Assembly (NCBI GenBank): GCA_001899635.1
Contig: MKVQ01000015.1
Location: 145,223-209,222 of the forward strand
Origin: Myxococcales bacterium 68-20
Lineage (GTDB): Bacteria > Myxococcota_A > Polyangia > Polyangiales > Polyangiaceae
Reading direction: 5' to 3'
DNA: 64,000 nucleotides
Made by a program: the position numbers and the translations under genes. Below are positions 1 through 64,000 of this stretch, in pieces; position 1 is the stretch's first letter, and every line of letters begins with the position of its first letter. Below the pieces are notes generated by a model. That model was not told the origin of the DNA. It saw nothing but the letters and a program-made list of their open reading frames with translations, and ran no database searches.

Positions 1-3000
1 AAGAAGTCCGAGATTGGGACCATCCTCGCGAACCGTTACGAGGTCCTCCGGGAGCTCGGACGAGGGGGCATGGGGGTCGTCTACCTGTGCAAGGACATCG
101 TCTCGCACGAGCGTGTCGCACTGAAGCGACTCCGTCCGCCGGAGGAAGCGAAGGCGACGCGCGCAGAGGAGAGCTGGTGGTTCCAGCAGGAGGCGCGCGC
201 GGTCGCGTCGCTGGAGCATCCCGCGATCGTGCGCGCGCGCGACTTCGGCTCGCTGCACGACGGCTCGCCGTACCTCGTGATGGACGCGTTGCCCGGGCGC
301 AGCGTCCACGAGTGGATGCACACGACCACGATGCCGTGGTCGGTGATCTGGGCGCTCGTCGATCAGGTGCTCGCGGGGATGGCGCATGCGCACGCGCGGC
401 ACATCATCCACGGCGATCTCAAGCCCTCGAACGTGATGCTCGATCTCGCGGGCGCGGGGCGCGGTCCGCGTGCGTACGTCCTCGACCTCGGTCTCGCGTG
501 GCTGCGCGAGTCGCGTCACGACTCGCGTCTCGACGGCGCGCCGGAGCCCGAGCTCGCGGTGCACGCAGGTGCAGGCACGGTCGGCTGGGTCGCGCCCGAG
601 CAGATCCGCAAGCAGGCGACGCTCGTCGGTCCTGCAACGGATCTCTACGCGCTCGGCTGCATCATGTACCGCGTGCTGACTGGCAAGGAGGTCTTCGAAG
701 GCACCGCCCAGGAGGTCCTCCGCGCGCACAAGCGAACGCCGGTGCCCGCGCCGGTCCTGCCCGAAGGCGTCCCGCATCAGGTCGGCCTCTTCGTCCAGCG
801 GCTCCTCGCGAAGAAGCCGTGGCATCGATTCGAGCTCGCCGCCGACGCGCGTCGCGTCTGGGCGCAGTACCGCCCGCGCCACGCGCCCACGCTCGAGGAG
901 ACCGTCGCGAGCGCGCCGGCGCCGCCGCCCGAGCCGTCGAGCTCGCCGGACATGGGCCGTGCGGTCGCGGCCGCGCGCTCGCTGGCGCCGGGACTTCTCT
1001 CGCTCCGTCCGTCGCCGATGGTCGCGCGCGAGCCCGAGCGCCAGGAGCTGATGGACCTCGTGCTCTCCGTCTGCGCGGGGCAGCCGCCGCAGCATCGGAT
1101 GGTCGCGTTGATCGGCGAGGCGGGCGTCGGCAAGAGCCGCCTCGCGGAGTGGGTCTGCGAGCAGGTGCACGAGCGCGGTCTCATGTGGCCGCTCCGTGCG
1201 CGGTACGGGCGCACGCCGTCACCGCTCGACGGCCTCACCGGCGCGGTCAACTCGTTCTACGGCCTCCAGGGCACCGATCGCGAGACGGTGGAGCAGACGC
1301 TGCTCGATCGCTGGGAGGTCGACAAGGCCGACAGCGAGGAGCTCGCGTGGGTGGCCGCCGCCGCCGAATGGCTCCGCCCCACGCCTCCGGGGACGGTGCC
1401 TCCCGTCGGCCCCACGGGCAAGCGCTTCGTCCTCGACACGCCCGAGCTCCGCTTCGCGGTCGCGCGGCGCATCCTCGAGCGTATCGGCAGCGATCGGCCA
1501 GTCATGATCTGGTTCGACGATCTGCACCTGACGAGCGCGAACACGTTCGAGACGCTCTCGCGCCTCAAGCGCGACGCGACGAAGCTCCGGCTCCTCATCC
1601 TCGCCACCGCGCGCAGCGAGTCGCTCGAGACCGATCTCGACGCCGCGGTTCGCATGGAAGCGCTTCGCGCCGAGTGGGGTGGCCGCGTCCTCGATCTCCC
1701 GGCGCTCGGGGTCGAAGAGACCGAGGTGCTCCTCCGCGCGACGCTCCCGCTCACGTCGAACGCGATCACCGCCGCCGTCGCGCAGAGCCGTGGCAATCCG
1801 CTCTTCGCCCTCCAACTCCTCCATGCGTGGGCCGGCGGTGGCTACCTCACGCTCGAGGGCGGCAAGTACCGCGTGCCCGACGAGGCGCTGCACGGGCGCG
1901 CGATCACGACGGCCGACCTCTGGGACGAGCGCCTCCGCGCCGTGCCGACCGATCTGCGTCTCGCCGCATATGCGGCCGCGGCGCTCGGCGACGACGTCCG
2001 CGGTGTCGTTCTCAAGGCGCTCGTGGCCGCGCTCGGAATGGACCCGCGCGACGCGCTCGTCGCGCTCACGCGCGCACAGATCCTCCTCGCGTCCGGCAAC
2101 GATCAGTTCCGCTGGCCGCACGCGCTCCTCCAGGAGCACTTGCTCGGTCGTCTCCACGAGCGCAACGACGCGCCGGCGATCTTCCGGCTCGCCGCGAACG
2201 CGCTCGCGAAGCACCCCGAGGTCGGCTCGCGCCGCATCATGAAGCATCGCGTGCGGAACTTGCTCCGCGCGGGCGACGACGACGTCGCGGCGAGCCTCAT
2301 GTTCTCGTTCATCGAGGGCGCGTGGGCGCGCGGCCGTGACACCGCGGCGACGCTCAAGGACCTCGCGCTCCTCGACGGGCGTGTCACCGGCATCGCCGCC
2401 GCCGAGTGGGCGTACTGGCGCGCGGAAGCCCTCCGTCACATCGGCAAGCTCGAAGAGGCGCGCGAGCAAGGCGAGACCGCCCGTCGCGCGTTCGAGCAGG
2501 CCGGTGACAAGACGCGTGAGGCGCATGCCCTTCGCTTGCTCGGTCATCTCGCGAGCGATACCGGCGCGCCGGCGCAAGGACGTCTCCAGGTCGCGCTCGC
2601 GCTCTCGCGCTTCGAGGAGCTGAAGGACGATCGCGGCCTCGCGGCGGCGCTCGTCGTCCTCGGCGAGATCGACTACCTCCTCGGTGAGCACTCCCGCGCA
2701 CGCGAGGTGCTGAACGAGGCGAGCCAGCGTTGCGATGCCGTCAGCGACATGCTGGGCGGCGCGCAGTGTTTCATCCTCCTGGCGATGATCGAGACCGCGG
2801 TCGGCGGCTTCCGGCGCGCTCGCGATCTGCTCATCCACGCGCGGCAGGCGTTCGACGCGATCGGCTACCGTCTCGGCATCGCGCAGTGCGACGTGGTCCT
2901 CGGTCACGCCGATCACCGTGCCGGAGAGATGGACACCGCCCGTGCCCGCGCGTTGTCCGCCCGCGCTGCGTTCCGCGAGCTGATGAACCCGCGTGGCGAG

Positions 3001-3504
3001 GCAGCCTGCGAGCGGCTCCTCGCGCTCATCGGGATCGACACCGATGACTTCGCTGCCGGCGGGGCTCACGCGTCGGTCGCAGCGAAGATCTTCGAGCGCC
3101 TCCAGGATCCGTGGGGCGATCTCGAGGCGCGGCTCCTCCTGGCTCAGGTCGCGCTCGCCCGGGGCGATGCCGACGCCAAGGACCTCGTGCAAGACTGCGA
3201 GCGTATCGTGCTCGACGAGGCCGAGCCGCGCCAGCACCGCCACCTCACGCTTGCGTGGCTCGCGCAGATCGAGCACCGCTGGCAGGACGCCGCGACCGAG
3301 ATCGATCGCGCGCGTGCAGCGTTCGGCGACAAGGCGCGATGTGGCGACCACACCCCGCAGCTGCTCCGGCGTTTCGTGACGATGGATTGGCAGGGCGCGT
3401 CCGCGGGGAAGATCGCCCATTGGCTCGATCTCGTGGACAACGCCAACCCGGACGAGTCGGTCTCATCTCGTTGGCCGACCACCCCGAGGCTGCCGGAGCT
3501 GTAA
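1..3504 (+). CDS. Ser/Thr protein kinase with AAA ATPase and TPR-like C-terminus (5' partial)
   Basis: The reading frame is open from base 1, so the gene begins outside the window; 1,167 residues are visible. The first 300 are a Hanks kinase: glycine loop GRGGMGVVY (visible residues 20-28), VALKRL lysine, catalytic loop HGDLKPSN (137-144), DLG (162-164) in place of DFG, and APEQ. HGD instead of HRD makes it a non-RD kinase, although the catalytic Asp remains. A STAND/AAA-type ATPase follows, with Walker A GEAGVGKS (372-379) and a Walker B-like MIWFDD. The rest is Ala- and Leu-rich helical repeats of TPR type. In myxobacteria this architecture is typical of cytoplasmic signalling kinases related to the PknK/MalT-like group. 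Substrate unknown. Confidence 0.93.
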   Translation, partial: KKSEIGTILANRYEVLRELGRGGMGVVYLCKDIVSHERVALKRLRPPEEAKATRAEESWWFQQEARAVASLEHPAIVRARDFGSLHDGSPYLVMDALPGRSVHEWMHTTTMPWSVIWALVDQVLAGMAHAHARHIIHGDLKPSNVMLDLAGAGRGPRAYVLDLGLAWLRESRHDSRLDGAPEPELAVHAGAGTVGWVAPEQIRKQATLVGPATDLYALGCIMYRVLTGKEVFEGTAQEVLRAHKRTPVPAPVLPEGVPHQVGLFVQRLLAKKPWHRFELAADARRVWAQYRPRHAPTLEETVASAPAPPPEPSSSPDMGRAVAAARSLAPGLLSLRPSPMVAREPERQELMDLVLSVCAGQPPQHRMVALIGEAGVGKSRLAEWVCEQVHERGLMWPLRARYGRTPSPLDGLTGAVNSFYGLQGTDRETVEQTLLDRWEVDKADSEELAWVAAAAEWLRPTPPGTVPPVGPTGKRFVLDTPELRFAVARRILERIGSDRPVMIWFDDLHLTSANTFETLSRLKRDATKLRLLILATARSESLETDLDAAVRMEALRAEWGGRVLDLPALGVEETEVLLRATLPLTSNAITAAVAQSRGNPLFALQLLHAWAGGGYLTLEGGKYRVPDEALHGRAITTADLWDERLRAVPTDLRLAAYAAAALGDDVRGVVLKALVAALGMDPRDALVALTRAQILLASGNDQFRWPHALLQEHLLGRLHERNDAPAIFRLAANALAKHPEVGSRRIMKHRVRNLLRAGDDDVAASLMFSFIEGAWARGRDTAATLKDLALLDGRVTGIAAAEWAYWRAEALRHIGKLEEAREQGETARRAFEQAGDKTREAHALRLLGHLASDTGAPAQGRLQVALALSRFEELKDDRGLAAALVVLGEIDYLLGEHSRAREVLNEASQRCDAVSDMLGGAQCFILLAMIETAVGGFRRARDLLIHARQAFDAIGYRLGIAQCDVVLGHADHRAGEMDTARARALSARAAFRELMNPRGEAACERLLALIGIDTDDFAAGGAHASVAAKIFERLQDPWGDLEARLLLAQVALARGDADAKDLVQDCERIVLDEAEPRQHRHLTLAWLAQIEHRWQDAATEIDRARAAFGDKARCGDHTPQLLRRFVTMDWQGASAGKIAHWLDLVDNANPDESVSSRWPTTPRLPEL

Positions 3505-3628
3505 GGGCGCGCGTCGCCCGCTCGAGAAGGCCGAAAAGTAGGGACGTCGCTCGACGTCCACGTCGCCCGACGAGTGAACGGATCGGTGCTCGAGCCGGAT
3601 GCCGTTCGGATGAGCAGAGACGGATTCA

Positions 3629-3702
3629 GAACAGGGAATTGAACGGAACGGGCCGGATCTCGCCGTTCCCCGTTCAACTTGCCCGTTCCCTGTTCCCTGT
3701 TT
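3629..3702. repeat. Imperfect long hairpin downstream of the kinase gene
   Basis: A left arm containing GAACAGGGAA and GAACGGAACGGG (3629-3652) pairs imperfectly with a right arm containing CCGTTCCCCGTTC and TTCCCTGTTC (3662-3702). It lies in the 338-base gap between the kinase gene and the next small reading frame and is richer in A/T than its surroundings. It may act as a terminator of the kinase gene or be a small dispersed palindrome. Nothing else was recognised in this gap. Confidence 0.45.
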
Positions 3703-3842
3703 TGCCGCGCGGCATTGGCTCAAGGCCGAAAAGCTCCGCCCTTACCTAGGGGCCGGGGAAGGGCCCCCCCCGCAATTTTCCGACATTCTCCCCGATCGCG
3801 GCCCTCTCGCGGGCTCGAGCAAACGTGCTAGGGTGCGCGCCC

Positions 3843-3968
3843 ATGTCTACCCCCCAGGATGCTCCGAAGCGCAGGAAGCAGAAGGCCCGCCGTACCAAGC
3901 AGCTCGCCGAGTGGCGCGAGAAGAAGGTCATTGCCGAGATGAAGAGCGAGAAGTCCCCCGCGAAGTGA
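3843..3968 (+). CDS. Small basic protein, 41 aa, unknown function
   Basis: ATG at 3843 opens 41 codons ending in TGA. About a third of the product is Lys or Arg (it contains KRRKQKARRTKQ), followed by an amphipathic acidic/basic helix (AEWREKKVIAEMKSEK). No Cys and no membrane span. The upstream sequence shows no strong ribosome binding site. The composition would suit a nucleic-acid or ribosome-associated peptide, but that is inference. It ends about 70 bases before the LURP-one-like gene on the same strand and could share a transcript with it. It is not an obvious shadow of another gene. Confidence 0.5.
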   Translation: MSTPQDAPKRRKQKARRTKQLAEWREKKVIAEMKSEKSPAK

Positions 3969-4038
3969 CGCGAACCGACGCAGGTCGGCGCGGTGGGCTT
4001 GGTAGCCTGAGAAAGCTGCCGTAGTCTCGAATCGCGAC

Positions 4039-4518
4039 ATGGTCACGTACGAGGTCACCCAGGCGTTTCTCAGCGTCGGCACGGTCTACCACGTCCGTAA
4101 GCCGCGCGAAGAGGACGTGCTCTACACGGTGCGTGGCGTGCTCATGAGCCCGACCCCGAAGTTCCGGCTCGTCGAGGGGGACGACGGCAAGGAAGTCGGG
4201 GCCCTCACCGGCAACTTCATCAAGACCAAGTACGAGATCAGCGACGAGTCGAAGGTCGTCGGCTCGCTCGTCTTCCCGGCGGTCGCCTTCAAGAAGACGC
4301 TCACGCTGACCGTAGGCGAAGACGTCTACGAGGCGGACGGCGGCGTCTTCCGCGGCGTCTTCCAGTGCAAGAAGAGCGACGGCGAGGTGATGCTCGAGAT
4401 CGCGAAGGAGCTGTCCATTCGCGACACCTTCTCCGTGAAGACGAGCGACGCCGTGCCGTATCAGGTCGGGTTGCTTTCGGCCGTCGCGATCCACTCGCGG
4501 TTCTACGAGATGGTTTGA
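4039..4518 (+). CDS. LURP-one-related / tubby-C-terminal-like (YxjI/DUF567-type) protein
   Basis: 159 aa, soluble, built of alternating beta strands. The middle segment, with GKEVGALTGNFIKTKYEI followed by an F-K-K beta hairpin, resembles the LURP-one/phospholipid scramblase-like fold (COG4894), whose bacterial members are usually about 160 aa. No signal peptide or membrane span. Members are thought to bind lipid or act at the membrane, but a bacterial function is not established. The family assignment rests on pattern recognition only. The gene stands alone, with repeats downstream. Confidence 0.6.
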   Translation: MVTYEVTQAFLSVGTVYHVRKPREEDVLYTVRGVLMSPTPKFRLVEGDDGKEVGALTGNFIKTKYEISDESKVVGSLVFPAVAFKKTLTLTVGEDVYEADGGVFRGVFQCKKSDGEVMLEIAKELSIRDTFSVKTSDAVPYQVGLLSAVAIHSRFYEMV

Positions 4519-4610
4519 ACAGCCACGCCGCGCGCGAAGCGCGGTGGGTGTCGCTGCAGGCGCGGCCTCCGGAGGGAGCCGGCGTCAGCGGCGGCGCTCG
4601 CGCTTCGCGA

Positions 4611-4842
4611 GCGTCGGCGTCGGCCTGCGGACGAGTGCGTACGCGTGCAGGGCCGGTCTCAGCGGAGCCGGCGTTGGTGACGTCGCACGCGCGTCGGCGT
4701 CGGCCTGCGGACGAGTGCGTGCGCGTGCAGGGCCGGTCTCAACGGAGCCGGCGTTGGTGACGTTGCACGCGCTTCGGCGTCGGGGCTGCGGACGAGTGCG
4801 TGCGCGTGCAGCGCAGGTCTCAGCGGAGCGGGCGTCGCACGC
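4611..4842. repeat. 80-bp tandem repeat, three copies
   Basis: Copies start at 4611, 4691 and 4771, an exact 80-bp period. The first two differ at only a few bases; the third lacks about 9 bases near its end. More decayed matches flank it at about 4560-4610 and 4895-4935, the latter covering the last codons and stop of the - strand gene that ends at 4914. The array fills the gap between two convergent genes and has no convincing coding frame of its own. Confidence 0.8.
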
Positions 4843-4913
4843 GCTCCAGCGTTGGGCGCGCGGCTCGCCGCGCGTGCGTGCGCAGCGCGACGCCGGCCGT
4901 TGCGGAGCAGGCG

Positions 4914-5504
4914 TCAGTGACGTTTCACGCGCTTCGCGAACTTCGGCGCCGGCGTCGATCGCGCGCCCTTGCTCGATGCCTTCGGGCGCGGAGTGGTGTC
5001 GAGCGTCTCGCGCGTGACGATGCCGCTCGCGGGCGCGGTCTTGACCGAGCCCGACGCGGCCGTCTTTTCCGTGCTGTTCGTAGTCGACGCGGAGACGGCG
5101 CTCGCGACCGTCGCGACCATGCAGAAGGCGACGCACGCGCCGACGGCGACCTTCACGAGCTTGCGGAACCGGGCGCGGCGCTCGGCGACGCGCGGCTGCA
5201 TCTTCGCGCCGAGGATGGGATCGCTCGGATGGAGGACGATGCTCTCCCAGGTCATGCGGGCGGGGCCGAGCTCGGCGGCACGCTGGAGGAGGTCCTGTCG
5301 CGATGGCGCCGCGTCGTCGTACGTCGCATCGTCGGGCGACAACGCCATCTCATCGCGGACGACGGCAGGGCCGGGCATCCCGAACGGCGCGGGATGAGGG
5401 ATCGTCGTCACGACCTGGAACGGGTTGGCCGCCGGGCCGGTCGGAGCGAGGAACGGATTGGTGATCGGGCGCTGTCCCACGACCGTCTCCCTCGCAAGTG
5501 CCAC
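4914..5504 (-). CDS. Hypothetical single-pass membrane protein, 196 aa
   Basis: The start is GTG (5504). Residues 1-105 are Pro-rich and hydrophilic, with the repeated theme NPF. One membrane span follows at about 115-140 (core VGACVAFCMVATVASAV), then a Ser/Thr/Ala-rich tail ending in basic residues. A basic stretch (RVAERRARFRK) just before the span suggests the N-terminal half is cytoplasmic. No known domain recognised. The style matches the many lineage-specific single-span proteins of Polyangia. Its stop region resembles the repeats downstream. Confidence 0.6.
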   Translation of the reverse strand: MALARETVVGQRPITNPFLAPTGPAANPFQVVTTIPHPAPFGMPGPAVVRDEMALSPDDATYDDAAPSRQDLLQRAAELGPARMTWESIVLHPSDPILGAKMQPRVAERRARFRKLVKVAVGACVAFCMVATVASAVSASTTNSTEKTAASGSVKTAPASGIVTRETLDTTPRPKASSKGARSTPAPKFAKRVKRH

Positions 5505-5860
5505 GCCACGCGGGGACGCGTTGTGGCGCGAGCAACATCCTCGAGAATCATCGCAATTTCGATGCTCTCCGAGCCGCGTCGCCGAGGTCCTCGGGGCGCA
5601 GGTGGATCATCGGATCGTCGATGTGCTGCAGATCACCTCCAGGTTCCTCCTCCCACACGCGTCGGTCGGAAGGCCGGGAGGGCAAAAGGAGGGAGGAGCG
5701 GGAGGTGCGGGAAGGCCGGAACGAGGCGACTCGACGATCGCGCGTTTGCGACTGCCGTTTCGGCGGTTCGAGGTGCGCTCGTTCTGCGGAGCGAGCCGCC
5801 GGCGGGCGAGGAGCATCAGCGTGATGCCCCGCCACGCGGTCTGGGCGCGCTGGCGTCTCG
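5505..5860. other. 356-base intergenic gap, no gene recognised
   Basis: It lies between two - strand genes. It contains a purine-rich run around 5690-5720 (GGAGGGAGGAGCGGGAGG) and no open frame with convincing codon use. It should hold the promoter of the gene starting at 5504, but no clear -35/-10 was identified. Confidence 0.4.
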
Positions 5861-7039
5861 CTACTGTTCGGCGTCGACCCAGGCCTTGATGCCCTGGATG
5901 ATCGGATCGTCCGCAGAGACTGCCTTCATCGGGTGCTGGGGGTTTCCCTTGCCCATCGGGTTCAGCAGGATGGTGCTCTGCGCCTTGTCCTGCATGTTGA
6001 TCCAGATCTTCGCCTGCGCGCAGGCGGCGGCCGGATCGCTGCCCGCGCCGCGGAGGTCCATGGCCTGGACCGAGGGGGCAGGGGCTTCGTCGGACGGCGG
6101 CTCTTTGGCGTGGCACCCGAGACAGGAGCTTTGACCGAGCGGCTCTCCGTTGTCCGGATCATCGTCGTCGGGCAGGACATCGACCAGCTTGCTCATCGCA
6201 GGGAGCGCGCTCGACTTGAACAGCTCGAGCGCGGTGCACGCGCCCGTCGTCCCTTGTCCCGGCGTCGACTCGATCTTGTTGAAGACGATCTTCAGCCGGC
6301 CTGTCGGATCCCAGCGCAGGAGGATCATCTTGCCGGTGAACAGATCGACGCTCTGACCCGCGGCGACGGTGAGCTCGCCCTTGAAGCCGTTCACCTCGGG
6401 CTCGGCCTTCACCTTCCCGTTTCGCGGGAGGATGACGAAGAACGGCGAATCGATCTTCACGTTCGCGTTGGTCGGCGCGACGAGCTTGAGCGCCGTGAGC
6501 GTGAGCGTGCCATTCGACTCCGTCGCGAGGAACGTGAGTCGCGCGTTCGCGAGGCCCGGGCCGACGGTGTCGAGCGGGATGCTGTTGAAGCCGCTCAGCA
6601 CGCTGAACGCGCCGGTGTTCGGGAGCGGAGGGCCGGGCACCTCCGCGGTGAGCCAGTCCGAGACGCGGCGATAGAGATCGTTCGGCGCGTCCGTCAGCGC
6701 GGGACCGGCGTGTTTCACTTGGGTGAGGAGGATGCTGTCACCCACCTCCTTCGTGGCGGGCAGCACGCCTCGGTGCTTCTTCACCGACACGTAGCGATCG
6801 GGCCCTGCGAGCCACGTGGGCGCTTGCTGAAAGCTGCCGCTGACATGACACGTGCCGTTGGTACCGCCGCACGTCTTGACCAGATCGGCCTCGAGCGCGC
6901 GGAAGAGCGGCTCGGGGTTCGGGGTGCCGTTCGGGCCGGTGCCCTCGTCGCCGGGGTCGTCACCGCACGCGAAGATCCCGAGCCCGATCACCACTGCGGC
7001 AAGGCCTGAGGCGATCGCTCGCCCTCGCGAAGCCATCAT
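5861..7039 (-). CDS. Putative c-type-cytochrome-like lipoprotein
   Basis: 392 aa. A signal peptide ends in a lipobox IFAC, so the mature protein probably starts at Cys25 and is anchored outside the inner membrane. A CLGCH haem-binding motif lies near residue 305, and an earlier CGGTNGTCH has the His but not standard CxxCH spacing. Between them is a beta-rich region (about 135-270). This pattern resembles planctomycete/myxobacterial lipoproteins with cytochrome-like domains at both ends. With only one canonical haem site, electron transfer is possible but unproven. Two adjacent ATG codons could serve as start. Confidence 0.75.
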   Translation of the reverse strand: MMASRGRAIASGLAAVVIGLGIFACGDDPGDEGTGPNGTPNPEPLFRALEADLVKTCGGTNGTCHVSGSFQQAPTWLAGPDRYVSVKKHRGVLPATKEVGDSILLTQVKHAGPALTDAPNDLYRRVSDWLTAEVPGPPLPNTGAFSVLSGFNSIPLDTVGPGLANARLTFLATESNGTLTLTALKLVAPTNANVKIDSPFFVILPRNGKVKAEPEVNGFKGELTVAAGQSVDLFTGKMILLRWDPTGRLKIVFNKIESTPGQGTTGACTALELFKSSALPAMSKLVDVLPDDDDPDNGEPLGQSSCLGCHAKEPPSDEAPAPSVQAMDLRGAGSDPAAACAQAKIWINMQDKAQSTILLNPMGKGNPQHPMKAVSADDPIIQGIKAWVDAEQ

Positions 7040-7142
7040 GATGGAATCGTGCCCGTCCGAGGCGTCAGTTGCAAGTCCGCCGAGCGGCTGGCCTCGTCGT
7101 GCGAGTCGAGCTTTGCTCGCGGTATGTAGGCTGATTCGAGCA

Positions 7143-7790
7143 TCAACGTGCCGTGACGCCGTTCATTGGTCCGCTCGTCGTCCCATTCGTCGGGTGCATC
7201 GCTTCGGTGCTGCTGGACTCGAGCGCGAACGCGCCTGCGGTCGCGGCGATGACGAACACGACGAGCCCGATCCACGCGGCGCGCAGGAGATCCGCGCGAT
7301 CCCATTCGAAGAAGGAGAAGAACGTGCGGACGCGACGGCCCACCGTGGCAGCGCGTGCGAGCGGGTCTTCCTCGTGGACGATTGCACCCTGACCGTCATG
7401 GACGTGCTCGAGACACGCGGTCGCGCTCCACAGAGCATTCATCTCGGCGCGCGAGGTCTTCAGGCCATCGCGTAGGCGGGCCCATGCAAGCTGCACCCGC
7501 GTCGCGATCCCGGGCGGTGGTGCGGGCGGGCCATAGGCGAGCGGCGTCATCAGGCACTGAGCGTGACCGGCGGGGTTGCTGATCATGATCCCGCTCGGGG
7601 GAATGGCCTCGTCGAGGTCTCCGGCGACGACCGTGTCCGCGAACGCGAAGTCCTGCACGGAGACGTCGTCGACGACATCCCGTGAGGCTGATCGGTACGC
7701 GTAGGGGCCTCGCATGGCAGCGCGGGATCGACGGAGCAAGCGACGAGCCACCGCGCTCTGCACTGGACCACGCTCTCGACCACCCCGCAT
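7143..7790 (-). CDS. Hypothetical protein with C-terminal membrane span
   Basis: Up to 215 aa. One hydrophobic span lies near the C-terminus (core GLVVFVIAATAGAFAL), followed by a short Ser/Thr/Gly-rich tail, so most of the protein is probably cytoplasmic. No domain recognised. The chosen start at 7790 has a fair AGGAAA about 10 bases upstream; an in-frame ATG at 7715 (residue 26) gives a cleaner N-terminus, because the first 25 residues are Arg-rich. It faces away from the PilZ pair. Confidence 0.55.
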   Translation of the reverse strand: MRGGRERGPVQSAVARRLLRRSRAAMRGPYAYRSASRDVVDDVSVQDFAFADTVVAGDLDEAIPPSGIMISNPAGHAQCLMTPLAYGPPAPPPGIATRVQLAWARLRDGLKTSRAEMNALWSATACLEHVHDGQGAIVHEEDPLARAATVGRRVRTFFSFFEWDRADLLRAAWIGLVVFVIAATAGAFALESSSTEAMHPTNGTTSGPMNGVTAR

Positions 7791-7953
7791 CTACCGAGTT
7801 TTCCTGTCGATCGGCGACCGCGGCAGCCGCCCCGCGGGACCGCATGGTGGATACCTCGTTAGCCAGGCCCTGGGGCTCGAGGGGTGCGGGCTTCGCCGGC
7901 GGGGCTGCACCGAAGTTGGCCGTCGGGCTGGGCTGATACTTACGATCACCCAC

Positions 7954-8367
7954 ATGCCGCTATTCGTCCGCAAGAACGAACGCCGCGAAGTGCGGCACGC
8001 GATTTCGATGACGTGTCAGATCGTCCGCGAGCGCGACTTCAGCCTCGTCGCGGAGAAGGCGCTCGACGTGTCTCCCGACGGGATGCTCGTCGCGACGGAC
8101 GTCGAGCTCGAGCCGGGAGAGAACGTCTTCGTCTCGTTCCGGGCCACCACGCTCGGGATCTGGTTCGACACCGAGGCACGGGTCGCGCGCGTGATCCGTG
8201 GCCGGAGGCCCGGCGACAAGGGCAGGGGCGTTGGCCTCCGCTTCTCGACGTTGCCGCACGTGAAGCGCCTCATCCTTCGCGGCCACCTGCGCAGGGTTCC
8301 ACCGCCGGTCCCACGTCGCACGCAGCGGATCGACTGGGCTGCCACCATCCGGAGCATCGAGACATGA
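7954..8367 (+). CDS. PilZ domain protein (c-di-GMP receptor candidate)
   Basis: 137 aa from ATG 7954; the frame extends further upstream but that part is Arg-rich and not protein-like. The product is essentially one PilZ domain: the Arg motif RREVRHAIS near the N-terminus and DVSPDGM (D-x-S-x-x-G) about 30 residues later, the two parts of a cyclic-di-GMP site. In this phylum such single-domain proteins usually adjust motility or polysaccharide output. The stop overlaps the start of the next PilZ gene (ATGA), indicating translational coupling. Confidence 0.85.
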   Translation: MPLFVRKNERREVRHAISMTCQIVRERDFSLVAEKALDVSPDGMLVATDVELEPGENVFVSFRATTLGIWFDTEARVARVIRGRRPGDKGRGVGLRFSTLPHVKRLILRGHLRRVPPPVPRRTQRIDWAATIRSIET

Positions 8368-8999
8368 CCGCCGTCGCCATTCCTTCGTTCGCCTCGTTCT
8401 CGTCCGTGTCGTCATCTCCGTCGCGGTCGATCCGCGAGTCGCGGCAATCGTCGCGGCGCGAGGTGATGTTGCCTTGCCAGGCCGTACGCGAGCACGACTT
8501 CAAGCTGATCGCGGACCGCACGCTCGACATCTCCATCGACGGGCTCCTGCTCCCGCTGCGCACCCGCGTGCTGACGGGGGAGTCGCTGATCGTCTCGTTC
8601 GCGATTCCCGGGATGTGGATCGACCTCGAGGCCACCGTCGCGCGCATCATTCATGGCCGCCGTCCGGGGGACGACGGGCTCGCCGCCGGCGTCATCTTCG
8701 ATCGGATCTCACCGGCGGCCCGCGCCGCGCTCGCGGGCTTCCTCCACGGCAGGCGCTCGCCGCTCCCGCGTCGCGGTCCGCTCGCGCGGCTCCGCCGAGG
8801 CGAGCTCGCTCCGCAGCTCGCGGACGAGACGCTCATGCAGAACATGCTGCTTCCGACGCCGGGCATCGAGGAGATCGCCGACGTCACGGACGAAGCGATC
8901 GATGACGATGACGACGGCGTGGACGGCCTCGGCGTTCTTCGGGCGGTCGTCGGTGCGTGGCAGAGCCTCATCGTCGACAACGACACGATTAACGCCTAG
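8364..8999 (+). CDS. Second PilZ domain protein with acidic C-terminal extension
   Basis: 211 aa. The ATG at 8364 overlaps the stop of the preceding PilZ gene. A Ser-rich N-terminal 25 residues leads to SSRREVMLPCQ (the Arg motif) and DISIDGL (D-x-S-x-x-G). Beyond the roughly 100-residue PilZ domain is an extension with an acidic run of Asp near residue 180. The two proteins share the pattern VREhDFpLhA-(8)-D-S-DG and probably arose by duplication. The extension may bring in a partner; that is inference. Confidence 0.83.
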   Translation: MTAVAIPSFASFSSVSSSPSRSIRESRQSSRREVMLPCQAVREHDFKLIADRTLDISIDGLLLPLRTRVLTGESLIVSFAIPGMWIDLEATVARIIHGRRPGDDGLAAGVIFDRISPAARAALAGFLHGRRSPLPRRGPLARLRRGELAPQLADETLMQNMLLPTPGIEEIADVTDEAIDDDDDGVDGLGVLRAVVGAWQSLIVDNDTINA

Positions 9000-9213
9000 C
9001 GCGTGTCGCGGGCGATCGGCCCGACGTGCTTGCCCGAGGGTGAGCGACCTCGTTTCGGTGGGACCGTCCATCAGAAGCGAGGCGGATTGGAAGCAGGTCG
9101 CTGGCGAGAGGCACCGGGGCCGGCGATCGACGTGCAGCGGACAAAACGGCGACGCCGCGTCCTTGGGGAGGGACGCGGCGCCGGGGATGAGCGCTCGGTG
9201 AGGCTCGTGACGA

Positions 9214-10761
9214 TCAGCGAAGGATGATCGTTCCGTCGTTCGAGCTGCCGCCGCAGCTGCTGCAGCCGCCGTAGTCGATCGAGTTGTCGGGCGAGCCGCC
9301 GCCACAGCTCGCGCCGGTGCAGCCATCGGGCTCGGGCGGGCAGAGATCCGGGTTGTCGGACGGACCGGTGCACACCTCACCGTCGCCGTCGCCGCCGTTG
9401 GACCCGGCGCCCGAGCTACCCGAGGAGCCCGAGCTACCCGAGGAGCCCGACGAGCCGGAGCTCGACGCGCCCGAGGAGCCGGAGCTACCCGAGGAACCGG
9501 AGCTGCCCGACGAGCCCGAGGACGAGGCGCCGGACGAACCGGAGGACCCGGAGCTCGAGGCGCCCGACGAACCCGAGCTGCCCGAGCTCGACGCCCCGGA
9601 GGAGCCCGACGAACCGGAGGAGCCCGACGAACCGGAGGAGCCTGACGAGCCGGAGCTACCCGACGAGCCGGAGCTACCCGAGGAGCCGGAGCTACCCGAG
9701 GAGCCGGAGCTACCGGAGGAGCCCGAGCTGCCCGAGGAGCCGGAGCTGCCGCTCGAAGAGCCGTCGCTACCGGCGCCGCCGCCGGGGTTCGGCGAGCCGT
9801 CCGAGTTGAAGCCGCCGCCGCCGTCGTCGCAGTTGCCCGGGACGCCGTCGTCGCCGCCGGAGGAGCCGGAGCTGCCAGAGCTGCCGTCACCCGACGAACC
9901 GGAGCTGCCGGAGGAACCGGAGCTGCCGGACGAGCCCGAGCTGCCGGAGGAGCCCGACGAGCCGCTCGAGGAGCCACCGCTCGACGACGTGCCGGTGCCG
10001 TCTTCCTCGCAGCCCGGCTTCGGCGGAGGCGTGCCGTACGTGCGGGTCGTCAGCGCCTTGGACGACTTGTGCCCGCAGGCGGCCTTCGGCGAGAGCCAGC
10101 CCACCAGATCGTTCACGCGAGCGATGTGGAGCTTGCCGGTGTCGAGACCGCGCCCGGTGACGACGCCGATGATCTCGTTCTTCTCGTTGACGACCGCGCC
10201 GCCGGTGTCGAGGGTCTCGGAGAGGGGGATGTCCGTGATGAAGGCATGGGGGAAGGTCTGGAAGCGGTCGAACTTCGACGGCAGGAGGTCGAAGCCTGCG
10301 CCGGTGCCGCGAACGCGCGTGCCCTTGCTGTTCGCCGTGACCCGCTGATCGGAGAGCGTGGGGTAGGCCGCGAGCTGAATCGGGCGATCGAGGTAGATGA
10401 CGCCGATGTCGTGCTTGCGCGGGTGCGAGAGGTTGCTCTCGTATTTCATCCAGTCGTACGTGATGCCACGCACGCCGTTCACCTTCGTCTTGCCGTCGGC
10501 CGAAGTGACCGTCCAGCGCGCGTTGCCGGCGATGAGGTGACCCGACGTCAGGACGACGCGCGGCGCGATCAGGATGCCCGAGCCATCTCCAACGCGCGTT
10601 CCCTTCGCGTCATGAAGGACGAGCGACACGCTGGCCGCCTGGATGGTCTGAGCGGTGGCGCCCTCCGGCTTCTCGTCGGCGGTCCCGCAGCCCGCGAGGC
10701 TGGCGAGGGAGCTGATGAGGATAGCGGCGCATGCTGCTCCGAGAACCCTGGATCCAATCAT
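9214..10761 (-). CDS. Trypsin-like lipoprotein with altered active site and long Ser/Gly repeat
   Basis: 515 aa. ATG 10761 is preceded by GGAGG. A signal peptide ends in lipobox LAGC (Cys25). Residues 45-235 look like a chymotrypsin-fold protease: His75 in TSGHL and Asp118 in HDIGVIYLD, but the GDSGGP serine loop reads LDTGGAV, with Thr186 where the nucleophile should be. A stretch of about 200 residues made almost only of Ser and Gly follows, then a Cys-rich tail (8 Cys in about 50 residues). It is probably at the cell surface. It may be an inactive pseudoprotease used for binding, or a threonine-nucleophile variant. Confidence 0.85.
   Translation of the reverse strand: MIGSRVLGAACAAILISSLASLAGCGTADEKPEGATAQTIQAASVSLVLHDAKGTRVGDGSGILIAPRVVLTSGHLIAGNARWTVTSADGKTKVNGVRGITYDWMKYESNLSHPRKHDIGVIYLDRPIQLAAYPTLSDQRVTANSKGTRVRGTGAGFDLLPSKFDRFQTFPHAFITDIPLSETLDTGGAVVNEKNEIIGVVTGRGLDTGKLHIARVNDLVGWLSPKAACGHKSSKALTTRTYGTPPPKPGCEEDGTGTSSSGGSSSGSSGSSGSSGSSGSSGSSGSSGSSGDGSSGSSGSSGGDDGVPGNCDDGGGGFNSDGSPNPGGGAGSDGSSSGSSGSSGSSGSSGSSGSSGSSGSSGSSGSSGSSGSSGSSGSSGSSGSSGSSGASSSGSSGSSGASSSGSSGSSGASSSGSSGSSGSSGSSGSSGASSSGSSGSSGSSGSSGSSGAGSNGGDGDGEVCTGPSDNPDLCPPEPDGCTGASCGGGSPDNSIDYGGCSSCGGSSNDGTIILR
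9400..9996 (-). repeat. Ser/Gly (SGSSGSSG) coding repeat
   Basis: Within the trypsin-like lipoprotein gene, short units coding GSSGSSG, with occasional GASS, are iterated for about 600 bases. Synonymous changes break perfect DNA identity, but blocks such as the one around 9640-9740 are nearly exact. It probably serves as a flexible wall-spanning linker, and its length could vary by slippage or recombination. Confidence 0.85.
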
Positions 10762-10948
10762 GGTCAGAACCTCCGCTTCGACAGGGTTTTCCAGCTACAG
10801 CGCCCCAATCCGCCGTTGCTGATCTGCCCGTCGGGCTGTGGTTTTCATGTGCATGAGCCCTGCCAACCACGACTGCTCGTGATACCCGGGAAATTGGGCG
10901 CGATTCGCAATGTGGGTCGCTGGAGGCGCTGCGTTCTCGCGTCCTCAG

Positions 10949-10982
10949 CCTGGATCATTCTTTCCCCCTCGGGTGATCCAGG
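10949..10982. promoter_or_regulatory. Inverted repeat in a 475-base divergent intergenic region
   Basis: CCTGGATCA (10949-10957) and TGATCCAGG (10974-10982) are perfect inverted arms 16 bases apart. They lie between the - strand trypsin-like gene (start 10761) and the + strand Cys-rich lipoprotein gene (start about 11237), in a region that must hold both promoters. A dimeric regulator site or a hairpin is possible. No other gene was recognised between 10762 and 11212. Confidence 0.4.
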
Positions 10983-11236
10983 CGGGAGGAGCGTCCACCG
11001 ACGCTGGATTACAGCTCTTTTGGAGAAGTGTGGTCAGAGCGAAGCCCAGGGCTCACAATCGGGAGCGGCGCCTCTTGCGCACGGCTCGCCGTCCCCGGAG
11101 AGGGCGTGGGGACTCCAGCGATGTTGGTGGCGTCGAACGTGCAGTCGTTCCGAAGGCCCATCGCCGCGCGTGCTCATGCATCAGCCGACGACCCGTGACG
11201 ATCGATGGGAAGATGAAGACGAGAGGGAGCTTGTTC

Positions 11237-12004
11237 ATGCACCTGCACAAGAGTCGCGCGTTCTTGTCCGTCACGTTGACCGTTGGTTCGCTCGCTCTGG
11301 CGGTCGTCGCGTGCGAGAGCGAGTCTGAGAGCAGCTTCAACGAGAACGAGAACGATGCGGGCTTCGCCGATACGGGGCCTGGCTTCAACACCGACGGCGC
11401 CGCGACCGGGAAGGACGCGGAGGGGCCGGTGGAGTGCACCCCGTCGCTGCCCGCTACGTTCAAGCCGGCGTGGAAGGCTCCGACGAAGTCCGCTGCCTGC
11501 TCGACGCCGCAGCTCGGGCAGTACTTCGATGCGTGCCTGACCAACCAAGGCCCGGACGCAGGCAACCCGTGCAAGACCTGGACGGAGGACGCCGCGAACA
11601 AAGCGTGTGCAGCCTGCATCGAGCCCGCCGACAACACCGGGCCGATCCAGTGGCACCGCGATCGCTACTACTACACGCTCAACGTTGCGGGGTGCCTCGC
11701 GCTGGAGCGGAACGAGCCGAACGAGGGCGAGTGCCCGGCGACGTACGCAGCGTCGATCCAGTGCCAGCGCGATTCGTGCGATGGTTGCTTCCAGGCGGGG
11801 AATGCCACGTTCTCCGACTTCCAGAAGTGTCAGGGCAGCGCGAAGCAATCCGCCTGCGCCAGCTACGAAGGGAAGATCGGTCAGGTCTGCGGTACGACCT
11901 ACAACGATCCCGATGGCGGCGCGTTCGACTGCTTCAGGAAGAACGGCGACGCGAACCAGAAGGAGCACTTCGTTCGCGTCGAGGGAATCTTCTGCGGGCA
12001 GTGA
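11237..12004 (+). CDS. Cys-rich lipoprotein, unknown function
   Basis: 255 aa from ATG 11237, chosen because GAGAGGGAG lies at ribosome-binding distance; an in-frame ATG at 11213 is the alternative. The signal peptide ends in lipobox VVAC. An acidic Asn/Asp/Gly linker (about residues 27-65) is followed by a domain with about 16 Cys arranged as disulphide-like pairs (CAAC, CDGC), suggesting an exported disulphide-stabilised module. No homologous family recognised. Similar Cys-rich lipoproteins are common in Polyangia. Confidence 0.75.
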   Translation: MHLHKSRAFLSVTLTVGSLALAVVACESESESSFNENENDAGFADTGPGFNTDGAATGKDAEGPVECTPSLPATFKPAWKAPTKSAACSTPQLGQYFDACLTNQGPDAGNPCKTWTEDAANKACAACIEPADNTGPIQWHRDRYYYTLNVAGCLALERNEPNEGECPATYAASIQCQRDSCDGCFQAGNATFSDFQKCQGSAKQSACASYEGKIGQVCGTTYNDPDGGAFDCFRKNGDANQKEHFVRVEGIFCGQ

Positions 12005-12046
12005 GCCCGAGCTCGGGCTCGCGAGCGGGGGCGGGATCGCCCGGCG

Positions 12047-13090
12047 TCACCAGTCGGCGATCGCCGCTCCCCACGTGAATCCAGAGCCGAACGCGACCAT
12101 CGCGACCTTCATCCCGCGACGAAGCTTTCCGCTCTCCTCGGCTTCGGCGAGCAGGATCGGGATCGTCGCGGCGGTCGTGTTCCCGTAGCGCTGGATGTTG
12201 TGGACGATCTTCTCGTCCGGGATCCCGAGCTGCTGTTGGATGAACTGGTTGATGCGCATGTTCGCCTGATGGAAGAAGAACATGTCGATGTCCTGCCCCG
12301 TGCAGCCGGCGTCGATGCAGGCCTCCATCAGCACCGTCATCATGCGCTCGACGGCGTTCTTGAAGACCAGCTTGCCTTCCATCTGCGCCCACATGGCGTC
12401 GGGCGAGACCTGACCCCAACCCTCGGCGTTTTGCGGGATGAACGGGCGCCGGCGGATGTCCCAGATCTTCTGGGAGAGCGCGTCGGCGAAGCGCCCGTCC
12501 GCGCCGAGCGTCCAGGAGCGGACGCCGCGGTCCTCCTCGGTGGCGCTCACGATGACGGCGCCGGCGCCATCGCCGAAGAGCGAGGCCACGTTGCGGCCGC
12601 GCGTCGTCAGGTCCATCGCGGCCGAGTGGGTCTCGGCTCCGACGACGAGCACGTGCTTGCAGGCTCCCGACTTCACCATCGAGGTGGCGGTGCCGAGCGA
12701 ATAGAGGAAGCCGGAGCACTGATTCCGGACGTCGAGCGCGGGGACGAACTTCGCATTCGGGCCTTCGCAGAGTCCGAGCTTTTGCTGGAGGTAGACGCCC
12801 GAGCCGGGGAACGCATGATCCGGTGAGAGCGTCGCGAAGATGATCATGTCGAGGTCGGTCTTCGCGATCCCGGCGCGCTTGATGGCCGCCTCTGCGGCCT
12901 GCAGGGCGAGGTCGCTCGTGGCGACGCCTTCTTCCGAGTAGCGCCGCTCTTCGATGCCGGTCCGCTTGTGGATCCACTCGTGGGTGGTGTCGACGCCGTA
13001 CTGGGTTCGCAGGTCCTCGTTGGTCACACGACGAGGCGGTACGTAGAAGCCGGTGCCAGAAATGAATGCGTTGGGCACGATGTAATTCAC
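12047..13090 (-). CDS. 3-oxoacyl-ACP synthase III (FabH-like)
   Basis: 347 aa from GTG 13090; longer frames back to 13165 are Arg-rich, and the family normally begins just before the AFISGTG strand. The thiolase-fold triad is intact: Cys125 in RNQCSGF, His in FFFHQANMRIN, Asn in RYGNTTAATIP. The enzyme should condense an acyl-CoA with malonyl-ACP to start a fatty acid or a secondary acyl chain. It stands alone rather than in a fab cluster, so it may be a dedicated starter enzyme instead of the housekeeping FabH. Confidence 0.92.
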   Translation of the reverse strand: MNYIVPNAFISGTGFYVPPRRVTNEDLRTQYGVDTTHEWIHKRTGIEERRYSEEGVATSDLALQAAEAAIKRAGIAKTDLDMIIFATLSPDHAFPGSGVYLQQKLGLCEGPNAKFVPALDVRNQCSGFLYSLGTATSMVKSGACKHVLVVGAETHSAAMDLTTRGRNVASLFGDGAGAVIVSATEEDRGVRSWTLGADGRFADALSQKIWDIRRRPFIPQNAEGWGQVSPDAMWAQMEGKLVFKNAVERMMTVLMEACIDAGCTGQDIDMFFFHQANMRINQFIQQQLGIPDEKIVHNIQRYGNTTAATIPILLAEAEESGKLRRGMKVAMVAFGSGFTWGAAIADW

Positions 13091-13191
13091 GATTCCAGAC
13101 GGACGATTCCGTTGCAAGGCCGGACGCTCGCGAGGCGCGTGCTCGAGCCGGGCACCGAACCGCACGAAACGCGCGATCGATTCTTGCTAGT

Positions 13192-14229
13192 ATGATGCAC
13201 ATGCTTCGACGTCTCGCTCTGCTGCCGCTCGTCGCCCTCGCCATCAGCTCGTGCTCGTCGTCGGAAGACGACAAGGTGAAGGTGGACACGAAGGTGGGCG
13301 ACATCCGGACGAACGAGGTCTGGAAGGACGGCCTGAAGCTGACGGGGGTGATCCGGATCTTCGAGGGCGCCACCGTGGAGATCGAGCCCGGCGCGAAGAT
13401 TACGTGCTCCGAGTCCGTGCTCATCCAGGTCGGCGGTGCGATCCGCGTCGAGTCGAGCAACGAGCACGCGAGCATCGCCTGTCCGCGTTGGCGTGGAATC
13501 CAGGTCGCTCAGAACGGCCGGCTCGACATCGACGGTCTCGACATCGAGAACGCGGAGGTCGGCTACGAGACGACGAAGGGCGCCGGGACGGTGAACATCA
13601 CCAACGCGAGCATCCTTGCGACGGTTCGCCCCTTCCTCGTCGGCGCCGGGTCGACCATGAACCTCACGCGCGTGAAGGCGACGACGCCGACGCAGCTCGG
13701 GGAGTTCGAGGTGAGCGTCTCCGAGGTCTTCGGTAAGCTCATCGCGAAGTTCCTGGACTACGAGGCCAACACGAACGAAGGCATCATGGTCCAGAAGGGC
13801 GGGGAGGCCGAGATCGAGGACTCCGTCCTCAAGGCGAAGAACGGTCTCGACCTCGTGTCGATGTACGGCGGGACATCGCTCAAATTGAGCTACTCCACGC
13901 TCCGGGGAGCGCACTGCGGCCCGCACCTCGGTGTGTCGAAGGACGAAGAGAAGCGCCCGCCGGGCAGGCTCGAGATCGACCACGTCACGAGCGAGGACAA
14001 CATCTACGGGATCACCATCTACGCGGCGAGCGTCGAGGGCCCGCACATCATCAAGGACTCCAACTTCGCCGGGACCGCGGCGTGGCTCGATCTGCAGGGC
14101 GACCACGGGCCGATCACCTTCGAGAACGTGTTCACGACCGGCGAGGAGACGATCTTGCGGACGGACCCGCCGACCATCACGCGGGCACCCGCGAGGATCG
14201 AGGGCGCCGGCCCGCGCGGAAGCTTCTAA
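13192..14229 (+). CDS. Lipoprotein with right-handed beta-helix-like repeats
   Basis: 345 aa. Three ATGs cluster at the start (13192, 13195, 13201); the signal peptide has lipobox ISSC. The body is a series of short beta strands with recurring G-x-hydrophobic-x-hydrophobic turns (for example GATVEIEPGAKITC, GTVNITNASI, GGEAEIEDSVLKAKNG), as in pectate-lyase-like beta-helix proteins. No catalytic signature recognised. Probably an outer-surface or periplasmic structural or carbohydrate-binding protein. Confidence 0.75.
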   Translation: MMHMLRRLALLPLVALAISSCSSSEDDKVKVDTKVGDIRTNEVWKDGLKLTGVIRIFEGATVEIEPGAKITCSESVLIQVGGAIRVESSNEHASIACPRWRGIQVAQNGRLDIDGLDIENAEVGYETTKGAGTVNITNASILATVRPFLVGAGSTMNLTRVKATTPTQLGEFEVSVSEVFGKLIAKFLDYEANTNEGIMVQKGGEAEIEDSVLKAKNGLDLVSMYGGTSLKLSYSTLRGAHCGPHLGVSKDEEKRPPGRLEIDHVTSEDNIYGITIYAASVEGPHIIKDSNFAGTAAWLDLQGDHGPITFENVFTTGEETILRTDPPTITRAPARIEGAGPRGSF

Positions 14230-14235
14230 TCGGGC

Positions 14236-14269
14236 CAGGCGCGCCTTCACCACGAAGGCCTGCTTTTTT
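14236..14269 (+). terminator. Rho-independent terminator candidate
   Basis: CAGG...CCTTC pairs with GAAGGCCTG around a short loop and is followed directly by a run of six T. It starts seven bases after the stop of the beta-helix lipoprotein gene. The T run is unusual for this GC-rich sequence and supports termination in the + direction. Confidence 0.6.
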
Positions 14270-14302
14270 GGCCGTCCTCCAGGTGCCCGTTAGTGTCGGG
14301 TA

Positions 14303-15541
14303 GTGGAGGTGGATGTGGTTAAGCTCGCGTCGGAGTTCCCGAACGACAATCCCGCCCTTCATCGCGGTGTCATCTGGGTCTGCGCCGAGCCGACCGGACG
14401 ACCGCAGCCGGAGCGCGCATGTTCGAGCGAGCCTCCACACAGGCCGAGCGTGCTGGCGACCGACCCGGCGGCGACCGACGTCTTGGCTTCGCGCGAGGAG
14501 CATGCGCTGGAGGCGATCGAAGCGGCGCCGTGCGTCGTCGCTTCGATGGTGGAGGAGTCGGCGATCGACGTCGTCGCTTCGATGGTGGAGGAGTCGGCGA
14601 TCGACGTCGCCGCTCTCCTCGACGAGTCTGCGCCGGAGGCGATCGAGGAGCCAGCGCTCGCCGCTGCTCCCGCCGACGTGATCGCGTCGACCGTCGCGCC
14701 GATCGTCTCCCAGTACGACTCGCTCGCGCCGCCGGAAGACGATGAGGAAGACGCCGGGGCGCAGCCGATCGTCGTCGAAGAGCTCGAGCCGGTCGAGGCG
14801 AGCGTCGAGGGGATGACCGCGGAGGACGCCGCGGTCGCCGTGCCTGTCGTCGTCGAACAAGCGGCTACGATGACGACTCCCGCCGTCGTGGACGCAGCTT
14901 CGCTCGATGTGGTCGCCGCCAGCAACGTGGTCGAGGGCATCGAGGCTGTCGCGGTCGAGGCCGTGGCCGATGTGCTCGATCAGCCGTTGCGCGAGCCGCC
15001 TCCGCCTGCGGTGAGCGAGGTGGTGCTCGCAGCTGGGCGCCATGACGTCGAGGTCGACGCGGTGGAGGCCGGTGCCGCCGGGGGCGCGACGCCGGTGTTC
15101 GAAGAGGTCGCCGCGAACGACGTGTCGCTCCACGACTCGAGCGTGCTGCCGCCGGCTCCCGACGATCCGTTCACCGTGCTCGTGTGCATGTTGGCCGACG
15201 TCGCCATCGGTGCAGGGTCGCCGCACGTGGCATCGCTCCTGCCCGGACTGCTCTTCGATGGGCGTCTTCCCGAGATCCTCGATGCGGACGCGGCCGAGGC
15301 CCTCCGGGAGTCCGGTCTCTGGGACGGAGCTCGGGTCGCGCCCGCGTTCGTGGCGGTGACATCCGCGTGGTGCGCGATCCTGCGCGGGACGAGCGACGAC
15401 TTCGACGCGTGCGGCTCGTCGATGCTCGACGAATGGGCCGCGGACCTGCTCGCGCGGTTGCTCGCTGCGCCGGCGAAGGCGCCGTCGCTTCGTCAGGAGC
15501 TGCGGAGCCGCGGCGTCGCGGCGTTCGGGCTCGCCGCCTAG
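14303..15541 (+). CDS. Acidic Ala/Val/Glu-rich hypothetical protein with internal repeat
   Basis: 412 aa. No signal peptide or membrane span. Residues 60-290 are low complexity, acidic and rich in Ala, Val and Glu, and include an exact duplicated 12-residue unit (SMVEESAIDVVA). The last 120 residues are globular and Leu/Ala-rich, with DDPFTVLVCMLADVAIGAG and a helical WDGARVAPAFVAV region. No domain recognised. It is convergent with the thioredoxin-like gene, and a strong hairpin begins at its stop codon. Confidence 0.6.
   Translation: MEVDVVKLASEFPNDNPALHRGVIWVCAEPTGRPQPERACSSEPPHRPSVLATDPAATDVLASREEHALEAIEAAPCVVASMVEESAIDVVASMVEESAIDVAALLDESAPEAIEEPALAAAPADVIASTVAPIVSQYDSLAPPEDDEEDAGAQPIVVEELEPVEASVEGMTAEDAAVAVPVVVEQAATMTTPAVVDAASLDVVAASNVVEGIEAVAVEAVADVLDQPLREPPPPAVSEVVLAAGRHDVEVDAVEAGAAGGATPVFEEVAANDVSLHDSSVLPPAPDDPFTVLVCMLADVAIGAGSPHVASLLPGLLFDGRLPEILDADAAEALRESGLWDGARVAPAFVAVTSAWCAILRGTSDDFDACGSSMLDEWAADLLARLLAAPAKAPSLRQELRSRGVAAFGLAA
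14534..14605 (+). repeat. 36-bp in-frame tandem duplication
   Basis: Two identical 36-base units (14534-14569 and 14570-14605) code twice for a 12-residue Val/Ser/Glu unit. The perfect DNA identity suggests a recent duplication. Confidence 0.85.
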
Positions 15542-15576
15542 TACCTCGACCCATCGATTTCGATGGGTTGAGGTAC
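15541..15576. terminator. Strong hairpin at the end of the acidic-protein gene
   Basis: A 16-bp stem with one G-T wobble and a four-base loop; the arms begin GTACCTC and end GAGGTAC. The first base of the stem is the last base of the stop codon. There is no T run, so it may end transcription in either direction between the two convergent genes or protect mRNA 3' ends. Confidence 0.6.
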
Positions 15577-15594
15577 GACCATGAGAACGAAACT

Positions 15595-15688
15595 CCCGGA
15601 CACAAGGCTGTGCGATGACGGGAGGTTCGTTCCGCCCCCTCGCATGTCGTGGGGGCGGAACGAACCGGTCGAACTCATGGTGTCCGGG
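15595..15688. repeat. Nested palindrome: 16-bp inner and 9-bp outer arms
   Basis: Inner arms 15624-15639 (GGTTCGTTCCGCCCCC) and 15651-15666 are perfectly complementary around 11 bases. Outer arms CCCGGACAC (15595-15603) and GTGTCCGGG (15680-15688) also match perfectly. The structure sits between convergent genes, just after another hairpin. It could be a bidirectional terminator, a REP-like element or a very small non-autonomous mobile element. Confidence 0.65.
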
Positions 15689-15701
15689 TATTAGGGCCGC
15701 G

Positions 15702-16259
15702 CTACTTCTCGATCAGCTTGCGGAGGCGCGGGGTGATGTGCGCGACGGCCCGCTCGCCCTTCACGCCGCCTTCGAAGCGCCGCTCCGACGCGCGGCCGTC
15801 GGGGCCGGGCCTCACGAAGAGCGGGATCAGCTTCGACGTGTAACCGGCGGCGTTGATCCGGTCGCGGTCTTCGTCGAGATCGAACTCGACGATCGACAGC
15901 TCGGGGAAGTCGGCGTCGAGCTCGCCGCGCTGAGCTGCCTGGTGGAAGCGCTGGCACGGCTCGCACCACTTCGCGCCGACGTAGACGATGATCTCCCGCC
16001 CGTCGGCCGCGGCCTTCTCACGCTCGGCGCGAACGAGCTGGGCGACCTCGCCCTCGCCGGGCTTCACGAAGCGGACGCCGCGCGCCAGGACGAGCGGCGC
16101 GCCGGTGTTGGTGTCGTTCGCGGCGGGCTTCGCGTGCCCCGGCGGGTCGGCGGGGTCGGGGCCGGCCGAGGAGCTGCTTTCCGTTCGACTGCAGCCGGAC
16201 GCGAGGAGACCTGCGAGGACGAGAAGCGAGAGCGAGCGAAGAGAGGACACTGGCGGCAT
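15702..16259 (-). CDS. Thioredoxin-fold lipoprotein
   Basis: 185 aa from ATG 16259 (an in-frame GTG lies four codons upstream). The signal peptide ends in lipobox ASGC. A Thr/Pro/Ala linker precedes a thioredoxin-like domain with VYVGAKWCEPCQRFH, a WCxPC redox site, and a cis-Pro candidate in LIPLFV. It probably acts in the periplasm or at the envelope in thiol-disulphide exchange, for example serving the Cys-rich exported proteins nearby; that link is inference. It ends just beside the nested palindrome. Confidence 0.85.
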   Translation of the reverse strand: MPPVSSLRSLSLLVLAGLLASGCSRTESSSSAGPDPADPPGHAKPAANDTNTGAPLVLARGVRFVKPGEGEVAQLVRAEREKAAADGREIIVYVGAKWCEPCQRFHQAAQRGELDADFPELSIVEFDLDEDRDRINAAGYTSKLIPLFVRPGPDGRASERRFEGGVKGERAVAHITPRLRKLIEK

Positions 16260-16335
16260 TCTACAGCTCACTGGGCATCGACGCGCGCCGAAGGCGCACC
16301 ACTGCGGGTGGTTGTCATCTTCCTCCGCCTCCCGA

Positions 16336-16926
16336 TCACGCCGACGGCGGCTCCGACCAGCGGCTCGCGATCTCGTTCCAGGTCGGGAGGGCCTCGTCGG
16401 CCGATGTGTGGAGCACGCGGATGCGCACGATCATTCGCTCCACCACGGACGTGTAGCCGTGCTTGCGCGCCTTCATGAACATCGCCTCCATGCCCGGAAG
16501 CGGGAGCGGATAGCTGAAGCGCACCGTGTCCTGCTCGCGCAGCCGGCCTCCGCCGAGGCGAGCGCCGAGGAGCTCATGCCCGAGCTCCGGGCGTCCGGTC
16601 TCTCGATCGAGGACTTCGATGCATTTGAACGTCGAGTCGAGCCCGTAGACGCGCCGCTTCGTCCAGATCTCGGCCGCGCGCCATGGCTTCCGGTCGGCGC
16701 CCGGGAGTTGCGTCTCGTCGATGACGAAGAGCTCGACGCTCTTCCCCGCGGCGCGCGGCGGCGGCGCGGCAACCTCGCGCGGCGCCGAGCTCATCCGGAC
16801 GGTGCTAGCGAGGTCGGCCGCCTTCTCCCCGCGCGCAGCCCCTCCCGCAGGTGGCACGAGCGTGGATGTTCGCGATGCGAGCGCCGGGGTCTTCTCTCGG
16901 TCTCTTGGCTTCCGTGGGTCGGCCAT
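16336..16926 (-). CDS. Hypothetical protein, 196 aa
   Basis: ATG 16926 (MADPRKPRDREK) is preferred; the frame runs further upstream but that part is Arg-rich. The first 65 residues are charged and probably disordered. The rest is a compact alpha/beta domain with strands such as SVELFVIDETQLP and VYGLDSTFKCIEVLDR and ending with a Trp-rich segment. No signal peptide, no membrane span, no recognised family. It lies between the thioredoxin-like lipoprotein gene and a small Cys-rich gene on the same strand. Confidence 0.65.
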   Translation of the reverse strand: MADPRKPRDREKTPALASRTSTLVPPAGGAARGEKAADLASTVRMSSAPREVAAPPPRAAGKSVELFVIDETQLPGADRKPWRAAEIWTKRRVYGLDSTFKCIEVLDRETGRPELGHELLGARLGGGRLREQDTVRFSYPLPLPGMEAMFMKARKHGYTSVVERMIVRIRVLHTSADEALPTWNEIASRWSEPPSA

Positions 16927-17044
16927 CGGGCCAATCCTACCAAGGGCCGCGCCGACGGCGTCCCCGCGATCGCCTCGAGGGTCGCGAGATCGTCGTCGGT
17001 CGTGGCCGGAGGGGCGGGCCCACATGTGGCCGCGGCGCGCGCGG

Positions 17045-17287
17045 CTATCGGCGGGGGACGCGCGATGGGCCGGTCCCGCTCGCGCTCGAAAAGGACCTCG
17101 AGTACAGCGTCGCCGCCTCGTAGAAGGTCAGCGCCGTCTCCGGGCCGCTGCGCGTGCGCTTGTTCGTGTGCGATCGCACCCATACCCAGAACGCCTCGAC
17201 GCACGCACGACACGCGAGCGTGCTCGGCCCGTACTGGCAGCCGGTCGCAGGGTGCGCGGCTGGAGATCTGCAGAAGGTGCACAGCAT
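17045..17287 (-). CDS. Small Cys-rich (zinc-ribbon-like) protein, 80 aa
   Basis: From ATG 17287, the product starts MLCTFCRSPAA and contains CQYG...LACRACVEAFWVWVRSHTNKR. Two CxxC pairs about 20 residues apart suggest a zinc knuckle, followed by an aromatic/basic helix and a Ser/Arg tail. GAGAGAGAG lies a little far upstream as a weak ribosome binding site. The start faces that of the CULT protein, so the two may share a promoter region. No named family. Confidence 0.55.
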   Translation of the reverse strand: MLCTFCRSPAAHPATGCQYGPSTLACRACVEAFWVWVRSHTNKRTRSGPETALTFYEAATLYSRSFSSASGTGPSRVPRR

Positions 17288-17855
17288 GACGACACGCTCT
17301 CTCTCTCCGACCTCACCCGAAGTAAGCATTCTCCGGGCCGTCGCTACCGATGCGACCGGACGTGAGCGCGTCGAGCCGTGCTCCAGGGTGTGCGGCATCA
17401 GCCCGAGCGGGCGGAGGCGAGTCACGGCGGACGGTGTCCACGTCGGTCGGAGCTGGCTCCGCGAAGGTGGTGCTGCCCGTCGAGGTGGGCGCCCGGGGCC
17501 TGGAACGCCCGCGGCGCGTCCGGAGGGCGGCGATGAGCCCGAGGCGACGGAGGAAGAGGAGCGGTGGCTACGGTGCGCTTCGTGCGGTGCGCGCGTCGTA
17601 CGCGAGGCCGCACGGCTCGTCGTGAACGGGAGCCATGAGCACTGCTTCCTCAACCCTTCGGGGATCCGGTACGTCGTCGGCTGCTGGGCGGCGGCGCCCG
17701 GGTGCGTCGCCGAAGGCGAGCGCTCGGCGGTGTGGACGTGGTTTCCCGGCTACGCCTGGCAGGTCGAGCTCTGCCGGAGCTGCTCGACGCATCTCGGGTG
17801 GTCGTTCCACGCGGCCACGTCGTTCTACGCGCTCATTCGAGAGCTCCTCCTGTAA
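17286..17855 (+). CDS. Cereblon-type CULT domain protein
   Basis: Up to 189 aa; the start is uncertain, since the first 90 residues are poorly ordered and the true start may be a later GTG. Residues about 95-185 match the CULT domain, the thalidomide/uridine-binding part of eukaryotic cereblon. Zinc pairs are C97-C100 and C163-C166, with the FLNPSG turn and TWFPGYAW, and HLGWSF closes the ligand cage. The three cage tryptophans (W152, W158, W172) keep the human 6 and 14 residue spacing. Bacterial single-domain CULT proteins are known; their natural role is not. No Lon-like or DDB1-binding part is present. Confidence 0.85.
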   Translation: MTTRSLSPTSPEVSILRAVATDATGRERVEPCSRVCGISPSGRRRVTADGVHVGRSWLREGGAARRGGRPGPGTPAARPEGGDEPEATEEEERWLRCASCGARVVREAARLVVNGSHEHCFLNPSGIRYVVGCWAAAPGCVAEGERSAVWTWFPGYAWQVELCRSCSTHLGWSFHAATSFYALIRELLL

Positions 17856-17902
17856 CGAAGGCGCGCGCGTGCCTCGCTCGAGAGCCCGTACCTAGAAACG
17901 CG

Positions 17903-17936
17903 GAAGGCCGCGCCAGCAGTGCTGGTCGCGGCCTTC
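17903..17936. terminator. Terminator-type hairpin between CULT gene and isocitrate lyase
   Basis: GAAGGCCGCG-CCAGC pairs with GCTGG-T-CGCGGCCTTC with a single bulge and a three-base loop. It lies 27 bases beyond the stop of the - strand isocitrate lyase gene and 48 beyond the CULT gene. It probably serves both convergent units; the U tract is weak. Confidence 0.7.
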
Positions 17937-17962
17937 GAGCGAGCGACGAACCGTGCGGTCGA

Positions 17963-19297
<1,335 letters not shown>

Positions 19298-19325
19298 GGG
19301 ACTCTCCTGGGTCAGCGGGCGAACT

Positions 19326-20945
<1,620 letters not shown>

Positions 20946-21050
20946 ATCCGCACTCTAACTTCGCGTTGATGCAACGTGTTAGGAGATTGCGGTGAGAGCT
21001 CATCGCAGTCAAGATTGGTTATAGGTACTTGGGAAACAGTGGTTTTATGT

Positions 21051-21061
21051 TGTCAATGACA
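21051..21061. promoter_or_regulatory. Operator candidate, palindrome copy 1
   Basis: TGTCAATGACA is a perfect inverted repeat (TGTCA/TGACA) around one base. An identical copy starts 31 bases downstream, about three helical turns, so a regulator could bind the same DNA face. Both are in the aceB/regulator intergenic region, which is AT-richer than its surroundings. Confidence 0.6.
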
Positions 21062-21081
21062 CGCTGTAGCGCTGTAAATTG

Positions 21082-21092
21082 TGTCAATGACA
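21082..21092. promoter_or_regulatory. Operator candidate, palindrome copy 2
   Basis: Second identical TGTCAATGACA. It lies 22 bases before the regulator ATG at 21114, a position suited to autorepression, while the first copy lies towards malate synthase. The intervening GCTGTAGCGCTGTA contains a further short direct repeat. Confidence 0.6.
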
Positions 21093-21113
21093 AGCTCGCC
21101 CCGGAGATGAGAA

Positions 21114-22574
21114 ATGCCCCTGCGTCAAACTGCCGAAGCGCCGCGGTTCGGAGCGAAGGTTCGAGCCCTCCGGCGCCGTGAAGCGCTCAGTCAGGTGCAG
21201 CTCGCGGACAAGCTGGGCGTCTCGCCGAGCTACCTGAATCTGATCGAGAACAACCGCAGACCGCTCCCGGCGAACCTGCTGATCAAGCTCGCGCAGCTCT
21301 TCAGCGTCGACGTCCATTCGTTCGCGACCGACGAAGACGCGCGGCTCGTTGCCGATCTCACCGAGGCGTTCGCCGATCCGCTGTTCGAGGAGCAGGACCT
21401 CACCTCCGTCGACGTGCGTGAGCTGGCCGTCGCGAGCCCGAGCGCCGCGCGCGCCGTGCTGTCGCTCTATCGCGCCTATCAAGCCGCGCGGTCCTCCGCC
21501 GATGATCTCTCGTCCCGCCTCTCGGACGGCGAAGAGCTTGCCTCGCCGGGCGCGCACCTCCCGAGCGAAGAGGTGACGGACTTCATCCAACGCTCCTCGA
21601 ACCACTTCCCGGATCTCGAGGCCGCCGCGGAGGCGATCGCGTCGCGGGCGAAGCTGACGAGCGAAGATCTCTACCCCGGCCTCATTCGCTATCTCGAGAA
21701 GCATCTCGGCATCGAAGTCCAGATTGCGCGCTGGGGCTCGGAGCGCGGCGTCCTCCGCCGCTACGATCCCCACCGCAAGCTGCTCGTCCTCTCCGAGCTC
21801 CTCCCGACGCGCAGCCGCACGTTCCAGCTCGCGCACCAGCTCGCGGTGATGACGCAGGGAGCGCTGATCGACCGGATCACCGCCGAGGCGCGGTTGACGA
21901 CGGAGGAGTCTCGCGGCCTCGCGCGCGTCACGCTCGCGAACTACTTCGCCGGGGCGGTGCTCATGCCGTACGCGGCGTTCCTCGAGGCGGCAAAGCAGGA
22001 GCGCTACGACATCGACGTGCTCGGCCGGCGCTTCCGCGTCGGCTTCGAGCAGGTGTGTCACCGGCTCACGACGCTCCGTCGTCCCGGCGCGGAGGGCGTT
22101 CCGTTCCACATGATGCGGATCGACGTGGCCGGGAACATCTCGAAGCGCTTCAGCGCGTCCGGGATCCGCTTCGCGCGCTTCTCCGGCGCGTGTCCGCGAT
22201 GGAATGTCTTCAGCGCGTTCCTCACCCCCGGGATGATCCGCATCCAGCTCTCGCGCATGCCCGATGCGAAGGAGTACTTCTGCATCGCGCGCACCATCCA
22301 GAAGGACTCGGGCGGCTATCACTCGCAGCACCCGGTCCAGGCGATCGGCCTCGGCTGTCGGGTCGAGCACGCTCGCGAGCTCGTGTACTCGGACGGGATC
22401 GACATCACGAGCCCCGACACCTGCGTTCCGGTCGGCGTCACCTGCCGCCTCTGCGAGCGCACCGACTGCGAGCAGCGCGCGCTGCCGTCGCTCAAGGTGC
22501 CGCTCCGCGTCGACGAGAACGTCCGCGGCGTCTCGCTCTACGCCGCCGTCCACGGCGCACGAGGCCGGAGCTAA
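21114..22574 (+). CDS. RamB/ScfR-like XRE regulator of acetate/short-chain acyl metabolism
   Basis: 486 aa. An N-terminal Cro/C1 helix-turn-helix (about residues 12-66, with LSQVQLADKLGVSPSYLNLIENNRR) precedes an IrrE/ImmA-like segment (about 190-330) and a DUF2083-type C-terminus with a Cys-containing block (CVPVGVTCRLCERTDC). The HExxH of active IrrE peptidases is replaced by HQLAV, so it is probably a sensor rather than a protease. RamB in actinobacteria controls aceA/aceB, and this gene is divergent from aceBA. Role as their regulator is therefore likely, by homology and position. Confidence 0.88.
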   Translation: MPLRQTAEAPRFGAKVRALRRREALSQVQLADKLGVSPSYLNLIENNRRPLPANLLIKLAQLFSVDVHSFATDEDARLVADLTEAFADPLFEEQDLTSVDVRELAVASPSAARAVLSLYRAYQAARSSADDLSSRLSDGEELASPGAHLPSEEVTDFIQRSSNHFPDLEAAAEAIASRAKLTSEDLYPGLIRYLEKHLGIEVQIARWGSERGVLRRYDPHRKLLVLSELLPTRSRTFQLAHQLAVMTQGALIDRITAEARLTTEESRGLARVTLANYFAGAVLMPYAAFLEAAKQERYDIDVLGRRFRVGFEQVCHRLTTLRRPGAEGVPFHMMRIDVAGNISKRFSASGIRFARFSGACPRWNVFSAFLTPGMIRIQLSRMPDAKEYFCIARTIQKDSGGYHSQHPVQAIGLGCRVEHARELVYSDGIDITSPDTCVPVGVTCRLCERTDCEQRALPSLKVPLRVDENVRGVSLYAAVHGARGRS

Positions 22575-22643
22575 GGCGCAACTCAGTTGCGCCGATCCTG
22601 AAAGCTCGAAGCGGTCGGCTCACACGTACTCGCTTTGACCGGA

Positions 22644-22680
22644 GATTCACGCCCGCTCGCCCAACGGGCGGGCGTGAATC
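22644..22680. terminator. Hairpin downstream of the RamB-like gene
   Basis: GATTCACGCCCGC pairs with the 3' arm GCGGGCGTGAATC in a 16-bp stem with one mismatch and a short loop, 70 bases after the regulator's stop. No T run follows. The remaining gap to the FHA gene (22681-22919) shows no gene. Confidence 0.55.
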
Positions 22681-22919
22681 GGAGGTCACTCCAAGTGAGC
22701 ACCGCTATAGGCCGAGGTCGGTTCTAGGTCAGCCGCTGCCGGAGCGCCGAAGACCCGAGGCAAGACCGAAGCGACACCGAAGCGACGCCGGACAAGACGT
22801 AGAAAGTCGCCCGCGACGGACGGCGCCCGCCATCGTGAGAAAACGGTAGCCGAAGCGCGCGCTGGAGCTTCTCGTTCGGAGCTGACGAAAGGGGCTTGCA
22901 CGGACGCGGGGGCCCATTG

Positions 22920-24365
22920 ATGATGTCCTCGAACATGTCTCGGAGTTCGGCGGCCAAGGTCGCGCGATGGCTGGTCGGCAAGGAACGACGCGACGAAGCG
23001 GTCGCGCTCCTTTGCTCCTGGGCCGCGAACGGCCCGAACGACAAGGACGGGCAGGAGCTCCTCGCGGAGGCGTTCCGCCTAGATCCCGGCTCTCAGCTCG
23101 CGCAGCTCGCGTTCGAGCGCATGGAGGGGATCTCCGCGAAGGACCACGGTCCGCTCGACGAGGCCATCGCGCGATGGACCGCCGAGGAGATCAGCAAGCT
23201 CGAGAAGCAGATCGCACGCCCGAACTTCATGCGGGCGCAGGTCGGCTTCAACAACAACGTCAAGTTCAACGGCCTGGTCTTCCACATCCAGACCGAGGAC
23301 TCCGGCCTCGATCGCCCCCACATCATCACGCACCTCTTCGCCGACGGTGGCCGCATCATCAAGAGCCACAAGCGCATCTACGCGAACGAGGTGAAGCGGG
23401 ACGACATCGCCCAGTACGTGCGTGCCCTCATGAAGGGCCAGCACATGGAGATGGCGATCATGCTGCGCGAGGGGCGGTTCGACGAGGTCATCGCCGGACG
23501 CGCCATGGGAGGCATGGAGCTCTTCGAGGAGCCGCCGCGCCTCGAGGTGCAGAAGCTCGCCACGAAGAAAGAGGAGCGCGTCGAGGCCGCCGCGCCGGTG
23601 CGCTCGATGACGCCGCCGTCGGTCCCGGCCGTGCCCGCGGTCGCCGCTCCTCCGCCGCCGGTCGTCGCCGAGTCGCCGTCGATCTCGAAGCTCGTCGGCA
23701 AGCCCGTCCCCAGGTCTTCGCAGAAGGCACGCTTCCGGCTGAACGTCGTCCGCAGTCTCACCGGCGGCCCCGCGTACTACGAGCCGCTCGGCGACGCCGC
23801 GATCATCGGGCGTGACGGCGCGATCTCCCTCGAGAACGAGCGCTTCTGCCATCCGCGCGAGGCGCAGATCCGCTGGCAGAAGGGCCGGATGTGGCTCGTG
23901 GACCTCGAGGCCGGCAACGGTGTCTTCCTCCGCATTCGCCAGCCCGTCGAGCTCGAGATCGGCGACGAGTTCATGGTCGGCGATCAGGTGCTCCTCATCG
24001 AGCGCAATCCCGAGCCGAACGACGGCCCCGGCCCCGGCCCGACGTACTTCTACTCGTCGCCGAAGTGGCCCTCGTCGTTCCGCGTCGTGCAGCTCTTCGA
24101 AGGTGGCGCCAAGGGCGCGTGCGTCGTGGCGCGTGGCACGACGATGCAGATCGGATCGGCGATCGGCGACTTCGTCTTCACGGCGGACCCGCTCGTCGAG
24201 GATCAGCACTGCCTCGTCGAGGAGCAGGCCGGCTCGATCGTCCTCTCCGATCTGGGCTCGCGCACGGGCGTCTTCGTTCGCATCAAGGGCGAGCAGGAGC
24301 TCCTCGCCGGTGACGAGATCATCGTCGGCCGGACGCGCATGGCGCTCGAAGCGCTCGCAGTCTGA
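22920..24365 (+). CDS. Tandem FHA domain protein
   Basis: 481 aa from ATG 22920 (a TTG at 22896 is possible). Residues 1-190 are a conserved-looking alpha/beta region (FNGLVFHIQTEDSG...IITHLFADGGRIIKSHKRIY) found at the N-terminus of several myxobacterial FHA proteins. A Pro/Ala linker follows, then two FHA-like domains at about 275-365 and 385-480. The second has SDLGSRTGVFVR, the phosphothreonine-binding surface; the first has diverged (DLEAGNGVFLR). It probably reads out Ser/Thr kinase signals. Stands alone. Confidence 0.82.
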   Translation: MMSSNMSRSSAAKVARWLVGKERRDEAVALLCSWAANGPNDKDGQELLAEAFRLDPGSQLAQLAFERMEGISAKDHGPLDEAIARWTAEEISKLEKQIARPNFMRAQVGFNNNVKFNGLVFHIQTEDSGLDRPHIITHLFADGGRIIKSHKRIYANEVKRDDIAQYVRALMKGQHMEMAIMLREGRFDEVIAGRAMGGMELFEEPPRLEVQKLATKKEERVEAAAPVRSMTPPSVPAVPAVAAPPPPVVAESPSISKLVGKPVPRSSQKARFRLNVVRSLTGGPAYYEPLGDAAIIGRDGAISLENERFCHPREAQIRWQKGRMWLVDLEAGNGVFLRIRQPVELEIGDEFMVGDQVLLIERNPEPNDGPGPGPTYFYSSPKWPSSFRVVQLFEGGAKGACVVARGTTMQIGSAIGDFVFTADPLVEDQHCLVEEQAGSIVLSDLGSRTGVFVRIKGEQELLAGDEIIVGRTRMALEALAV

Positions 24366-24429
24366 CGCGCTCGCCCGCGCGCGCCTCGTGGCACACCGAC
24401 GCGCAATCTGGGCGTGATATTGAGCGCTC

Positions 24430-25254
24430 GTGGTCAGACGTAGTTTTGTCCCGCTTGCGCTCTCTCTCGTAGCGGGCTGCGCGCTCCTCGTGGATTCGGC
24501 GGGCTTGAGCGGGGGAATGTCCGACAACGAGTCGGACGGGGGCGGTGACGCTTCCGTAGACGCACCGGCACTCGACGCGACTGCCGGCGATGCGGGGGCG
24601 GATTCCGCCTTCGACGCGAGCACCACGTACTGCGCGGGGCGCACGACGGCGCTCTTTTGCGACGACTTCGACCGAACGACACCACTCGCGGCGCTCTGGG
24701 ACTCGACGACGTTGCCCGGCGCCATCGGGTTGATCGACTCGTCGCATTCGAGATCGGCGCCGAGCTCGCTCTCGCTCGTTGCCGACGCGTCGACCGGCCC
24801 GCTTGCCAACCTCTCGTTGCACAAGGTCGTGACCGTCGGGCCGTCGGCGGTCGCATTCCGGTTTCAGTTCCGGCCCGCGCGCACGGGGGCCGGCCCATCG
24901 GTGGTCAAGTTCAACTACGCCAGCGGCTTTGGCTACTACGCGTACATGGGCGAAACGATAAACGTCCGCGTCGGCGGCCCCATACCCGAGATGAACATCG
25001 GCACCGCCCTCATCAGCGTGAACCAATGGCATCTCATCGAGTTCGTGATCGAGCCGCCGACCATGACCGGTGCGGGGCACGGCCGGCTCACGCTCAAGGT
25101 CGATGGGACTGTCGCAATCGGTCCACGCGATCTCGATCCGGCGGCGAACGCGCACTACACGACCAGCGCGGCGATCGACGTCGGCATCGTGCACTTTCCC
25201 ACCGGGAGCTGGAGCGGCTGGATCGACGACGTCGAGGTCGCGAACGTGCCCTGA
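24430..25254 (+). CDS. Lipoprotein with concanavalin/LamG-like domain
   Basis: 274 aa from GTG 24430. The signal peptide ends in lipobox VAGC. An Asp/Ala/Gly-rich linker (about 30-65) is followed by a beta-rich domain starting CAGRTTALFCDDFDR, with the jelly-roll rhythm seen in laminin-G/concanavalin-like proteins (HSRSAPSSLSLVAD, VAFRFQFRP, WHLIEFVIE, GWIDDVEVAN). Polyangia carry many such lipoproteins. Probably surface-located and perhaps sugar-binding; no catalytic residues recognised. Confidence 0.72.
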   Translation: MVRRSFVPLALSLVAGCALLVDSAGLSGGMSDNESDGGGDASVDAPALDATAGDAGADSAFDASTTYCAGRTTALFCDDFDRTTPLAALWDSTTLPGAIGLIDSSHSRSAPSSLSLVADASTGPLANLSLHKVVTVGPSAVAFRFQFRPARTGAGPSVVKFNYASGFGYYAYMGETINVRVGGPIPEMNIGTALISVNQWHLIEFVIEPPTMTGAGHGRLTLKVDGTVAIGPRDLDPAANAHYTTSAAIDVGIVHFPTGSWSGWIDDVEVANVP

Positions 25255-25375
25255 AGGTGACGGACCACCGAACGACGGAATCGTAGCCTTGGCTTGCGGA
25301 CGGGCTTGCGATTGCTTCGAAGCTCTCCCAGCCTGACGCGCTCGCGCGCGCATCCTGTCAGCCCGAGCTCGCGGC

Positions 25376-26161
25376 TCAGCGCTTCGCGATCTGGTGCATG
25401 AGCACGCGTCCGACCTCCGGCAGTAGTCCGCCGACGCGGCTCATGACGGCGACGTTTGCCTGCGGGATGTAGTGGAGGCCGCGCCCGTGGGCGGCTTTCC
25501 ACACCACCGCGGCGACGTCTTCGGCAGTGAGGTTCACGCCGAGGCGATGGAGCGAGCGGGGCCGGTGGGTTTGTGTCTCGACCAACGGCGTCGCGACGTA
25601 GCTCGGCATCACGTCGCAGACGCGAATCCTCTTCGGCCGGAGCTCGATGTCGAGCGCCTCCGTGAGCGCGCGGACGGCGAACTTCGATGCGGAGTAGGCG
25701 GCGAGCTCGGGCTGCCCGTACGTCGCCGACGCGCTCGACATGTTGATGATCGTGCTCTGGCCCTCCTCCGCGGCCGTGCGCTCGAGCACGGGGAGGCTCT
25801 TCTGGATGCCCAGGATGACGCCCATCACGTTGACGTCGAGCTGCCTCCTGCACTCCGCGGGCGTGACGTCCTGGAAGTGGCCGGTGCGCATGATGCCCGC
25901 GCAGTTGAACAGGATGTCCATGCGATGCGCTTGGGACTCGAAGTCGGCGAGGGCCGCCGACCAGGCCTCCTCGTTCGTCACGTCGATGCGGCCGTGGCAG
26001 CACGCGTCTTTGCCCGCCGCGGCGACGATTTCGTCGGCGACGCGGCGTACGCCCTCGACGTCGACGTCGTAACAGCCGACCTTGAAGCCCCGCCTTGCGA
26101 AGAGAAGCGACGTCGCGCGTCCGATCCCGGACGCTGCCCCCGTAACGAAGATCGCCTTCAT
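25376..26161 (-). CDS. Short-chain dehydrogenase/reductase
   Basis: 261 aa from ATG 26161 (MKAIFVTGAASGIG); upstream frame extensions are not protein-like. Classical SDR features: cofactor loop TGAASGIG (8-15), NCAG, catalytic Ser in NMSSASATYG, YSASK. An acidic residue after the second strand (CYDVDVEG) suggests NAD rather than NADP. The C-terminal helix (MSRVGGLLPEVGRVLMHQIAKR) resembles lipid-acting SDRs. Substrate unknown. Convergent with the upstream lipoprotein gene and divergent from a TPR gene. Confidence 0.88.
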   Translation of the reverse strand: MKAIFVTGAASGIGRATSLLFARRGFKVGCYDVDVEGVRRVADEIVAAAGKDACCHGRIDVTNEEAWSAALADFESQAHRMDILFNCAGIMRTGHFQDVTPAECRRQLDVNVMGVILGIQKSLPVLERTAAEEGQSTIINMSSASATYGQPELAAYSASKFAVRALTEALDIELRPKRIRVCDVMPSYVATPLVETQTHRPRSLHRLGVNLTAEDVAAVVWKAAHGRGLHYIPQANVAVMSRVGGLLPEVGRVLMHQIAKR

Positions 26162-26270
26162 CGCGAGCCAATGTACCGGTCGTCCGTGCGCGTGTCGCGA
26201 CCAAGGACGGGGCCGGATCCGCTGGTGCGGATTGAGGCGTGCCGCCGCTTCCGCTAGCGTCGCCGCCATC

Positions 26271-26708
26271 ATGGCTGGCCGTTACGGAATGTCGTTCGCG
26301 AAGAAGCACATCGAGCAGGGTGACTACGAGGAGGCGATCGCAGCGGCGACCGAGGAGATCGACGGAGGCAACACCGGCCCCGAGCCGCTCTTCGACCGCG
26401 GGACCGCGTACGAGCTCTCGGAGCAGTACGTGGAGGCTGTGGTCGACTTCGAGCTCGCGATCGAGAAGAACCGCGCCGAGAAGGAGCTCGATCCGTTCGT
26501 GCTCGACGACGCGTACTTCAGCGCGACGCTCGCGGCGGCGCGCGCCGAGTCGAAGGCCGATCTCATGAAGGCCGTCGCTCGCCTCGATCGGTACCGCGAG
26601 CTCTGCCCTGAGGGCGCCCACGTCGCCGAGAGCCGGGAGTGGCAGAAGCGCCTCCGTGGCGAGCTTCCGAGCCTGCTCGACAAGACGAAGGACGTCGACG
26701 CCGTCTGA
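26271..26708 (+). CDS. Tetratricopeptide-type protein
   Basis: 145 aa from ATG 26271; the longer upstream frame overlaps the SDR promoter and is not protein-like. Helical hairpins GDYEEAIAAATEEID / PLFDRGTAYELSEQYVEAVVDFELAIEKN match TPR spacing. Soluble and acidic. Probably a scaffold for protein interaction. About 110 bases separate it from the divergent SDR. Confidence 0.75.
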   Translation: MAGRYGMSFAKKHIEQGDYEEAIAAATEEIDGGNTGPEPLFDRGTAYELSEQYVEAVVDFELAIEKNRAEKELDPFVLDDAYFSATLAAARAESKADLMKAVARLDRYRELCPEGAHVAESREWQKRLRGELPSLLDKTKDVDAV

Positions 26709-26770
26709 CCGCGTCACGCCGGCGCGATGGGGGAATCGCGCTCGGATGAGCGAGCTGGGGGGGAAGCTGC

Positions 26771-26875
26771 TCTCGTGATGGGCGCGATGCGGAACTGCTT
26801 CTCGTGATGAGCGAGCTGCTGCTCTCGTGATGAACGGCTCTCGCCATCGGCACGATGGTGACGACTCTCGTGATG
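26771..26875. repeat. Decamer TCTCGTGATG repeated four times
   Basis: Exact copies begin at 26771, 26800, 26823 and 26866 in the 509-base gap between the TPR gene and pgi. Similar neighbouring words (GATGAGCGAGCTG) add to the impression of decayed tandem units. No coding frame recognised in this gap. Confidence 0.6.
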
Positions 26876-26960
26876 GGCGCGAACGGGACTCGCTAGCGAG
26901 CGGGCTCGCGCGGCGACGACGCGCAGGACGGAGGCGCCCCGCGTCGTTCGCGAAGGGGGA

Positions 26961-27040
26961 CGAGAGAAAGAGAGATTTCACAGGGAGACGGGGAGACCGC
27001 TGTCTCGCTGTCTCCCTGTAAAATCCCTCGTTCTCTTCGC
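26961..27040. repeat. Long imperfect palindrome
   Basis: The left arm (26961-26993) and right arm (27006-27040) pair over about 28 bases; the core ACAGGGAGAC/GTCTCCCTGT is perfect and the outer parts carry mismatches. The right arm continues TAAAATCC. It lies between the ends of the TPR gene (+) and pgi (-) and could terminate both. Confidence 0.55.
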
Positions 27041-27108
27041 TTGTACGGGCGCGTGAGCGCGTCCGTCGGGGCCACTCGTCGATCAACACCGCGTGGTGAA
27101 GGCGTCGG

Positions 27109-29023
<1,915 letters not shown>

Positions 29024-29045
29024 CTATGCTAGGCTGCTCGGCCGC

Positions 29046-30035
29046 ATGCACGGCGCCGCGACGGAGCCTCTGCCCAGAGAGGGCTCCGCCAGAACTGAGC
29101 TCTCGATCCGCTGCAAGGGGTTGCAGAAGTCCTACGAAGACGTCGTTGCGGTCGACGGGCTCGACCTCGAGGTCCGCGTCGGCGAGTGCTTCGGGCTGCT
29201 CGGACCAAACGGGGCAGGGAAGACGACGACGGTGGAGATCCTCGAGGGGCTCCTCCAACCCTCGGGCGGCACCGTCGAGATCCTCGGGCATCGCTGGGAG
29301 ACCGACGAGCGTTGGCTCCGCGAGCGCCTCGGCGTCTCGCTCCAGCAGACGAACCTGCCGGACAAGCTGACCGTCCGCGAGACGATCAAGCTGTTCCGCT
29401 CCTTCTTCATCGAGGGGCGCGACGTGGACAAGGTGATCGATCTCGTCGCCCTCCGCGAGAAGGAGCACGCGAAGTACGACACGCTCTCTGGCGGCCAGCG
29501 CCAGCGCCTCGCCGTCGCTTGTGCGCTCGTCGGTGATCCGAAGCTCCTCTTCCTCGACGAGCCGACGACCGGCCTCGATCCCCAGTCGCGCCGGATGCTC
29601 TGGGACGTCGTCCTCGCGTTCAAGGAGCAGGGCGGCAGCGTCCTGCTCACGACCCACTACATGGACGAGGCCGAGCGGCTCTGCGATCGCGTCGGCGTCA
29701 TCGACCACGGCAAAATGATCGCGCTCGGGACGCCGAAGCAGCTCATCGACTCGCTCGGCGGCAGCCAGATCGTGGAGATCTCGCTCGCGTCGGCGCCGGC
29801 CGAGGACGAGGCGCGCGACGCGCTGGCGGCGTCGCTTGCCGGTCTGCCGGGCGTGAAGGCGTCGCGCTTCCTCACCGGACGGATCGTCCTCACGGTGGAG
29901 CACCTCCATCTCGCGCTTCCCGCGGTTCTCGGGACGCTCGACGAGAAGCGCCTCGAGCTTGCGAACCTGTCGACGCACCACGCGACGCTCGAGGACGTGT
30001 TCGTCACCCTCACGGGGAGGGCGCTCCGTGAGTGA
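29046..30035 (+). CDS. ABC exporter ATP-binding protein
   Basis: 329 aa from ATG 29046. It has a complete nucleotide-binding domain: Walker A GPNGAGKTTT, Q-loop LQQTNLPDKL, signature LSGGQRQRL, Walker B LLFLDEPTTGLDP, switch His in TTHYMDEAE. The C-terminal 90 residues are the regulatory extension of drug/lipid exporters (CcmA/NodI/DrrA type). The permease gene follows with an 8-base overlap, so the pair forms an ABC-2 exporter. Substrate unknown. Confidence 0.93.
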   Translation: MHGAATEPLPREGSARTELSIRCKGLQKSYEDVVAVDGLDLEVRVGECFGLLGPNGAGKTTTVEILEGLLQPSGGTVEILGHRWETDERWLRERLGVSLQQTNLPDKLTVRETIKLFRSFFIEGRDVDKVIDLVALREKEHAKYDTLSGGQRQRLAVACALVGDPKLLFLDEPTTGLDPQSRRMLWDVVLAFKEQGGSVLLTTHYMDEAERLCDRVGVIDHGKMIALGTPKQLIDSLGGSQIVEISLASAPAEDEARDALAASLAGLPGVKASRFLTGRIVLTVEHLHLALPAVLGTLDEKRLELANLSTHHATLEDVFVTLTGRALRE

Positions 30036-31110
30036 GGCCGTGAGCGCCCGTCGCGCGCGTCTGAACGCGATCACCGAGCTCGCGCTCGCGCGTTTCCGGC
30101 TTTTCTATCGCGAGCCCGGGTCGATGTTCTGGACCTTCGGATTCCCGCTCGTTCTCTCGATCGTCCTCGGGATCGCGTTTCGCAACCGCGATCCGGAGCC
30201 GGTCGTCGTCGCCGTCGAGTCGTCGTCCGCCCTCACGCTCGCGCGGGCCGAGCGCGCGAAGGAGATCCTCGCGAAGGCCGACGACGTGAAGGTCAAGGTG
30301 CTGCCGCCCGACGAGGCGAACGCCGAGCTTCGCACCGGCAAGGTGAGCCTCGTCGTCGTCCCGGAGGAAGGTGAGGGCGGCTACGCGTACCGCTACGATC
30401 CGACGCGTCCGGAGAGCCGTCTCGCGCGTTCCGTCACTGACGACGTCCTCCAGCGCGGCGAGGGGCGCAAGGACGCTTACGCGCCCGTCGCGAAGATCGT
30501 GACGGAGCCCGGCTCCCGTTACATCGACTTCCTGATCCCCGGGCTCGTCGGGCTCGGGCTGATGTCGACCGGACTCTGGGGGATTGGCTTCTCGCTCGCA
30601 GAGATGCGGACGAAGAAGCTGATCAAGCGGCTCACGGCGACCCCGATGCGGCGGAGCGACTTCTTGCTCTCGTTCCTCCTCGTCCGGGCGGTGCTGTTGC
30701 CAATCGAGCTCGTGCCGCTCCTCGTCTTCGCGCGGCTGGTGTTCGACGTCGGCTTGCACGGGAACATCCTCACGCTCGGTCTCACGGCGCTCGTCGGCGG
30801 CCTCGCGTTCGCGGGCATGGGCCTCCTGCTCGCGTGCCGTGCGGAGAACCCGCAGATCGTGAGCGGGCTCATCAACGTCGTCTCGTTCCCGATGTACCTC
30901 TGTTCGGGCGTGTTCTTCTCGTCGTCACGCTTCCCCGACGCCGTCCAGCCGCTGATCCGCTACATGCCGCTGACGGCGCTGAACGACGCGCTCCGCGCCG
31001 TGATGATCGACGGCGCGCCGCTCTCCGCGGTCGGAGGCAAGGTCGGCCTCTGCGCGGCGTGGGGGCTCGTCTCCTTCGTGCTCGCGATCCGCTTCTTCAA
31101 GTGGCGCTGA
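30028..31110 (+). CDS. ABC-2 type exporter permease
   Basis: 360 aa from GTG 30028, chosen for the GGGGAGGG just upstream and its coupling to the ATPase gene. One span near the N-terminus (FWTFGFPLVLSIVLGIAF), an external domain of about 130 residues, then about five spans, the DrrB/NodJ/YhfE-like layout. The loop LAEMRTKKLIKRLTATPM is the conserved ABC-2 motif contacting the ATPase. Partner of the preceding gene. Confidence 0.9.
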   Translation: MSEAVSARRARLNAITELALARFRLFYREPGSMFWTFGFPLVLSIVLGIAFRNRDPEPVVVAVESSSALTLARAERAKEILAKADDVKVKVLPPDEANAELRTGKVSLVVVPEEGEGGYAYRYDPTRPESRLARSVTDDVLQRGEGRKDAYAPVAKIVTEPGSRYIDFLIPGLVGLGLMSTGLWGIGFSLAEMRTKKLIKRLTATPMRRSDFLLSFLLVRAVLLPIELVPLLVFARLVFDVGLHGNILTLGLTALVGGLAFAGMGLLLACRAENPQIVSGLINVVSFPMYLCSGVFFSSSRFPDAVQPLIRYMPLTALNDALRAVMIDGAPLSAVGGKVGLCAAWGLVSFVLAIRFFKWR

Positions 31111-31236
31111 CGTCAGAGCACCGCTCCGTTCGCGCCGATCGAATCTCCGCCGACCTCGGTCGCATTGCTTCGTCGCTCGTCCGGACGCTCGAGTCTCCGT
31201 CGTCGGTGACAGTCGGTTCGCAAGCCGATCGGTGCT

Positions 31237-33522
31237 TTAGTCGGTCGTGTCGCGCTCCGGTGGCGCCTCGTCCGGCGGCGGAGGCGTAGGCGTAGGCTCG
31301 CTCGAAGTCCCATCGGGCGTCGCCGGGGAGGTCGGCTTCTTCGGGCGCGGTCGCGCCTTCTTCGGCGGCGCGCTCATGGCCGCGGCCGCTGCGCTCGGCG
31401 CCGCTTCGGAGGGGGAGGGCGCGGCTGTCGGAGCGTCCAGTGCCGTCGTCGTCGAGCCGGTCGATTGGGCCGACACGACGGTGGCGGGATCGGCGGTCAT
31501 CGTTGCCGTTGCCGTTGCCGTTACGGTCGGCGTTGCCGTTGCCGTTGCCGTCGCCGTGGCAGCGCTCACGCGGCTCGCGTTCGCCTCGCGATGCCGCACA
31601 GCGAGGGCATAGGTCACGACGCCCGCGAGGAGCCCGATCGCGATCGGCACGAGCACGCGGATGATGCCGCCGGAGCGCTTCGGGACGATGGTTGCGAGGA
31701 GCGGTCCCGGGCTCGCGGGCGCGCCCGAGGGCCGGGCAGCGACGTTCCTCGGCGCGCCGACGAGAGGCGCAGGCGCTTCGATGAACGGTGCTGTCGCTGC
31801 GAGGTTCAGCGGCGGCGCCGAACGCACCTCGGCGCTCGCCGCGGCCGGCGGTACGGACGCGCGCTGGCCCGTCGTTGCGACGTTCGGTGGTGGCGCGGAG
31901 CGCACCTCGCGACCCGCCGCGGCCGGCGGTACGGAGCTGTGCGGGCCGGACAGCGTGGGGTCGTCCGGGTTCGTCGCGCGGGCCGGGGGGCCGATACCCG
32001 GAGCCGTCCGCATCGACGGAGACGTCTTCGGGTGTGCATGGGGAGCGAATGCCGGCGGCGCCGAGCGCGCCCGCGGCGTCATCTCCGGTGGAGCGCCTGC
32101 CGCCGGTCGAGGCGCGGCGCGCTTCCACTCTGCTTCCGTTGCGCCTGCGCTCGCGCTCTCCCTCGCGGCGCGCGGATCGAAGCGAGGGAGCGTGCGGGCG
32201 TCGAAGCTGTCGTCGTCGAACGCGAGCGGCGAGTCTGCGAGTGCCGCCTCGAAGAGCGCCGCCGGGGCCGGCATCGCCTGGCTCCCGGGCGAAGTGGGAC
32301 GCTCCTCGGCATAGTCCGACGGCACCCGCTCGGTGATCGGCGCCAGCTCCGGCGACGGACGGAGGGAGAAGACGGGATCGTTCCGGAGTGAGAACGTCGG
32401 ATCCTCGCTCATCGCCATCGACGGGGGATGCTCGCGCTGCGTGATCGGAGCGACGCTCGTGAACACCCCGTCGCTCGGCGGCGGGCTCGCGACTGGAGCC
32501 GTCCGGTGCTTCGCCCTGCTCTCGTCGAACGCGGAGTGCGACTGGGGCCGTCCGGCGAGCGTGGGCTCGTCGTCGGGAGTCCGTCGAGTCGGCACCGGCG
32601 GCGTGCTGGCGTCGTGATCGAGCCGCTCGAGTTGCGTCGAGGTCTCGCCGTCGAGCGACATCCGGGCCCAACGCAGCGCCTCGCGCATCGCGGCAGCGTC
32701 GGCCCAACGCTCCGCCTTGTCGAACGCGAGCGCACGGTCGATGACCGACGCGACCGCTCGCGGCGTCTTCGGCGCGACCTCGCGGATCCGACGTGCGGGC
32801 GTGCGTGCAGTCGCGATCAGTTTCGTCTTCGCGTCACCGCCGAGGTGGACCGACTGGCCCGCGATGACGGTGAAGAGCGTCGCGCCGGCGGCCCAGATGT
32901 CGCTCCGTACGTCGACGTCCTCACGGCGCCCCAGCGCTTGCTCGGGCGGCATGAACGCGGGCGTGCCGAGGACCATGCCCGTGTCCGTCATCTCGCTCGA
33001 CCTCCGGCCGTCGTTGAAGCGCGCGACGCCGAAGTCGAGGAGCTTCACCTCGTTCTTCCGTGTGATGAAGACGTTCTCCGGCTTGAGGTCGCGGTGAAGG
33101 ACCTCGTGGGCGTGCGCAGCGGAGAGGACGTCGAGCATCGCGTCGGCGATCTGGAGCGCCTCCGCGAGGGGGACGCGCCCGCCGAGCCGCTGGCGCCGCT
33201 CCTCGAGGTTCTCCCCCTCGAGCAGCTCCATCACGATGAACGTGCAGCCGTCCTCGGCCACGTCGTCGTCGATCGCGCGTACGACGCCGGGATGGCCGAT
33301 CGCGTTCGCGAAGTAGCCCTCGCGCCGGAAGCGCTCAGCCATCGACGGATCGCGGGCGAGCTCCCGGTGGAGGACCTTGAGCGCCACGCGGCTTCCGTTC
33401 CGGTGGGTGGCCGCGTAGACGTTCGCCATCGACCCGGTGGCGATGAACGCGTCGATCCGGTACTTGTCCCGGATCATCGTTCCGACGCGGCGGTGTGCGC
33501 GCTGTCCCGGCCCCTCCGCCAA
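31237..33522 (-). CDS. Transmembrane Ser/Thr protein kinase
   Basis: 761 aa from TTG 33522, preferred for GGGAG at good spacing; ATG 33477 is the alternative. The kinase domain (about 20-290) is complete: VALK lysine (49), HRDLKPEN (143-150), DFG (163-165), PPEQ. A long Pro/Ala/Ser-rich juxtamembrane region follows, then one membrane span (about 622-643) and a periplasmic tail with a Thr/Ala repeat and a Pro/Lys-rich end. Typical PASTA-less receptor-type myxobacterial kinase; ligand unknown. It is divergent from the exonuclease gene, 53 bases apart. Confidence 0.92.
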   Translation of the reverse strand: MAEGPGQRAHRRVGTMIRDKYRIDAFIATGSMANVYAATHRNGSRVALKVLHRELARDPSMAERFRREGYFANAIGHPGVVRAIDDDVAEDGCTFIVMELLEGENLEERRQRLGGRVPLAEALQIADAMLDVLSAAHAHEVLHRDLKPENVFITRKNEVKLLDFGVARFNDGRRSSEMTDTGMVLGTPAFMPPEQALGRREDVDVRSDIWAAGATLFTVIAGQSVHLGGDAKTKLIATARTPARRIREVAPKTPRAVASVIDRALAFDKAERWADAAAMREALRWARMSLDGETSTQLERLDHDASTPPVPTRRTPDDEPTLAGRPQSHSAFDESRAKHRTAPVASPPPSDGVFTSVAPITQREHPPSMAMSEDPTFSLRNDPVFSLRPSPELAPITERVPSDYAEERPTSPGSQAMPAPAALFEAALADSPLAFDDDSFDARTLPRFDPRAARESASAGATEAEWKRAAPRPAAGAPPEMTPRARSAPPAFAPHAHPKTSPSMRTAPGIGPPARATNPDDPTLSGPHSSVPPAAAGREVRSAPPPNVATTGQRASVPPAAASAEVRSAPPLNLAATAPFIEAPAPLVGAPRNVAARPSGAPASPGPLLATIVPKRSGGIIRVLVPIAIGLLAGVVTYALAVRHREANASRVSAATATATATATPTVTATATATMTADPATVVSAQSTGSTTTALDAPTAAPSPSEAAPSAAAAAMSAPPKKARPRPKKPTSPATPDGTSSEPTPTPPPPDEAPPERDTTD
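31499..31552 (-). repeat. Hexanucleotide repeat (GTTGCC)n coding Ala-Thr
   Basis: In the periplasmic tail of the kinase, units GTTGCC recur, interrupted once, giving alternating Ala-Thr on the coding strand. In-frame length change would alter the tail without a frameshift. Confidence 0.75.
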
Positions 33523-33575
33523 CGTCTCTCCCTCGCCTCCCGATCCAGCAGCCTATCATGCCTCGGCCCGCACCC

Positions 33576-34442
33576 ATGAGAGTCCACCTCGTCGACGGCA
33601 CCTTCGAGCTCTTCCGAGCCCATTTCGCTCCGCGTCCGGCCAAGGTCGTGAACGGCGTCGACGTGAAGGCCACGGCCGGGGTGGTGGGGTCGATGCTCGC
33701 GCTTCTCGAGGACAAGGCCGAGGCGGTCACGCACCTCGCGATCGCATTCGACAACCCGATCGTGAGCTTCCGGAACGAGCTCTTCGACGGGTACAAGTCC
33801 GACGCCGGCATCCCGACGTCGCTCCGGGCGCAGTTCGATCTCGTGGAGGTCGCGGCCCGGGCGCTCGGGATCGTGGTGTGGTCGATGGACCGCTGGGAGG
33901 CCGACGACGCGCTGGCCACTGCCGCGACGCGCTTCGCCGGGCCTGACACGCAGGTCCGCATCCTCACGCCGGACAAGGACCTCGGGCAGGTCCTCTCGGG
34001 CGACCGGGTTGTGCAGGTCGATCGGATCCGTCGCAAGGTGATCGACGAGGCAGCGATGCGCGAGCGCCGGGGAGTCGGGCCGAAGAGCATCCCCGATCTG
34101 CTCGGCTTGATGGGGGACGCGTCCGACGGGATCCCCGGCATCCCGGGCTTCGGCGAGAAGTCCTCCGCGGCGCTGCTCGCGCGGTACGAGGCCATCGAGG
34201 CGATCCCGGACGACGCCGCGGACTGGGACGTCAAGGTGACGGGCGCGCCCAGGCTCGCGGCGACGCTCGCCGCTCGTCGCGAAGACGCGCTCCTCTACAA
34301 GCGGCTCGCCACGCTCGTGCGCGACGTCCCGCTCGCGGAGTCGCTCGCGGACCTCGAGTACCGAGGCGCGTTGCGCGGTCCCTACGCGGAGCTCTGCGCC
34401 CGACTCGACATGACGCCGCGCTGGACGCGCTTCCGCGATTGA
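33576..34442 (+). CDS. Stand-alone 5'-3' exonuclease (PolA N-terminal type)
   Basis: 288 aa from ATG 33576 (another ATG at 33558). Similar to the FEN-like domain of DNA polymerase I, without a polymerase part. Metal-binding acidic clusters include HLVDGTFELFRAHF, FDGYKSD and DRWEADDALATAA, and the nucleotide-pocket block is ILTPDKDLGQVL. The H3TH DNA-binding motif is IPDLLGLMGDASDGIPGIPGFG. It is probably an accessory flap or RNA-primer nuclease. Replacement of the usual YKxxR by YKSD deserves a check. Confidence 0.88.
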   Translation: MRVHLVDGTFELFRAHFAPRPAKVVNGVDVKATAGVVGSMLALLEDKAEAVTHLAIAFDNPIVSFRNELFDGYKSDAGIPTSLRAQFDLVEVAARALGIVVWSMDRWEADDALATAATRFAGPDTQVRILTPDKDLGQVLSGDRVVQVDRIRRKVIDEAAMRERRGVGPKSIPDLLGLMGDASDGIPGIPGFGEKSSAALLARYEAIEAIPDDAADWDVKVTGAPRLAATLAARREDALLYKRLATLVRDVPLAESLADLEYRGALRGPYAELCARLDMTPRWTRFRD

Positions 34443-34464
34443 AGCGCCGCGAGCGAAACGCGAA

Positions 34465-34890
34465 TCAGAACGTGACGCCGTAGACGTCGCGGAAGCGGAT
34501 GTACGGCTCGCGATTCGGATCGACGTCGGCGAGCCCGACGCGGAGCGACACCGTCTCGCCGTCGCCCCACGGCCACCAGAGGCCGTAGACGAGGAGGCCG
34601 TTGATCGGACCGGTCGAGAGCGCGATCTGTCCCTGGCGGATGCCGCCGGCGCGCTCGACGACGTCGCGGAGAGCTTGCGGTGCACGCACGATCGTCGCCG
34701 ACGTCCACTCGTTCTGGAGCGCGATCTGGGTGGCCGTACGCGCCGCCGGCTCCTGCTCGGTCGTGAACGACGACGTCACGCAGAGGAGGCGGGGATCCCA
34801 GCTCCAGCCTCGCGTCGGCCAGGAGGCCTTCATGCGGCCGAGACTGTCGAACAACGGCTGCCAGGCCTCGTTCCAACCACGAATGGTCAT
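34465..34890 (-). CDS. Hypothetical protein, 141 aa
   Basis: ATG 34890. A small soluble protein rich in Trp (eight) and Arg, with strands such as LLCVTSSFTTEQEP and INGLLVYGLWWPWGDGETVSLRVGLADVD. No signal peptide or membrane span. No recognised family. It converges with the exonuclease gene (22-base gap) and follows the lipoprotein gene on the same strand. Confidence 0.65.
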   Translation of the reverse strand: MTIRGWNEAWQPLFDSLGRMKASWPTRGWSWDPRLLCVTSSFTTEQEPAARTATQIALQNEWTSATIVRAPQALRDVVERAGGIRQGQIALSTGPINGLLVYGLWWPWGDGETVSLRVGLADVDPNREPYIRFRDVYGVTF

Positions 34891-34974
34891 GCGGGGCAGT
34901 CTAGACCAGTCTCGAGCGACGCAAGAGATGATCTGCGCGAGAAAATGCGCCGGCGCGGTGGCCGTGGCGCGGGG

Positions 34975-35565
34975 TCAGTAACGAATGACGGGCCCCTTGG
35001 CGAGCCCGCCGTTCGGGGCGCGCGCATAGAGGCGCAGGTGACTGCCGGGCTGGAGGTTCCCGGTGTTCGGCACGTAGAGCTTGAGTTGGTGCGGGCCGGG
35101 CGCCAGGTTTCCGAGCGTGCCGCCCTCGCCGTTGATGAACTTGCCGTCCTCGACGACGGCGATCCAGACGGTGAGCCTCCCGACATCGACGACGCTGCCA
35201 AGCTCGCTCGGCAGCTCTTCGTGACCGACGATCGTGTCGGCGCGGAAGCCGTAATGGGGCTCGCCGTTCTCCGACGTCGTCACGATGTAGAGCGCGTCCG
35301 CGGGGCCTTCGACGGTCGCGCGGAAGACGAGGTCACGGTTGCCGTCGGGACGGATGCCGCCGTCGCGCATCGCGATCTTGTCGACGTTGAGGTTCTCGAT
35401 GTCGACCGAGAACGCCGTCACCTTCGTCGAATCGGGCGCCACCGGCGGTGTGTCGCCCCGCGCTCGCCGCGACGGACCGGTGCCGGCAGTCGTCTCCGGC
35501 TCCCGGGCCGGCCCGCATGCACCTAGGACGAACAGAGCGGCGAGGAAGGCGAGCGCGGCGCGCAT
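34975..35565 (-). CDS. Hypothetical lipoprotein, 196 aa
   Basis: ATG 35565. The signal peptide ends in lipobox LGAC (Cys17). A short Pro/Thr/Gly linker precedes a beta-sandwich-like domain with repeated short strands (AFSVDIENLNV, LVFRATVEGPADALYIVTT, LTVWIAVVEDGKF, HQLKLYVPNTGNLQPGSHLRLYA). No catalytic motif. Probably envelope-attached. It lies 84 bases upstream of the 141-aa gene on the same strand. Confidence 0.72.
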   Translation of the reverse strand: MRAALAFLAALFVLGACGPAREPETTAGTGPSRRARGDTPPVAPDSTKVTAFSVDIENLNVDKIAMRDGGIRPDGNRDLVFRATVEGPADALYIVTTSENGEPHYGFRADTIVGHEELPSELGSVVDVGRLTVWIAVVEDGKFINGEGGTLGNLAPGPHQLKLYVPNTGNLQPGSHLRLYARAPNGGLAKGPVIRY

Positions 35566-35623
35566 GCCGATCTTCTACTCCTTGTCGGAGGTGCCCGACA
35601 ACCGCGGTAGACTCAGCCTCCCG

Positions 35624-36610
35624 ATGAGGACGCTCTCCCCCGCGCCGCGCGCGTTCGTAGATCCGGAGACCCGCGCTCCCGCGTTCGGCTCGTATGCGGG
35701 CCCGCTCCCGCCGATCCACTTCGACGGCCTCGCGCTCGCGGATCGAGCGCTCCGTCGGAAGAAGTGGCTCTACGTGGCGCTCACGTCGGACGAGCTCTGG
35801 ATCGCGCTCGCCGTGGTTCGCATGGGCTATGCAACGAACGCGTTTGCGTTCGCCTATCATCTCGGGGAGCGCCGGATGCTCGTCGACGCGACGGTCGTGG
35901 GACCGCCGCGCGTCGCCGACGTCACGGAAGACGTCCACGCGCCCGGCGTCCTCGCGCGGTTCGGCTTCGGGCGCTCCACCGTCGCGCTCGAGCGGCGAGG
36001 GGACGTCTGCGATCTGCGCGCGCGCTTCGCCGATCTCGAGATCGAAGCGTCGATCGACGAGACGACCGCTCCGCCGGCGATCGCGGCGATCTCCGAGCTC
36101 GGTCCATCGCTCGTCTCGGCGACCGAGAAGCGCGCGCTCGCGGCCGTCCGTGGAAGCGTCGTCGCGCAGGGGAGGCGCTTCTCGCTCGACGGTGCGTTCG
36201 GCGGCTACGACTACACGCACGGCCTGATGCCGCGGAACACGCGCTGGAAGTGGGCGTTCGCCATGGGGCGCGCGAAGGACGGCGCGCCGGTCGGGTTCAA
36301 TCTCGTCCAGGGCTTCGTCGGCGCGTCGGAGTGCGCGGCGTTCCGGTCGGGCGGCGTCTCCCCGGTCTCGGAGCCGCGCTTCGACTTCGACGTCGCGCAG
36401 CCCGAACGTCCATGGCGGCTCGTCGGAGACGGCATGGACCTCACGTTCGACGTCGGAGCCGTGCACGCCCAGCACACGAACCTCCTCCTCGTTCGCTCGC
36501 GCTTCCTGCAGCCCGCCGGCACCTTCAGCGGGACCATGAGGATCGACGGTCGAGACGTCGAGCTCGACGGTGTGCCGGGCGTCGTCGAGGACCAAGACGT
36601 CCTCTGGTGA
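35624..36610 (+). CDS. DUF2804-type protein
   Basis: 328 aa from ATG 35624. The pattern of strands and motifs (RKKWLYVALTSDELWIALAVVRMGYATNAFAF, GGYDYTHGLMPRNTRWKWAFA, FNLVQGFVGASE) matches the DUF2804 family of about 330-residue soluble proteins, whose fold resembles lipocalin-like tocopherol-cyclase/AttH proteins. Function unknown; lipid or hydrophobic-ligand binding would fit the fold. Single gene. Confidence 0.78.
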   Translation: MRTLSPAPRAFVDPETRAPAFGSYAGPLPPIHFDGLALADRALRRKKWLYVALTSDELWIALAVVRMGYATNAFAFAYHLGERRMLVDATVVGPPRVADVTEDVHAPGVLARFGFGRSTVALERRGDVCDLRARFADLEIEASIDETTAPPAIAAISELGPSLVSATEKRALAAVRGSVVAQGRRFSLDGAFGGYDYTHGLMPRNTRWKWAFAMGRAKDGAPVGFNLVQGFVGASECAAFRSGGVSPVSEPRFDFDVAQPERPWRLVGDGMDLTFDVGAVHAQHTNLLLVRSRFLQPAGTFSGTMRIDGRDVELDGVPGVVEDQDVLW

Positions 36611-36737
36611 GGCGGGGGCCCCGAGCCATCGCTGTGGCGATCGCGATGGCGCCGAGGCGCTTCTGGAGCCGGGCGCTCGGCGTCGCTCCTACGCGCGATG
36701 CTGACGGACGATCGCACGGCCTGTAGAGTGTTCGGGG

Positions 36738-38072
36738 ATGGCCGAACCTAGCGCGAACACGCAGGAGCTTCCGCGCGTTCTGACGCTCCGCGACGCCACG
36801 ATGCTGGTCGTCTCCTCGGTCATCGGCGTGGGGATCTTCCTCACGCCCGGGGACGTCGCGAAGGAGTTTCCGAGCGCCGGCTGGTTCTTCTTCGCCTGGC
36901 TCCTCGGCGGGGCGCTGGCGCTCGCGGGCGCGCTCGCGAACGCCGAGCTCGGCGCGATGTTCCCGAAGGCCGGCGGCAACTACGTCTACCTCACGGCGGC
37001 CTACCATCCGATCGCCGGCTTCATGGTGGGCTGGCTCTCGTTCTTCGCGATCTTCGCCGGGACGGTCGCGACGCTGGCGATCGGCTTCACGCTCTCGCTC
37101 TCGAGCCTCGTCCCGCTCGCGCCGGTCGCGAAGATCGTCGTCGCGATCGCGGTCATCTGGGTGGCCTCCGCCGTGAACGCGTATGCGACGAAGGCCGGTG
37201 CTGCCCTCAACACGTCGACGGCGTATCTGAAGATCGGCGCGTTGGTCTTCCTCGTCCTCCTCGGGCCGATCCTCGGCGGCGATCGCGCGTCCGCCGAGCC
37301 GCTCACGAGTGAGGGGAGCGCTTCGTTCGCGTCCTTCGGCGTCGGCATCGCGCCGGTGCTGTTCTCGTACCTCGGCTGGAACGCGAGCGTGTACGTCGCC
37401 GGAGAGATCGAGTCGCCCGGCAAGAACCTCCCGCGCTCGCTCTTCGTCGGCCTCGGCATCTGCACGCTGATCTACGTCCTCGTGACGGCGACCTACGTCT
37501 ACGCGCTCGGCATGCAGTCGCTCCCGGGGATGCCCGTTGCCGGCATCCAGGCAGGGCACGTGCTCTTCGGGGCCCGCGGCGGGCCGATCCTCGCGGTCAT
37601 CATGATGGCGTCGATCTTCGGCACGGTGAACGCGAACGTCCTCGTCGGACCGCGGATCGCCTACGCGATGGCGACCGACGGCCTCTTCTTCCGCGCCGCC
37701 GCGACGCTCAATCAGGCGAAGACGCCTCATGTCGCCGTGATCGGGCAGGCGGTCGTCGCGACGATCCTCGTCGTCGCCTTCGAGGCGAACATCGACAGCC
37801 TCGGCAAGGTGCTCAACTACACGACCTTCGCCATCGTGCTCGCCACGATCGCGGACACGACCGCGCTCTACGTGCTCCGCGCCCGTCAGCCGCATCGCGA
37901 GCGTCCGTACCGCGCCAGGGGCTACCCCGTGGTCCCGCTCCTCTACATCCTCGCGAACGTCGCGATCGCGATCTCGATGGCGAGGAGCAAGCCGGTCGAG
38001 TGCCTGACGAGCGTCGCCGTCTTGCTCGCGGGCGCGCCGATCTACCTGCTCTTCACGTTGCGGCGGGCGTAG
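36738..38072 (+). CDS. APC-superfamily amino acid permease
   Basis: 444 aa with about 12 hydrophobic spans. The first span carries the APC signature SSVIGVGIFLTPGDVA, and the eighth-span region has GTVNANVLVGPRIAYAMATDGLFF, as in LAT/basic-amino-acid antiporters. Likely imports or exchanges amino acids across the inner membrane; specificity cannot be read. A CBS-domain gene follows 11 bases after its stop. Confidence 0.9.
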   Translation: MAEPSANTQELPRVLTLRDATMLVVSSVIGVGIFLTPGDVAKEFPSAGWFFFAWLLGGALALAGALANAELGAMFPKAGGNYVYLTAAYHPIAGFMVGWLSFFAIFAGTVATLAIGFTLSLSSLVPLAPVAKIVVAIAVIWVASAVNAYATKAGAALNTSTAYLKIGALVFLVLLGPILGGDRASAEPLTSEGSASFASFGVGIAPVLFSYLGWNASVYVAGEIESPGKNLPRSLFVGLGICTLIYVLVTATYVYALGMQSLPGMPVAGIQAGHVLFGARGGPILAVIMMASIFGTVNANVLVGPRIAYAMATDGLFFRAAATLNQAKTPHVAVIGQAVVATILVVAFEANIDSLGKVLNYTTFAIVLATIADTTALYVLRARQPHRERPYRARGYPVVPLLYILANVAIAISMARSKPVECLTSVAVLLAGAPIYLLFTLRRA

Positions 38073-38083
38073 ACTCCGGGACC

Positions 38084-38488
38084 ATGCTGACCGTCGCCGA
38101 CATCATGACCAGGAGCGTCGTGACCCTCTCTCCGTCCGAGTCCCTCGCGAAGGCTGCCGAGACGCTCTCGATGATGAGCGTGAGCGGCGCGCCCGTCTGT
38201 GACGGCAGCGCGCGTGCGGTTGGCGTCTTCTCGAAGTCGGACGTCGTCGACGGCCTGATCGACGGGCGCCTGAGCCCCGAGGCGCTCGTGAAGAACCACA
38301 TGACGACGGTGACGGTCTCGCTCCGCGCCGACGAGCCCGTCACCTCCGCGGTCGCCGTGATGGCCGAGCGCTCGATCCATCGCGTGCTCGTCCTCGACGC
38401 GGAGGACCACGTCGTCGGGATCGTCTCGCCGCTCGACATCCTGAAGGCCATCCACGAAGGCCGGCTGCGTCTCGAGAGTGCGGCCTGA
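38084..38488 (+). CDS. Two-CBS-domain protein
   Basis: 134 aa from ATG 38084. Two CBS motifs: VADIMTRSVVTLSPSESLAKAAETL... GVFSKSDVVDGL and VKNHMTTVTVSLRADEPVTSAVAVMAE... VVGIVSPLDILKAI. Such Bateman modules bind adenine nucleotides. The 11-base spacing after the permease gene suggests co-transcription and possible regulation of the transporter by energy state. Confidence 0.9.
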   Translation: MLTVADIMTRSVVTLSPSESLAKAAETLSMMSVSGAPVCDGSARAVGVFSKSDVVDGLIDGRLSPEALVKNHMTTVTVSLRADEPVTSAVAVMAERSIHRVLVLDAEDHVVGIVSPLDILKAIHEGRLRLESAA

Positions 38489-38610
38489 GCGCGAACGGCC
38501 TGCGAACGGGGTGTGAACGGCCGCGCGGTCATCATGGCAAATCGCAACGAAATGCCGTGGACCGGGGATGTTCGATGGTGCGCCTGGCGAGCGTGATCCA
38601 AGATTGAGTC

Positions 38611-39156
38611 GTGCGCCACTCCACGCTCTGCATGGGTCTGTTCGCGGTCGTCCTCGCCGGCTGCGCACACGCGCGTGAGGAGGTCCGCTCCACGCGAACG
38701 ACGAGCATGGTGACCGCGGAGCCGGCGCCGGAGCCGGGCGAGCGCGAGGTCATCGCGATCGACACCGTGCCTCCGCCCGAGGTGGTGCCCGTCGCTCGGC
38801 CCCGTCTCGCGCAGACGATCACCCTCGGGCAGGGCGCGGAGCAACCGTACATCCCGGCTGCTCCTCCGCAGGCACGCACGGGAAGCGCGAGCGCGAGCGC
38901 GAATGTCGTCGTCAACAACAACATCGTCGTGCAGGGCGGCCCGCCGGCGTACTACGGCGGCGGGTACGGCTACGGTCGAGCCACGGGCTTCTACGGCGGC
39001 GAGAGCCGGTCGTTCGGCCCCACGCCGAACACGCCGCCGCAGTGGGGCGCGACCGGATGGGAGGGCGCGCGGCGGACGGCGGCCCCGGGCCAGACGCCGG
39101 CGATCGGCGGCAACTGGTCGCCTGCGCCGAGCTACGGCCCGGCGCAGATGAAGTAG
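38611..39156 (+). CDS. Gly/Tyr/Pro-rich lipoprotein
   Basis: 181 aa from GTG 38611. The signal peptide ends in lipobox LAGC (Cys18). The mature part is Pro-rich, then Asn/Val-rich (VVVNNNIVV), then Gly/Tyr-rich (YYGGGYGYGR), without Cys. Low-complexity envelope protein of unknown role. No operon partner. Confidence 0.65.
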   Translation: MRHSTLCMGLFAVVLAGCAHAREEVRSTRTTSMVTAEPAPEPGEREVIAIDTVPPPEVVPVARPRLAQTITLGQGAEQPYIPAAPPQARTGSASASANVVVNNNIVVQGGPPAYYGGGYGYGRATGFYGGESRSFGPTPNTPPQWGATGWEGARRTAAPGQTPAIGGNWSPAPSYGPAQMK

Positions 39157-39223
39157 GCGGCGGCGAGCGGGCGCGGAGGGGGAGTAGCCACGGCGAGGAG
39201 GTCGCCCTAACCTGACGGCCTCC

Positions 39224-39712
39224 GTGGCGACGGCCGGTGTCGATTTCTTCCGTGTCGATCGATCGGGGGCGACGAAGCGCCTCCTGATTGTCGCCGGCGT
39301 GCTCGTCACCATGGGGGCAACGACGATCGGAGCGCATCTCGTGAGCCGGATCGAAGCCGACGTCGGGCACCTCATCAGCCTGCTCGGCGGCCTCCTCGTG
39401 ATCTCGGGGCTCATCCTCGGCTTCGGCGCGATGGCGATGCTCCTCTTCGAGAACGTCTACCTCCTCATTCGCGAAGACGGCGTCCTCTGCCACGAGAACG
39501 GCAAGGAGACGACGATCGGATGGGGCGACCTCGAGCAGGTGTCCGTCGACGGGACCACGGGCTTCATCGTGTTCGAGCGAAGGGGAGCCGCGGCGGTGCG
39601 GTGGTTCGCGGGCAAGAACGCGAAGGAGGTACACGGCCGTCTCGAGGATGCCAGGCGCAAGGCGCTCCACGGCCTCCTCCGCTCCGCCCCTGCCCCCGCG
39701 AACGCGCGCTGA
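39224..39712 (+). CDS. Two-span membrane protein with PH-like cytoplasmic domain
   Basis: 162 aa from GTG 39224. Two membrane spans (about 20-40 and 50-75) are followed by a beta-rich domain with VYLLIREDGVLCHENGKETTIGWGDLEQVSV...IVFERRGAAAVRWFAG. This matches the layout of bacterial PH-domain or DUF-type membrane proteins. Function unknown. Convergent with the metallophosphoesterase gene (10-base gap). Confidence 0.7.
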   Translation: MATAGVDFFRVDRSGATKRLLIVAGVLVTMGATTIGAHLVSRIEADVGHLISLLGGLLVISGLILGFGAMAMLLFENVYLLIREDGVLCHENGKETTIGWGDLEQVSVDGTTGFIVFERRGAAAVRWFAGKNAKEVHGRLEDARRKALHGLLRSAPAPANAR

Positions 39713-39722
39713 GGCTGCGCGT

Positions 39723-40538
39723 TCAGCGACGGGCGTGCTCGATCTGATAGCGGGCCGGATCGTTCCCGAGCACGCGGATGGTGGTGCGCTCGTCCTCGAG
39801 CGACGCGATCGTACATGCGGACGCGGGGCGACCCGGCGCGTCCTCGTCGAGGTTCTCGATGAGGCTCTGCACGGTGACGTATGGAATGCCGCGAATCACG
39901 TCGAGGTGGTTGCGATGGACGTGGCCGTTGAACACGACGCGTACCTTGCCGCTCTCCTCGAGGATCGCCCGGAGCTCGGCGCGTTCCTTCACGAGCGCGA
40001 GATGCGCGCGGCCGGCGAACCAGTAGGAGTCTTCGAGGTCCTGCTCGCTCGCGGAGTGGTGCATGAGGACGACGACCGGGAGATTGGTCCTCGCGAGGTC
40101 GTCCTTCAGCCACTCGAGCTGCGCGCGAGGGATGCGGATGTCGACGCCCTTCTGCTCGATCGTGTGGAGTACGACGAGGTGAAAGCCGCCGCGATCGAGC
40201 GAGTAGAAGAGCGGGCCCTCGCGACGCCAGATGCGAGCGAGGTCGCTCCTCGTCAGGTGGATGGTGTCGTGATTGCCGGCGACGTTCACGAGCTCGGCCT
40301 TCGCAGTGCGGAGGATGTCCTGGCACTCGGTGTAGCGGGCGAGGTCGGCGTCGCGGCTCTCGTCCTCGATGTCGTCGCCGAGGTTGACGAGGAGGTCCGG
40401 CCGGAGGTCCTCGTTCATCTTCCGGACGACGCCGCGGGTCAGCTCGGCCGCGTGATGGGTGAGCTTCCGGAGCTTGCCCTTGTGGAATGCTTCCGGCCCG
40501 AAGTGGAGGTCGGAGACGAAGCCGATCTTCAGAGGCAT
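39723..40538 (-). CDS. Calcineurin-like metallophosphoesterase
   Basis: 271 aa from ATG 40538; longer upstream frames run antisense through the neighbouring gene. Metal-binding blocks: DLHFG, GDDIEDE (in LVNLGDD), GNHD, HH in VVLMHHS, GHVHRNH. Cytosolic by sequence. Its substrate may be a nucleotide, cyclic nucleotide or phosphodiester. It starts 24 bases from the divergent nucleotidyltransferase gene. Confidence 0.9.
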   Translation of the reverse strand: MPLKIGFVSDLHFGPEAFHKGKLRKLTHHAAELTRGVVRKMNEDLRPDLLVNLGDDIEDESRDADLARYTECQDILRTAKAELVNVAGNHDTIHLTRSDLARIWRREGPLFYSLDRGGFHLVVLHTIEQKGVDIRIPRAQLEWLKDDLARTNLPVVVLMHHSASEQDLEDSYWFAGRAHLALVKERAELRAILEESGKVRVVFNGHVHRNHLDVIRGIPYVTVQSLIENLDEDAPGRPASACTIASLEDERTTIRVLGNDPARYQIEHARR

Positions 40539-40562
40539 GGCGCAGCATGGTAGCGTGCGAGC

Positions 40563-41318
40563 ATGCGTCCCGTCCTGATTGGTGCCGGTAGAGGTAGCCG
40601 CCTCGAGCACAGGACCGACGAGATCCCGAAGACGCTCGTTCCCGTGATGGGGCGGCCGATGCTCGACTGGATCCTCGAGGCGCTCGCCGAGGCAGGCTTC
40701 ACCCGTCGCGACGTCGTCTTCGTCTGCGGATACCGCGCCGACGTCCTCCGGGAGCGTTACCCCGAGTTCACCTACGTCGAGAATCGCGACTGGGAGAACA
40801 ACAACATCCTCGAGTCGCTCGTCTGCGCGCGCGAATACCTCGGTGACGGCTTCGTCTCGTCGTACACGGACATCGTCTACCGAGGCAGCGCCGTGAAGGA
40901 CGTCACCGCGGCGCCGCAAGACAAGGTCCTCGTCTGCGACACCGACTGGCGGCGGCGCTACGTCCGGCGCACGAGGCATCCCGAGACCGACGCGGAGAAG
41001 ATGCGCGCGGATGGCGAGCGTGTGATCGAAGTCTCGCGCACGATCGCGAGCGAGGCGGCGTCCGGCGAGTTCATCGGCGTCGCCAAGTTCACCGCCGCGG
41101 GAGCGAAGGACATGCTCGCCGCCTACGAGGAGGCGAAGGCGACGTGCGCGACGCTCGGCGATCGCCCGTTCCAGAAGGCCTATCTCATCCACCTGTGGCA
41201 GTGGATGATCGAGCGCGGTGCCGTCTTCCACCGCGTCGACACGCCCGGCGGCTACATGGAGCTCGACACGCTCGAGGACCTGTCGCTCGCCGAGACCTGG
41301 TGGCAAGGCGGGTCGTGA
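40563..41318 (+). CDS. Nucleotidyltransferase (sugar- or choline-phosphate type)
   Basis: 251 aa. N-terminal GAGRGSRLEHRTDEIPKTLVPVMGRPML is the nucleotide-binding signature of NDP-sugar/CMP-choline transferases; NNNILESL and SSYTDIVYR carry the metal Asp. It resembles LicC-like phosphocholine or sugar-1-phosphate transferases. Its stop overlaps the GTG of the ABC ATPase gene, tying activation of a sugar or head group to uptake. Substrate not determined. Confidence 0.85.
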   Translation: MRPVLIGAGRGSRLEHRTDEIPKTLVPVMGRPMLDWILEALAEAGFTRRDVVFVCGYRADVLRERYPEFTYVENRDWENNNILESLVCAREYLGDGFVSSYTDIVYRGSAVKDVTAAPQDKVLVCDTDWRRRYVRRTRHPETDAEKMRADGERVIEVSRTIASEAASGEFIGVAKFTAAGAKDMLAAYEEAKATCATLGDRPFQKAYLIHLWQWMIERGAVFHRVDTPGGYMELDTLEDLSLAETWWQGGS

Positions 41319-42391
41319 CGGCACCCCTCGAGGTCGAGCTCGACCGGGTCACCAAGAGGTTCGAAGAAGGCGAGGGGGCTGCGCTCCGCGAGGTCTCGCT
41401 CGGGGTGAAGAAGGGCGAGCTCGTCGTGGTCGTCGGCCCGTCGGGATGCGGGAAGTCGACGACGCTCCGGATCGTCGCCGGCCTCGAAGAGGCCGACTCC
41501 GGCGCGGTGCGGATCGGCGGCGCTTCGATGGCCGGCGTGGCGCCGCAGGACCGCGACGTCGCGATGGTGTTCCAGGGCTACGCGCTCTACCCGACCATGA
41601 CCGTGCGGGAGAACATGGAGTTCCCGCTCAAGATGCGGAAGGTCGATCCGGCCGAGCGGAGGAAGCGTGCCGACGAGGCGGCCGACCTGCTCGAGCTCGG
41701 GCGCTTGATGGATCGCCTCCCGTCGGAGCTCTCCGGGGGCGAGCGCCAGCGCGTCGCGATGGGCCGCGCGATCGTCCGCCGGCCACGCGTGTTCCTGTTC
41801 GACGAGCCGCTCTCGAACCTCGATGCCGCGCTCCGGCAGGAGCTGCGCGTCGAGATCGGCGTCCTCGTGCGCGAGCTCGGCGTCACCGCGATCTACGTCA
41901 CCCACGATCAGGTCGAGGCGATGACGCTCGCGGACCGCATTTGCATCATGAAGAAGGGCGCGATCCAGCAGGTCGCCCCGCCGCGTACGATCTACGAACA
42001 GCCGGCGACGAGCTTCGTGGCGACGTTCATCGGCGCTCCGAAGATGAATCTGCTCGAAGGCCGCGCCTCTGGAGGCATGATCGACTGCGGCGCGTTCAAG
42101 CTGTCCGCCCCGGCCGGCAAGAGGCTCCCCGAGCGGGTCGTCGTCGGAGTGAGGCCCGAGGACGTCCGTCTCGTCGACCCGAGCGAGGAGGGCGCGACGA
42201 AGCTCGAGGTCGCCGTGGCCGAGCCGCTCGGCGCGGAGACGACGTTCGTGCTCCGCGCCGGCGACGTCGAGCTCCGCGCGCGCGCGCCCGGGTTCGATCC
42301 TCGTGCGAAGGGCTCCTCCGTTCACGCCTCGCTCGCTCGAGCGCCGCTTCATTTCTTCGACGCCGACGAGGCCGGCGGGCGGATCGCATGA
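41315..42391 (+). CDS. Sugar-type ABC importer ATP-binding protein (MalK/UgpC-like)
   Basis: 358 aa from GTG 41315 (GTGA overlap). Walker A GPSGCGKST, Q-loop FQGYALYPTMTV, signature LSGGERQRV, Walker B VFLFDEPLSNLDA, switch His THDQVEAMTL, and the C-terminal TOBE region with VVVGVRPEDVRL typical of CUT1 importers. Its own stop overlaps the ATG of the solute-binding gene. The matching permeases are probably those at 57.6-59.3 kb. Confidence 0.95.
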   Translation: MTAPLEVELDRVTKRFEEGEGAALREVSLGVKKGELVVVVGPSGCGKSTTLRIVAGLEEADSGAVRIGGASMAGVAPQDRDVAMVFQGYALYPTMTVRENMEFPLKMRKVDPAERRKRADEAADLLELGRLMDRLPSELSGGERQRVAMGRAIVRRPRVFLFDEPLSNLDAALRQELRVEIGVLVRELGVTAIYVTHDQVEAMTLADRICIMKKGAIQQVAPPRTIYEQPATSFVATFIGAPKMNLLEGRASGGMIDCGAFKLSAPAGKRLPERVVVGVRPEDVRLVDPSEEGATKLEVAVAEPLGAETTFVLRAGDVELRARAPGFDPRAKGSSVHASLARAPLHFFDADEAGGRIA

Positions 42392-43719
42392 CGCGCCCGT
42401 GCAGGTTCGCACGGGCGCGCTTCGTGGTCCCCGAAGGGGGGGCGCACGCCCTCGCTCACGACTCGGGCAGGCTCGGACGTCGCGCGCTCCTCGCGGGCAG
42501 CGCGGCGCTCGCAGCCGGTTGCGGTCGCCGGACACGCGACGAGCGTGGGCGCGTGAAGCTCCGCTTCTGGTACACGCTCGGCGGACGCAACCGCGAGGTG
42601 CTCCTCGAGATCGTTCGCCGCTTCCACGAGACGCAGGACGAGGTACGCGTCGAGGCCGTGTACCAGGGCGACTATTTCGAGTCGCTCGCGAAGCTCCGCA
42701 CCGCGATCGCCGCGAAGGCCGCGCCGGCCCTGAGCCACGTCGTCGCCGAGGTCGTGCCGTACCTCGCGCGGGCCGGCACCCTCGAGCCGCTCGACGCGTA
42801 TCCCGGCATGAAGGCGATCCCGTTCGTGCGAGCGCTCTCGCAGGAGGGAGCGTTCCGTGGCGGTGCGGGCGCACCGCTCTACGGCGTGCCCCTGAACCGA
42901 TCGACGCCGCTGATGTACTGCAACGGCGAGCTCTTCGCGAAGGAGGGCCTCCGTCCGCCCGGGACGTGGGACGACATGAAGCGGCTCGCCCGCATGCTCA
43001 CGCGTCCGGGCGAGCGCTGGGGGCACGAGGTGCCGATCTCGTGGTGGTTCTGGGTCGCGCTCGTCGGTCAGGCCGGCGGCGCCGTGTTCGACGAGGCGGG
43101 GCGCCCGACCCTCGGCGGCGAGGCCGGCGTCCGTGCGCTCCGGCTATGGCAGGACATGATCCATCGCGAGCACGTGATGCGCCCGCCTCCCGGTCGCGAC
43201 TACGACGCGTGGAACGTCACGAACCAGGACTTCCTCGGAGGCCGTGCGGCGTTCATCTGGACCTCGACTGCGTACATTCGTTACCTCGAGGACAACGCGA
43301 AGTTCCCCGTCGTCGCCGCGCCGCTGCCGAGGGACGTGCGGGCGTCGGTCCCGACCGGCGGCACGTTCTTCGTCGTCGTGAAGGACGCGCCGGACGAAGA
43401 GAAGGCTGCTGCCGCGCGCTTCCTCCGGTTCTTCTGCGAGACCGAGCAGGCAGCCTACGTATCGACCCGCACGGGCTACCTACCGATCACCGTGCCTGCA
43501 GTCGAGAAGATGCGGGCCGACGGCTTTTTCGTGAAGCACCCGAACGATGACGTCGCGCAGCGGCAGCTCGCGAGCGTCGATCCGTGGCCGTGGGAGCCGA
43601 TGCTCTTTCGGATCGAACGCGACGTCGTCGATCCGCGACTCGAGGAAGCGGTGCTGCTCGATCGTGACGCCGCGAGGGTCCTCGAGCAGGCGCGCGTGCT
43701 CGCTTCGCGCCCGGGGTGA
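42388..43719 (+). CDS. Extracellular solute-binding lipoprotein of the sugar ABC importer
   Basis: 443 aa from ATG 42388. A twin-arginine-like RLGRRALLAGSAAL leads to lipobox AAGC, so it is likely a Tat-exported lipoprotein. The mature part is a family-1 (UgpB/MalE-like) solute-binding protein: LRFWYTLGG at the start, YGVPLNRSTPLMYCNGELF, and WFWVALVGQAGG. Coupled to the ATPase gene. A glycerol-phosphate or sugar ligand would suit the similarity, not proven. Downstream should be permeases; instead a gene remnant follows. Confidence 0.93.
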   Translation: MTRPCRFARARFVVPEGGAHALAHDSGRLGRRALLAGSAALAAGCGRRTRDERGRVKLRFWYTLGGRNREVLLEIVRRFHETQDEVRVEAVYQGDYFESLAKLRTAIAAKAAPALSHVVAEVVPYLARAGTLEPLDAYPGMKAIPFVRALSQEGAFRGGAGAPLYGVPLNRSTPLMYCNGELFAKEGLRPPGTWDDMKRLARMLTRPGERWGHEVPISWWFWVALVGQAGGAVFDEAGRPTLGGEAGVRALRLWQDMIHREHVMRPPPGRDYDAWNVTNQDFLGGRAAFIWTSTAYIRYLEDNAKFPVVAAPLPRDVRASVPTGGTFFVVVKDAPDEEKAAAARFLRFFCETEQAAYVSTRTGYLPITVPAVEKMRADGFFVKHPNDDVAQRQLASVDPWPWEPMLFRIERDVVDPRLEEAVLLDRDAARVLEQARVLASRPG

Positions 43720-43759
43720 GCTCGCGGCCTCCGTCGGGGGACCGGTCGACCGGCACTGG

Positions 43760-44060
43760 GGGGACGATCACACACACCGGGGCGCCGGCGATCCAGTACG
43801 GGAGGCCTGTAGAATCGACGTGACGCTGCCGCCGGGATCCCACTTCGTCACGATCACCGCGTACGACGCTGCCGGCGTCGCGCAGGGCGAGCAGAGGTAC
43901 AGCTTCGTCGTCCCCGCGACGATCGATCCGAACAGCGAGGAAGCACGCAACGACGGCGGCGCGGCGTGCGTGAGCTTCGACCTCTTCAACGCTGGCCGGG
44001 CCCACCGGCTGTACCACGGCAAGGTCGCGTGCTCGTCGCCCGGTGCGATCCGCCCCACTT
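43760..44060 (+). pseudogene. Probable remnant of a beta-sandwich protein gene, frame-shifted
   Basis: One frame reads GGTITHTGAPAIQYGRPVES up to a stop near 43822, then a second frame reads CRIDVTLPPGSHFVTITAYDAAG and on through SFVVPATIDPNSEEARND before losing protein-like character near 44040. Strand-like pieces in two frames without a start suggest a decayed fibronectin- or Ig-like domain gene. It fills the 416-base gap after the solute-binding gene, at the edge of the glycan-like block. Confidence 0.35.
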
Positions 44061-44135
44061 CCTCTCTTCCGGATGGTGCGGAGCGCCGGGAGCACCGCGC
44101 GCGTCGACTTCCTCGAGTGACGGCGCTCCGTCGTC

Positions 44136-45170
44136 TCAGCGTGCAGACGAGTCTTCTGCGACGGCGGACGCCTGTGCCTCGGTCGGGAGCTCGCCGGCGC
44201 GCTTGAGCGATAGGAAGGGGAAGATGCCGAGCAGGCAGGGAACGATCTGCCCGAGGAGGTAGACGTTGAAGACCGTTGCACCGCCGGCAAGCCCGATCGC
44301 CTCGAACAGGCGCTTGAAGGCGATGTGGCCTACGCCGAGACCGGAGGGCGAGATCGGGAGGACCAGCGTGAGGAGGCCGAGCGGGAACACCGTCGCGACC
44401 GAGCTGTAAGGCACCTCGCGCTGGAGGAGCGCCTGCGTGAGAATGGTGAAGAACGCCATCCCGAGCGCGTGGAAGGCCATCGCGAGCCCGAGCGCGACCG
44501 CGAGGCGGCGCGGCCCTGCCGAGACGAGGCGCATCGATGCGACGAGCTGGTTCAGGAGCTTGCTGATCTTGGACGGGCCGCTCGTGTAGCGCTCGAGTCG
44601 CGCGCCGGCCTTCCGGACGACGAAGAGGGCGAAAGCGCCGCCGAGCAACGTCGCTCCACCGAGCGCGGCGACGACGGCGGCGAGCGGACGAAGGAGCGGG
44701 TCCGCCCAGACCGAGGGACGCACGAGCGCGATGATCATCCCCAGCATGACCAGCGCAACGACGCCGAGCAGTCGGTCGACGAACGCGACGAGGAGGATCG
44801 TCGTCCGCTTCTCCTTCGGGGCGTCGCGCGCGACGTAGAGCGCCTTCACGACGTCACCGCCGATGTTGCCGGGGATGACGACGTTGAAGAACGAGGCCGT
44901 CATCTGGAGGCGGAGCAAGGTGGAGAAGGGCACGACCACTCCCGCGAGCCCGAGCAGCACCTGGTAGCGAAGGGTCGCAACGACCATGCCGGTGGCGAAC
45001 AGCGCGAGGTCCAGCGCGAGCAGCGAGGGCCGCTCGATCAGGATCCGGAGCGCGCCGACGTCGAGGTGCCCGCTCCCGGTGAGCCATCCGATGAGCAGGA
45101 TGGCGACGAGCGCCTTCGCGACGAAGACGACGAGGTTTCGGGTGCGTGAGCGCGAAGGCGGGGACGTCAA
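44136..45170 (-). CDS. LPG-synthase-transmembrane family protein (UPF0104)
   Basis: 344 aa with about eight spans; TTG 45170 is the only fitting start found. Motifs of the family: SFFNVVIPGNIGGDVVKALYVARD and PISPSGLGVGHIAFKRLFEAIG. These proteins are membrane lipid/glycan-associated transporters or flippases related to the MprF membrane part, without its aminoacyl-transfer domain. It is divergent from the aminotransferase gene, with the promoter region (45171-45283) between them. Confidence 0.85.
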   Translation of the reverse strand: MTSPPSRSRTRNLVVFVAKALVAILLIGWLTGSGHLDVGALRILIERPSLLALDLALFATGMVVATLRYQVLLGLAGVVVPFSTLLRLQMTASFFNVVIPGNIGGDVVKALYVARDAPKEKRTTILLVAFVDRLLGVVALVMLGMIIALVRPSVWADPLLRPLAAVVAALGGATLLGGAFALFVVRKAGARLERYTSGPSKISKLLNQLVASMRLVSAGPRRLAVALGLAMAFHALGMAFFTILTQALLQREVPYSSVATVFPLGLLTLVLPISPSGLGVGHIAFKRLFEAIGLAGGATVFNVYLLGQIVPCLLGIFPFLSLKRAGELPTEAQASAVAEDSSAR

Positions 45171-45283
45171 CGGCGTGGAAGCGGAGAAAGCTCTGCGGGA
45201 CGGGGACGTGGTGGCAAACTTCGGAGGGCGGCATTATACCGACTCGGCCGTATTCTTGTCCCGCCTTGGCACTGGAGCATCGA

Positions 45284-46402
45284 ATGCCCGTTCCGTTCAT
45301 CGATCTGTCGCGCCTCGTGGCTCGTGTTCGTGAGGACGTCCTTCCTGCATGGGCAGAATGCCTCGACCGCTGTGAGTTCGTCGGAGGCCCACGCGTCGTC
45401 GCGCTGGAGAAGAAGCTCGCCGGTGTGCTCGGAACCCCCCGCGTTGTGTCGTGCGCGAACGGTACGGACGCGCTCCTGATCGGCCTCCAGGCGCTCGGGG
45501 TCAAGGCGGGCTCCAAGGTTGCGCTCCCGAACCTGACGTTCTGGGCGACGTTCGAGGCGATCGCCCAGCTCGGCGCCACGCCGGTGCTCGTCGACGTCGA
45601 TCCGGACGACCTCCAGGTCAGCCTCACGGAGCTCCGATCGGCACACGAGAAGCACCGCTTCGATGCCGCCATCTTCGTTCATCTCTTCGGATGGACCTCG
45701 GCGCGCCTCGCCGAGATTCGTGCGTTCTGCAAGGAGCGCGAGATTGCGCTCCTCGAGGACGGCGCGCAGTGCTTCGGCGTCGAGGTCGGCGGCGAGCCGG
45801 TGCTCGCCAAGGCCGACGTCGCGACGCTCTCGTTCTACCCGGCGAAGGTGATCGGCGGCGCGATGGACGGCGGCGCGATCACGCTCCAGACGGGGGCCCA
45901 GGAGGCGCTCGTCCGTTCGCTCTGCAATCACGGTCGGTCCGACCACTACTCCTACGCGCACGTCGGCTGGAACTCGCGGATGGGCGGGGTCCAGGCGGCG
46001 TTCATCGGGCGCGTGCTCGACGAGGTCCCGGCGATCCTCTCGTCGCGGCGCGCTGCAGCGGAGTTCTATCGCGAGCGGCTCGGGGCAGGGAACACGCGGG
46101 TGAAGGTGTATGGACCGCCGGCTGGCGTCGTCGAGAACGGCTATCTCAACGTGGTCACCGTCGAGGGCAAGACGGGCCCGGAGCTCGTCGAGGCGCTGAA
46201 AGCGGCCGGCATCGGTGCCGCGCGGACGTATCCGGAGACGATGGACGTCCAGCCGCCGGTCAAGAAGGCCGGTGCGATCCTGCACGGCGATCTCGCCGTG
46301 TCGAAGCGCTTCTGCGCGTCGGTCGTGAACCTGCCGCTGTTCTACGGCATCCGCGACGACGAGCGCGAGGCGGCCGCGGCGGCGCTCCTCGCTGCGATCT
46401 GA
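45284..46402 (+). CDS. DegT/DnrJ/EryC1/StrS aminotransferase
   Basis: 372 aa from ATG 45284, with GGAG eight bases upstream. A PLP-dependent nucleotide-sugar aminotransferase: CANGTDAL phosphate-anchoring turn, EDGAQCFG Asp, and SFYPAK with the PLP lysine at 188. It resembles WbpE/GnnB-type enzymes that place an amino group at C3 of a UDP-sugar. With a Gfo/Idh dehydrogenase at 53.2 kb and an acyltransferase next door, a 3-amino-sugar pathway is plausible. Confidence 0.92.
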   Translation: MPVPFIDLSRLVARVREDVLPAWAECLDRCEFVGGPRVVALEKKLAGVLGTPRVVSCANGTDALLIGLQALGVKAGSKVALPNLTFWATFEAIAQLGATPVLVDVDPDDLQVSLTELRSAHEKHRFDAAIFVHLFGWTSARLAEIRAFCKEREIALLEDGAQCFGVEVGGEPVLAKADVATLSFYPAKVIGGAMDGGAITLQTGAQEALVRSLCNHGRSDHYSYAHVGWNSRMGGVQAAFIGRVLDEVPAILSSRRAAAEFYRERLGAGNTRVKVYGPPAGVVENGYLNVVTVEGKTGPELVEALKAAGIGAARTYPETMDVQPPVKKAGAILHGDLAVSKRFCASVVNLPLFYGIRDDEREAAAAALLAAI

Positions 46403-46472
46403 TCGAGTCGCTCGCCGGCCGCATCTCTACGCCCGCGCTCGCGGCCCTCGTGGTCGTGGCTACGGTCTCGCC

Positions 46473-47333
46473 ATGTCGACTCGACTGAAGCGCGCCGTGC
46501 GCGGGTCCGAGCTGGCGAAGGCCCTCGCTCGCACGTTCGAAGGGCAAGACGTCGATCTCCGGGCCGTCGCTCCGCTCTCGGCTCCGCGGGAGGGCGCGCT
46601 GCTCTTCATGACGCGGCGGGCGACCTTGACGCTCCCTCCGAAGGTCGTCGTGCTCGCCGCGGAGCGTCCGGCCGCGATCGCGTGGATCCCGACGGAATGG
46701 CCCCGGCTCGATTTCGTGAAGGCGCTCCGGTGGCTCGACGAGCACGCCGGCTTCGAGGGCTACGAGGGCGAGCCGCAGGTCCATCTGAGCGCGAGGATCG
46801 GCGGCGGCACGACGATCGGTCGCGGCGTCGTCATCGGCGAGCGCACCGTCATCGGGCATGGTGTCCGCATCGCCGACGGGGTCCGGATCGGGAGCCACTG
46901 CAGCATCAAGTCGGGCGCCGTGATCGGCGAGGACGGCTTCGGCTTCGAGCGCGACACCGACGGAACACCGATCCGCATGCTCCATCTCGGCGGGGTCATC
47001 CTCGGCGATCGCGTCGAGATCGGCAGCCTCACGACCATCTGCCAGGGCACGCTGGCGCCGACGATCATCGAGGACGACGTGAAGGTGGGCGACCACGTTC
47101 ATGTCGCGCACAACTGCTGGCTCAAGAAGAAGGCCATCGTGACGGCTGGCGCCGAGATCAGCGGCGGGGTGACCGTGGGCGAGCAGTCCCTCATCGCCTC
47201 GAGCTCGAGCGTGCTCGAGAACGTTCACCTCGGCGATCGCGTCCTCGTGGGGCTCGGCGCGGTCGTCCTCCAGAACGTCCCCGCGGGCACGACCGTGGTC
47301 GGCAATCCCGCGCGCCCGCTCGAGCGCAAGTAG
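46473..47333 (+). CDS. LpxD-like left-handed beta-helix acyltransferase
   Basis: 286 aa. The N-terminal 95 residues are reduced; the rest is hexapeptide repeats (IGGGTTIGRGVVIGERTVIG). GFGFERDTDGTPIRMLHLGGV and VHVAHN (catalytic His candidate) match LpxD, which N-acylates UDP-glucosamine lipid A precursors. LpxD is usually about 340 aa. It may instead be a sugar N-acyltransferase acting on the amino sugar made by the preceding gene, 70 bases upstream. Confidence 0.83.
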   Translation: MSTRLKRAVRGSELAKALARTFEGQDVDLRAVAPLSAPREGALLFMTRRATLTLPPKVVVLAAERPAAIAWIPTEWPRLDFVKALRWLDEHAGFEGYEGEPQVHLSARIGGGTTIGRGVVIGERTVIGHGVRIADGVRIGSHCSIKSGAVIGEDGFGFERDTDGTPIRMLHLGGVILGDRVEIGSLTTICQGTLAPTIIEDDVKVGDHVHVAHNCWLKKKAIVTAGAEISGGVTVGEQSLIASSSSVLENVHLGDRVLVGLGAVVLQNVPAGTTVVGNPARPLERK

Positions 47334-47409
47334 GGCGGTGGTTCACGGAGTCGCTGGCGCGCTCCGTCCGAGGGCGAGTATCGTAGCGGTTCTCGTCTCC
47401 GGGACCGAC

Positions 47410-47499
47410 ATGGGCGCAACGAACATCCCGCACGTCTACGCGCAGCTGAAGGACAACCTCTGGAACGCAGGCTCCCACCGCGTGGTGGCCGCCGGATGA
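47410..47499 (+). CDS. 29-aa reading frame coupled to the glycosyltransferase gene
   Basis: ATG 47410 opens 29 codons (MGATNIPHVYAQLKDNLWN...), and its TGA overlaps the glycosyltransferase ATG at 47496. The composition is protein-like and low in Arg. It may be a translational-coupling leader or the end of a lost gene. There is no strong ribosome binding site (CCGGGA at -9). Confidence 0.35.
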   Translation: MGATNIPHVYAQLKDNLWNAGSHRVVAAG

Positions 47500-48218
47500 C
47501 CTACACTCTGGTCCTCCCGTTCCACAGTGACCTCACGTCGATCGGCGAGACGGTCCGCCGCGCGCGCGAAGAGGGTGGCCCGAAGCACGGTGTTCGCGAG
47601 GTGTTGCTCGCGCACAACGGGCGTCCGCTCTCGTCCGAGGCGCAGGAGACCGTCGACGCGCTCGTCGCTCCGCGGGAGGGCGACAAGCCCGAGGTGCGGT
47701 TCCTCGACACGACGGACAAGGGGATCGGCGCCGGCTACAAGCTCGGCATCCGCGAGGCCCGCGAGCCGTTCGTGATCCTCTCTGCCGACGATCTCCCGTT
47801 CGGCTGGTCGGACCTGATCGCGTTCGAACGAGCGGGGCGGCCGGACTTCGCGATCGGCTCGAAGGCCCACCGCGACTCGAAGCTCGTCGGCGTCACGAAG
47901 CTACGCCGTGCCTCGTCGCTCACGTTCCTCACGTTGCGCCGCCTCCTCCTCGGTTGGGACACACCGGGCGATTCACAAGGGAGCTTCATCCTCCGGACCT
48001 CGGTCGCGAAGGCGCTCGTCCCGGACCTCGTCTACGACCACTACCTCTGCTCCCTCGAGCTCGCGACGCTTCACCTCCAGCGTGGCGGTCGCGTCGTCGA
48101 GGTCCCGATCGTCGTCGACGACAACCCGCACCAGAGCTCGGTCTCGGTGCTGAGGGATGGCTGGCGCATGACGAAGGAGCTCGTCGAGCTCCGACAGCGG
48201 ATGAAGCGCGCGCGCTGA
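47496..48218 (+). CDS. GT2-type glycosyltransferase
   Basis: 240 aa. GT-A fold: LVLPFHSDLTSIGETVRRA, LLAHNGRP, DKGIGAGYKLGIREAREPFVILSADD and GDSQGSFILR, resembling DPM/polyprenyl-phosphate glycosyltransferases. No membrane span, unlike the bactoprenol forms. It probably transfers a sugar in envelope glycan or lipid assembly. Last gene of the + strand set; it ends 24 bases from the convergent LuxC-like gene. Confidence 0.85.
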   Translation: MTYTLVLPFHSDLTSIGETVRRAREEGGPKHGVREVLLAHNGRPLSSEAQETVDALVAPREGDKPEVRFLDTTDKGIGAGYKLGIREAREPFVILSADDLPFGWSDLIAFERAGRPDFAIGSKAHRDSKLVGVTKLRRASSLTFLTLRRLLLGWDTPGDSQGSFILRTSVAKALVPDLVYDHYLCSLELATLHLQRGGRVVEVPIVVDDNPHQSSVSVLRDGWRMTKELVELRQRMKRAR

Positions 48219-48242
48219 CCTCGACGCGGAGCCGTTCGTCGA

Positions 48243-49529
48243 TCAGGTCCAGCTGAGCCAGCGGACGAAACGGTCGCAGGCGAAGAGGCCGTCCCACGGC
48301 TGGTCGTAGACGTTCATGAGGCCGAATCGAACGAGGCGCGAGACGCCCTTGCGAGCGAGCGCTTCCGCGAGCTGCGCCGCGAGCGTGGTGTCGTCGACGA
48401 GCATCCCGACGGTCTGCACCTGAGGGGTCACGACGTGGACGACGTCTCGCAGATCGCCGACCGCACGCACGAAGAGCGTCCGCGATTGGACGCCCTCGGA
48501 GAGCACCGGTCCGTCGGCATCGACGAGAACGGTGTAGTCGACGCCGGTTGACGCGAAGACGTCACGCTCCTCCGCGAGCGCATATTCGGTGCGGAGGCGC
48601 AGGATCGCCGCGGCGGTGCCTTCTGCGATGACGCGCTTCGGGCTCCGCTTGGTCTGCTTCGCGAATTCGGCCCCGAGAGCGCGACCGAAGTCGCGGGCGT
48701 CGGCGAGTGTGCCCTCGACGTAGATGATGTGCGGCGAAGAGCACGCCGCTTGATCGAAGAGGAGCACATCGCGCACGAGCGAGCGCGCGGCCGAGCCGCC
48801 GTCGTCGGCGCCGCCGACGACCCTGCTGCGACCGGAGGCGTCGACGAGGCCCAGCGAGAACTTCGGTCCGAAGACGACGTCCTCGCAGTGTTCGTGGCGT
48901 GGGAGCGCCAGCACGGAAGCAAGCGTCTCCTGCCCGCCCCAGACGACGCGCGCGTCGGCGCGGAGCGAGAGAGCGGCGTGGAGCGGGCGATCCTCGCCGG
49001 GGAAGTAGAAGAACGAAGCTCCCTCCAGGAGGTCGCGCCCGGAGAGCGCGTCGCCATCGGCATTGGCGGGCAACGATGTCTCTTCGAGCGCCGCGAGCAT
49101 CCGCCGCACGACGCCGATGCTCTCCTTCGGCACGCGGACGAGGTTCACGTTCTTCGCCAGCGCCGCAAGCACGAACGAGAAGAGCGCAAGGGTGGGGATG
49201 TTGCCGGCGATCCAGTGAGCCACGACGCCCCTGGGCGCGGCGCGGAGCCGTCGCGAGCCGTCGGTGACGAACGCGTCGAGCGCGTCGTCCCGGCCGCCGA
49301 GGCTCGCGCGCACGGTCGACTCGAGGCTTTTCCGCCGGAGCCAGGTCGCGAGGAAGGCGATGCCCTCGACATCGGCGAACGCGGGCGTCGCGAGCTTCCC
49401 CGCGAAGGCGTCGAAGAGCCGATAGAGATCGGTGGACCGACGCGCGGCGGCGGAGTCGGCGGCGCGCTCGACGCGATCGGCTTCGGCGCTCAGGCCCGTG
49501 GCGTCGATACGTTCGTGGATCCAGCTCAT
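48243..49529 (-). CDS. LuxC-like acyl-CoA/acyl-protein reductase
   Basis: 428 aa. NADPH-dependent reductase of acyl thioesters to aldehydes, related to aldehyde dehydrogenases. HWIAGNIPTLALFSFVLA marks the cofactor fold, and FDQAACSSPHIIYVEG holds the catalytic Cys263. It is the last gene of the operon and overlaps the LuxE-like stop by four bases. No luciferase genes (luxAB) are present, so the aldehyde is for another purpose. Confidence 0.9.
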   Translation of the reverse strand: MSWIHERIDATGLSAEADRVERAADSAAARRSTDLYRLFDAFAGKLATPAFADVEGIAFLATWLRRKSLESTVRASLGGRDDALDAFVTDGSRRLRAAPRGVVAHWIAGNIPTLALFSFVLAALAKNVNLVRVPKESIGVVRRMLAALEETSLPANADGDALSGRDLLEGASFFYFPGEDRPLHAALSLRADARVVWGGQETLASVLALPRHEHCEDVVFGPKFSLGLVDASGRSRVVGGADDGGSAARSLVRDVLLFDQAACSSPHIIYVEGTLADARDFGRALGAEFAKQTKRSPKRVIAEGTAAAILRLRTEYALAEERDVFASTGVDYTVLVDADGPVLSEGVQSRTLFVRAVGDLRDVVHVVTPQVQTVGMLVDDTTLAAQLAEALARKGVSRLVRFGLMNVYDQPWDGLFACDRFVRWLSWT

Positions 49530-50659
49530 CCGACCACCCGCTTCGCCGCAAACGTGTCGCCGCAGCCCCGGACCTCGGCCTGAGCCACGCGCGACCGGAT
49601 CCGGAAATGGCGCCCGCGGCGTCCGCAGGCGCAGCCGTCCTCGCCGACGAGGATGCCGACGTCGTCCGTGAGCAGCGCCTGCCCGGGATAGCTCTCCGGT
49701 AGGACGCTGAGCACCTCGATCAGTCCGGCCTCGCCCGGGCGAACGCGCTCGAGCGTGAGCGGGTTGCGAAGGAGCACCTCGGCGAAGTCTGGCGGGTGCT
49801 TGTTGCCGGCGATGCAGTCGACGAAGACGACGCCGACCTGCTCGGCCATCCCGTAGAAGTCGAGCACGTGGCTCGCCTCCATGCCGAAGACGTCAGCGGC
49901 CTTCGCGGCGAACGTGTCCTTGGCGACGGCGAGGTCGGTGAGCTTCTTCCAGCCTCCGCTGTGCAGGAGCGTCGCGCCTGGCGCGGGGCCGAAGCGCGCG
50001 CCGCTCTTTCCGAGCGCGTCGAGGACCACGCTCCACACGATGTACGTGAAGCCGAACAGGAGGGGAGAGCGCTCCGCGTTCTTCTCGAAGAATGCGCGGA
50101 TGCGCTCCTCGTTCGGCACGAGCTCGGTCCCCCGGAGATCGAGCGCGTAGGTCACCTCGGACGCGAACGGAAGGAGGCCGCGGATGGCCGCGCCCCGCGC
50201 GCTCAGGCTGCTGGTTGCGGCATTCGATTCGGCGGCGTCGAGGACGAGGTACGGACGACGCGCCTTGCCGAGCACGTCGGCAAGTGTCGCTGCGAGCGCC
50301 TTCGACTGCCGGAAGCTCGTGGGCTTGTCGATGTTGATGCGACTCGGCGTGCCGCTCGTCGTCGCGCTGGACGTGACGACGCGCACGACCTTGTCCGCCG
50401 GAACGCTCCGGAGCTCGAACTTCTTGAACGCCGAGACATGGATCCACGGCACGTCCTCGTAGCGCGCGTGGGGGCCGGGCCCGAATCCGAGGCGGTCTAC
50501 GAGGCGCGCGAACGCCGGGATCGCCGAGGCATGGCGATCGACCTGGGCGCTGAGGATGGCGCACAGGCGGCGCTCCTTCTCCGCCGGATCGATCCGGAAC
50601 TGCGCCTGCTCGATCAGCGTGAGGATCTCTCCGTCGTGTGCGGTCGCATCCATTGTCAT
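49526..50659 (-). CDS. LuxE-like acyl-protein synthetase
   Basis: 377 aa. ATP-dependent acyl-activating enzyme of the LuxE type: WIHVSAFKKFEL, SSATTSGTPSRI (a Ser/Thr/Gly nucleotide loop), FGFTYIVWS, YGMAEQVGVVFVDC, and a C-terminal CACGRRGRHFRIRSR. LuxE passes an acyl group to LuxC. Overlaps by four bases the genes on both sides (AMP ligase and LuxC-like), so all three are co-translated. Confidence 0.9.
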   Translation of the reverse strand: MTMDATAHDGEILTLIEQAQFRIDPAEKERRLCAILSAQVDRHASAIPAFARLVDRLGFGPGPHARYEDVPWIHVSAFKKFELRSVPADKVVRVVTSSATTSGTPSRINIDKPTSFRQSKALAATLADVLGKARRPYLVLDAAESNAATSSLSARGAAIRGLLPFASEVTYALDLRGTELVPNEERIRAFFEKNAERSPLLFGFTYIVWSVVLDALGKSGARFGPAPGATLLHSGGWKKLTDLAVAKDTFAAKAADVFGMEASHVLDFYGMAEQVGVVFVDCIAGNKHPPDFAEVLLRNPLTLERVRPGEAGLIEVLSVLPESYPGQALLTDDVGILVGEDGCACGRRGRHFRIRSRVAQAEVRGCGDTFAAKRVVG

Positions 50660-52143
50660 CCGGCCTTGGAGCTCAGCGCGAGCTCCCGCAGTGTCGCTCG
50701 GGCAAGCTTACCGGCTGCCGTCTTCGGGAGGGCGTCTACGAACACGGTCTCCCGCGGCTGGAGGTGGGGGAGGAGGGCGCGCTTGCAGTACGCCTCCAGG
50801 TCCTTGCGGGCGGCCTCGCCGCGGGTGTGGACGATGAAGGCCTGGACGGCCTCACCCTGGAGCTCGTCCGGGATTCCGACGATTGCCGCCTCGACCACAC
50901 CGTCGAACGCGGCGAGGACGTCCTCGATCTCCTTCATCGCGACCCGGTAGCCCGCGCACTTGAGGAAGTCCTTCGCCCGATCGACGAGGACGATGAAGCC
51001 GTCGTCGTCGACCTTGCCGAGGTCGCCGGTGTAGAGCGCGCCGTTGCGGAACGTGTCGGCCGTGGCCTCGGGCTCGTCGAGGTAGCCGAGGGCGACGTTC
51101 TTCCCGTGCGCCACGAGCTCGCCGACCTCGCCGGGCGCGGCCGCCATGCCGTCGGGACGGACGATCTCGAGCGTGACGCCCGCGATCGGGCGGCCGATCG
51201 TGTGCGCCTTGTCGCCGAGGTGCTTCGGGTCGAGACAGGACAGCCTCGCCGTGGCCTCGGTCTGACCGTACATCAGCCAGATCTCCGTCCCCGGGAGCCG
51301 TTCGGCGAGCTCACGCACGAAGTTGGGCGGCAGCCTCCCGCCTGCCTGCTGCACGTAGCGGAGGTGCGGGAACGTCATCCGCGGGAGGCTCGAGCGGCGG
51401 AGCAGGAGCTGGTAGGTGCTCGGTACGCCGGCGAAGCTCGTGCACGCCTCGCGCTGCATCTCCTCGAGGACGCGGTCGGCGAACATGAACTGGTTGTTGA
51501 TGACGACACACGCGCCAGCGCGGAGATGCGTGAAGAGGACCGATGCGCCGAACGAGTAATAGAAGGGGAGGACCGCCATCATCCGGTCGGTCTCGCGGAT
51601 CGGGAGGCTTGCGAGGATCGACGTCGTGTTTGCGATGATGTTCTCGTGCGAGAGAACGACGCCGCGCGGCTCTCCGGTGCTCCCGGAAGTGAAAAGGATG
51701 AGCGCGGGATCGTCGGGCGCCGCTCCGTATGCAGGCTCCGCCTCCGGCGCTGGAAGCGCGTCGAGCTCCGCTTTGCCGAACACGAACGCGTCCGGCGCGA
51801 GCTCCTTCGCGGTCGTCTGAGCGCGTCCTTCCGCGAAGATCGCGACGGGCTCGGCTCGCGAGATCATCCGCCCGAGCCTCGGCGCGGGGTCGCTCGCGGG
51901 GAGCAGCACGACGGTCGCGCCGGCGAGGATTGCCCCGACGATGAAGGCTGCGGCGTCAGGCGTGTTCGGCGAGAGCGAGGCGACGCGAGTCTTCGGCGTC
52001 ACGCCTCGTGCGCGAAGGAGCGCCGCGACAGCCTGCACGCGGGCCCGCCACTCGCGATGGAGGACGTGGTTGCCTTGCTGCGCGAAGGCAGAGGCGTCGG
52101 GTCGCCGCTGGGTGCCTTCGAGGAGCCAGGACGCTACGTTCAC
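50656..52143 (-). CDS. AMP-dependent acyl-CoA/acyl-ACP ligase
   Basis: 495 aa, ANL superfamily. Motif A3 LFTSGSTGEPRGV (about 148-160), YGQTEATAR, YTGDLGKVDDDGFIVLVDR and the C-terminal lysine segment LPKTAAGKLARA are all present. Its gene starts three bases after the acyl carrier protein gene, so loading that carrier with a free acid is the likely task. Specificity cannot be read. Confidence 0.92.
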   Translation of the reverse strand: MNVASWLLEGTQRRPDASAFAQQGNHVLHREWRARVQAVAALLRARGVTPKTRVASLSPNTPDAAAFIVGAILAGATVVLLPASDPAPRLGRMISRAEPVAIFAEGRAQTTAKELAPDAFVFGKAELDALPAPEAEPAYGAAPDDPALILFTSGSTGEPRGVVLSHENIIANTTSILASLPIRETDRMMAVLPFYYSFGASVLFTHLRAGACVVINNQFMFADRVLEEMQREACTSFAGVPSTYQLLLRRSSLPRMTFPHLRYVQQAGGRLPPNFVRELAERLPGTEIWLMYGQTEATARLSCLDPKHLGDKAHTIGRPIAGVTLEIVRPDGMAAAPGEVGELVAHGKNVALGYLDEPEATADTFRNGALYTGDLGKVDDDGFIVLVDRAKDFLKCAGYRVAMKEIEDVLAAFDGVVEAAIVGIPDELQGEAVQAFIVHTRGEAARKDLEAYCKRALLPHLQPRETVFVDALPKTAAGKLARATLRELALSSKAG

Positions 52144-52146
52144 GAC

Positions 52147-52380
52147 TCAGGCTGCCGACTTGGACTCGCAGATCGAGATGATCTTCTGGACGCTGTCCAT
52201 GTCCATCACCTCGTTCACCTCGAACTCGACGCCGAACTGCTCCTGCAGCGCGGTGACGAGCGTGAGGTGGCCGAGCGAATCCCAGCCCTGGATGTCCTCG
52301 GGCATCATCTCGACGGTGAACTTATCCGGATCGACGCTGAACGCCGAAACGAACGCTGCTTTGACCTTGTCGACGACCAT
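52147..52380 (-). CDS. Acyl carrier protein
   Basis: 77 aa from ATG 52380, with GGAGG just upstream. GWDSLGHL contains the phosphopantetheine serine (Ser34 region), and the acidic helix 2 is typical of ACPs. Too short for many gene lists but certain from its motif. It is dedicated to the operon and not in a fab cluster, so it probably carries a special acyl group for the neighbouring ligase, LuxE-like and LuxC-like enzymes. Confidence 0.92.
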   Translation of the reverse strand: MVVDKVKAAFVSAFSVDPDKFTVEMMPEDIQGWDSLGHLTLVTALQEQFGVEFEVNEVMDMDSVQKIISICESKSAA

Positions 52381-52406
52381 GTGTCCTCCGGGTGTTTGTC
52401 GTGAAA

Positions 52407-53135
52407 TCAGAGACCCACACCGCCGTCGACGACGATGGAGGATCCGGTCATGTACGCCGCGTCGTCGGAGAGGAGGAACTCGACGAGCCCGGCGACCTCC
52501 TTCGGCTGTCCGATGCGCTTCATCGGGACCTTCTTCCCGATCATCGCGAACATCATCTTGTCCATCAGCCCCGTCTCGATCGTGCCCGGACAGATCGTGA
52601 TCGCGCGGATGTTCTTGTCCGCGTATTCGAGGGCGATCGACTTGGTGAAGTTCTCCACGCCGGCCTTGGCCGCTCCGTAGGCTGCCATCTTCGGCGATGC
52701 CTTCTGGCCGCTCACCGAGCCGAGGTTCACGACGAGGCCGCGCTGCTGGGCGATGAACGTCGGGAGGAGGGCACGGGTCATGTAGATCGTGCCGAGGAGG
52801 ATGGTCTCGACCTGAGCGAGGAGGTCGGCGTCCGCGAGGTCGTGGGTGGCGCTGAACTTGAGGAGCCCGGCGTTGTTCACGAGCGCGTCGACAGTCCCGA
52901 CCTTCGCGAGGAGCTCCTGGACGACCTCCTTCACACGCGCGGCGTCGCGGACGTCGCAAACCAACGGGATGAGCTTGTCGGCGTGCTCGCTGGCGAGCGC
53001 GTCGAGCTTGTCCTTCGATCGCGCGAGCCCGACCACGCGATGGCCTTTGCCGATGAGACGCTCGGCGACGGCCTTGCCAATCCCGCTCGTGACGCCCGTG
53101 ACGACAACCGTCTTCGCTCCGGAATCCGTAGTCAT
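52407..53135 (-). CDS. SDR oxidoreductase (FabG-like)
   Basis: 242 aa. TGVTSGIG cofactor loop, NNAG, Ser in LGSVSGQKAS, YGAAK, and PGTIETGLMD. ALARSKDKLD after strand 2 suggests NADP. The length and ending (GSSIVVDGG) match ketoacyl-ACP reductases. It sits 26 bases upstream of the acyl carrier protein, so reduction of a 3-oxoacyl-ACP is likely. Confidence 0.9.
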   Translation of the reverse strand: MTTDSGAKTVVVTGVTSGIGKAVAERLIGKGHRVVGLARSKDKLDALASEHADKLIPLVCDVRDAARVKEVVQELLAKVGTVDALVNNAGLLKFSATHDLADADLLAQVETILLGTIYMTRALLPTFIAQQRGLVVNLGSVSGQKASPKMAAYGAAKAGVENFTKSIALEYADKNIRAITICPGTIETGLMDKMMFAMIGKKVPMKRIGQPKEVAGLVEFLLSDDAAYMTGSSIVVDGGVGL

Positions 53136-53243
53136 GACGAGCGGGGAGCCTAGTCGAGCAGCCCGAGCTTGGCGAGCCTCAGCACCGTGACGTTCGGCCA
53201 GAGCGCGGTCCCGCGCCGATTCGTGCGCCTCCGACCACGCCGG

Positions 53244-54305
53244 TCAGAGCCACGTCGCGTCCGCGCTGATCGCGTCGGGGCGGGCCGGGGTCGACGGGCG
53301 CTCGGGCTTGCGCGCCGCTGCCTGCATCGCGCGCTCGGCTACGAGCACCGCCGCCAGCGCGTCGTCGCCGAGGCAGAGCTCGCCAGCGTCGCCGTTGCGG
53401 AGGTACGCGGCGAACTGTTTCAGCTGGATGAGCAGCGGCTCCTCTTTCGTGACGCCGAACGTGACGCGGTCGGTCGTGCGGTAGTGCTCCTGGATCGACT
53501 CGAAGCTCTCCGCGCTCGCCGGCTCGATGCGCTGGGTCAGGTTTCCGCCATAGAGCTCGCAGCTCTGGAGGATGTAGTCCATGAAGCACACGCCACGCGT
53601 TCCCGTGACGCGGAGCGTGCGGATCTTCGTCGGCGTGATCCAGTTCACGTGGACGCTCGCGGTCGGTCCGGCGGCGGACTCGAGGACGATCTCCGCCGTA
53701 TCGAGGACGCCCGGCCGAAGGGACGAGTGCGCCATGCTCGCCTCGACCCGCACCGGGCCGACGAGGCTCCGGAACGCGTCGATGTCGTGGACGGCGAGGT
53801 CGAGAAGGACGTTGTTCCCTTCGAGCACCGTCTCCGGGTAACCGCCGACGCGCGTGAAGCTGAAGTGGATCGGGTCGCCGAGCCAGCCGCCGCGGATGAC
53901 CTCGCGGAGCTTGCGGACGACCGGGTTGAAGCGCTCGACATGCCCGACGACGACCTTCACGCCGGCGTCGGCCGCCGCCTGGAGCACCTCGCGTCCCTGG
54001 GCGAAGGTGCTCGCGATCGGCTTCTCGACGAGCACGTGCTTCTTCATCTTCACGAGCTCGAGCACGACGTCACGATGGGTCGCGGTGGGAGTCGCGACGA
54101 TCGCCGCGTCGAAGTCGACCGATCGGAGGCTCGCGATGTCGTCGTAGAACGTCGCGTTGCCGCCGGGCGCCGAGGGGAGCGGCCGCTTGGCCACCGGGTC
54201 GACGACGCCCACGAGCTCGAAGTCGGGGGACTCGCTCGTGAGGCGGAGGTGGTTGCGGCCCATGCGGCCGATGCCCAGGAGGACGACGCGGAGTTTCTTT
54301 CCCAT
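53244..54305 (-). CDS. Gfo/Idh/MocA family dehydrogenase
   Basis: 353 aa. The N-terminal Rossmann fold starts LLGIGRMGRNHLRL, EKPIA holds the catalytic Lys, and DLAVHDIDAFRSL holds the substrate His. Related to nucleotide-sugar 3-dehydrogenases (WbpB/GnnA type), which prepare the C3 keto group used by DegT aminotransferases such as the one at 45.3 kb. It is the first gene of the six-gene - strand operon, 108 bases before the SDR, and is divergent from the gene at 54.5 kb. Confidence 0.88.
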   Translation of the reverse strand: MGKKLRVVLLGIGRMGRNHLRLTSESPDFELVGVVDPVAKRPLPSAPGGNATFYDDIASLRSVDFDAAIVATPTATHRDVVLELVKMKKHVLVEKPIASTFAQGREVLQAAADAGVKVVVGHVERFNPVVRKLREVIRGGWLGDPIHFSFTRVGGYPETVLEGNNVLLDLAVHDIDAFRSLVGPVRVEASMAHSSLRPGVLDTAEIVLESAAGPTASVHVNWITPTKIRTLRVTGTRGVCFMDYILQSCELYGGNLTQRIEPASAESFESIQEHYRTTDRVTFGVTKEEPLLIQLKQFAAYLRNGDAGELCLGDDALAAVLVAERAMQAAARKPERPSTPARPDAISADATWL

Positions 54306-54470
54306 GAGGCAGCCGCAAGATGTCTACCACAGGGGAGGGGGATCCACGCGACCCGTGCTCGTCGAGTGCTCGTCCGGAACGGGCGCCGGCGGGGCCTTGC
54401 TCGAGCCCGGCCGCGCCCGGGAAGGTGGCGAGCTTGCACCGCCGTTGGGACTCATCTAGATCCGGCCTCG

Positions 54471-55073
54471 ATGAGCGGCCTCGACGAGCGGCCCGGCGAC
54501 GAGCGGCAGGGTTCGCCTGCCCGCGGCGCGGGTGAAGGCGCCGAGCCCGCCGCCCCCGAGCCTTCCGCGACGCTGGGGGGGCGGACGGTGAGGTCGTACC
54601 TCGCTCTCCTCGATTTCGCGGGGCGGCCACAGTCGAAGGTCGCATGGCTCGTTCGAGTCGCCGCGATCGGCATTGCGCTCTTCGTGCTCTGGCGGCGCGT
54701 CGGGGCGGTGACGATGCCGCTGCTCACGGCGAAGCCCCCTCCGGCGATCCCGACCGAGGAGATCGACGACTACAAGTTCCGCCTCCCCGAGCGCACGCGC
54801 CGTGAGATCTTCGCCGAGCTCGCGACCGCGGAGCTGGCCGAGCGCGCCCGCGCGATCCGAGAGAACACGTGGAAGGGGCACGTCTGGTCGCGCGAAGACG
54901 ACCGCGGACACTACGAGCGTGTCGCCGCTCGGAAGGCGGCGGCGAAGCACAACGTCTCGCTGTCTCAGGTCTATCTCGTGCTCGACGAGGGGCTTCGCGA
55001 GGGCTGGCCTGGGCCGGACGGCAAGCCGCTCCCGGGGACGACGCCTCCGTTGGACATCAGGACCGGGTGGTGA
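54471..55073 (+). CDS. Hypothetical single-span membrane protein, 200 aa
   Basis: ATG 54471; longer frames run antisense through the dehydrogenase gene. A Pro/Gly-rich N-terminus, one membrane span at about 60-80 (VRVAAIGIALFVLW), then a charged helical domain with TWKGHVWSREDDRGHYERVAARKAA. No family recognised. It stops five bases before the YfhO-like gene, so the two are probably co-expressed and may interact. Confidence 0.75.
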   Translation: MSGLDERPGDERQGSPARGAGEGAEPAAPEPSATLGGRTVRSYLALLDFAGRPQSKVAWLVRVAAIGIALFVLWRRVGAVTMPLLTAKPPPAIPTEEIDDYKFRLPERTRREIFAELATAELAERARAIRENTWKGHVWSREDDRGHYERVAARKAAAKHNVSLSQVYLVLDEGLREGWPGPDGKPLPGTTPPLDIRTGW

Positions 55074-55077
55074 GTCG

Positions 55078-57177
55078 ATGACGGGAAAGGCGACGATTCG
55101 CTGGCCGGACCGCATCATGGCGCTGACGGCGCTGCGCCTCATCCTGTGGGTGATCGTCGCCGCGTTCACCCACGAGGGGATCCTGAGCGACCCGTTCAAG
55201 GTCGCCGACTGGATGGACGACCACCAGTTCTACTCCTGGGAAGAGTCCGACCGCACGACGCTGCTCCGGTATCACCAGCTTCCCGCCTGGAACCCGTTCT
55301 GGTGCGGAGGCACGGCGGGCATCGCCGGACCGGAGGACCCTTTCCTGGGGCCCGACTTCGTCCTGCGGCTCCTCTTCGGCGTGGCTCATGGCCGGCGCCT
55401 CGCGATCTGCTTGCTCGTCGTCCTCGGCTTCGAGGGCATGTACCGCCTGTGCCGCCGGCTCGATGCTTCGGCGGTCGGCGCGACGTTCGCGGCGCTCGTC
55501 TTCGGCACGTGTGATCGCTTCGTCAGCTTCATCCGCGACGGATGGGTGAACTTCCTCGGCTTCGAGCTCATCCCGTTCGTCCTCTACTTCCTCCTCGTGG
55601 GCACGCTCGGTCCCGCCGACGAGACGCTGAGCGCGGTCGAGCGCACCGAGCGCATCCGCCGCGCGCGTCTGCTCGGCGGCTTCGTCGTCGCGTGGATCGT
55701 CCTTTCGGCCGGCACCTATCCGACGCCGTACGCGATGCTCTCCGTCGGGTACGTCACCGTCGCGCTCAGCATCCTCGGCTTCTTTCGAGGCAGACCCGAC
55801 GACGGGCTTCAGACGACGAGCGACGGCGGGAACCGGTGGCTGCGTGTCCTCCGGGCTCCGTGGCTCGTGCCCTGGGTCGCGGCGGGGACCATCGGGCTGG
55901 TGGCGTTCGGCCTCGCCGCGGGGAAGCTGCTCCCGACGCTCTCCTTCCTCCGGCAGTTCCCGCGCGTCTTCGCGCCGGTCGAGATGCACACGGCGTCGGA
56001 GATGTTCACCGGTTATTGGGGGCGTTACGCCGTCGTCCTCGTGCTCTCCCTCATCGGGGTGGTCACCGCGGATCTCGCCGCCGGCATCTTCTTCGGCGGT
56101 GCGCTCCTGTTCTTCGCGCTCGCGATGGGCGACTTCGGCGACGGCTCGCCGTTCCACATCCTGAAGTCGCTGCCCATCTTCGGACAGCTCCGGTTCCCCG
56201 ATCGCTTCATGGTCGGCGTCCTCCTGTTCTCGTCCGTTGCCGCTGCGCGCGGGATCACGCGTGTGGAGGACGCCCTGCCGATCGCCGTGAAGCGGGCATG
56301 GGACCTGTTCCTCGGATGGAGGAAGCGCACGTTCGGCGGAAAGGAGAGCCCATTCCCGCCGGAGCTCGGGTGGATCATCGTCGGCGTGGCGGCCTTCCTC
56401 GCGTACTCGCGCGTCGCGCGCCCCCACGCCGAGGAGATCCTCACGGGAGTCCGCATCCGGCCCGGCACGATGTACGTGCAGGAAGGGCCGCGCAACTACG
56501 ACGGCCCCTTCAAGCAGAGCCGCGGTAACCGGCGCGACGTGCACATGTTCACGCCCGCGAACATGGGCTCGCTCTACTGCGTGGCGGGAAATCCGCTTCC
56601 CGAGTCCGCGCTCCTGCGCGGCGACCTCGCGCAGGAGGAGTACCCGGCGGACCCGACCAAGGCGACGGTGAAGCGGCTCGAGTGGACGCCGAACCGCATC
56701 ACGCTCGACGTCGACGCCAAGGAGCCGACGACCGTTCTGGTCAACCAGAACTGGGCGGCGCCGTGGCGGAGCAGCATCGGCACCGTCAAGAGCGTCGAGA
56801 AGCTGCTCGCCGTCGATGTGCCCGCCGGCAAGAACGTCGTCGTCCTGAAGTACACCGATCGCTTCCTCGATCTGTGCCTCCTGGTATCGCTGACCACGCT
56901 CCTCGGCGTCGCGTTCGTCCTCGGCCGTGACGGCGTGCGCTGGGCGAAGCGCGAGCGCGCCCGATGGGCCACGCTCCCGCTCTGGCCGGACGACCCCGTC
57001 GGACCGCCGGCGAACGCCGCCGTGAAGTCGACGCCGGACGGGCACGCGGCGGTCGGCTCGGTCGATGCCGTCCCACCGGCAACGGCAACGAGCGATGCGA
57101 AGGTCGACGCGGACGCGAAGACCGACGAGGTCGACGCGGACGCGAAGACCGACGCGGGCTCGAAGACCGAGCCGTGA
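55078..57177 (+). CDS. YfhO-like polytopic membrane protein
   Basis: 699 aa from ATG 55078. About a dozen spans (first VIVAAFTHEGIL region, last near 600) with a GT-C-like loop WNPFWCGGTAGIAGPEDP after the first span. The external C-terminal domain has TTVLVNQNWAAPWRSSIG, the pattern of YfhO-family proteins, which add sugars to envelope polymers using polyprenyl-phosphate donors. The tail repeats Asp-Ala-Lys-Thr units. Fits the glycan-like neighbourhood. Confidence 0.78.
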   Translation: MTGKATIRWPDRIMALTALRLILWVIVAAFTHEGILSDPFKVADWMDDHQFYSWEESDRTTLLRYHQLPAWNPFWCGGTAGIAGPEDPFLGPDFVLRLLFGVAHGRRLAICLLVVLGFEGMYRLCRRLDASAVGATFAALVFGTCDRFVSFIRDGWVNFLGFELIPFVLYFLLVGTLGPADETLSAVERTERIRRARLLGGFVVAWIVLSAGTYPTPYAMLSVGYVTVALSILGFFRGRPDDGLQTTSDGGNRWLRVLRAPWLVPWVAAGTIGLVAFGLAAGKLLPTLSFLRQFPRVFAPVEMHTASEMFTGYWGRYAVVLVLSLIGVVTADLAAGIFFGGALLFFALAMGDFGDGSPFHILKSLPIFGQLRFPDRFMVGVLLFSSVAAARGITRVEDALPIAVKRAWDLFLGWRKRTFGGKESPFPPELGWIIVGVAAFLAYSRVARPHAEEILTGVRIRPGTMYVQEGPRNYDGPFKQSRGNRRDVHMFTPANMGSLYCVAGNPLPESALLRGDLAQEEYPADPTKATVKRLEWTPNRITLDVDAKEPTTVLVNQNWAAPWRSSIGTVKSVEKLLAVDVPAGKNVVVLKYTDRFLDLCLLVSLTTLLGVAFVLGRDGVRWAKRERARWATLPLWPDDPVGPPANAAVKSTPDGHAAVGSVDAVPPATATSDAKVDADAKTDEVDADAKTDAGSKTEP

Positions 57178-57268
57178 GCTACGACGCGCCGTCGATGCTG
57201 AGCTCCGCTGGTCGGCCGCCTCGCTCGACGGCACGACGTGCCCTGGCCGCGCCGTTCGAACGCGACCG

Positions 57269-57373
57269 TCAGAAGAGCTCGAAGAGCATCCCGACGACGA
57301 GCAGTCCGACGACGAGCAAGCCCGCCGTCTTCGCATGCCGAGCCATTCCCGTGTTCATGTTCACCGGCAACAC
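57269..57373 (-). CDS. Small single-span membrane protein, 34 aa
   Basis: GTG 57373 is preceded by AAGGAGGAAT at optimal spacing, the best ribosome binding site in this part of the window. The product has a short polar start (including MARHAKT) and a membrane span (GLLVVGLLVVGMLFELF) that runs to the C-terminus. The remainder of the 401-base gap (57178-57578) shows no other gene. Function unknown; such peptides often regulate membrane complexes. Confidence 0.65.
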   Translation of the reverse strand: MLPVNMNTGMARHAKTAGLLVVGLLVVGMLFELF

Positions 57374-57578
57374 CTGATTCCTCCTTCTGCCCGGCGCAGA
57401 CCGAGCATGAATCGATACAATCGAGAGGCCCCGCCTGTTCCGCGTGCCCGGTCCGGGCGGCACGATGGGATGGGACCGGCGATTCACCGTGCGCGCCTTT
57501 GCGGCGGGCTCGGGCCTCGAGCTCGAGCGTCGACGCGAAGCCCGGGACGGTAGGTCGTAGTATCGTGGCCGGGTCCAC

Positions 57579-58460
57579 ATGAAGCCGCGAGCACGCTCTC
57601 ATCCGTGGCTGATGCTCGGGCCCTCGCTCGCTGCGTGGATCCTCTTCGTCTTCGTGCCGCTCGGGGTCGCGGCGCACCAGAGCCTCTTCTCGTGGGACAT
57701 GCTCACGGAGCCCGAGTGGGCCGGCGGGGCGAACTACGCTGCGCTCCTGGAGGACGGCGAGCTTTGGCGGATCCTCGCGCGCACCCTCGGCTTCAGCGTC
57801 CTCGTCGTCGCCGGCTCGATGACGCTCGGCCTCGCGCTCGCGCTCCTGCTCGACCGCCCCGGCGGTTTCTTCGCGTTCGTTCGGGGCTCGATCTTCAGCG
57901 CCTACGTCGTCTCGTGGGTCGCGGTGGCGCTCCTCTGGGTGCTCTTGCTCGATCCCGATCGCGGCGTCGCGGCGGCCGTCCTCCGGACGCTCGGCTTGCC
58001 GCGCGTCGGCTTCCTCACCGATCCGCGCGCGGCGGTGCCGACGCTTGCTGCGGTCACGGTCTGGAAGATCACCGGCTACGCCATGATCGTCTTCCTTGCA
58101 GGTCTCCGCGCCGTCCCGCGCTCGCTCCACGAGGCGGCGGCGCTCGACGGCGCCGGCGCGCTCGCGCGCTTTCGCTGGGTGACGTGGCCGCTGCTCCGTC
58201 CCACGGCGGCGTTCGTGGCGACCACGAGCCTCATCGTGAGCTTCCAGGCATTCGACGTCGTCCGGATCATGACGGGTGGTGGCCCGGCGCGCGCGACGAC
58301 GCTCTTCGTCTACGCGGTCTACGAGCAGATCTTCATGAACCTCAGCGTGGGGAAGGCGAGCGCGCTCGCCGTAGTCTACTTCCTCGTCCTCTGCGTGCTC
58401 GCGGCCCTCCAGCTCCGCGCCTGGCGCTCGCAGACGCCCGGGACGCGAGGGGCCGGGTGA
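57579..58460 (+). CDS. Sugar-type ABC importer permease 1 (MalF/UgpA-like)
   Basis: 293 aa, six spans. The ATPase-contact EAA loop is LHEAAALDGAGALARFRWVTWPLLRP, followed by QAFDVVRIMTGGGPARAT, typical of the CUT1 first permease. The second permease follows after seven bases. No ATPase or binding protein is adjacent; those at 41.3-43.7 kb are the likely partners. Confidence 0.93.
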   Translation: MKPRARSHPWLMLGPSLAAWILFVFVPLGVAAHQSLFSWDMLTEPEWAGGANYAALLEDGELWRILARTLGFSVLVVAGSMTLGLALALLLDRPGGFFAFVRGSIFSAYVVSWVAVALLWVLLLDPDRGVAAAVLRTLGLPRVGFLTDPRAAVPTLAAVTVWKITGYAMIVFLAGLRAVPRSLHEAAALDGAGALARFRWVTWPLLRPTAAFVATTSLIVSFQAFDVVRIMTGGGPARATTLFVYAVYEQIFMNLSVGKASALAVVYFLVLCVLAALQLRAWRSQTPGTRGAG

Positions 58461-58467
58461 GGGGCGC

Positions 58468-59286
58468 ATGATCTCCTCGCGGCGCGCCCCCTCGTGGGCG
58501 ACGGTCCTCGCGCTCGTCGCGGCGGCCATCTGGGTGCTTCCGTACGCCTGGATGGTCGTCACCTCGCTCAAGCCGCTCGAGGAGATCGCGCGCGATCCGA
58601 CCGCTCCGTTGCCGAAGGAGCCGCAGCTCGATGCGTACCGCGAGGTGTTCGCGCAGGTGCCCGTGGGCCGCTATCTGCTCGTCAGCGTGGCCGTCGCCGT
58701 CGTGATCGGCGTGCTCCAGATCGTGCTCGCCCTGCCAGCCGGGTACGCGCTCGCGAAGCTGAGGTTCGTCGGGAAGAAGACGGCGTTCGGGTTGGTCGTC
58801 GCGTGCCTGCTCGTCCCGCCGCAGGTCACCTTCGTCTCCGTGTTCCTGATGTTCGCGAAGGTGTCGCTGACGAACACGTTCGGTGCGCTCGTCCTCCCAT
58901 TCGCCGCGAGCGCGCTCGGGACGTTCCTCGTGCGTCAGGCGCTCCTCTCGGTGCCCGACGAGATCATCGAGGCCGCGCGCCTAGACGGCGCCTCCGAGCT
59001 CACCATCATCTACCGCATCCTCGCGCCGCTGCTGAGGCCGACGCTCGTCTCGGTCTTCCTCGTGAGCTTCGTCTATCACTACTCCGATTACTTCTGGCCG
59101 TTGGTCATGACGACCGACGATACCGTGCGGACGCTTCCCCTCGGGATCGCGCTCCTCAAGGAGCCGGGCAGCGGCGTCCGCTGGCACGTGGTCATGGCGG
59201 GCAACGTGATCCTGTCGATGCCGGTCCTCGTGCTCTTCGCGATCGCGCAGAAGCATCTCATTCGCGGCGTAGCGGGACGCGCGTAG
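58468..59286 (+). CDS. Sugar-type ABC importer permease 2 (MalG/UgpE-like)
   Basis: 272 aa, six spans. EAA loop IEAARLDGASELTIIYRILAPLLRP; N-terminal YAWMVVTSLKPLEE and FVYHYSDYFWPLVMT are typical of the second CUT1 permease. It is coupled to permease 1 and should complete one importer with the ATPase and the binding lipoprotein upstream. The 162 bases after it show no gene. Confidence 0.93.
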   Translation: MISSRRAPSWATVLALVAAAIWVLPYAWMVVTSLKPLEEIARDPTAPLPKEPQLDAYREVFAQVPVGRYLLVSVAVAVVIGVLQIVLALPAGYALAKLRFVGKKTAFGLVVACLLVPPQVTFVSVFLMFAKVSLTNTFGALVLPFAASALGTFLVRQALLSVPDEIIEAARLDGASELTIIYRILAPLLRPTLVSVFLVSFVYHYSDYFWPLVMTTDDTVRTLPLGIALLKEPGSGVRWHVVMAGNVILSMPVLVLFAIAQKHLIRGVAGRA

Positions 59287-59448
59287 CAGCGCCGGGCGCA
59301 GCCGCGCGCGGCTTGGCGCGGGGCGGGGCAGGCATGTGCACGATGCCTGCGGAGAGGAGGCCTCGACGAGGCTCTTCTCGCGGCGCGATGGGAAAATTGC
59401 GCTGATGCTGAATCGGCCTTCGACGCAGCGCAACTCCGTCCTCGACAA

Positions 59449-61251
59449 ATGAAATTTCGGCGTCAAGGATCGGCGGACGACTTAGCTCGTCTGTCCGGGG
59501 CCGAAACGTCGCGAGGATCACCGTTGATTCGTTTCCCTAATAGGAAAGCCAAGCGCGCCGAGCCCGAGTTTCTTGTCGAGTTCGACTCGATCGATGTCGC
59601 GATCGACGTCGACCTCGACGAGCTCGAGCTGACGGGTGACGAGCTCGAGCTGACGGGTGACGAGCTCGAGCTGACGGACGACGACGTCGTGCTGCTCGAC
59701 GCTGCGCCTCCGGAGCCTCGGCTTTCCCGGTCGCTCCTGCGGGCAGCGCTCGCCGCGGTGCCCGACGGCGCGCGCGAGGCACGTCGAATCGATCTGGATG
59801 CCCCAGAGTCGCGTCCGATCTCGAAGGCGCGTCTCGACACGCTCCGCACGAAGGCGCAGCAGGCGTCGAGCATGACGCTGCCGCCCGCACCGGTCAGTGT
59901 TGCGCCCGCTCCAGCGCCCGCGATCGCGGCGCTCCCGGACGTCCGGCGCGCTCCCACTCCGCGCGTGTCGCTCGATGCGGAGGCAGAGTCGAGCGTGGCC
60001 GACGAGTGCCTCGCGTCGATCGCGGCGGTGGCCTCTCACGCGCGCGCGTCCAGCCCATTCATCGAGGACCTCGCGCGGCCCTCGAGCTCGATGCCGATCG
60101 CTTCGCTCGCGCGTTCGAGCGAGCGATCACCCGTCGACGATCTTCTCGACGCGGTGCCGGTCGCGCGTTCGAGCAAGCGCTCGCCCGTCGACGAGCTCCT
60201 CGACGCCGCGCCGTACGACGTTCTTCCTCGAAACGGCGCAAGCCGCTCGACGACGGCGCCGTCATCGTCGATCTCGCTCGCGTCGCGGCTCCCGGCCGTG
60301 CGCCCGCCGCCGCTGCTGGGGGCGTTGTCGTTGCCGTCGTCGTCGTCGTTCCGTTCGGCGTCCCCGTCGGTGCCGGGCCTCTCGCATGCCGGTGGGGACG
60401 ACGTTACGGAGACGCTCCCGGTCCCGCCGGGCCGCAGCAGCTGGCGCCGGCTCGGCGAGGTGAGCTCCGAGACGGCGCCTCATGCGCACGCTGGCGCGGA
60501 CGACGCCGCTGAGACGCTGCCGGTCCCGCCCGGCCGCAGCAGCTTTCGCCGGCTCGGCGAGGTGCGCTCCGAGACGGCGCCGCTCTTCGCTCGGACCAGC
60601 ACCGACGATCGCCCGGTCCCTGCGCCCTCGCAGAGCGCCAGCTCGGTCGCGCCGGTCGCGGTCGCGAGCGCGGAGCCGACCGTGATCGTCGTGCGCGATC
60701 GCCCGCGGACGGCCTGGGTCATCGCCGCGGCGGCGATCGGAGCGCTCGCTGCGGTCAGTGCCATGCGCTTCGCTTCGCCGCGCGAGGCGACGGCGGCAGC
60801 GCCCGTCATGACGACTCCTACGACTCCTGGGGCCGGCAACGCGCCGCCGGCGCCAGCGCCGTCTCCCGGCGCCGTCGTTCAGTTCGGCGAAGAGGACGGC
60901 GTGTCGATCCACGTTCCGCTGCCTGTCTCGTCGGCTCCGTCCTCGTCGGAGCATCCCGTCGCTTCCGCCTCCGCGAGCGCCGCTCCCTCGCACGTGGCTC
61001 GCCCCGCGACTCAGTCGTCGCGCGAGCGGTCGCCGGTCGCTCGTCCGAGCCGACCGCTGAACCCCAAAGTCTCCGCGCCGACGCCGCTCCCTGACGGCTC
61101 GCTCGGTCTCGCATCGACCGGCACCGCGACGGTGACGACGCCGGCGCCGGCATTGGCCCCGCTTCCGGTCCCTCAGCCGCCCGCGCGCAAGCGCGCGCTG
61201 ACGCCGGAGCAGGAGCTCGCCGAAGCGCAGCTCCGCGCCGCGACGCGCTGA
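59449..61251 (+). CDS. Repeat-rich single-span membrane protein, 600 aa
   Basis: ATG 59449, with TTG 59524 possible. An acidic start with three DELELTG units (about residues 57-78) and long disordered Ser/Pro/Ala regions. Two internal repeats: ARSS-x-RSPVD-LLDA (twice) and TETLPVPPGRSS-RRLGEV (twice). One membrane span lies near residues 425-440 (WVIAAAAIGALAAVSAM), then a Pro/Ala tail. The first part is presumably cytoplasmic. No domain recognised. Confidence 0.7.
   Translation: MKFRRQGSADDLARLSGAETSRGSPLIRFPNRKAKRAEPEFLVEFDSIDVAIDVDLDELELTGDELELTGDELELTDDDVVLLDAAPPEPRLSRSLLRAALAAVPDGAREARRIDLDAPESRPISKARLDTLRTKAQQASSMTLPPAPVSVAPAPAPAIAALPDVRRAPTPRVSLDAEAESSVADECLASIAAVASHARASSPFIEDLARPSSSMPIASLARSSERSPVDDLLDAVPVARSSKRSPVDELLDAAPYDVLPRNGASRSTTAPSSSISLASRLPAVRPPPLLGALSLPSSSSFRSASPSVPGLSHAGGDDVTETLPVPPGRSSWRRLGEVSSETAPHAHAGADDAAETLPVPPGRSSFRRLGEVRSETAPLFARTSTDDRPVPAPSQSASSVAPVAVASAEPTVIVVRDRPRTAWVIAAAAIGALAAVSAMRFASPREATAAAPVMTTPTTPGAGNAPPAPAPSPGAVVQFGEEDGVSIHVPLPVSSAPSSSEHPVASASASAAPSHVARPATQSSRERSPVARPSRPLNPKVSAPTPLPDGSLGLASTGTATVTTPAPALAPLPVPQPPARKRALTPEQELAEAQLRAATR
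59620..59682 (+). repeat. 21-bp in-frame tandem repeat, three copies
   Basis: Units start at 59620, 59641 and 59662. The first two are identical over 21 bases; the third diverges in its last bases. They code for Glu/Leu/Asp-rich heptads (ELELTGD), which could form an acidic helix. Confidence 0.85.
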
Positions 61252-61266
61252 AGAGGGCTCGAGCGG

Positions 61267-62916
61267 TCAGCCCGCGCTGGGCGGCTTCGTCTTCGCCTGG
61301 GACGGCATGAGCACGACGTAGGCGAGCGCAGCTCCGCCCGCACCGACGAACCACGCGTAGTCGTAGAGGACGGTGAGCGGCTTCACGACGAGGCCGATCC
61401 ACGCGAGCGCGCAGCCGATCGCCGTCGCCACGATCGCTCGCATGTTGACGCCCGAGCCCGCATACACGACGCGCTCGCGCGTCGCTGCGGAGGCGCGATA
61501 GGGCTGCGCCGGCTCCGCGCCGCCGGTCACGGTCTCGTCGGCCGGCGTGGTGGCGGTGCCCATCACGCGGCCGTAGGCGTAGACGCCGTCGCGACGGTAG
61601 AGATCCGCGAGGCGGAGCTCCTTCTTGCGCACGAGCCAGTAGTCGGCGACGAGGACGCCGGCGATCGATCCGAGTCCGCCGGAGTAGCCGAGCAGCCACT
61701 TGAAGATGTAGCCGTTCGGATCGGCGATGAGCTTCCACGGGAGCATCGCGATCCCGACGATGCCGGTGATGAGACCGCCGGTCTTGAAGCTGATCGCGCC
61801 GGGCTTGATGTTGGCGAAGTCGTTCGCCGGCGAGACGACGTTCGCCGCGATGTTCACGCCGAGGGTGGCCACGACGACGGTGAACATCGCGACGGCGACG
61901 AGCAGCCGATTCTCGAAGCGACCGACGAGATCCACGGGATCCCAGATCGCCTCGCCGTAGATCACCGCCGACGCGCTCGTGATCATGATGCCCATCATCG
62001 CGAAGACGGTCATCGTCGTCGGCAGCGCGACCACCTGCCCGACGGCCTGCTCTCGCTGGGAGCGGCCGAAGCGAGTGAAGTCGGGCATGTTGAGAGAGAG
62101 CGTCGACCAGAAGCCGATCATCGCGGTGACGCTCGGGACGAACACGGGCCAGAACTCGCCGAACGTCTTGAACTTGCCCTCGGCGCTCATGATCTCGCCG
62201 AGGCCCGAGCAGTCGGGCTTTCCCTCGCACGTCGCCTTCGCCTTCATGATCGCCCACGCCACGAGCAGCGCGGTCATGACGAGGACGTACGGCGCGGCGA
62301 AGTTCTCCACCTTCCGCACGAGCTCCATGCCCTTGTAGACGATGAGGATGTTGAGGCCCCAGAAGAGGAGGAAGCTCACCCACTCGGTTGGGTAGTGGCC
62401 GCCGAAGACCCAGCTCTCGCTATCGCTCATCGGGCCGAGCAACGTCTGCCATCCCGGCCAGAGCGAACGGAAGAAGGTCTGGAGCGCCTGGCCGCCGATC
62501 CACGCGTTGATGCCGAACCATCCGCAGGCGACGAGCGCGCGCATGATCGCGGGCACGTTGGCGCCGAAGACGCCGTAGCTCGCGCGCGCGAACACGGGGA
62601 AGGGGATGCCGTACTTCGTGCCCGGGTGCGAGTTCGCGAGGATCGGCAGGAGGACGATGACGTTGCCGATCAGGATCGTGACGAGAGCCTGCCCCCAGCT
62701 CATCCCCGCGGAGATGAGCCCCGCGGCGAGCATGTACGTCGGGATGCAGTGGGCCATCGAGATCCACAGCGCCGCGTACGTGTAAGTCGACCAGGTCCGC
62801 TTCTCGAGCCTCGTCGGAGCGAGGTCTTCGTTGTAGAGCGCCGGGTCGTCGAGGACGATGTCCTCGCGGAGCTCCACCCGGCCGTCGGCGCGTTCGATCT
62901 GCTCGTCCCCCATCAT
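61267..62916 (-). CDS. NCS1-family nucleobase/allantoin-type transporter
   Basis: 549 aa, about 12 spans. The family signature of the first third is present: YNEDLAPT, then WSTYTYAALWISMAHCIPTYMLAAGLISAGMSW, NSHPGTKYGIPFPVFARASYG and CGWFGINAWIGGQAL. It resembles Mhp1/PucI/FurA-type carriers for hydantoin, allantoin, uracil or cytosine with Na+ or H+. The gene starts 13 bases after the kinase stop on the same strand. It converges with the repeat-rich gene 15 bases away. Confidence 0.92.
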   Translation of the reverse strand: MMGDEQIERADGRVELREDIVLDDPALYNEDLAPTRLEKRTWSTYTYAALWISMAHCIPTYMLAAGLISAGMSWGQALVTILIGNVIVLLPILANSHPGTKYGIPFPVFARASYGVFGANVPAIMRALVACGWFGINAWIGGQALQTFFRSLWPGWQTLLGPMSDSESWVFGGHYPTEWVSFLLFWGLNILIVYKGMELVRKVENFAAPYVLVMTALLVAWAIMKAKATCEGKPDCSGLGEIMSAEGKFKTFGEFWPVFVPSVTAMIGFWSTLSLNMPDFTRFGRSQREQAVGQVVALPTTMTVFAMMGIMITSASAVIYGEAIWDPVDLVGRFENRLLVAVAMFTVVVATLGVNIAANVVSPANDFANIKPGAISFKTGGLITGIVGIAMLPWKLIADPNGYIFKWLLGYSGGLGSIAGVLVADYWLVRKKELRLADLYRRDGVYAYGRVMGTATTPADETVTGGAEPAQPYRASAATRERVVYAGSGVNMRAIVATAIGCALAWIGLVVKPLTVLYDYAWFVGAGGAALAYVVLMPSQAKTKPPSAG

Positions 62917-62929
62917 CGTCGAGAGTGCC

Positions 62930-64000
62930 TCAGGAGCCCTTCCTGCCCGTGAAGACCCGGAGCAGCGCTTGCCACATCCGCTTCAGGCCGCTGCCCATCT
63001 GGAGCTTTCCCTTGCGGGCGGTCGTGCGGTGAACGAGATGGGTCGGTCGTGCGCCGGGCGAGAAGCCGTAGAGCGAGTAGAGGTTGATGAGGTCGGTCAC
63101 GAGCTCGCTCACGCCGCGCGTCTCGAGATCGTGAGCCTGGCAGTAGCTGTCCGGCTTGTTGCGGATCATGCACTTGGCGATGATCAGCATCACGTTCGGA
63201 TCGATGAGCTCGCCGTTGCCGTCGAGGTAGTGCTTGTACGAGAAGAACCGATCGGCCGGCGCCACCTCGGGCTGACCGTCCTGGGTCTTCGGCGCACGCA
63301 GCGAATTGATGACGCTGTACTCGTGCCGGAGGTAGGCCTCGATCGTGTTGTTCTCGTCGGCGCGCTCGTACTCGATGAACTTGTGGAACGCGTCGTAGAG
63401 CGTCTTCGGGTTCGCGTAGGCGCCGCTGATCAAATAGTAGAACGTGGCGCCGAGCGAGTAGATGTCCGCCGGACGCCCGACGGACTTCTGGATCCGGGCG
63501 CGCACGTTCGTCTCGCTCGCTTCACGGAAGGGCCGGGCGAGGACGAGGCGCTTGCGAGCGCGATCGGCGTAGAGGATCGGGTACTGCTCCGACCGGTTGA
63601 AGAGGGAGAACGAGTCGTTCTTCGCGATCTGGATATAGAAGTCCTCGAAGAACTCGACCTCGGGGACTCCCTGCTGCACGTTCACGAGCAGCTCGAGGAT
63701 GTTGGTCTCCTGCTCGGGGCTCTGGAAGAACAGCGTGCCCGGGACGGCCGCCTTCATCTGCGTCATGCCGAACGAGATCTCCTCGTCCGAGAGCTTCGCG
63801 ACGTTGAAGTCGGCCAGGCGCACCTGCAGCGTCGAGCCGCGGAGGTTCGGGTCCGGCAGACCGATGAGGACGTTCGCCGGCTTGATGTCGCGGTGGCAGA
63901 TGTTGCGAACGAGGTGGGCGTACTCGACCGCGCTCGCGATGGGGATCATGTAGTCGAGCACGCGGAAGAGGCGCTCGCGCAGATCGCAGGCGAGGAGGTC
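62930..64000 (-). CDS. Ser/Thr protein kinase (5' part outside window)
   Basis: The frame is open through the right edge; the last 356 residues are visible. Catalytic loop HRDIKPAN (visible residues 36-43), then DFNVAK (64-69) instead of DFG, and SPEQE in place of APE. The C-terminal half has unusual inserts (about 110-150) and a helical end, KRMWQALLRVFTG. The Asp of DFG is kept but the Gly is Asn, which may slow or abolish catalysis. Coupling to the NCS1 transporter gene suggests a functional link. Confidence 0.85.
   Translation of the reverse strand, partial: DLLACDLRERLFRVLDYMIPIASAVEYAHLVRNICHRDIKPANVLIGLPDPNLRGSTLQVRLADFNVAKLSDEEISFGMTQMKAAVPGTLFFQSPEQETNILELLVNVQQGVPEVEFFEDFYIQIAKNDSFSLFNRSEQYPILYADRARKRLVLARPFREASETNVRARIQKSVGRPADIYSLGATFYYLISGAYANPKTLYDAFHKFIEYERADENNTIEAYLRHEYSVINSLRAPKTQDGQPEVAPADRFFSYKHYLDGNGELIDPNVMLIIAKCMIRNKPDSYCQAHDLETRGVSELVTDLINLYSLYGFSPGARPTHLVHRTTARKGKLQMGSGLKRMWQALLRVFTGRKGS

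Follow-up and report, generated by a model that had tools for sequence, protein, structure and literature searches.

Human cereblon (CRBN) carries the thalidomide-binding CULT domain, whose cage is described as a reader of C-terminal cyclic imides that thereby triggers degradation (PMC12117711, PMC12794332); human PCMT1 is described as an enzyme that turns a C-terminal Asn into a cyclic imide (PMC11974815). Single-domain bacterial CULT proteins are also known, with the cultivable Haliangium ochraceum listed among the carriers (PMC4287342). One of them, MsCI4 of Magnetospirillum gryphiswaldense (MGR_0879, "cereblon isoform 4"), has a single CULT domain, two CxxC pairs, a hairpin for which an NPxG tip was described (PMC4449219), and a cage of W79, W85, and W99 (PMC4287342), with the same spacing of 6 and 14 residues as W380, W386, and W400 of human CRBN (PMC12630686). 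Yippee, Mis18, and MsrB resemble CULT in having a beta-tent fold with zinc, but are not known to have the full three-Trp cage (PMC4287342).

We analyzed a 64,000-nucleotide stretch of DNA from Myxococcales bacterium 68-20 (contig MKVQ01000015.1), hereafter the window, in which a preliminary description had recognized a CULT-family gene with a zinc site and an intact three-Trp cage. Sequence, profile, and predicted structure all bore this out. In a phmmer search of the PDB, residues 95-187 (counted from an ATG at 17286) matched MsCI4 (4v32) at E = 1e-18, followed by vertebrate cereblon chains at E = 1.6e-9 to 1.5e-7. A profile made from 15 CULT sequences recovered 47 distinct PDB sequences at E ≤ 0.01, 46 of which are cereblons and one an MsrB chain (E = 0.0012); Yippee, Mis18, and MsrB score far below cereblons in CULT comparisons. 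The similarity is not due to chance, and the domain, placed at about 17568-17852 on the plus strand by the phmmer match to 4v32, an AlphaFold model, and VIA superposition, is real. No CULT model matched the window protein in Pfam-A, where Yippee-Mis18 stayed below its cut-off (16.4 bits versus 26.6) beside two weaker sub-threshold matches, and NCBIfam returned nothing at E 0.001. The preliminary description had proposed a profile search and had taken the lack of a CULT hit as grounds for rejection; our own CULT profile did match cereblons in the PDB, but Pfam did not supply a CULT match, and because the Pfam and NCBIfam scans showed no CULT model, such a rule would misfire there. A single-sequence structure model reached a pLDDT of only 36.1, and an alignment-based AlphaFold model (pLDDT 94.1) was used instead. 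The latter superposes on MsCI4 with a VIA Z of 19.2 (1.0 Å over 97 residues, 36% identity) and on the cereblon thalidomide-binding domain 9odr with a Z of 17.5 (1.2 Å over 98 residues). Judged by its sequence and predicted fold, the window protein is a new member of the known CULT family.

The residues that define the domain are retained in the window protein and are highly conserved in a set of 145 distinct CULT genes. The first zinc CxxC (CASC, 17574-17585) has each Cys kept in 144/145 homologs, and the Cys residues of the second (CRSC, 17772-17783) are present in all gap-free rows (142 and 143 of 145). Between them lies an inserted hairpin (HEHCFLNPSG, 17634-17663) with the NPxG tip NPSG, whose Asn and Pro are kept in 144 and 141 of the 145 homologs, respectively. 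The cage tryptophans (W152, W158, and W172 counted from 17286) are encoded at 17739, 17757, and 17799, so that the cage spans 17739-17801 and falls within WTWFPGYAW (17733-17759) and HLGWSF (17790-17807) of the same plus-strand open frame. They are kept in 144/145, 145/145, and 143/143 homologs (two gapped rows were left out for the third), and their spacing of 6 and 14 agrees with that of CRBN, as had been claimed. At the column of MsCI4 Tyr101, the fourth cage residue, the window protein has a Phe, as does human CRBN, and all 143 gap-free rows have either Phe or Tyr. Two residues before the first cage Trp, in contrast, human CRBN has H378 and the window protein a Trp. Cage and hairpin tip are thus near-invariant across the 145 genes, while many other positions vary. 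We infer the geometry of the three-Trp cage from superposition and conservation rather than from modeled side chains.

The fold, the Trp spacing, and the two CxxC pairs are likewise those of the human cereblon CULT domain, but unlike in human cereblon, no LON domain was found by Pfam at E 1 in the 233-aa frame at 17154-17852. LON-CULT and other fusions were also considered among the homologs and rejected, as 20 frames with long extensions match Yippee-Mis18 only. We expect no DDB1-binding part in the window protein and know of no ubiquitin system through which it could act.

The CULT open frame ends with a TAA at 17855. The start at ATG 17286 given in the preliminary description is probably too early: it overlaps the ATG (17287) of a minus-strand Cys-rich gene, and the DNA around it is conserved in G006, a genome of the same genus in which no CULT was found. 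Because these surroundings persist in a CULT-less genome, we assign ATG 17286 to the start region of the neighboring gene. Between 17286 and the domain, the frame offers just one further standard start codon, GTG 17388, which is the most likely start and gives a plus-strand gene of 155 aa at 17388-17855. This start is also uncertain, since G+C at codon position 3, which is 0.87 in the domain and 0.68 at 17286-17387, drops to 0.75 just upstream of the domain (17388-17567). Depending on the start, the window protein may have a longer N-terminal extension than MsCI4. A scan of 17200-18000 for promoters and terminators found none.

The neighborhood had been put forward as a lead to function, with CULT described as facing a small Cys-rich gene and following a 196-aa hypothetical. 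Both of these genes are on the minus strand (Cys-rich gene, 80 aa, 17045-17287; hypothetical, about 16336-16926, or 229 aa if read from 17025), so CULT does not lie downstream of them in an operon. The hypothetical has no Pfam or NCBIfam match; the Cys-rich gene has no NCBIfam match, nor does a longer frame containing it (17048-17650) match Pfam. Among 96 genomes of relatives, the Cys-rich gene was matched in six, its own included, and the other five (E = 1e-33 to 4e-6; the weakest match spans 26 residues) have no CULT match. It is absent from G005, the other CULT carrier of the genus, and is conserved in relatives independently of CULT. We therefore rejected it as a CULT partner, since it occurs without CULT in five relatives, and the lead is not supported at the window locus; its product appears to be an unnamed small zinc-like protein. 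On the other side, CULT converges with a minus-strand isocitrate lyase gene (17963-19297; NF011645, 754.6 bits), which is followed by malate synthase A (19326-20945, minus strand; TIGR01344, 828 bits) and a plus-strand RamB-like regulator (21114-22574; NF038139, 438 bits, below the cut-off of 700). From its position beside these two genes, the RamB-like gene is a probable glyoxylate-bypass regulator. A candidate thioredoxin-like lipoprotein with a WCEPC motif is encoded at 15702-16271 on the minus strand (Thioredoxin_7, E = 1.8e-5, 25.2 bits, below the cut-off of 27).

About 180 bp separate the Cys-rich gene from isocitrate lyase in G006, where CULT is missing from the gap; in the window the gap is about 678 bp. 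Of the 12 genomes in the genus, two have CULT, and the G005 copy is 58% identical and sits in a different context. CULT has been either gained in the window genome or lost from its relatives, so its current neighbors tell little about its function. The window gene is solitary, with no degradation gene beside it; clpS-clpA is found on another contig of the same genome, which also has one ATE.

CULT was found in 16/96 relatives, 13/108 genomes of the family, 52/317 of the class, and 31/377 of the phylum, as well as in 29/297 genomes of the phylum of G483 (a Deferrisomatales MAG), 20/117 of the order of G465, and 10/184 relatives of G341; these sets overlap. One scan of GTDB contigs with a strict motif gave 41 loci, from Acidobacteria, Gammaproteobacteria, Rhodospirillales, Planctomycetota, Verrucomicrobia, Spirochaetales, and others. 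Searches of 72,556 plasmid records, of 50,697 phage records, and, with two short peptide patterns, of viral contigs gave no CULT match. The distribution is patchy, and almost all CULT-positive genomes carry one copy, with G809 and G053 as exceptions. The second match in G053 (L019, E = 6e-4) was dropped as spurious because by eye it lies in a penicillin-binding-protein frame; the second match in G809 and a partial match in G316 were left out of the CULT set, and two partial frames (L105 and L224) were retained. In a quick tree of 143 CULT sequences, the window protein groups with that of G005 (support 0.93), and phyla are mixed elsewhere. This mixing, seen over 102 alignment columns, fits gene transfer without proving it. 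The tree also contains a divergent subgroup (L220, L222, L237, L033, L034, L127, L129, L130, and L131; support 0.81). By eye, several of its members have a degraded HxH hairpin motif, and in L131 a Phe appears to replace the first cage Trp.

The preliminary description had also called for a census of the neighbors of CULT genes, and it was this census that gave a lead, to protein-degradation genes in other genomes, although none for the window locus. We extracted the sequence flanking each of the 145 distinct CULT genes, predicted the genes in it with a codon-usage script, and scanned neighbors with Pfam. For the first 77 loci, the scan covered 61 of 75 gene calls at -1, 63 of 73 at +1, and 102 genes at ±2; for the next 51 loci, it covered 90 of 98 calls at ±1. 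We excluded very long calls, calls at a distance above 2.5 kb, and calls that seemed antisense; for the last 17 loci, neighbors were inspected by eye and compared with the degradation queries only. The Pfam tables list the 25 commonest families per set with members unnamed, so that rare neighbors are hidden.

Most called neighbors of the 145 loci are lineage-specific, and degradation genes adjoin a minority. At three loci in two families, CULT, clpS, and clpA lie in this order on one strand. Two of them (L027 in G033 and L029 in G025) belong to two genera of the family of the window organism and the third (L206 in G559) to another family. Their CULT proteins are 49-55% identical, and the CULT-clpS gaps are 22 and 24 bp as called, and about 12-21 bp in L029 depending on the choice of start; in L029, clpS had been missed by the codon-usage script and was recovered by an ORF motif and tblastn. 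In G025 and G033, the ClpS next to CULT is the sole ClpS found in the genome. Bpt/ATE is the +1 gene at three loci in two lineages (L069 and L275 in one, and L091), and L220 and L237, of a single lineage, have a Lon-like AAA_32 protease at +1. A pcm gene (PF01135, E = 3e-65) was seen next to CULT once, at -1 and on the same strand, in L116.

To gauge these adjacencies, we compared them with chance expectation. In 2/80 genomes, ClpS is encoded within 1 kb of CULT against 0.03 expected (P = 5e-4), and ATE_C likewise in 2/80 against 0.02 expected (P = 1.3e-4). Both P values are optimistic because the families were tested after being noticed, and the 80 include one genome twice (L085 = G477 = G344). 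Of these 80 CULT genomes, 75 gave a ClpS match and five, some of them incomplete, did not; since ClpS is so common, its co-occurrence with CULT says little. Homologs of ClpS, ATE, the Lon-like protease, and pcm made up 9/281 genes at ±1 versus 2/1056 at three or more genes away (P = 3e-5), a comparison biased toward a link because the queries were picked from genes seen near CULT. With lineages collapsed, the near count is 6/281 (P = 0.002, ClpA/ClpB left out). Five ClpA/ClpB homologs lie far from CULT (L022, L023, L100, L106, and L268), and when ClpA/ClpB are counted the far set rises to 7/1056 (P = 0.002; P = 0.04 with lineages collapsed).

Other families recur about as often as clpS, so the link between CULT and degradation is suggestive only. 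HemD/TP_methylase occurs in 4/90 and Abhydrolase_1 in 3/90 of the scanned ±1 neighbors, and Glyoxalase in 3/63 and RNB in 2/63 of the +1 neighbors (with a third RNB-like case by eye). By eye, four loci from the phylum of G483 (L214, L217, L227, and L236) have a uroporphyrinogen-III methyltransferase/HemD-like gene directly upstream on the same strand; with HEM4 and TP_methylase in 4/90, this arrangement could reflect either synteny within the lineage or a connection to tetrapyrroles. L216, L230, and, by eye, L082 have an alpha/beta-hydrolase-like gene immediately upstream in the same orientation. An Hsp90-like gene noted by eye upstream of CULT in L207 had no Pfam match and was dropped. The clpS-clpA-linked loci all fall in one class, and L209, a tree neighbor of two of their CULTs (support 0.33-0.77), has no clpSA in the 15 kb covered. 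Similarly, L222, a tree neighbor of L220, has no Lon-like gene within 4 kb downstream, the gap between CULT and the Lon-like gene in L237 is about 450 bp, and two members of the L069 lineage, L269 and L271, have CULT and Bpt separated by a gene on the opposite strand.

We tentatively propose that the window CULT is a reader of C-terminal cyclic imides that serves protein quality control without ubiquitin. We consider this possible, at less than even confidence, because the ligand class rests on homology and the protease link, to a moderate degree, on gene context in other genomes. In this proposal, the stand-alone protein would hold a five- or six-membered cyclic imide in its three-Trp cage, and the most likely natural ligand would be the C-terminal imide formed when Asn or Gln cyclizes, whether through ageing or through an isoaspartyl methyltransferase (Pcm), as with PCMT1 in human cells. 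CULT would recognize proteins with such damaged or tagged C-termini and hand them to an ATP-dependent protease, either ClpA-ClpP or a Lon-like enzyme. The unchanged cage, together with the position of some relatives beside pcm or beside ClpS-ClpA or Lon-like genes, makes an imide reader the simplest unifying account. What the protein binds, how clients would reach the protease, and what CULT does in the window organism are inferred.

ClpS is the N-degron adaptor of ClpAP; it reads N-termini and has a flexible N-terminal extension ahead of its binding domain. CULT may be its C-end counterpart, acting without ubiquitin, with the analogous job of bringing proteins that bear a terminal mark to an ATP-dependent protease, although the two have unrelated folds and ClpS is an operon partner in three CULT relatives but not in the window. 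Across 144 CULT loci, the first Cys lies a median of 21 residues from the nearest possible start and 48 from the farthest, and the first ten residues of the window model have a mean pLDDT of 64. By analogy with the human PCMT1-CRBN pathway, pcm and CULT of L116 could be a writer-reader pair, an arrangement seen at this one bacterial locus, outside the window. More broadly, bacterial CULT might represent a ubiquitin-free cereblon pathway, in which the imide is written by Pcm or by ageing and recognized by CULT, and the protein that bears it is degraded by ClpAP or a Lon-like protease. The window gene would then be a solitary member of this system, and the thalidomide pocket would be an ancient C-degron reader, older than its association with an E3 ligase. 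We regard this wider claim as speculative and rather doubtful.

The same neighborhoods could mean that CULT has no conserved partner and moves between unrelated sites, the adjacency to clpS, Bpt, Lon-like genes, and pcm being coincidence or mere synteny. Lineage-specific neighbors do dominate, HemD/TP_methylase recurs in 4/90, the site is CULT-free in G006, phyla are mixed in the 143-sequence tree, and the near/far difference shrinks to P = 0.04 once lineages are collapsed and ClpA/ClpB counted. Such an account nevertheless has to accommodate a clpSA arrangement in two families, with about 50% CULT identity and short same-strand gaps, and ClpS and ATE adjacencies above chance estimates, and we find it somewhat unlikely. 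Variable neighbors, along with the stand-alone architecture, would also suit a soluble sensor or carrier whose cage binds uracil, uridine, or a related heterocycle and which signals or buffers a metabolite. MsCI4 bound both uracil and uridine in a screen (PMC4287342), and complexes with deoxyuridine and valerolactam are in the PDB. No nucleotide-metabolism family appears among the recurring neighbors listed (25 commonest families per set), however, and binding of a small molecule would leave the clpSA, Lon-like, ATE, and pcm neighbors unexplained; we judge a role of this kind unlikely.

That glutarimides are bound by the MsCI4 cage, as many PDB complexes attest, raises another option, namely a protein that sequesters, or confers immunity to, glutarimides or other natural products of the cyclic-imide type from the host or its neighbors. 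CULT has the look of an accessory gene, being present in 16/96 relatives and 52/317 class genomes and missing from its site in a relative, and AMP-binding and KR domains each appear twice among the 61 upstream neighbors. Yet no biosynthetic cluster was recognized by the window CULT among ORFs read at 12-24 kb, and a gene that is mostly single-copy and missing from the plasmid, phage, and viral sets searched argues against immunity, which we consider very unlikely. Finally, CULT could read cyclic-imide damage and then repair, shield, or signal rather than feed a protease, which we think is improbable enough to call decidedly unlikely. It would account for pcm beside CULT in L116, and the MsrB chain reached by the CULT profile (E = 0.0012) shares the beta-tent fold with CULT (PMC4287342). 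Against repair, the predicted fold lies within 1.0 Å of MsCI4, a binding protein, and the clpS-clpA and Lon-like neighbors point to degradation. To our knowledge, MsCI4 catalyzes no reaction.

Returning to the imide reader linked to proteolysis, we found no report connecting bacterial CULT to Clp, Lon, or Pcm in the parts available of openly licensed PMC papers, and the census therefore offers a fresh and testable lead, for which the CULT-clpS-clpA and pcm-CULT loci are concrete places to test. MsCI4 serves as a model in the design of thalidomide-type ligands. If our proposal is true, compounds of this type could become tools for steering protein degradation in bacteria, and the cereblon pocket would represent an ancient device for protein quality control, which would explain the origin of a medical drug target.
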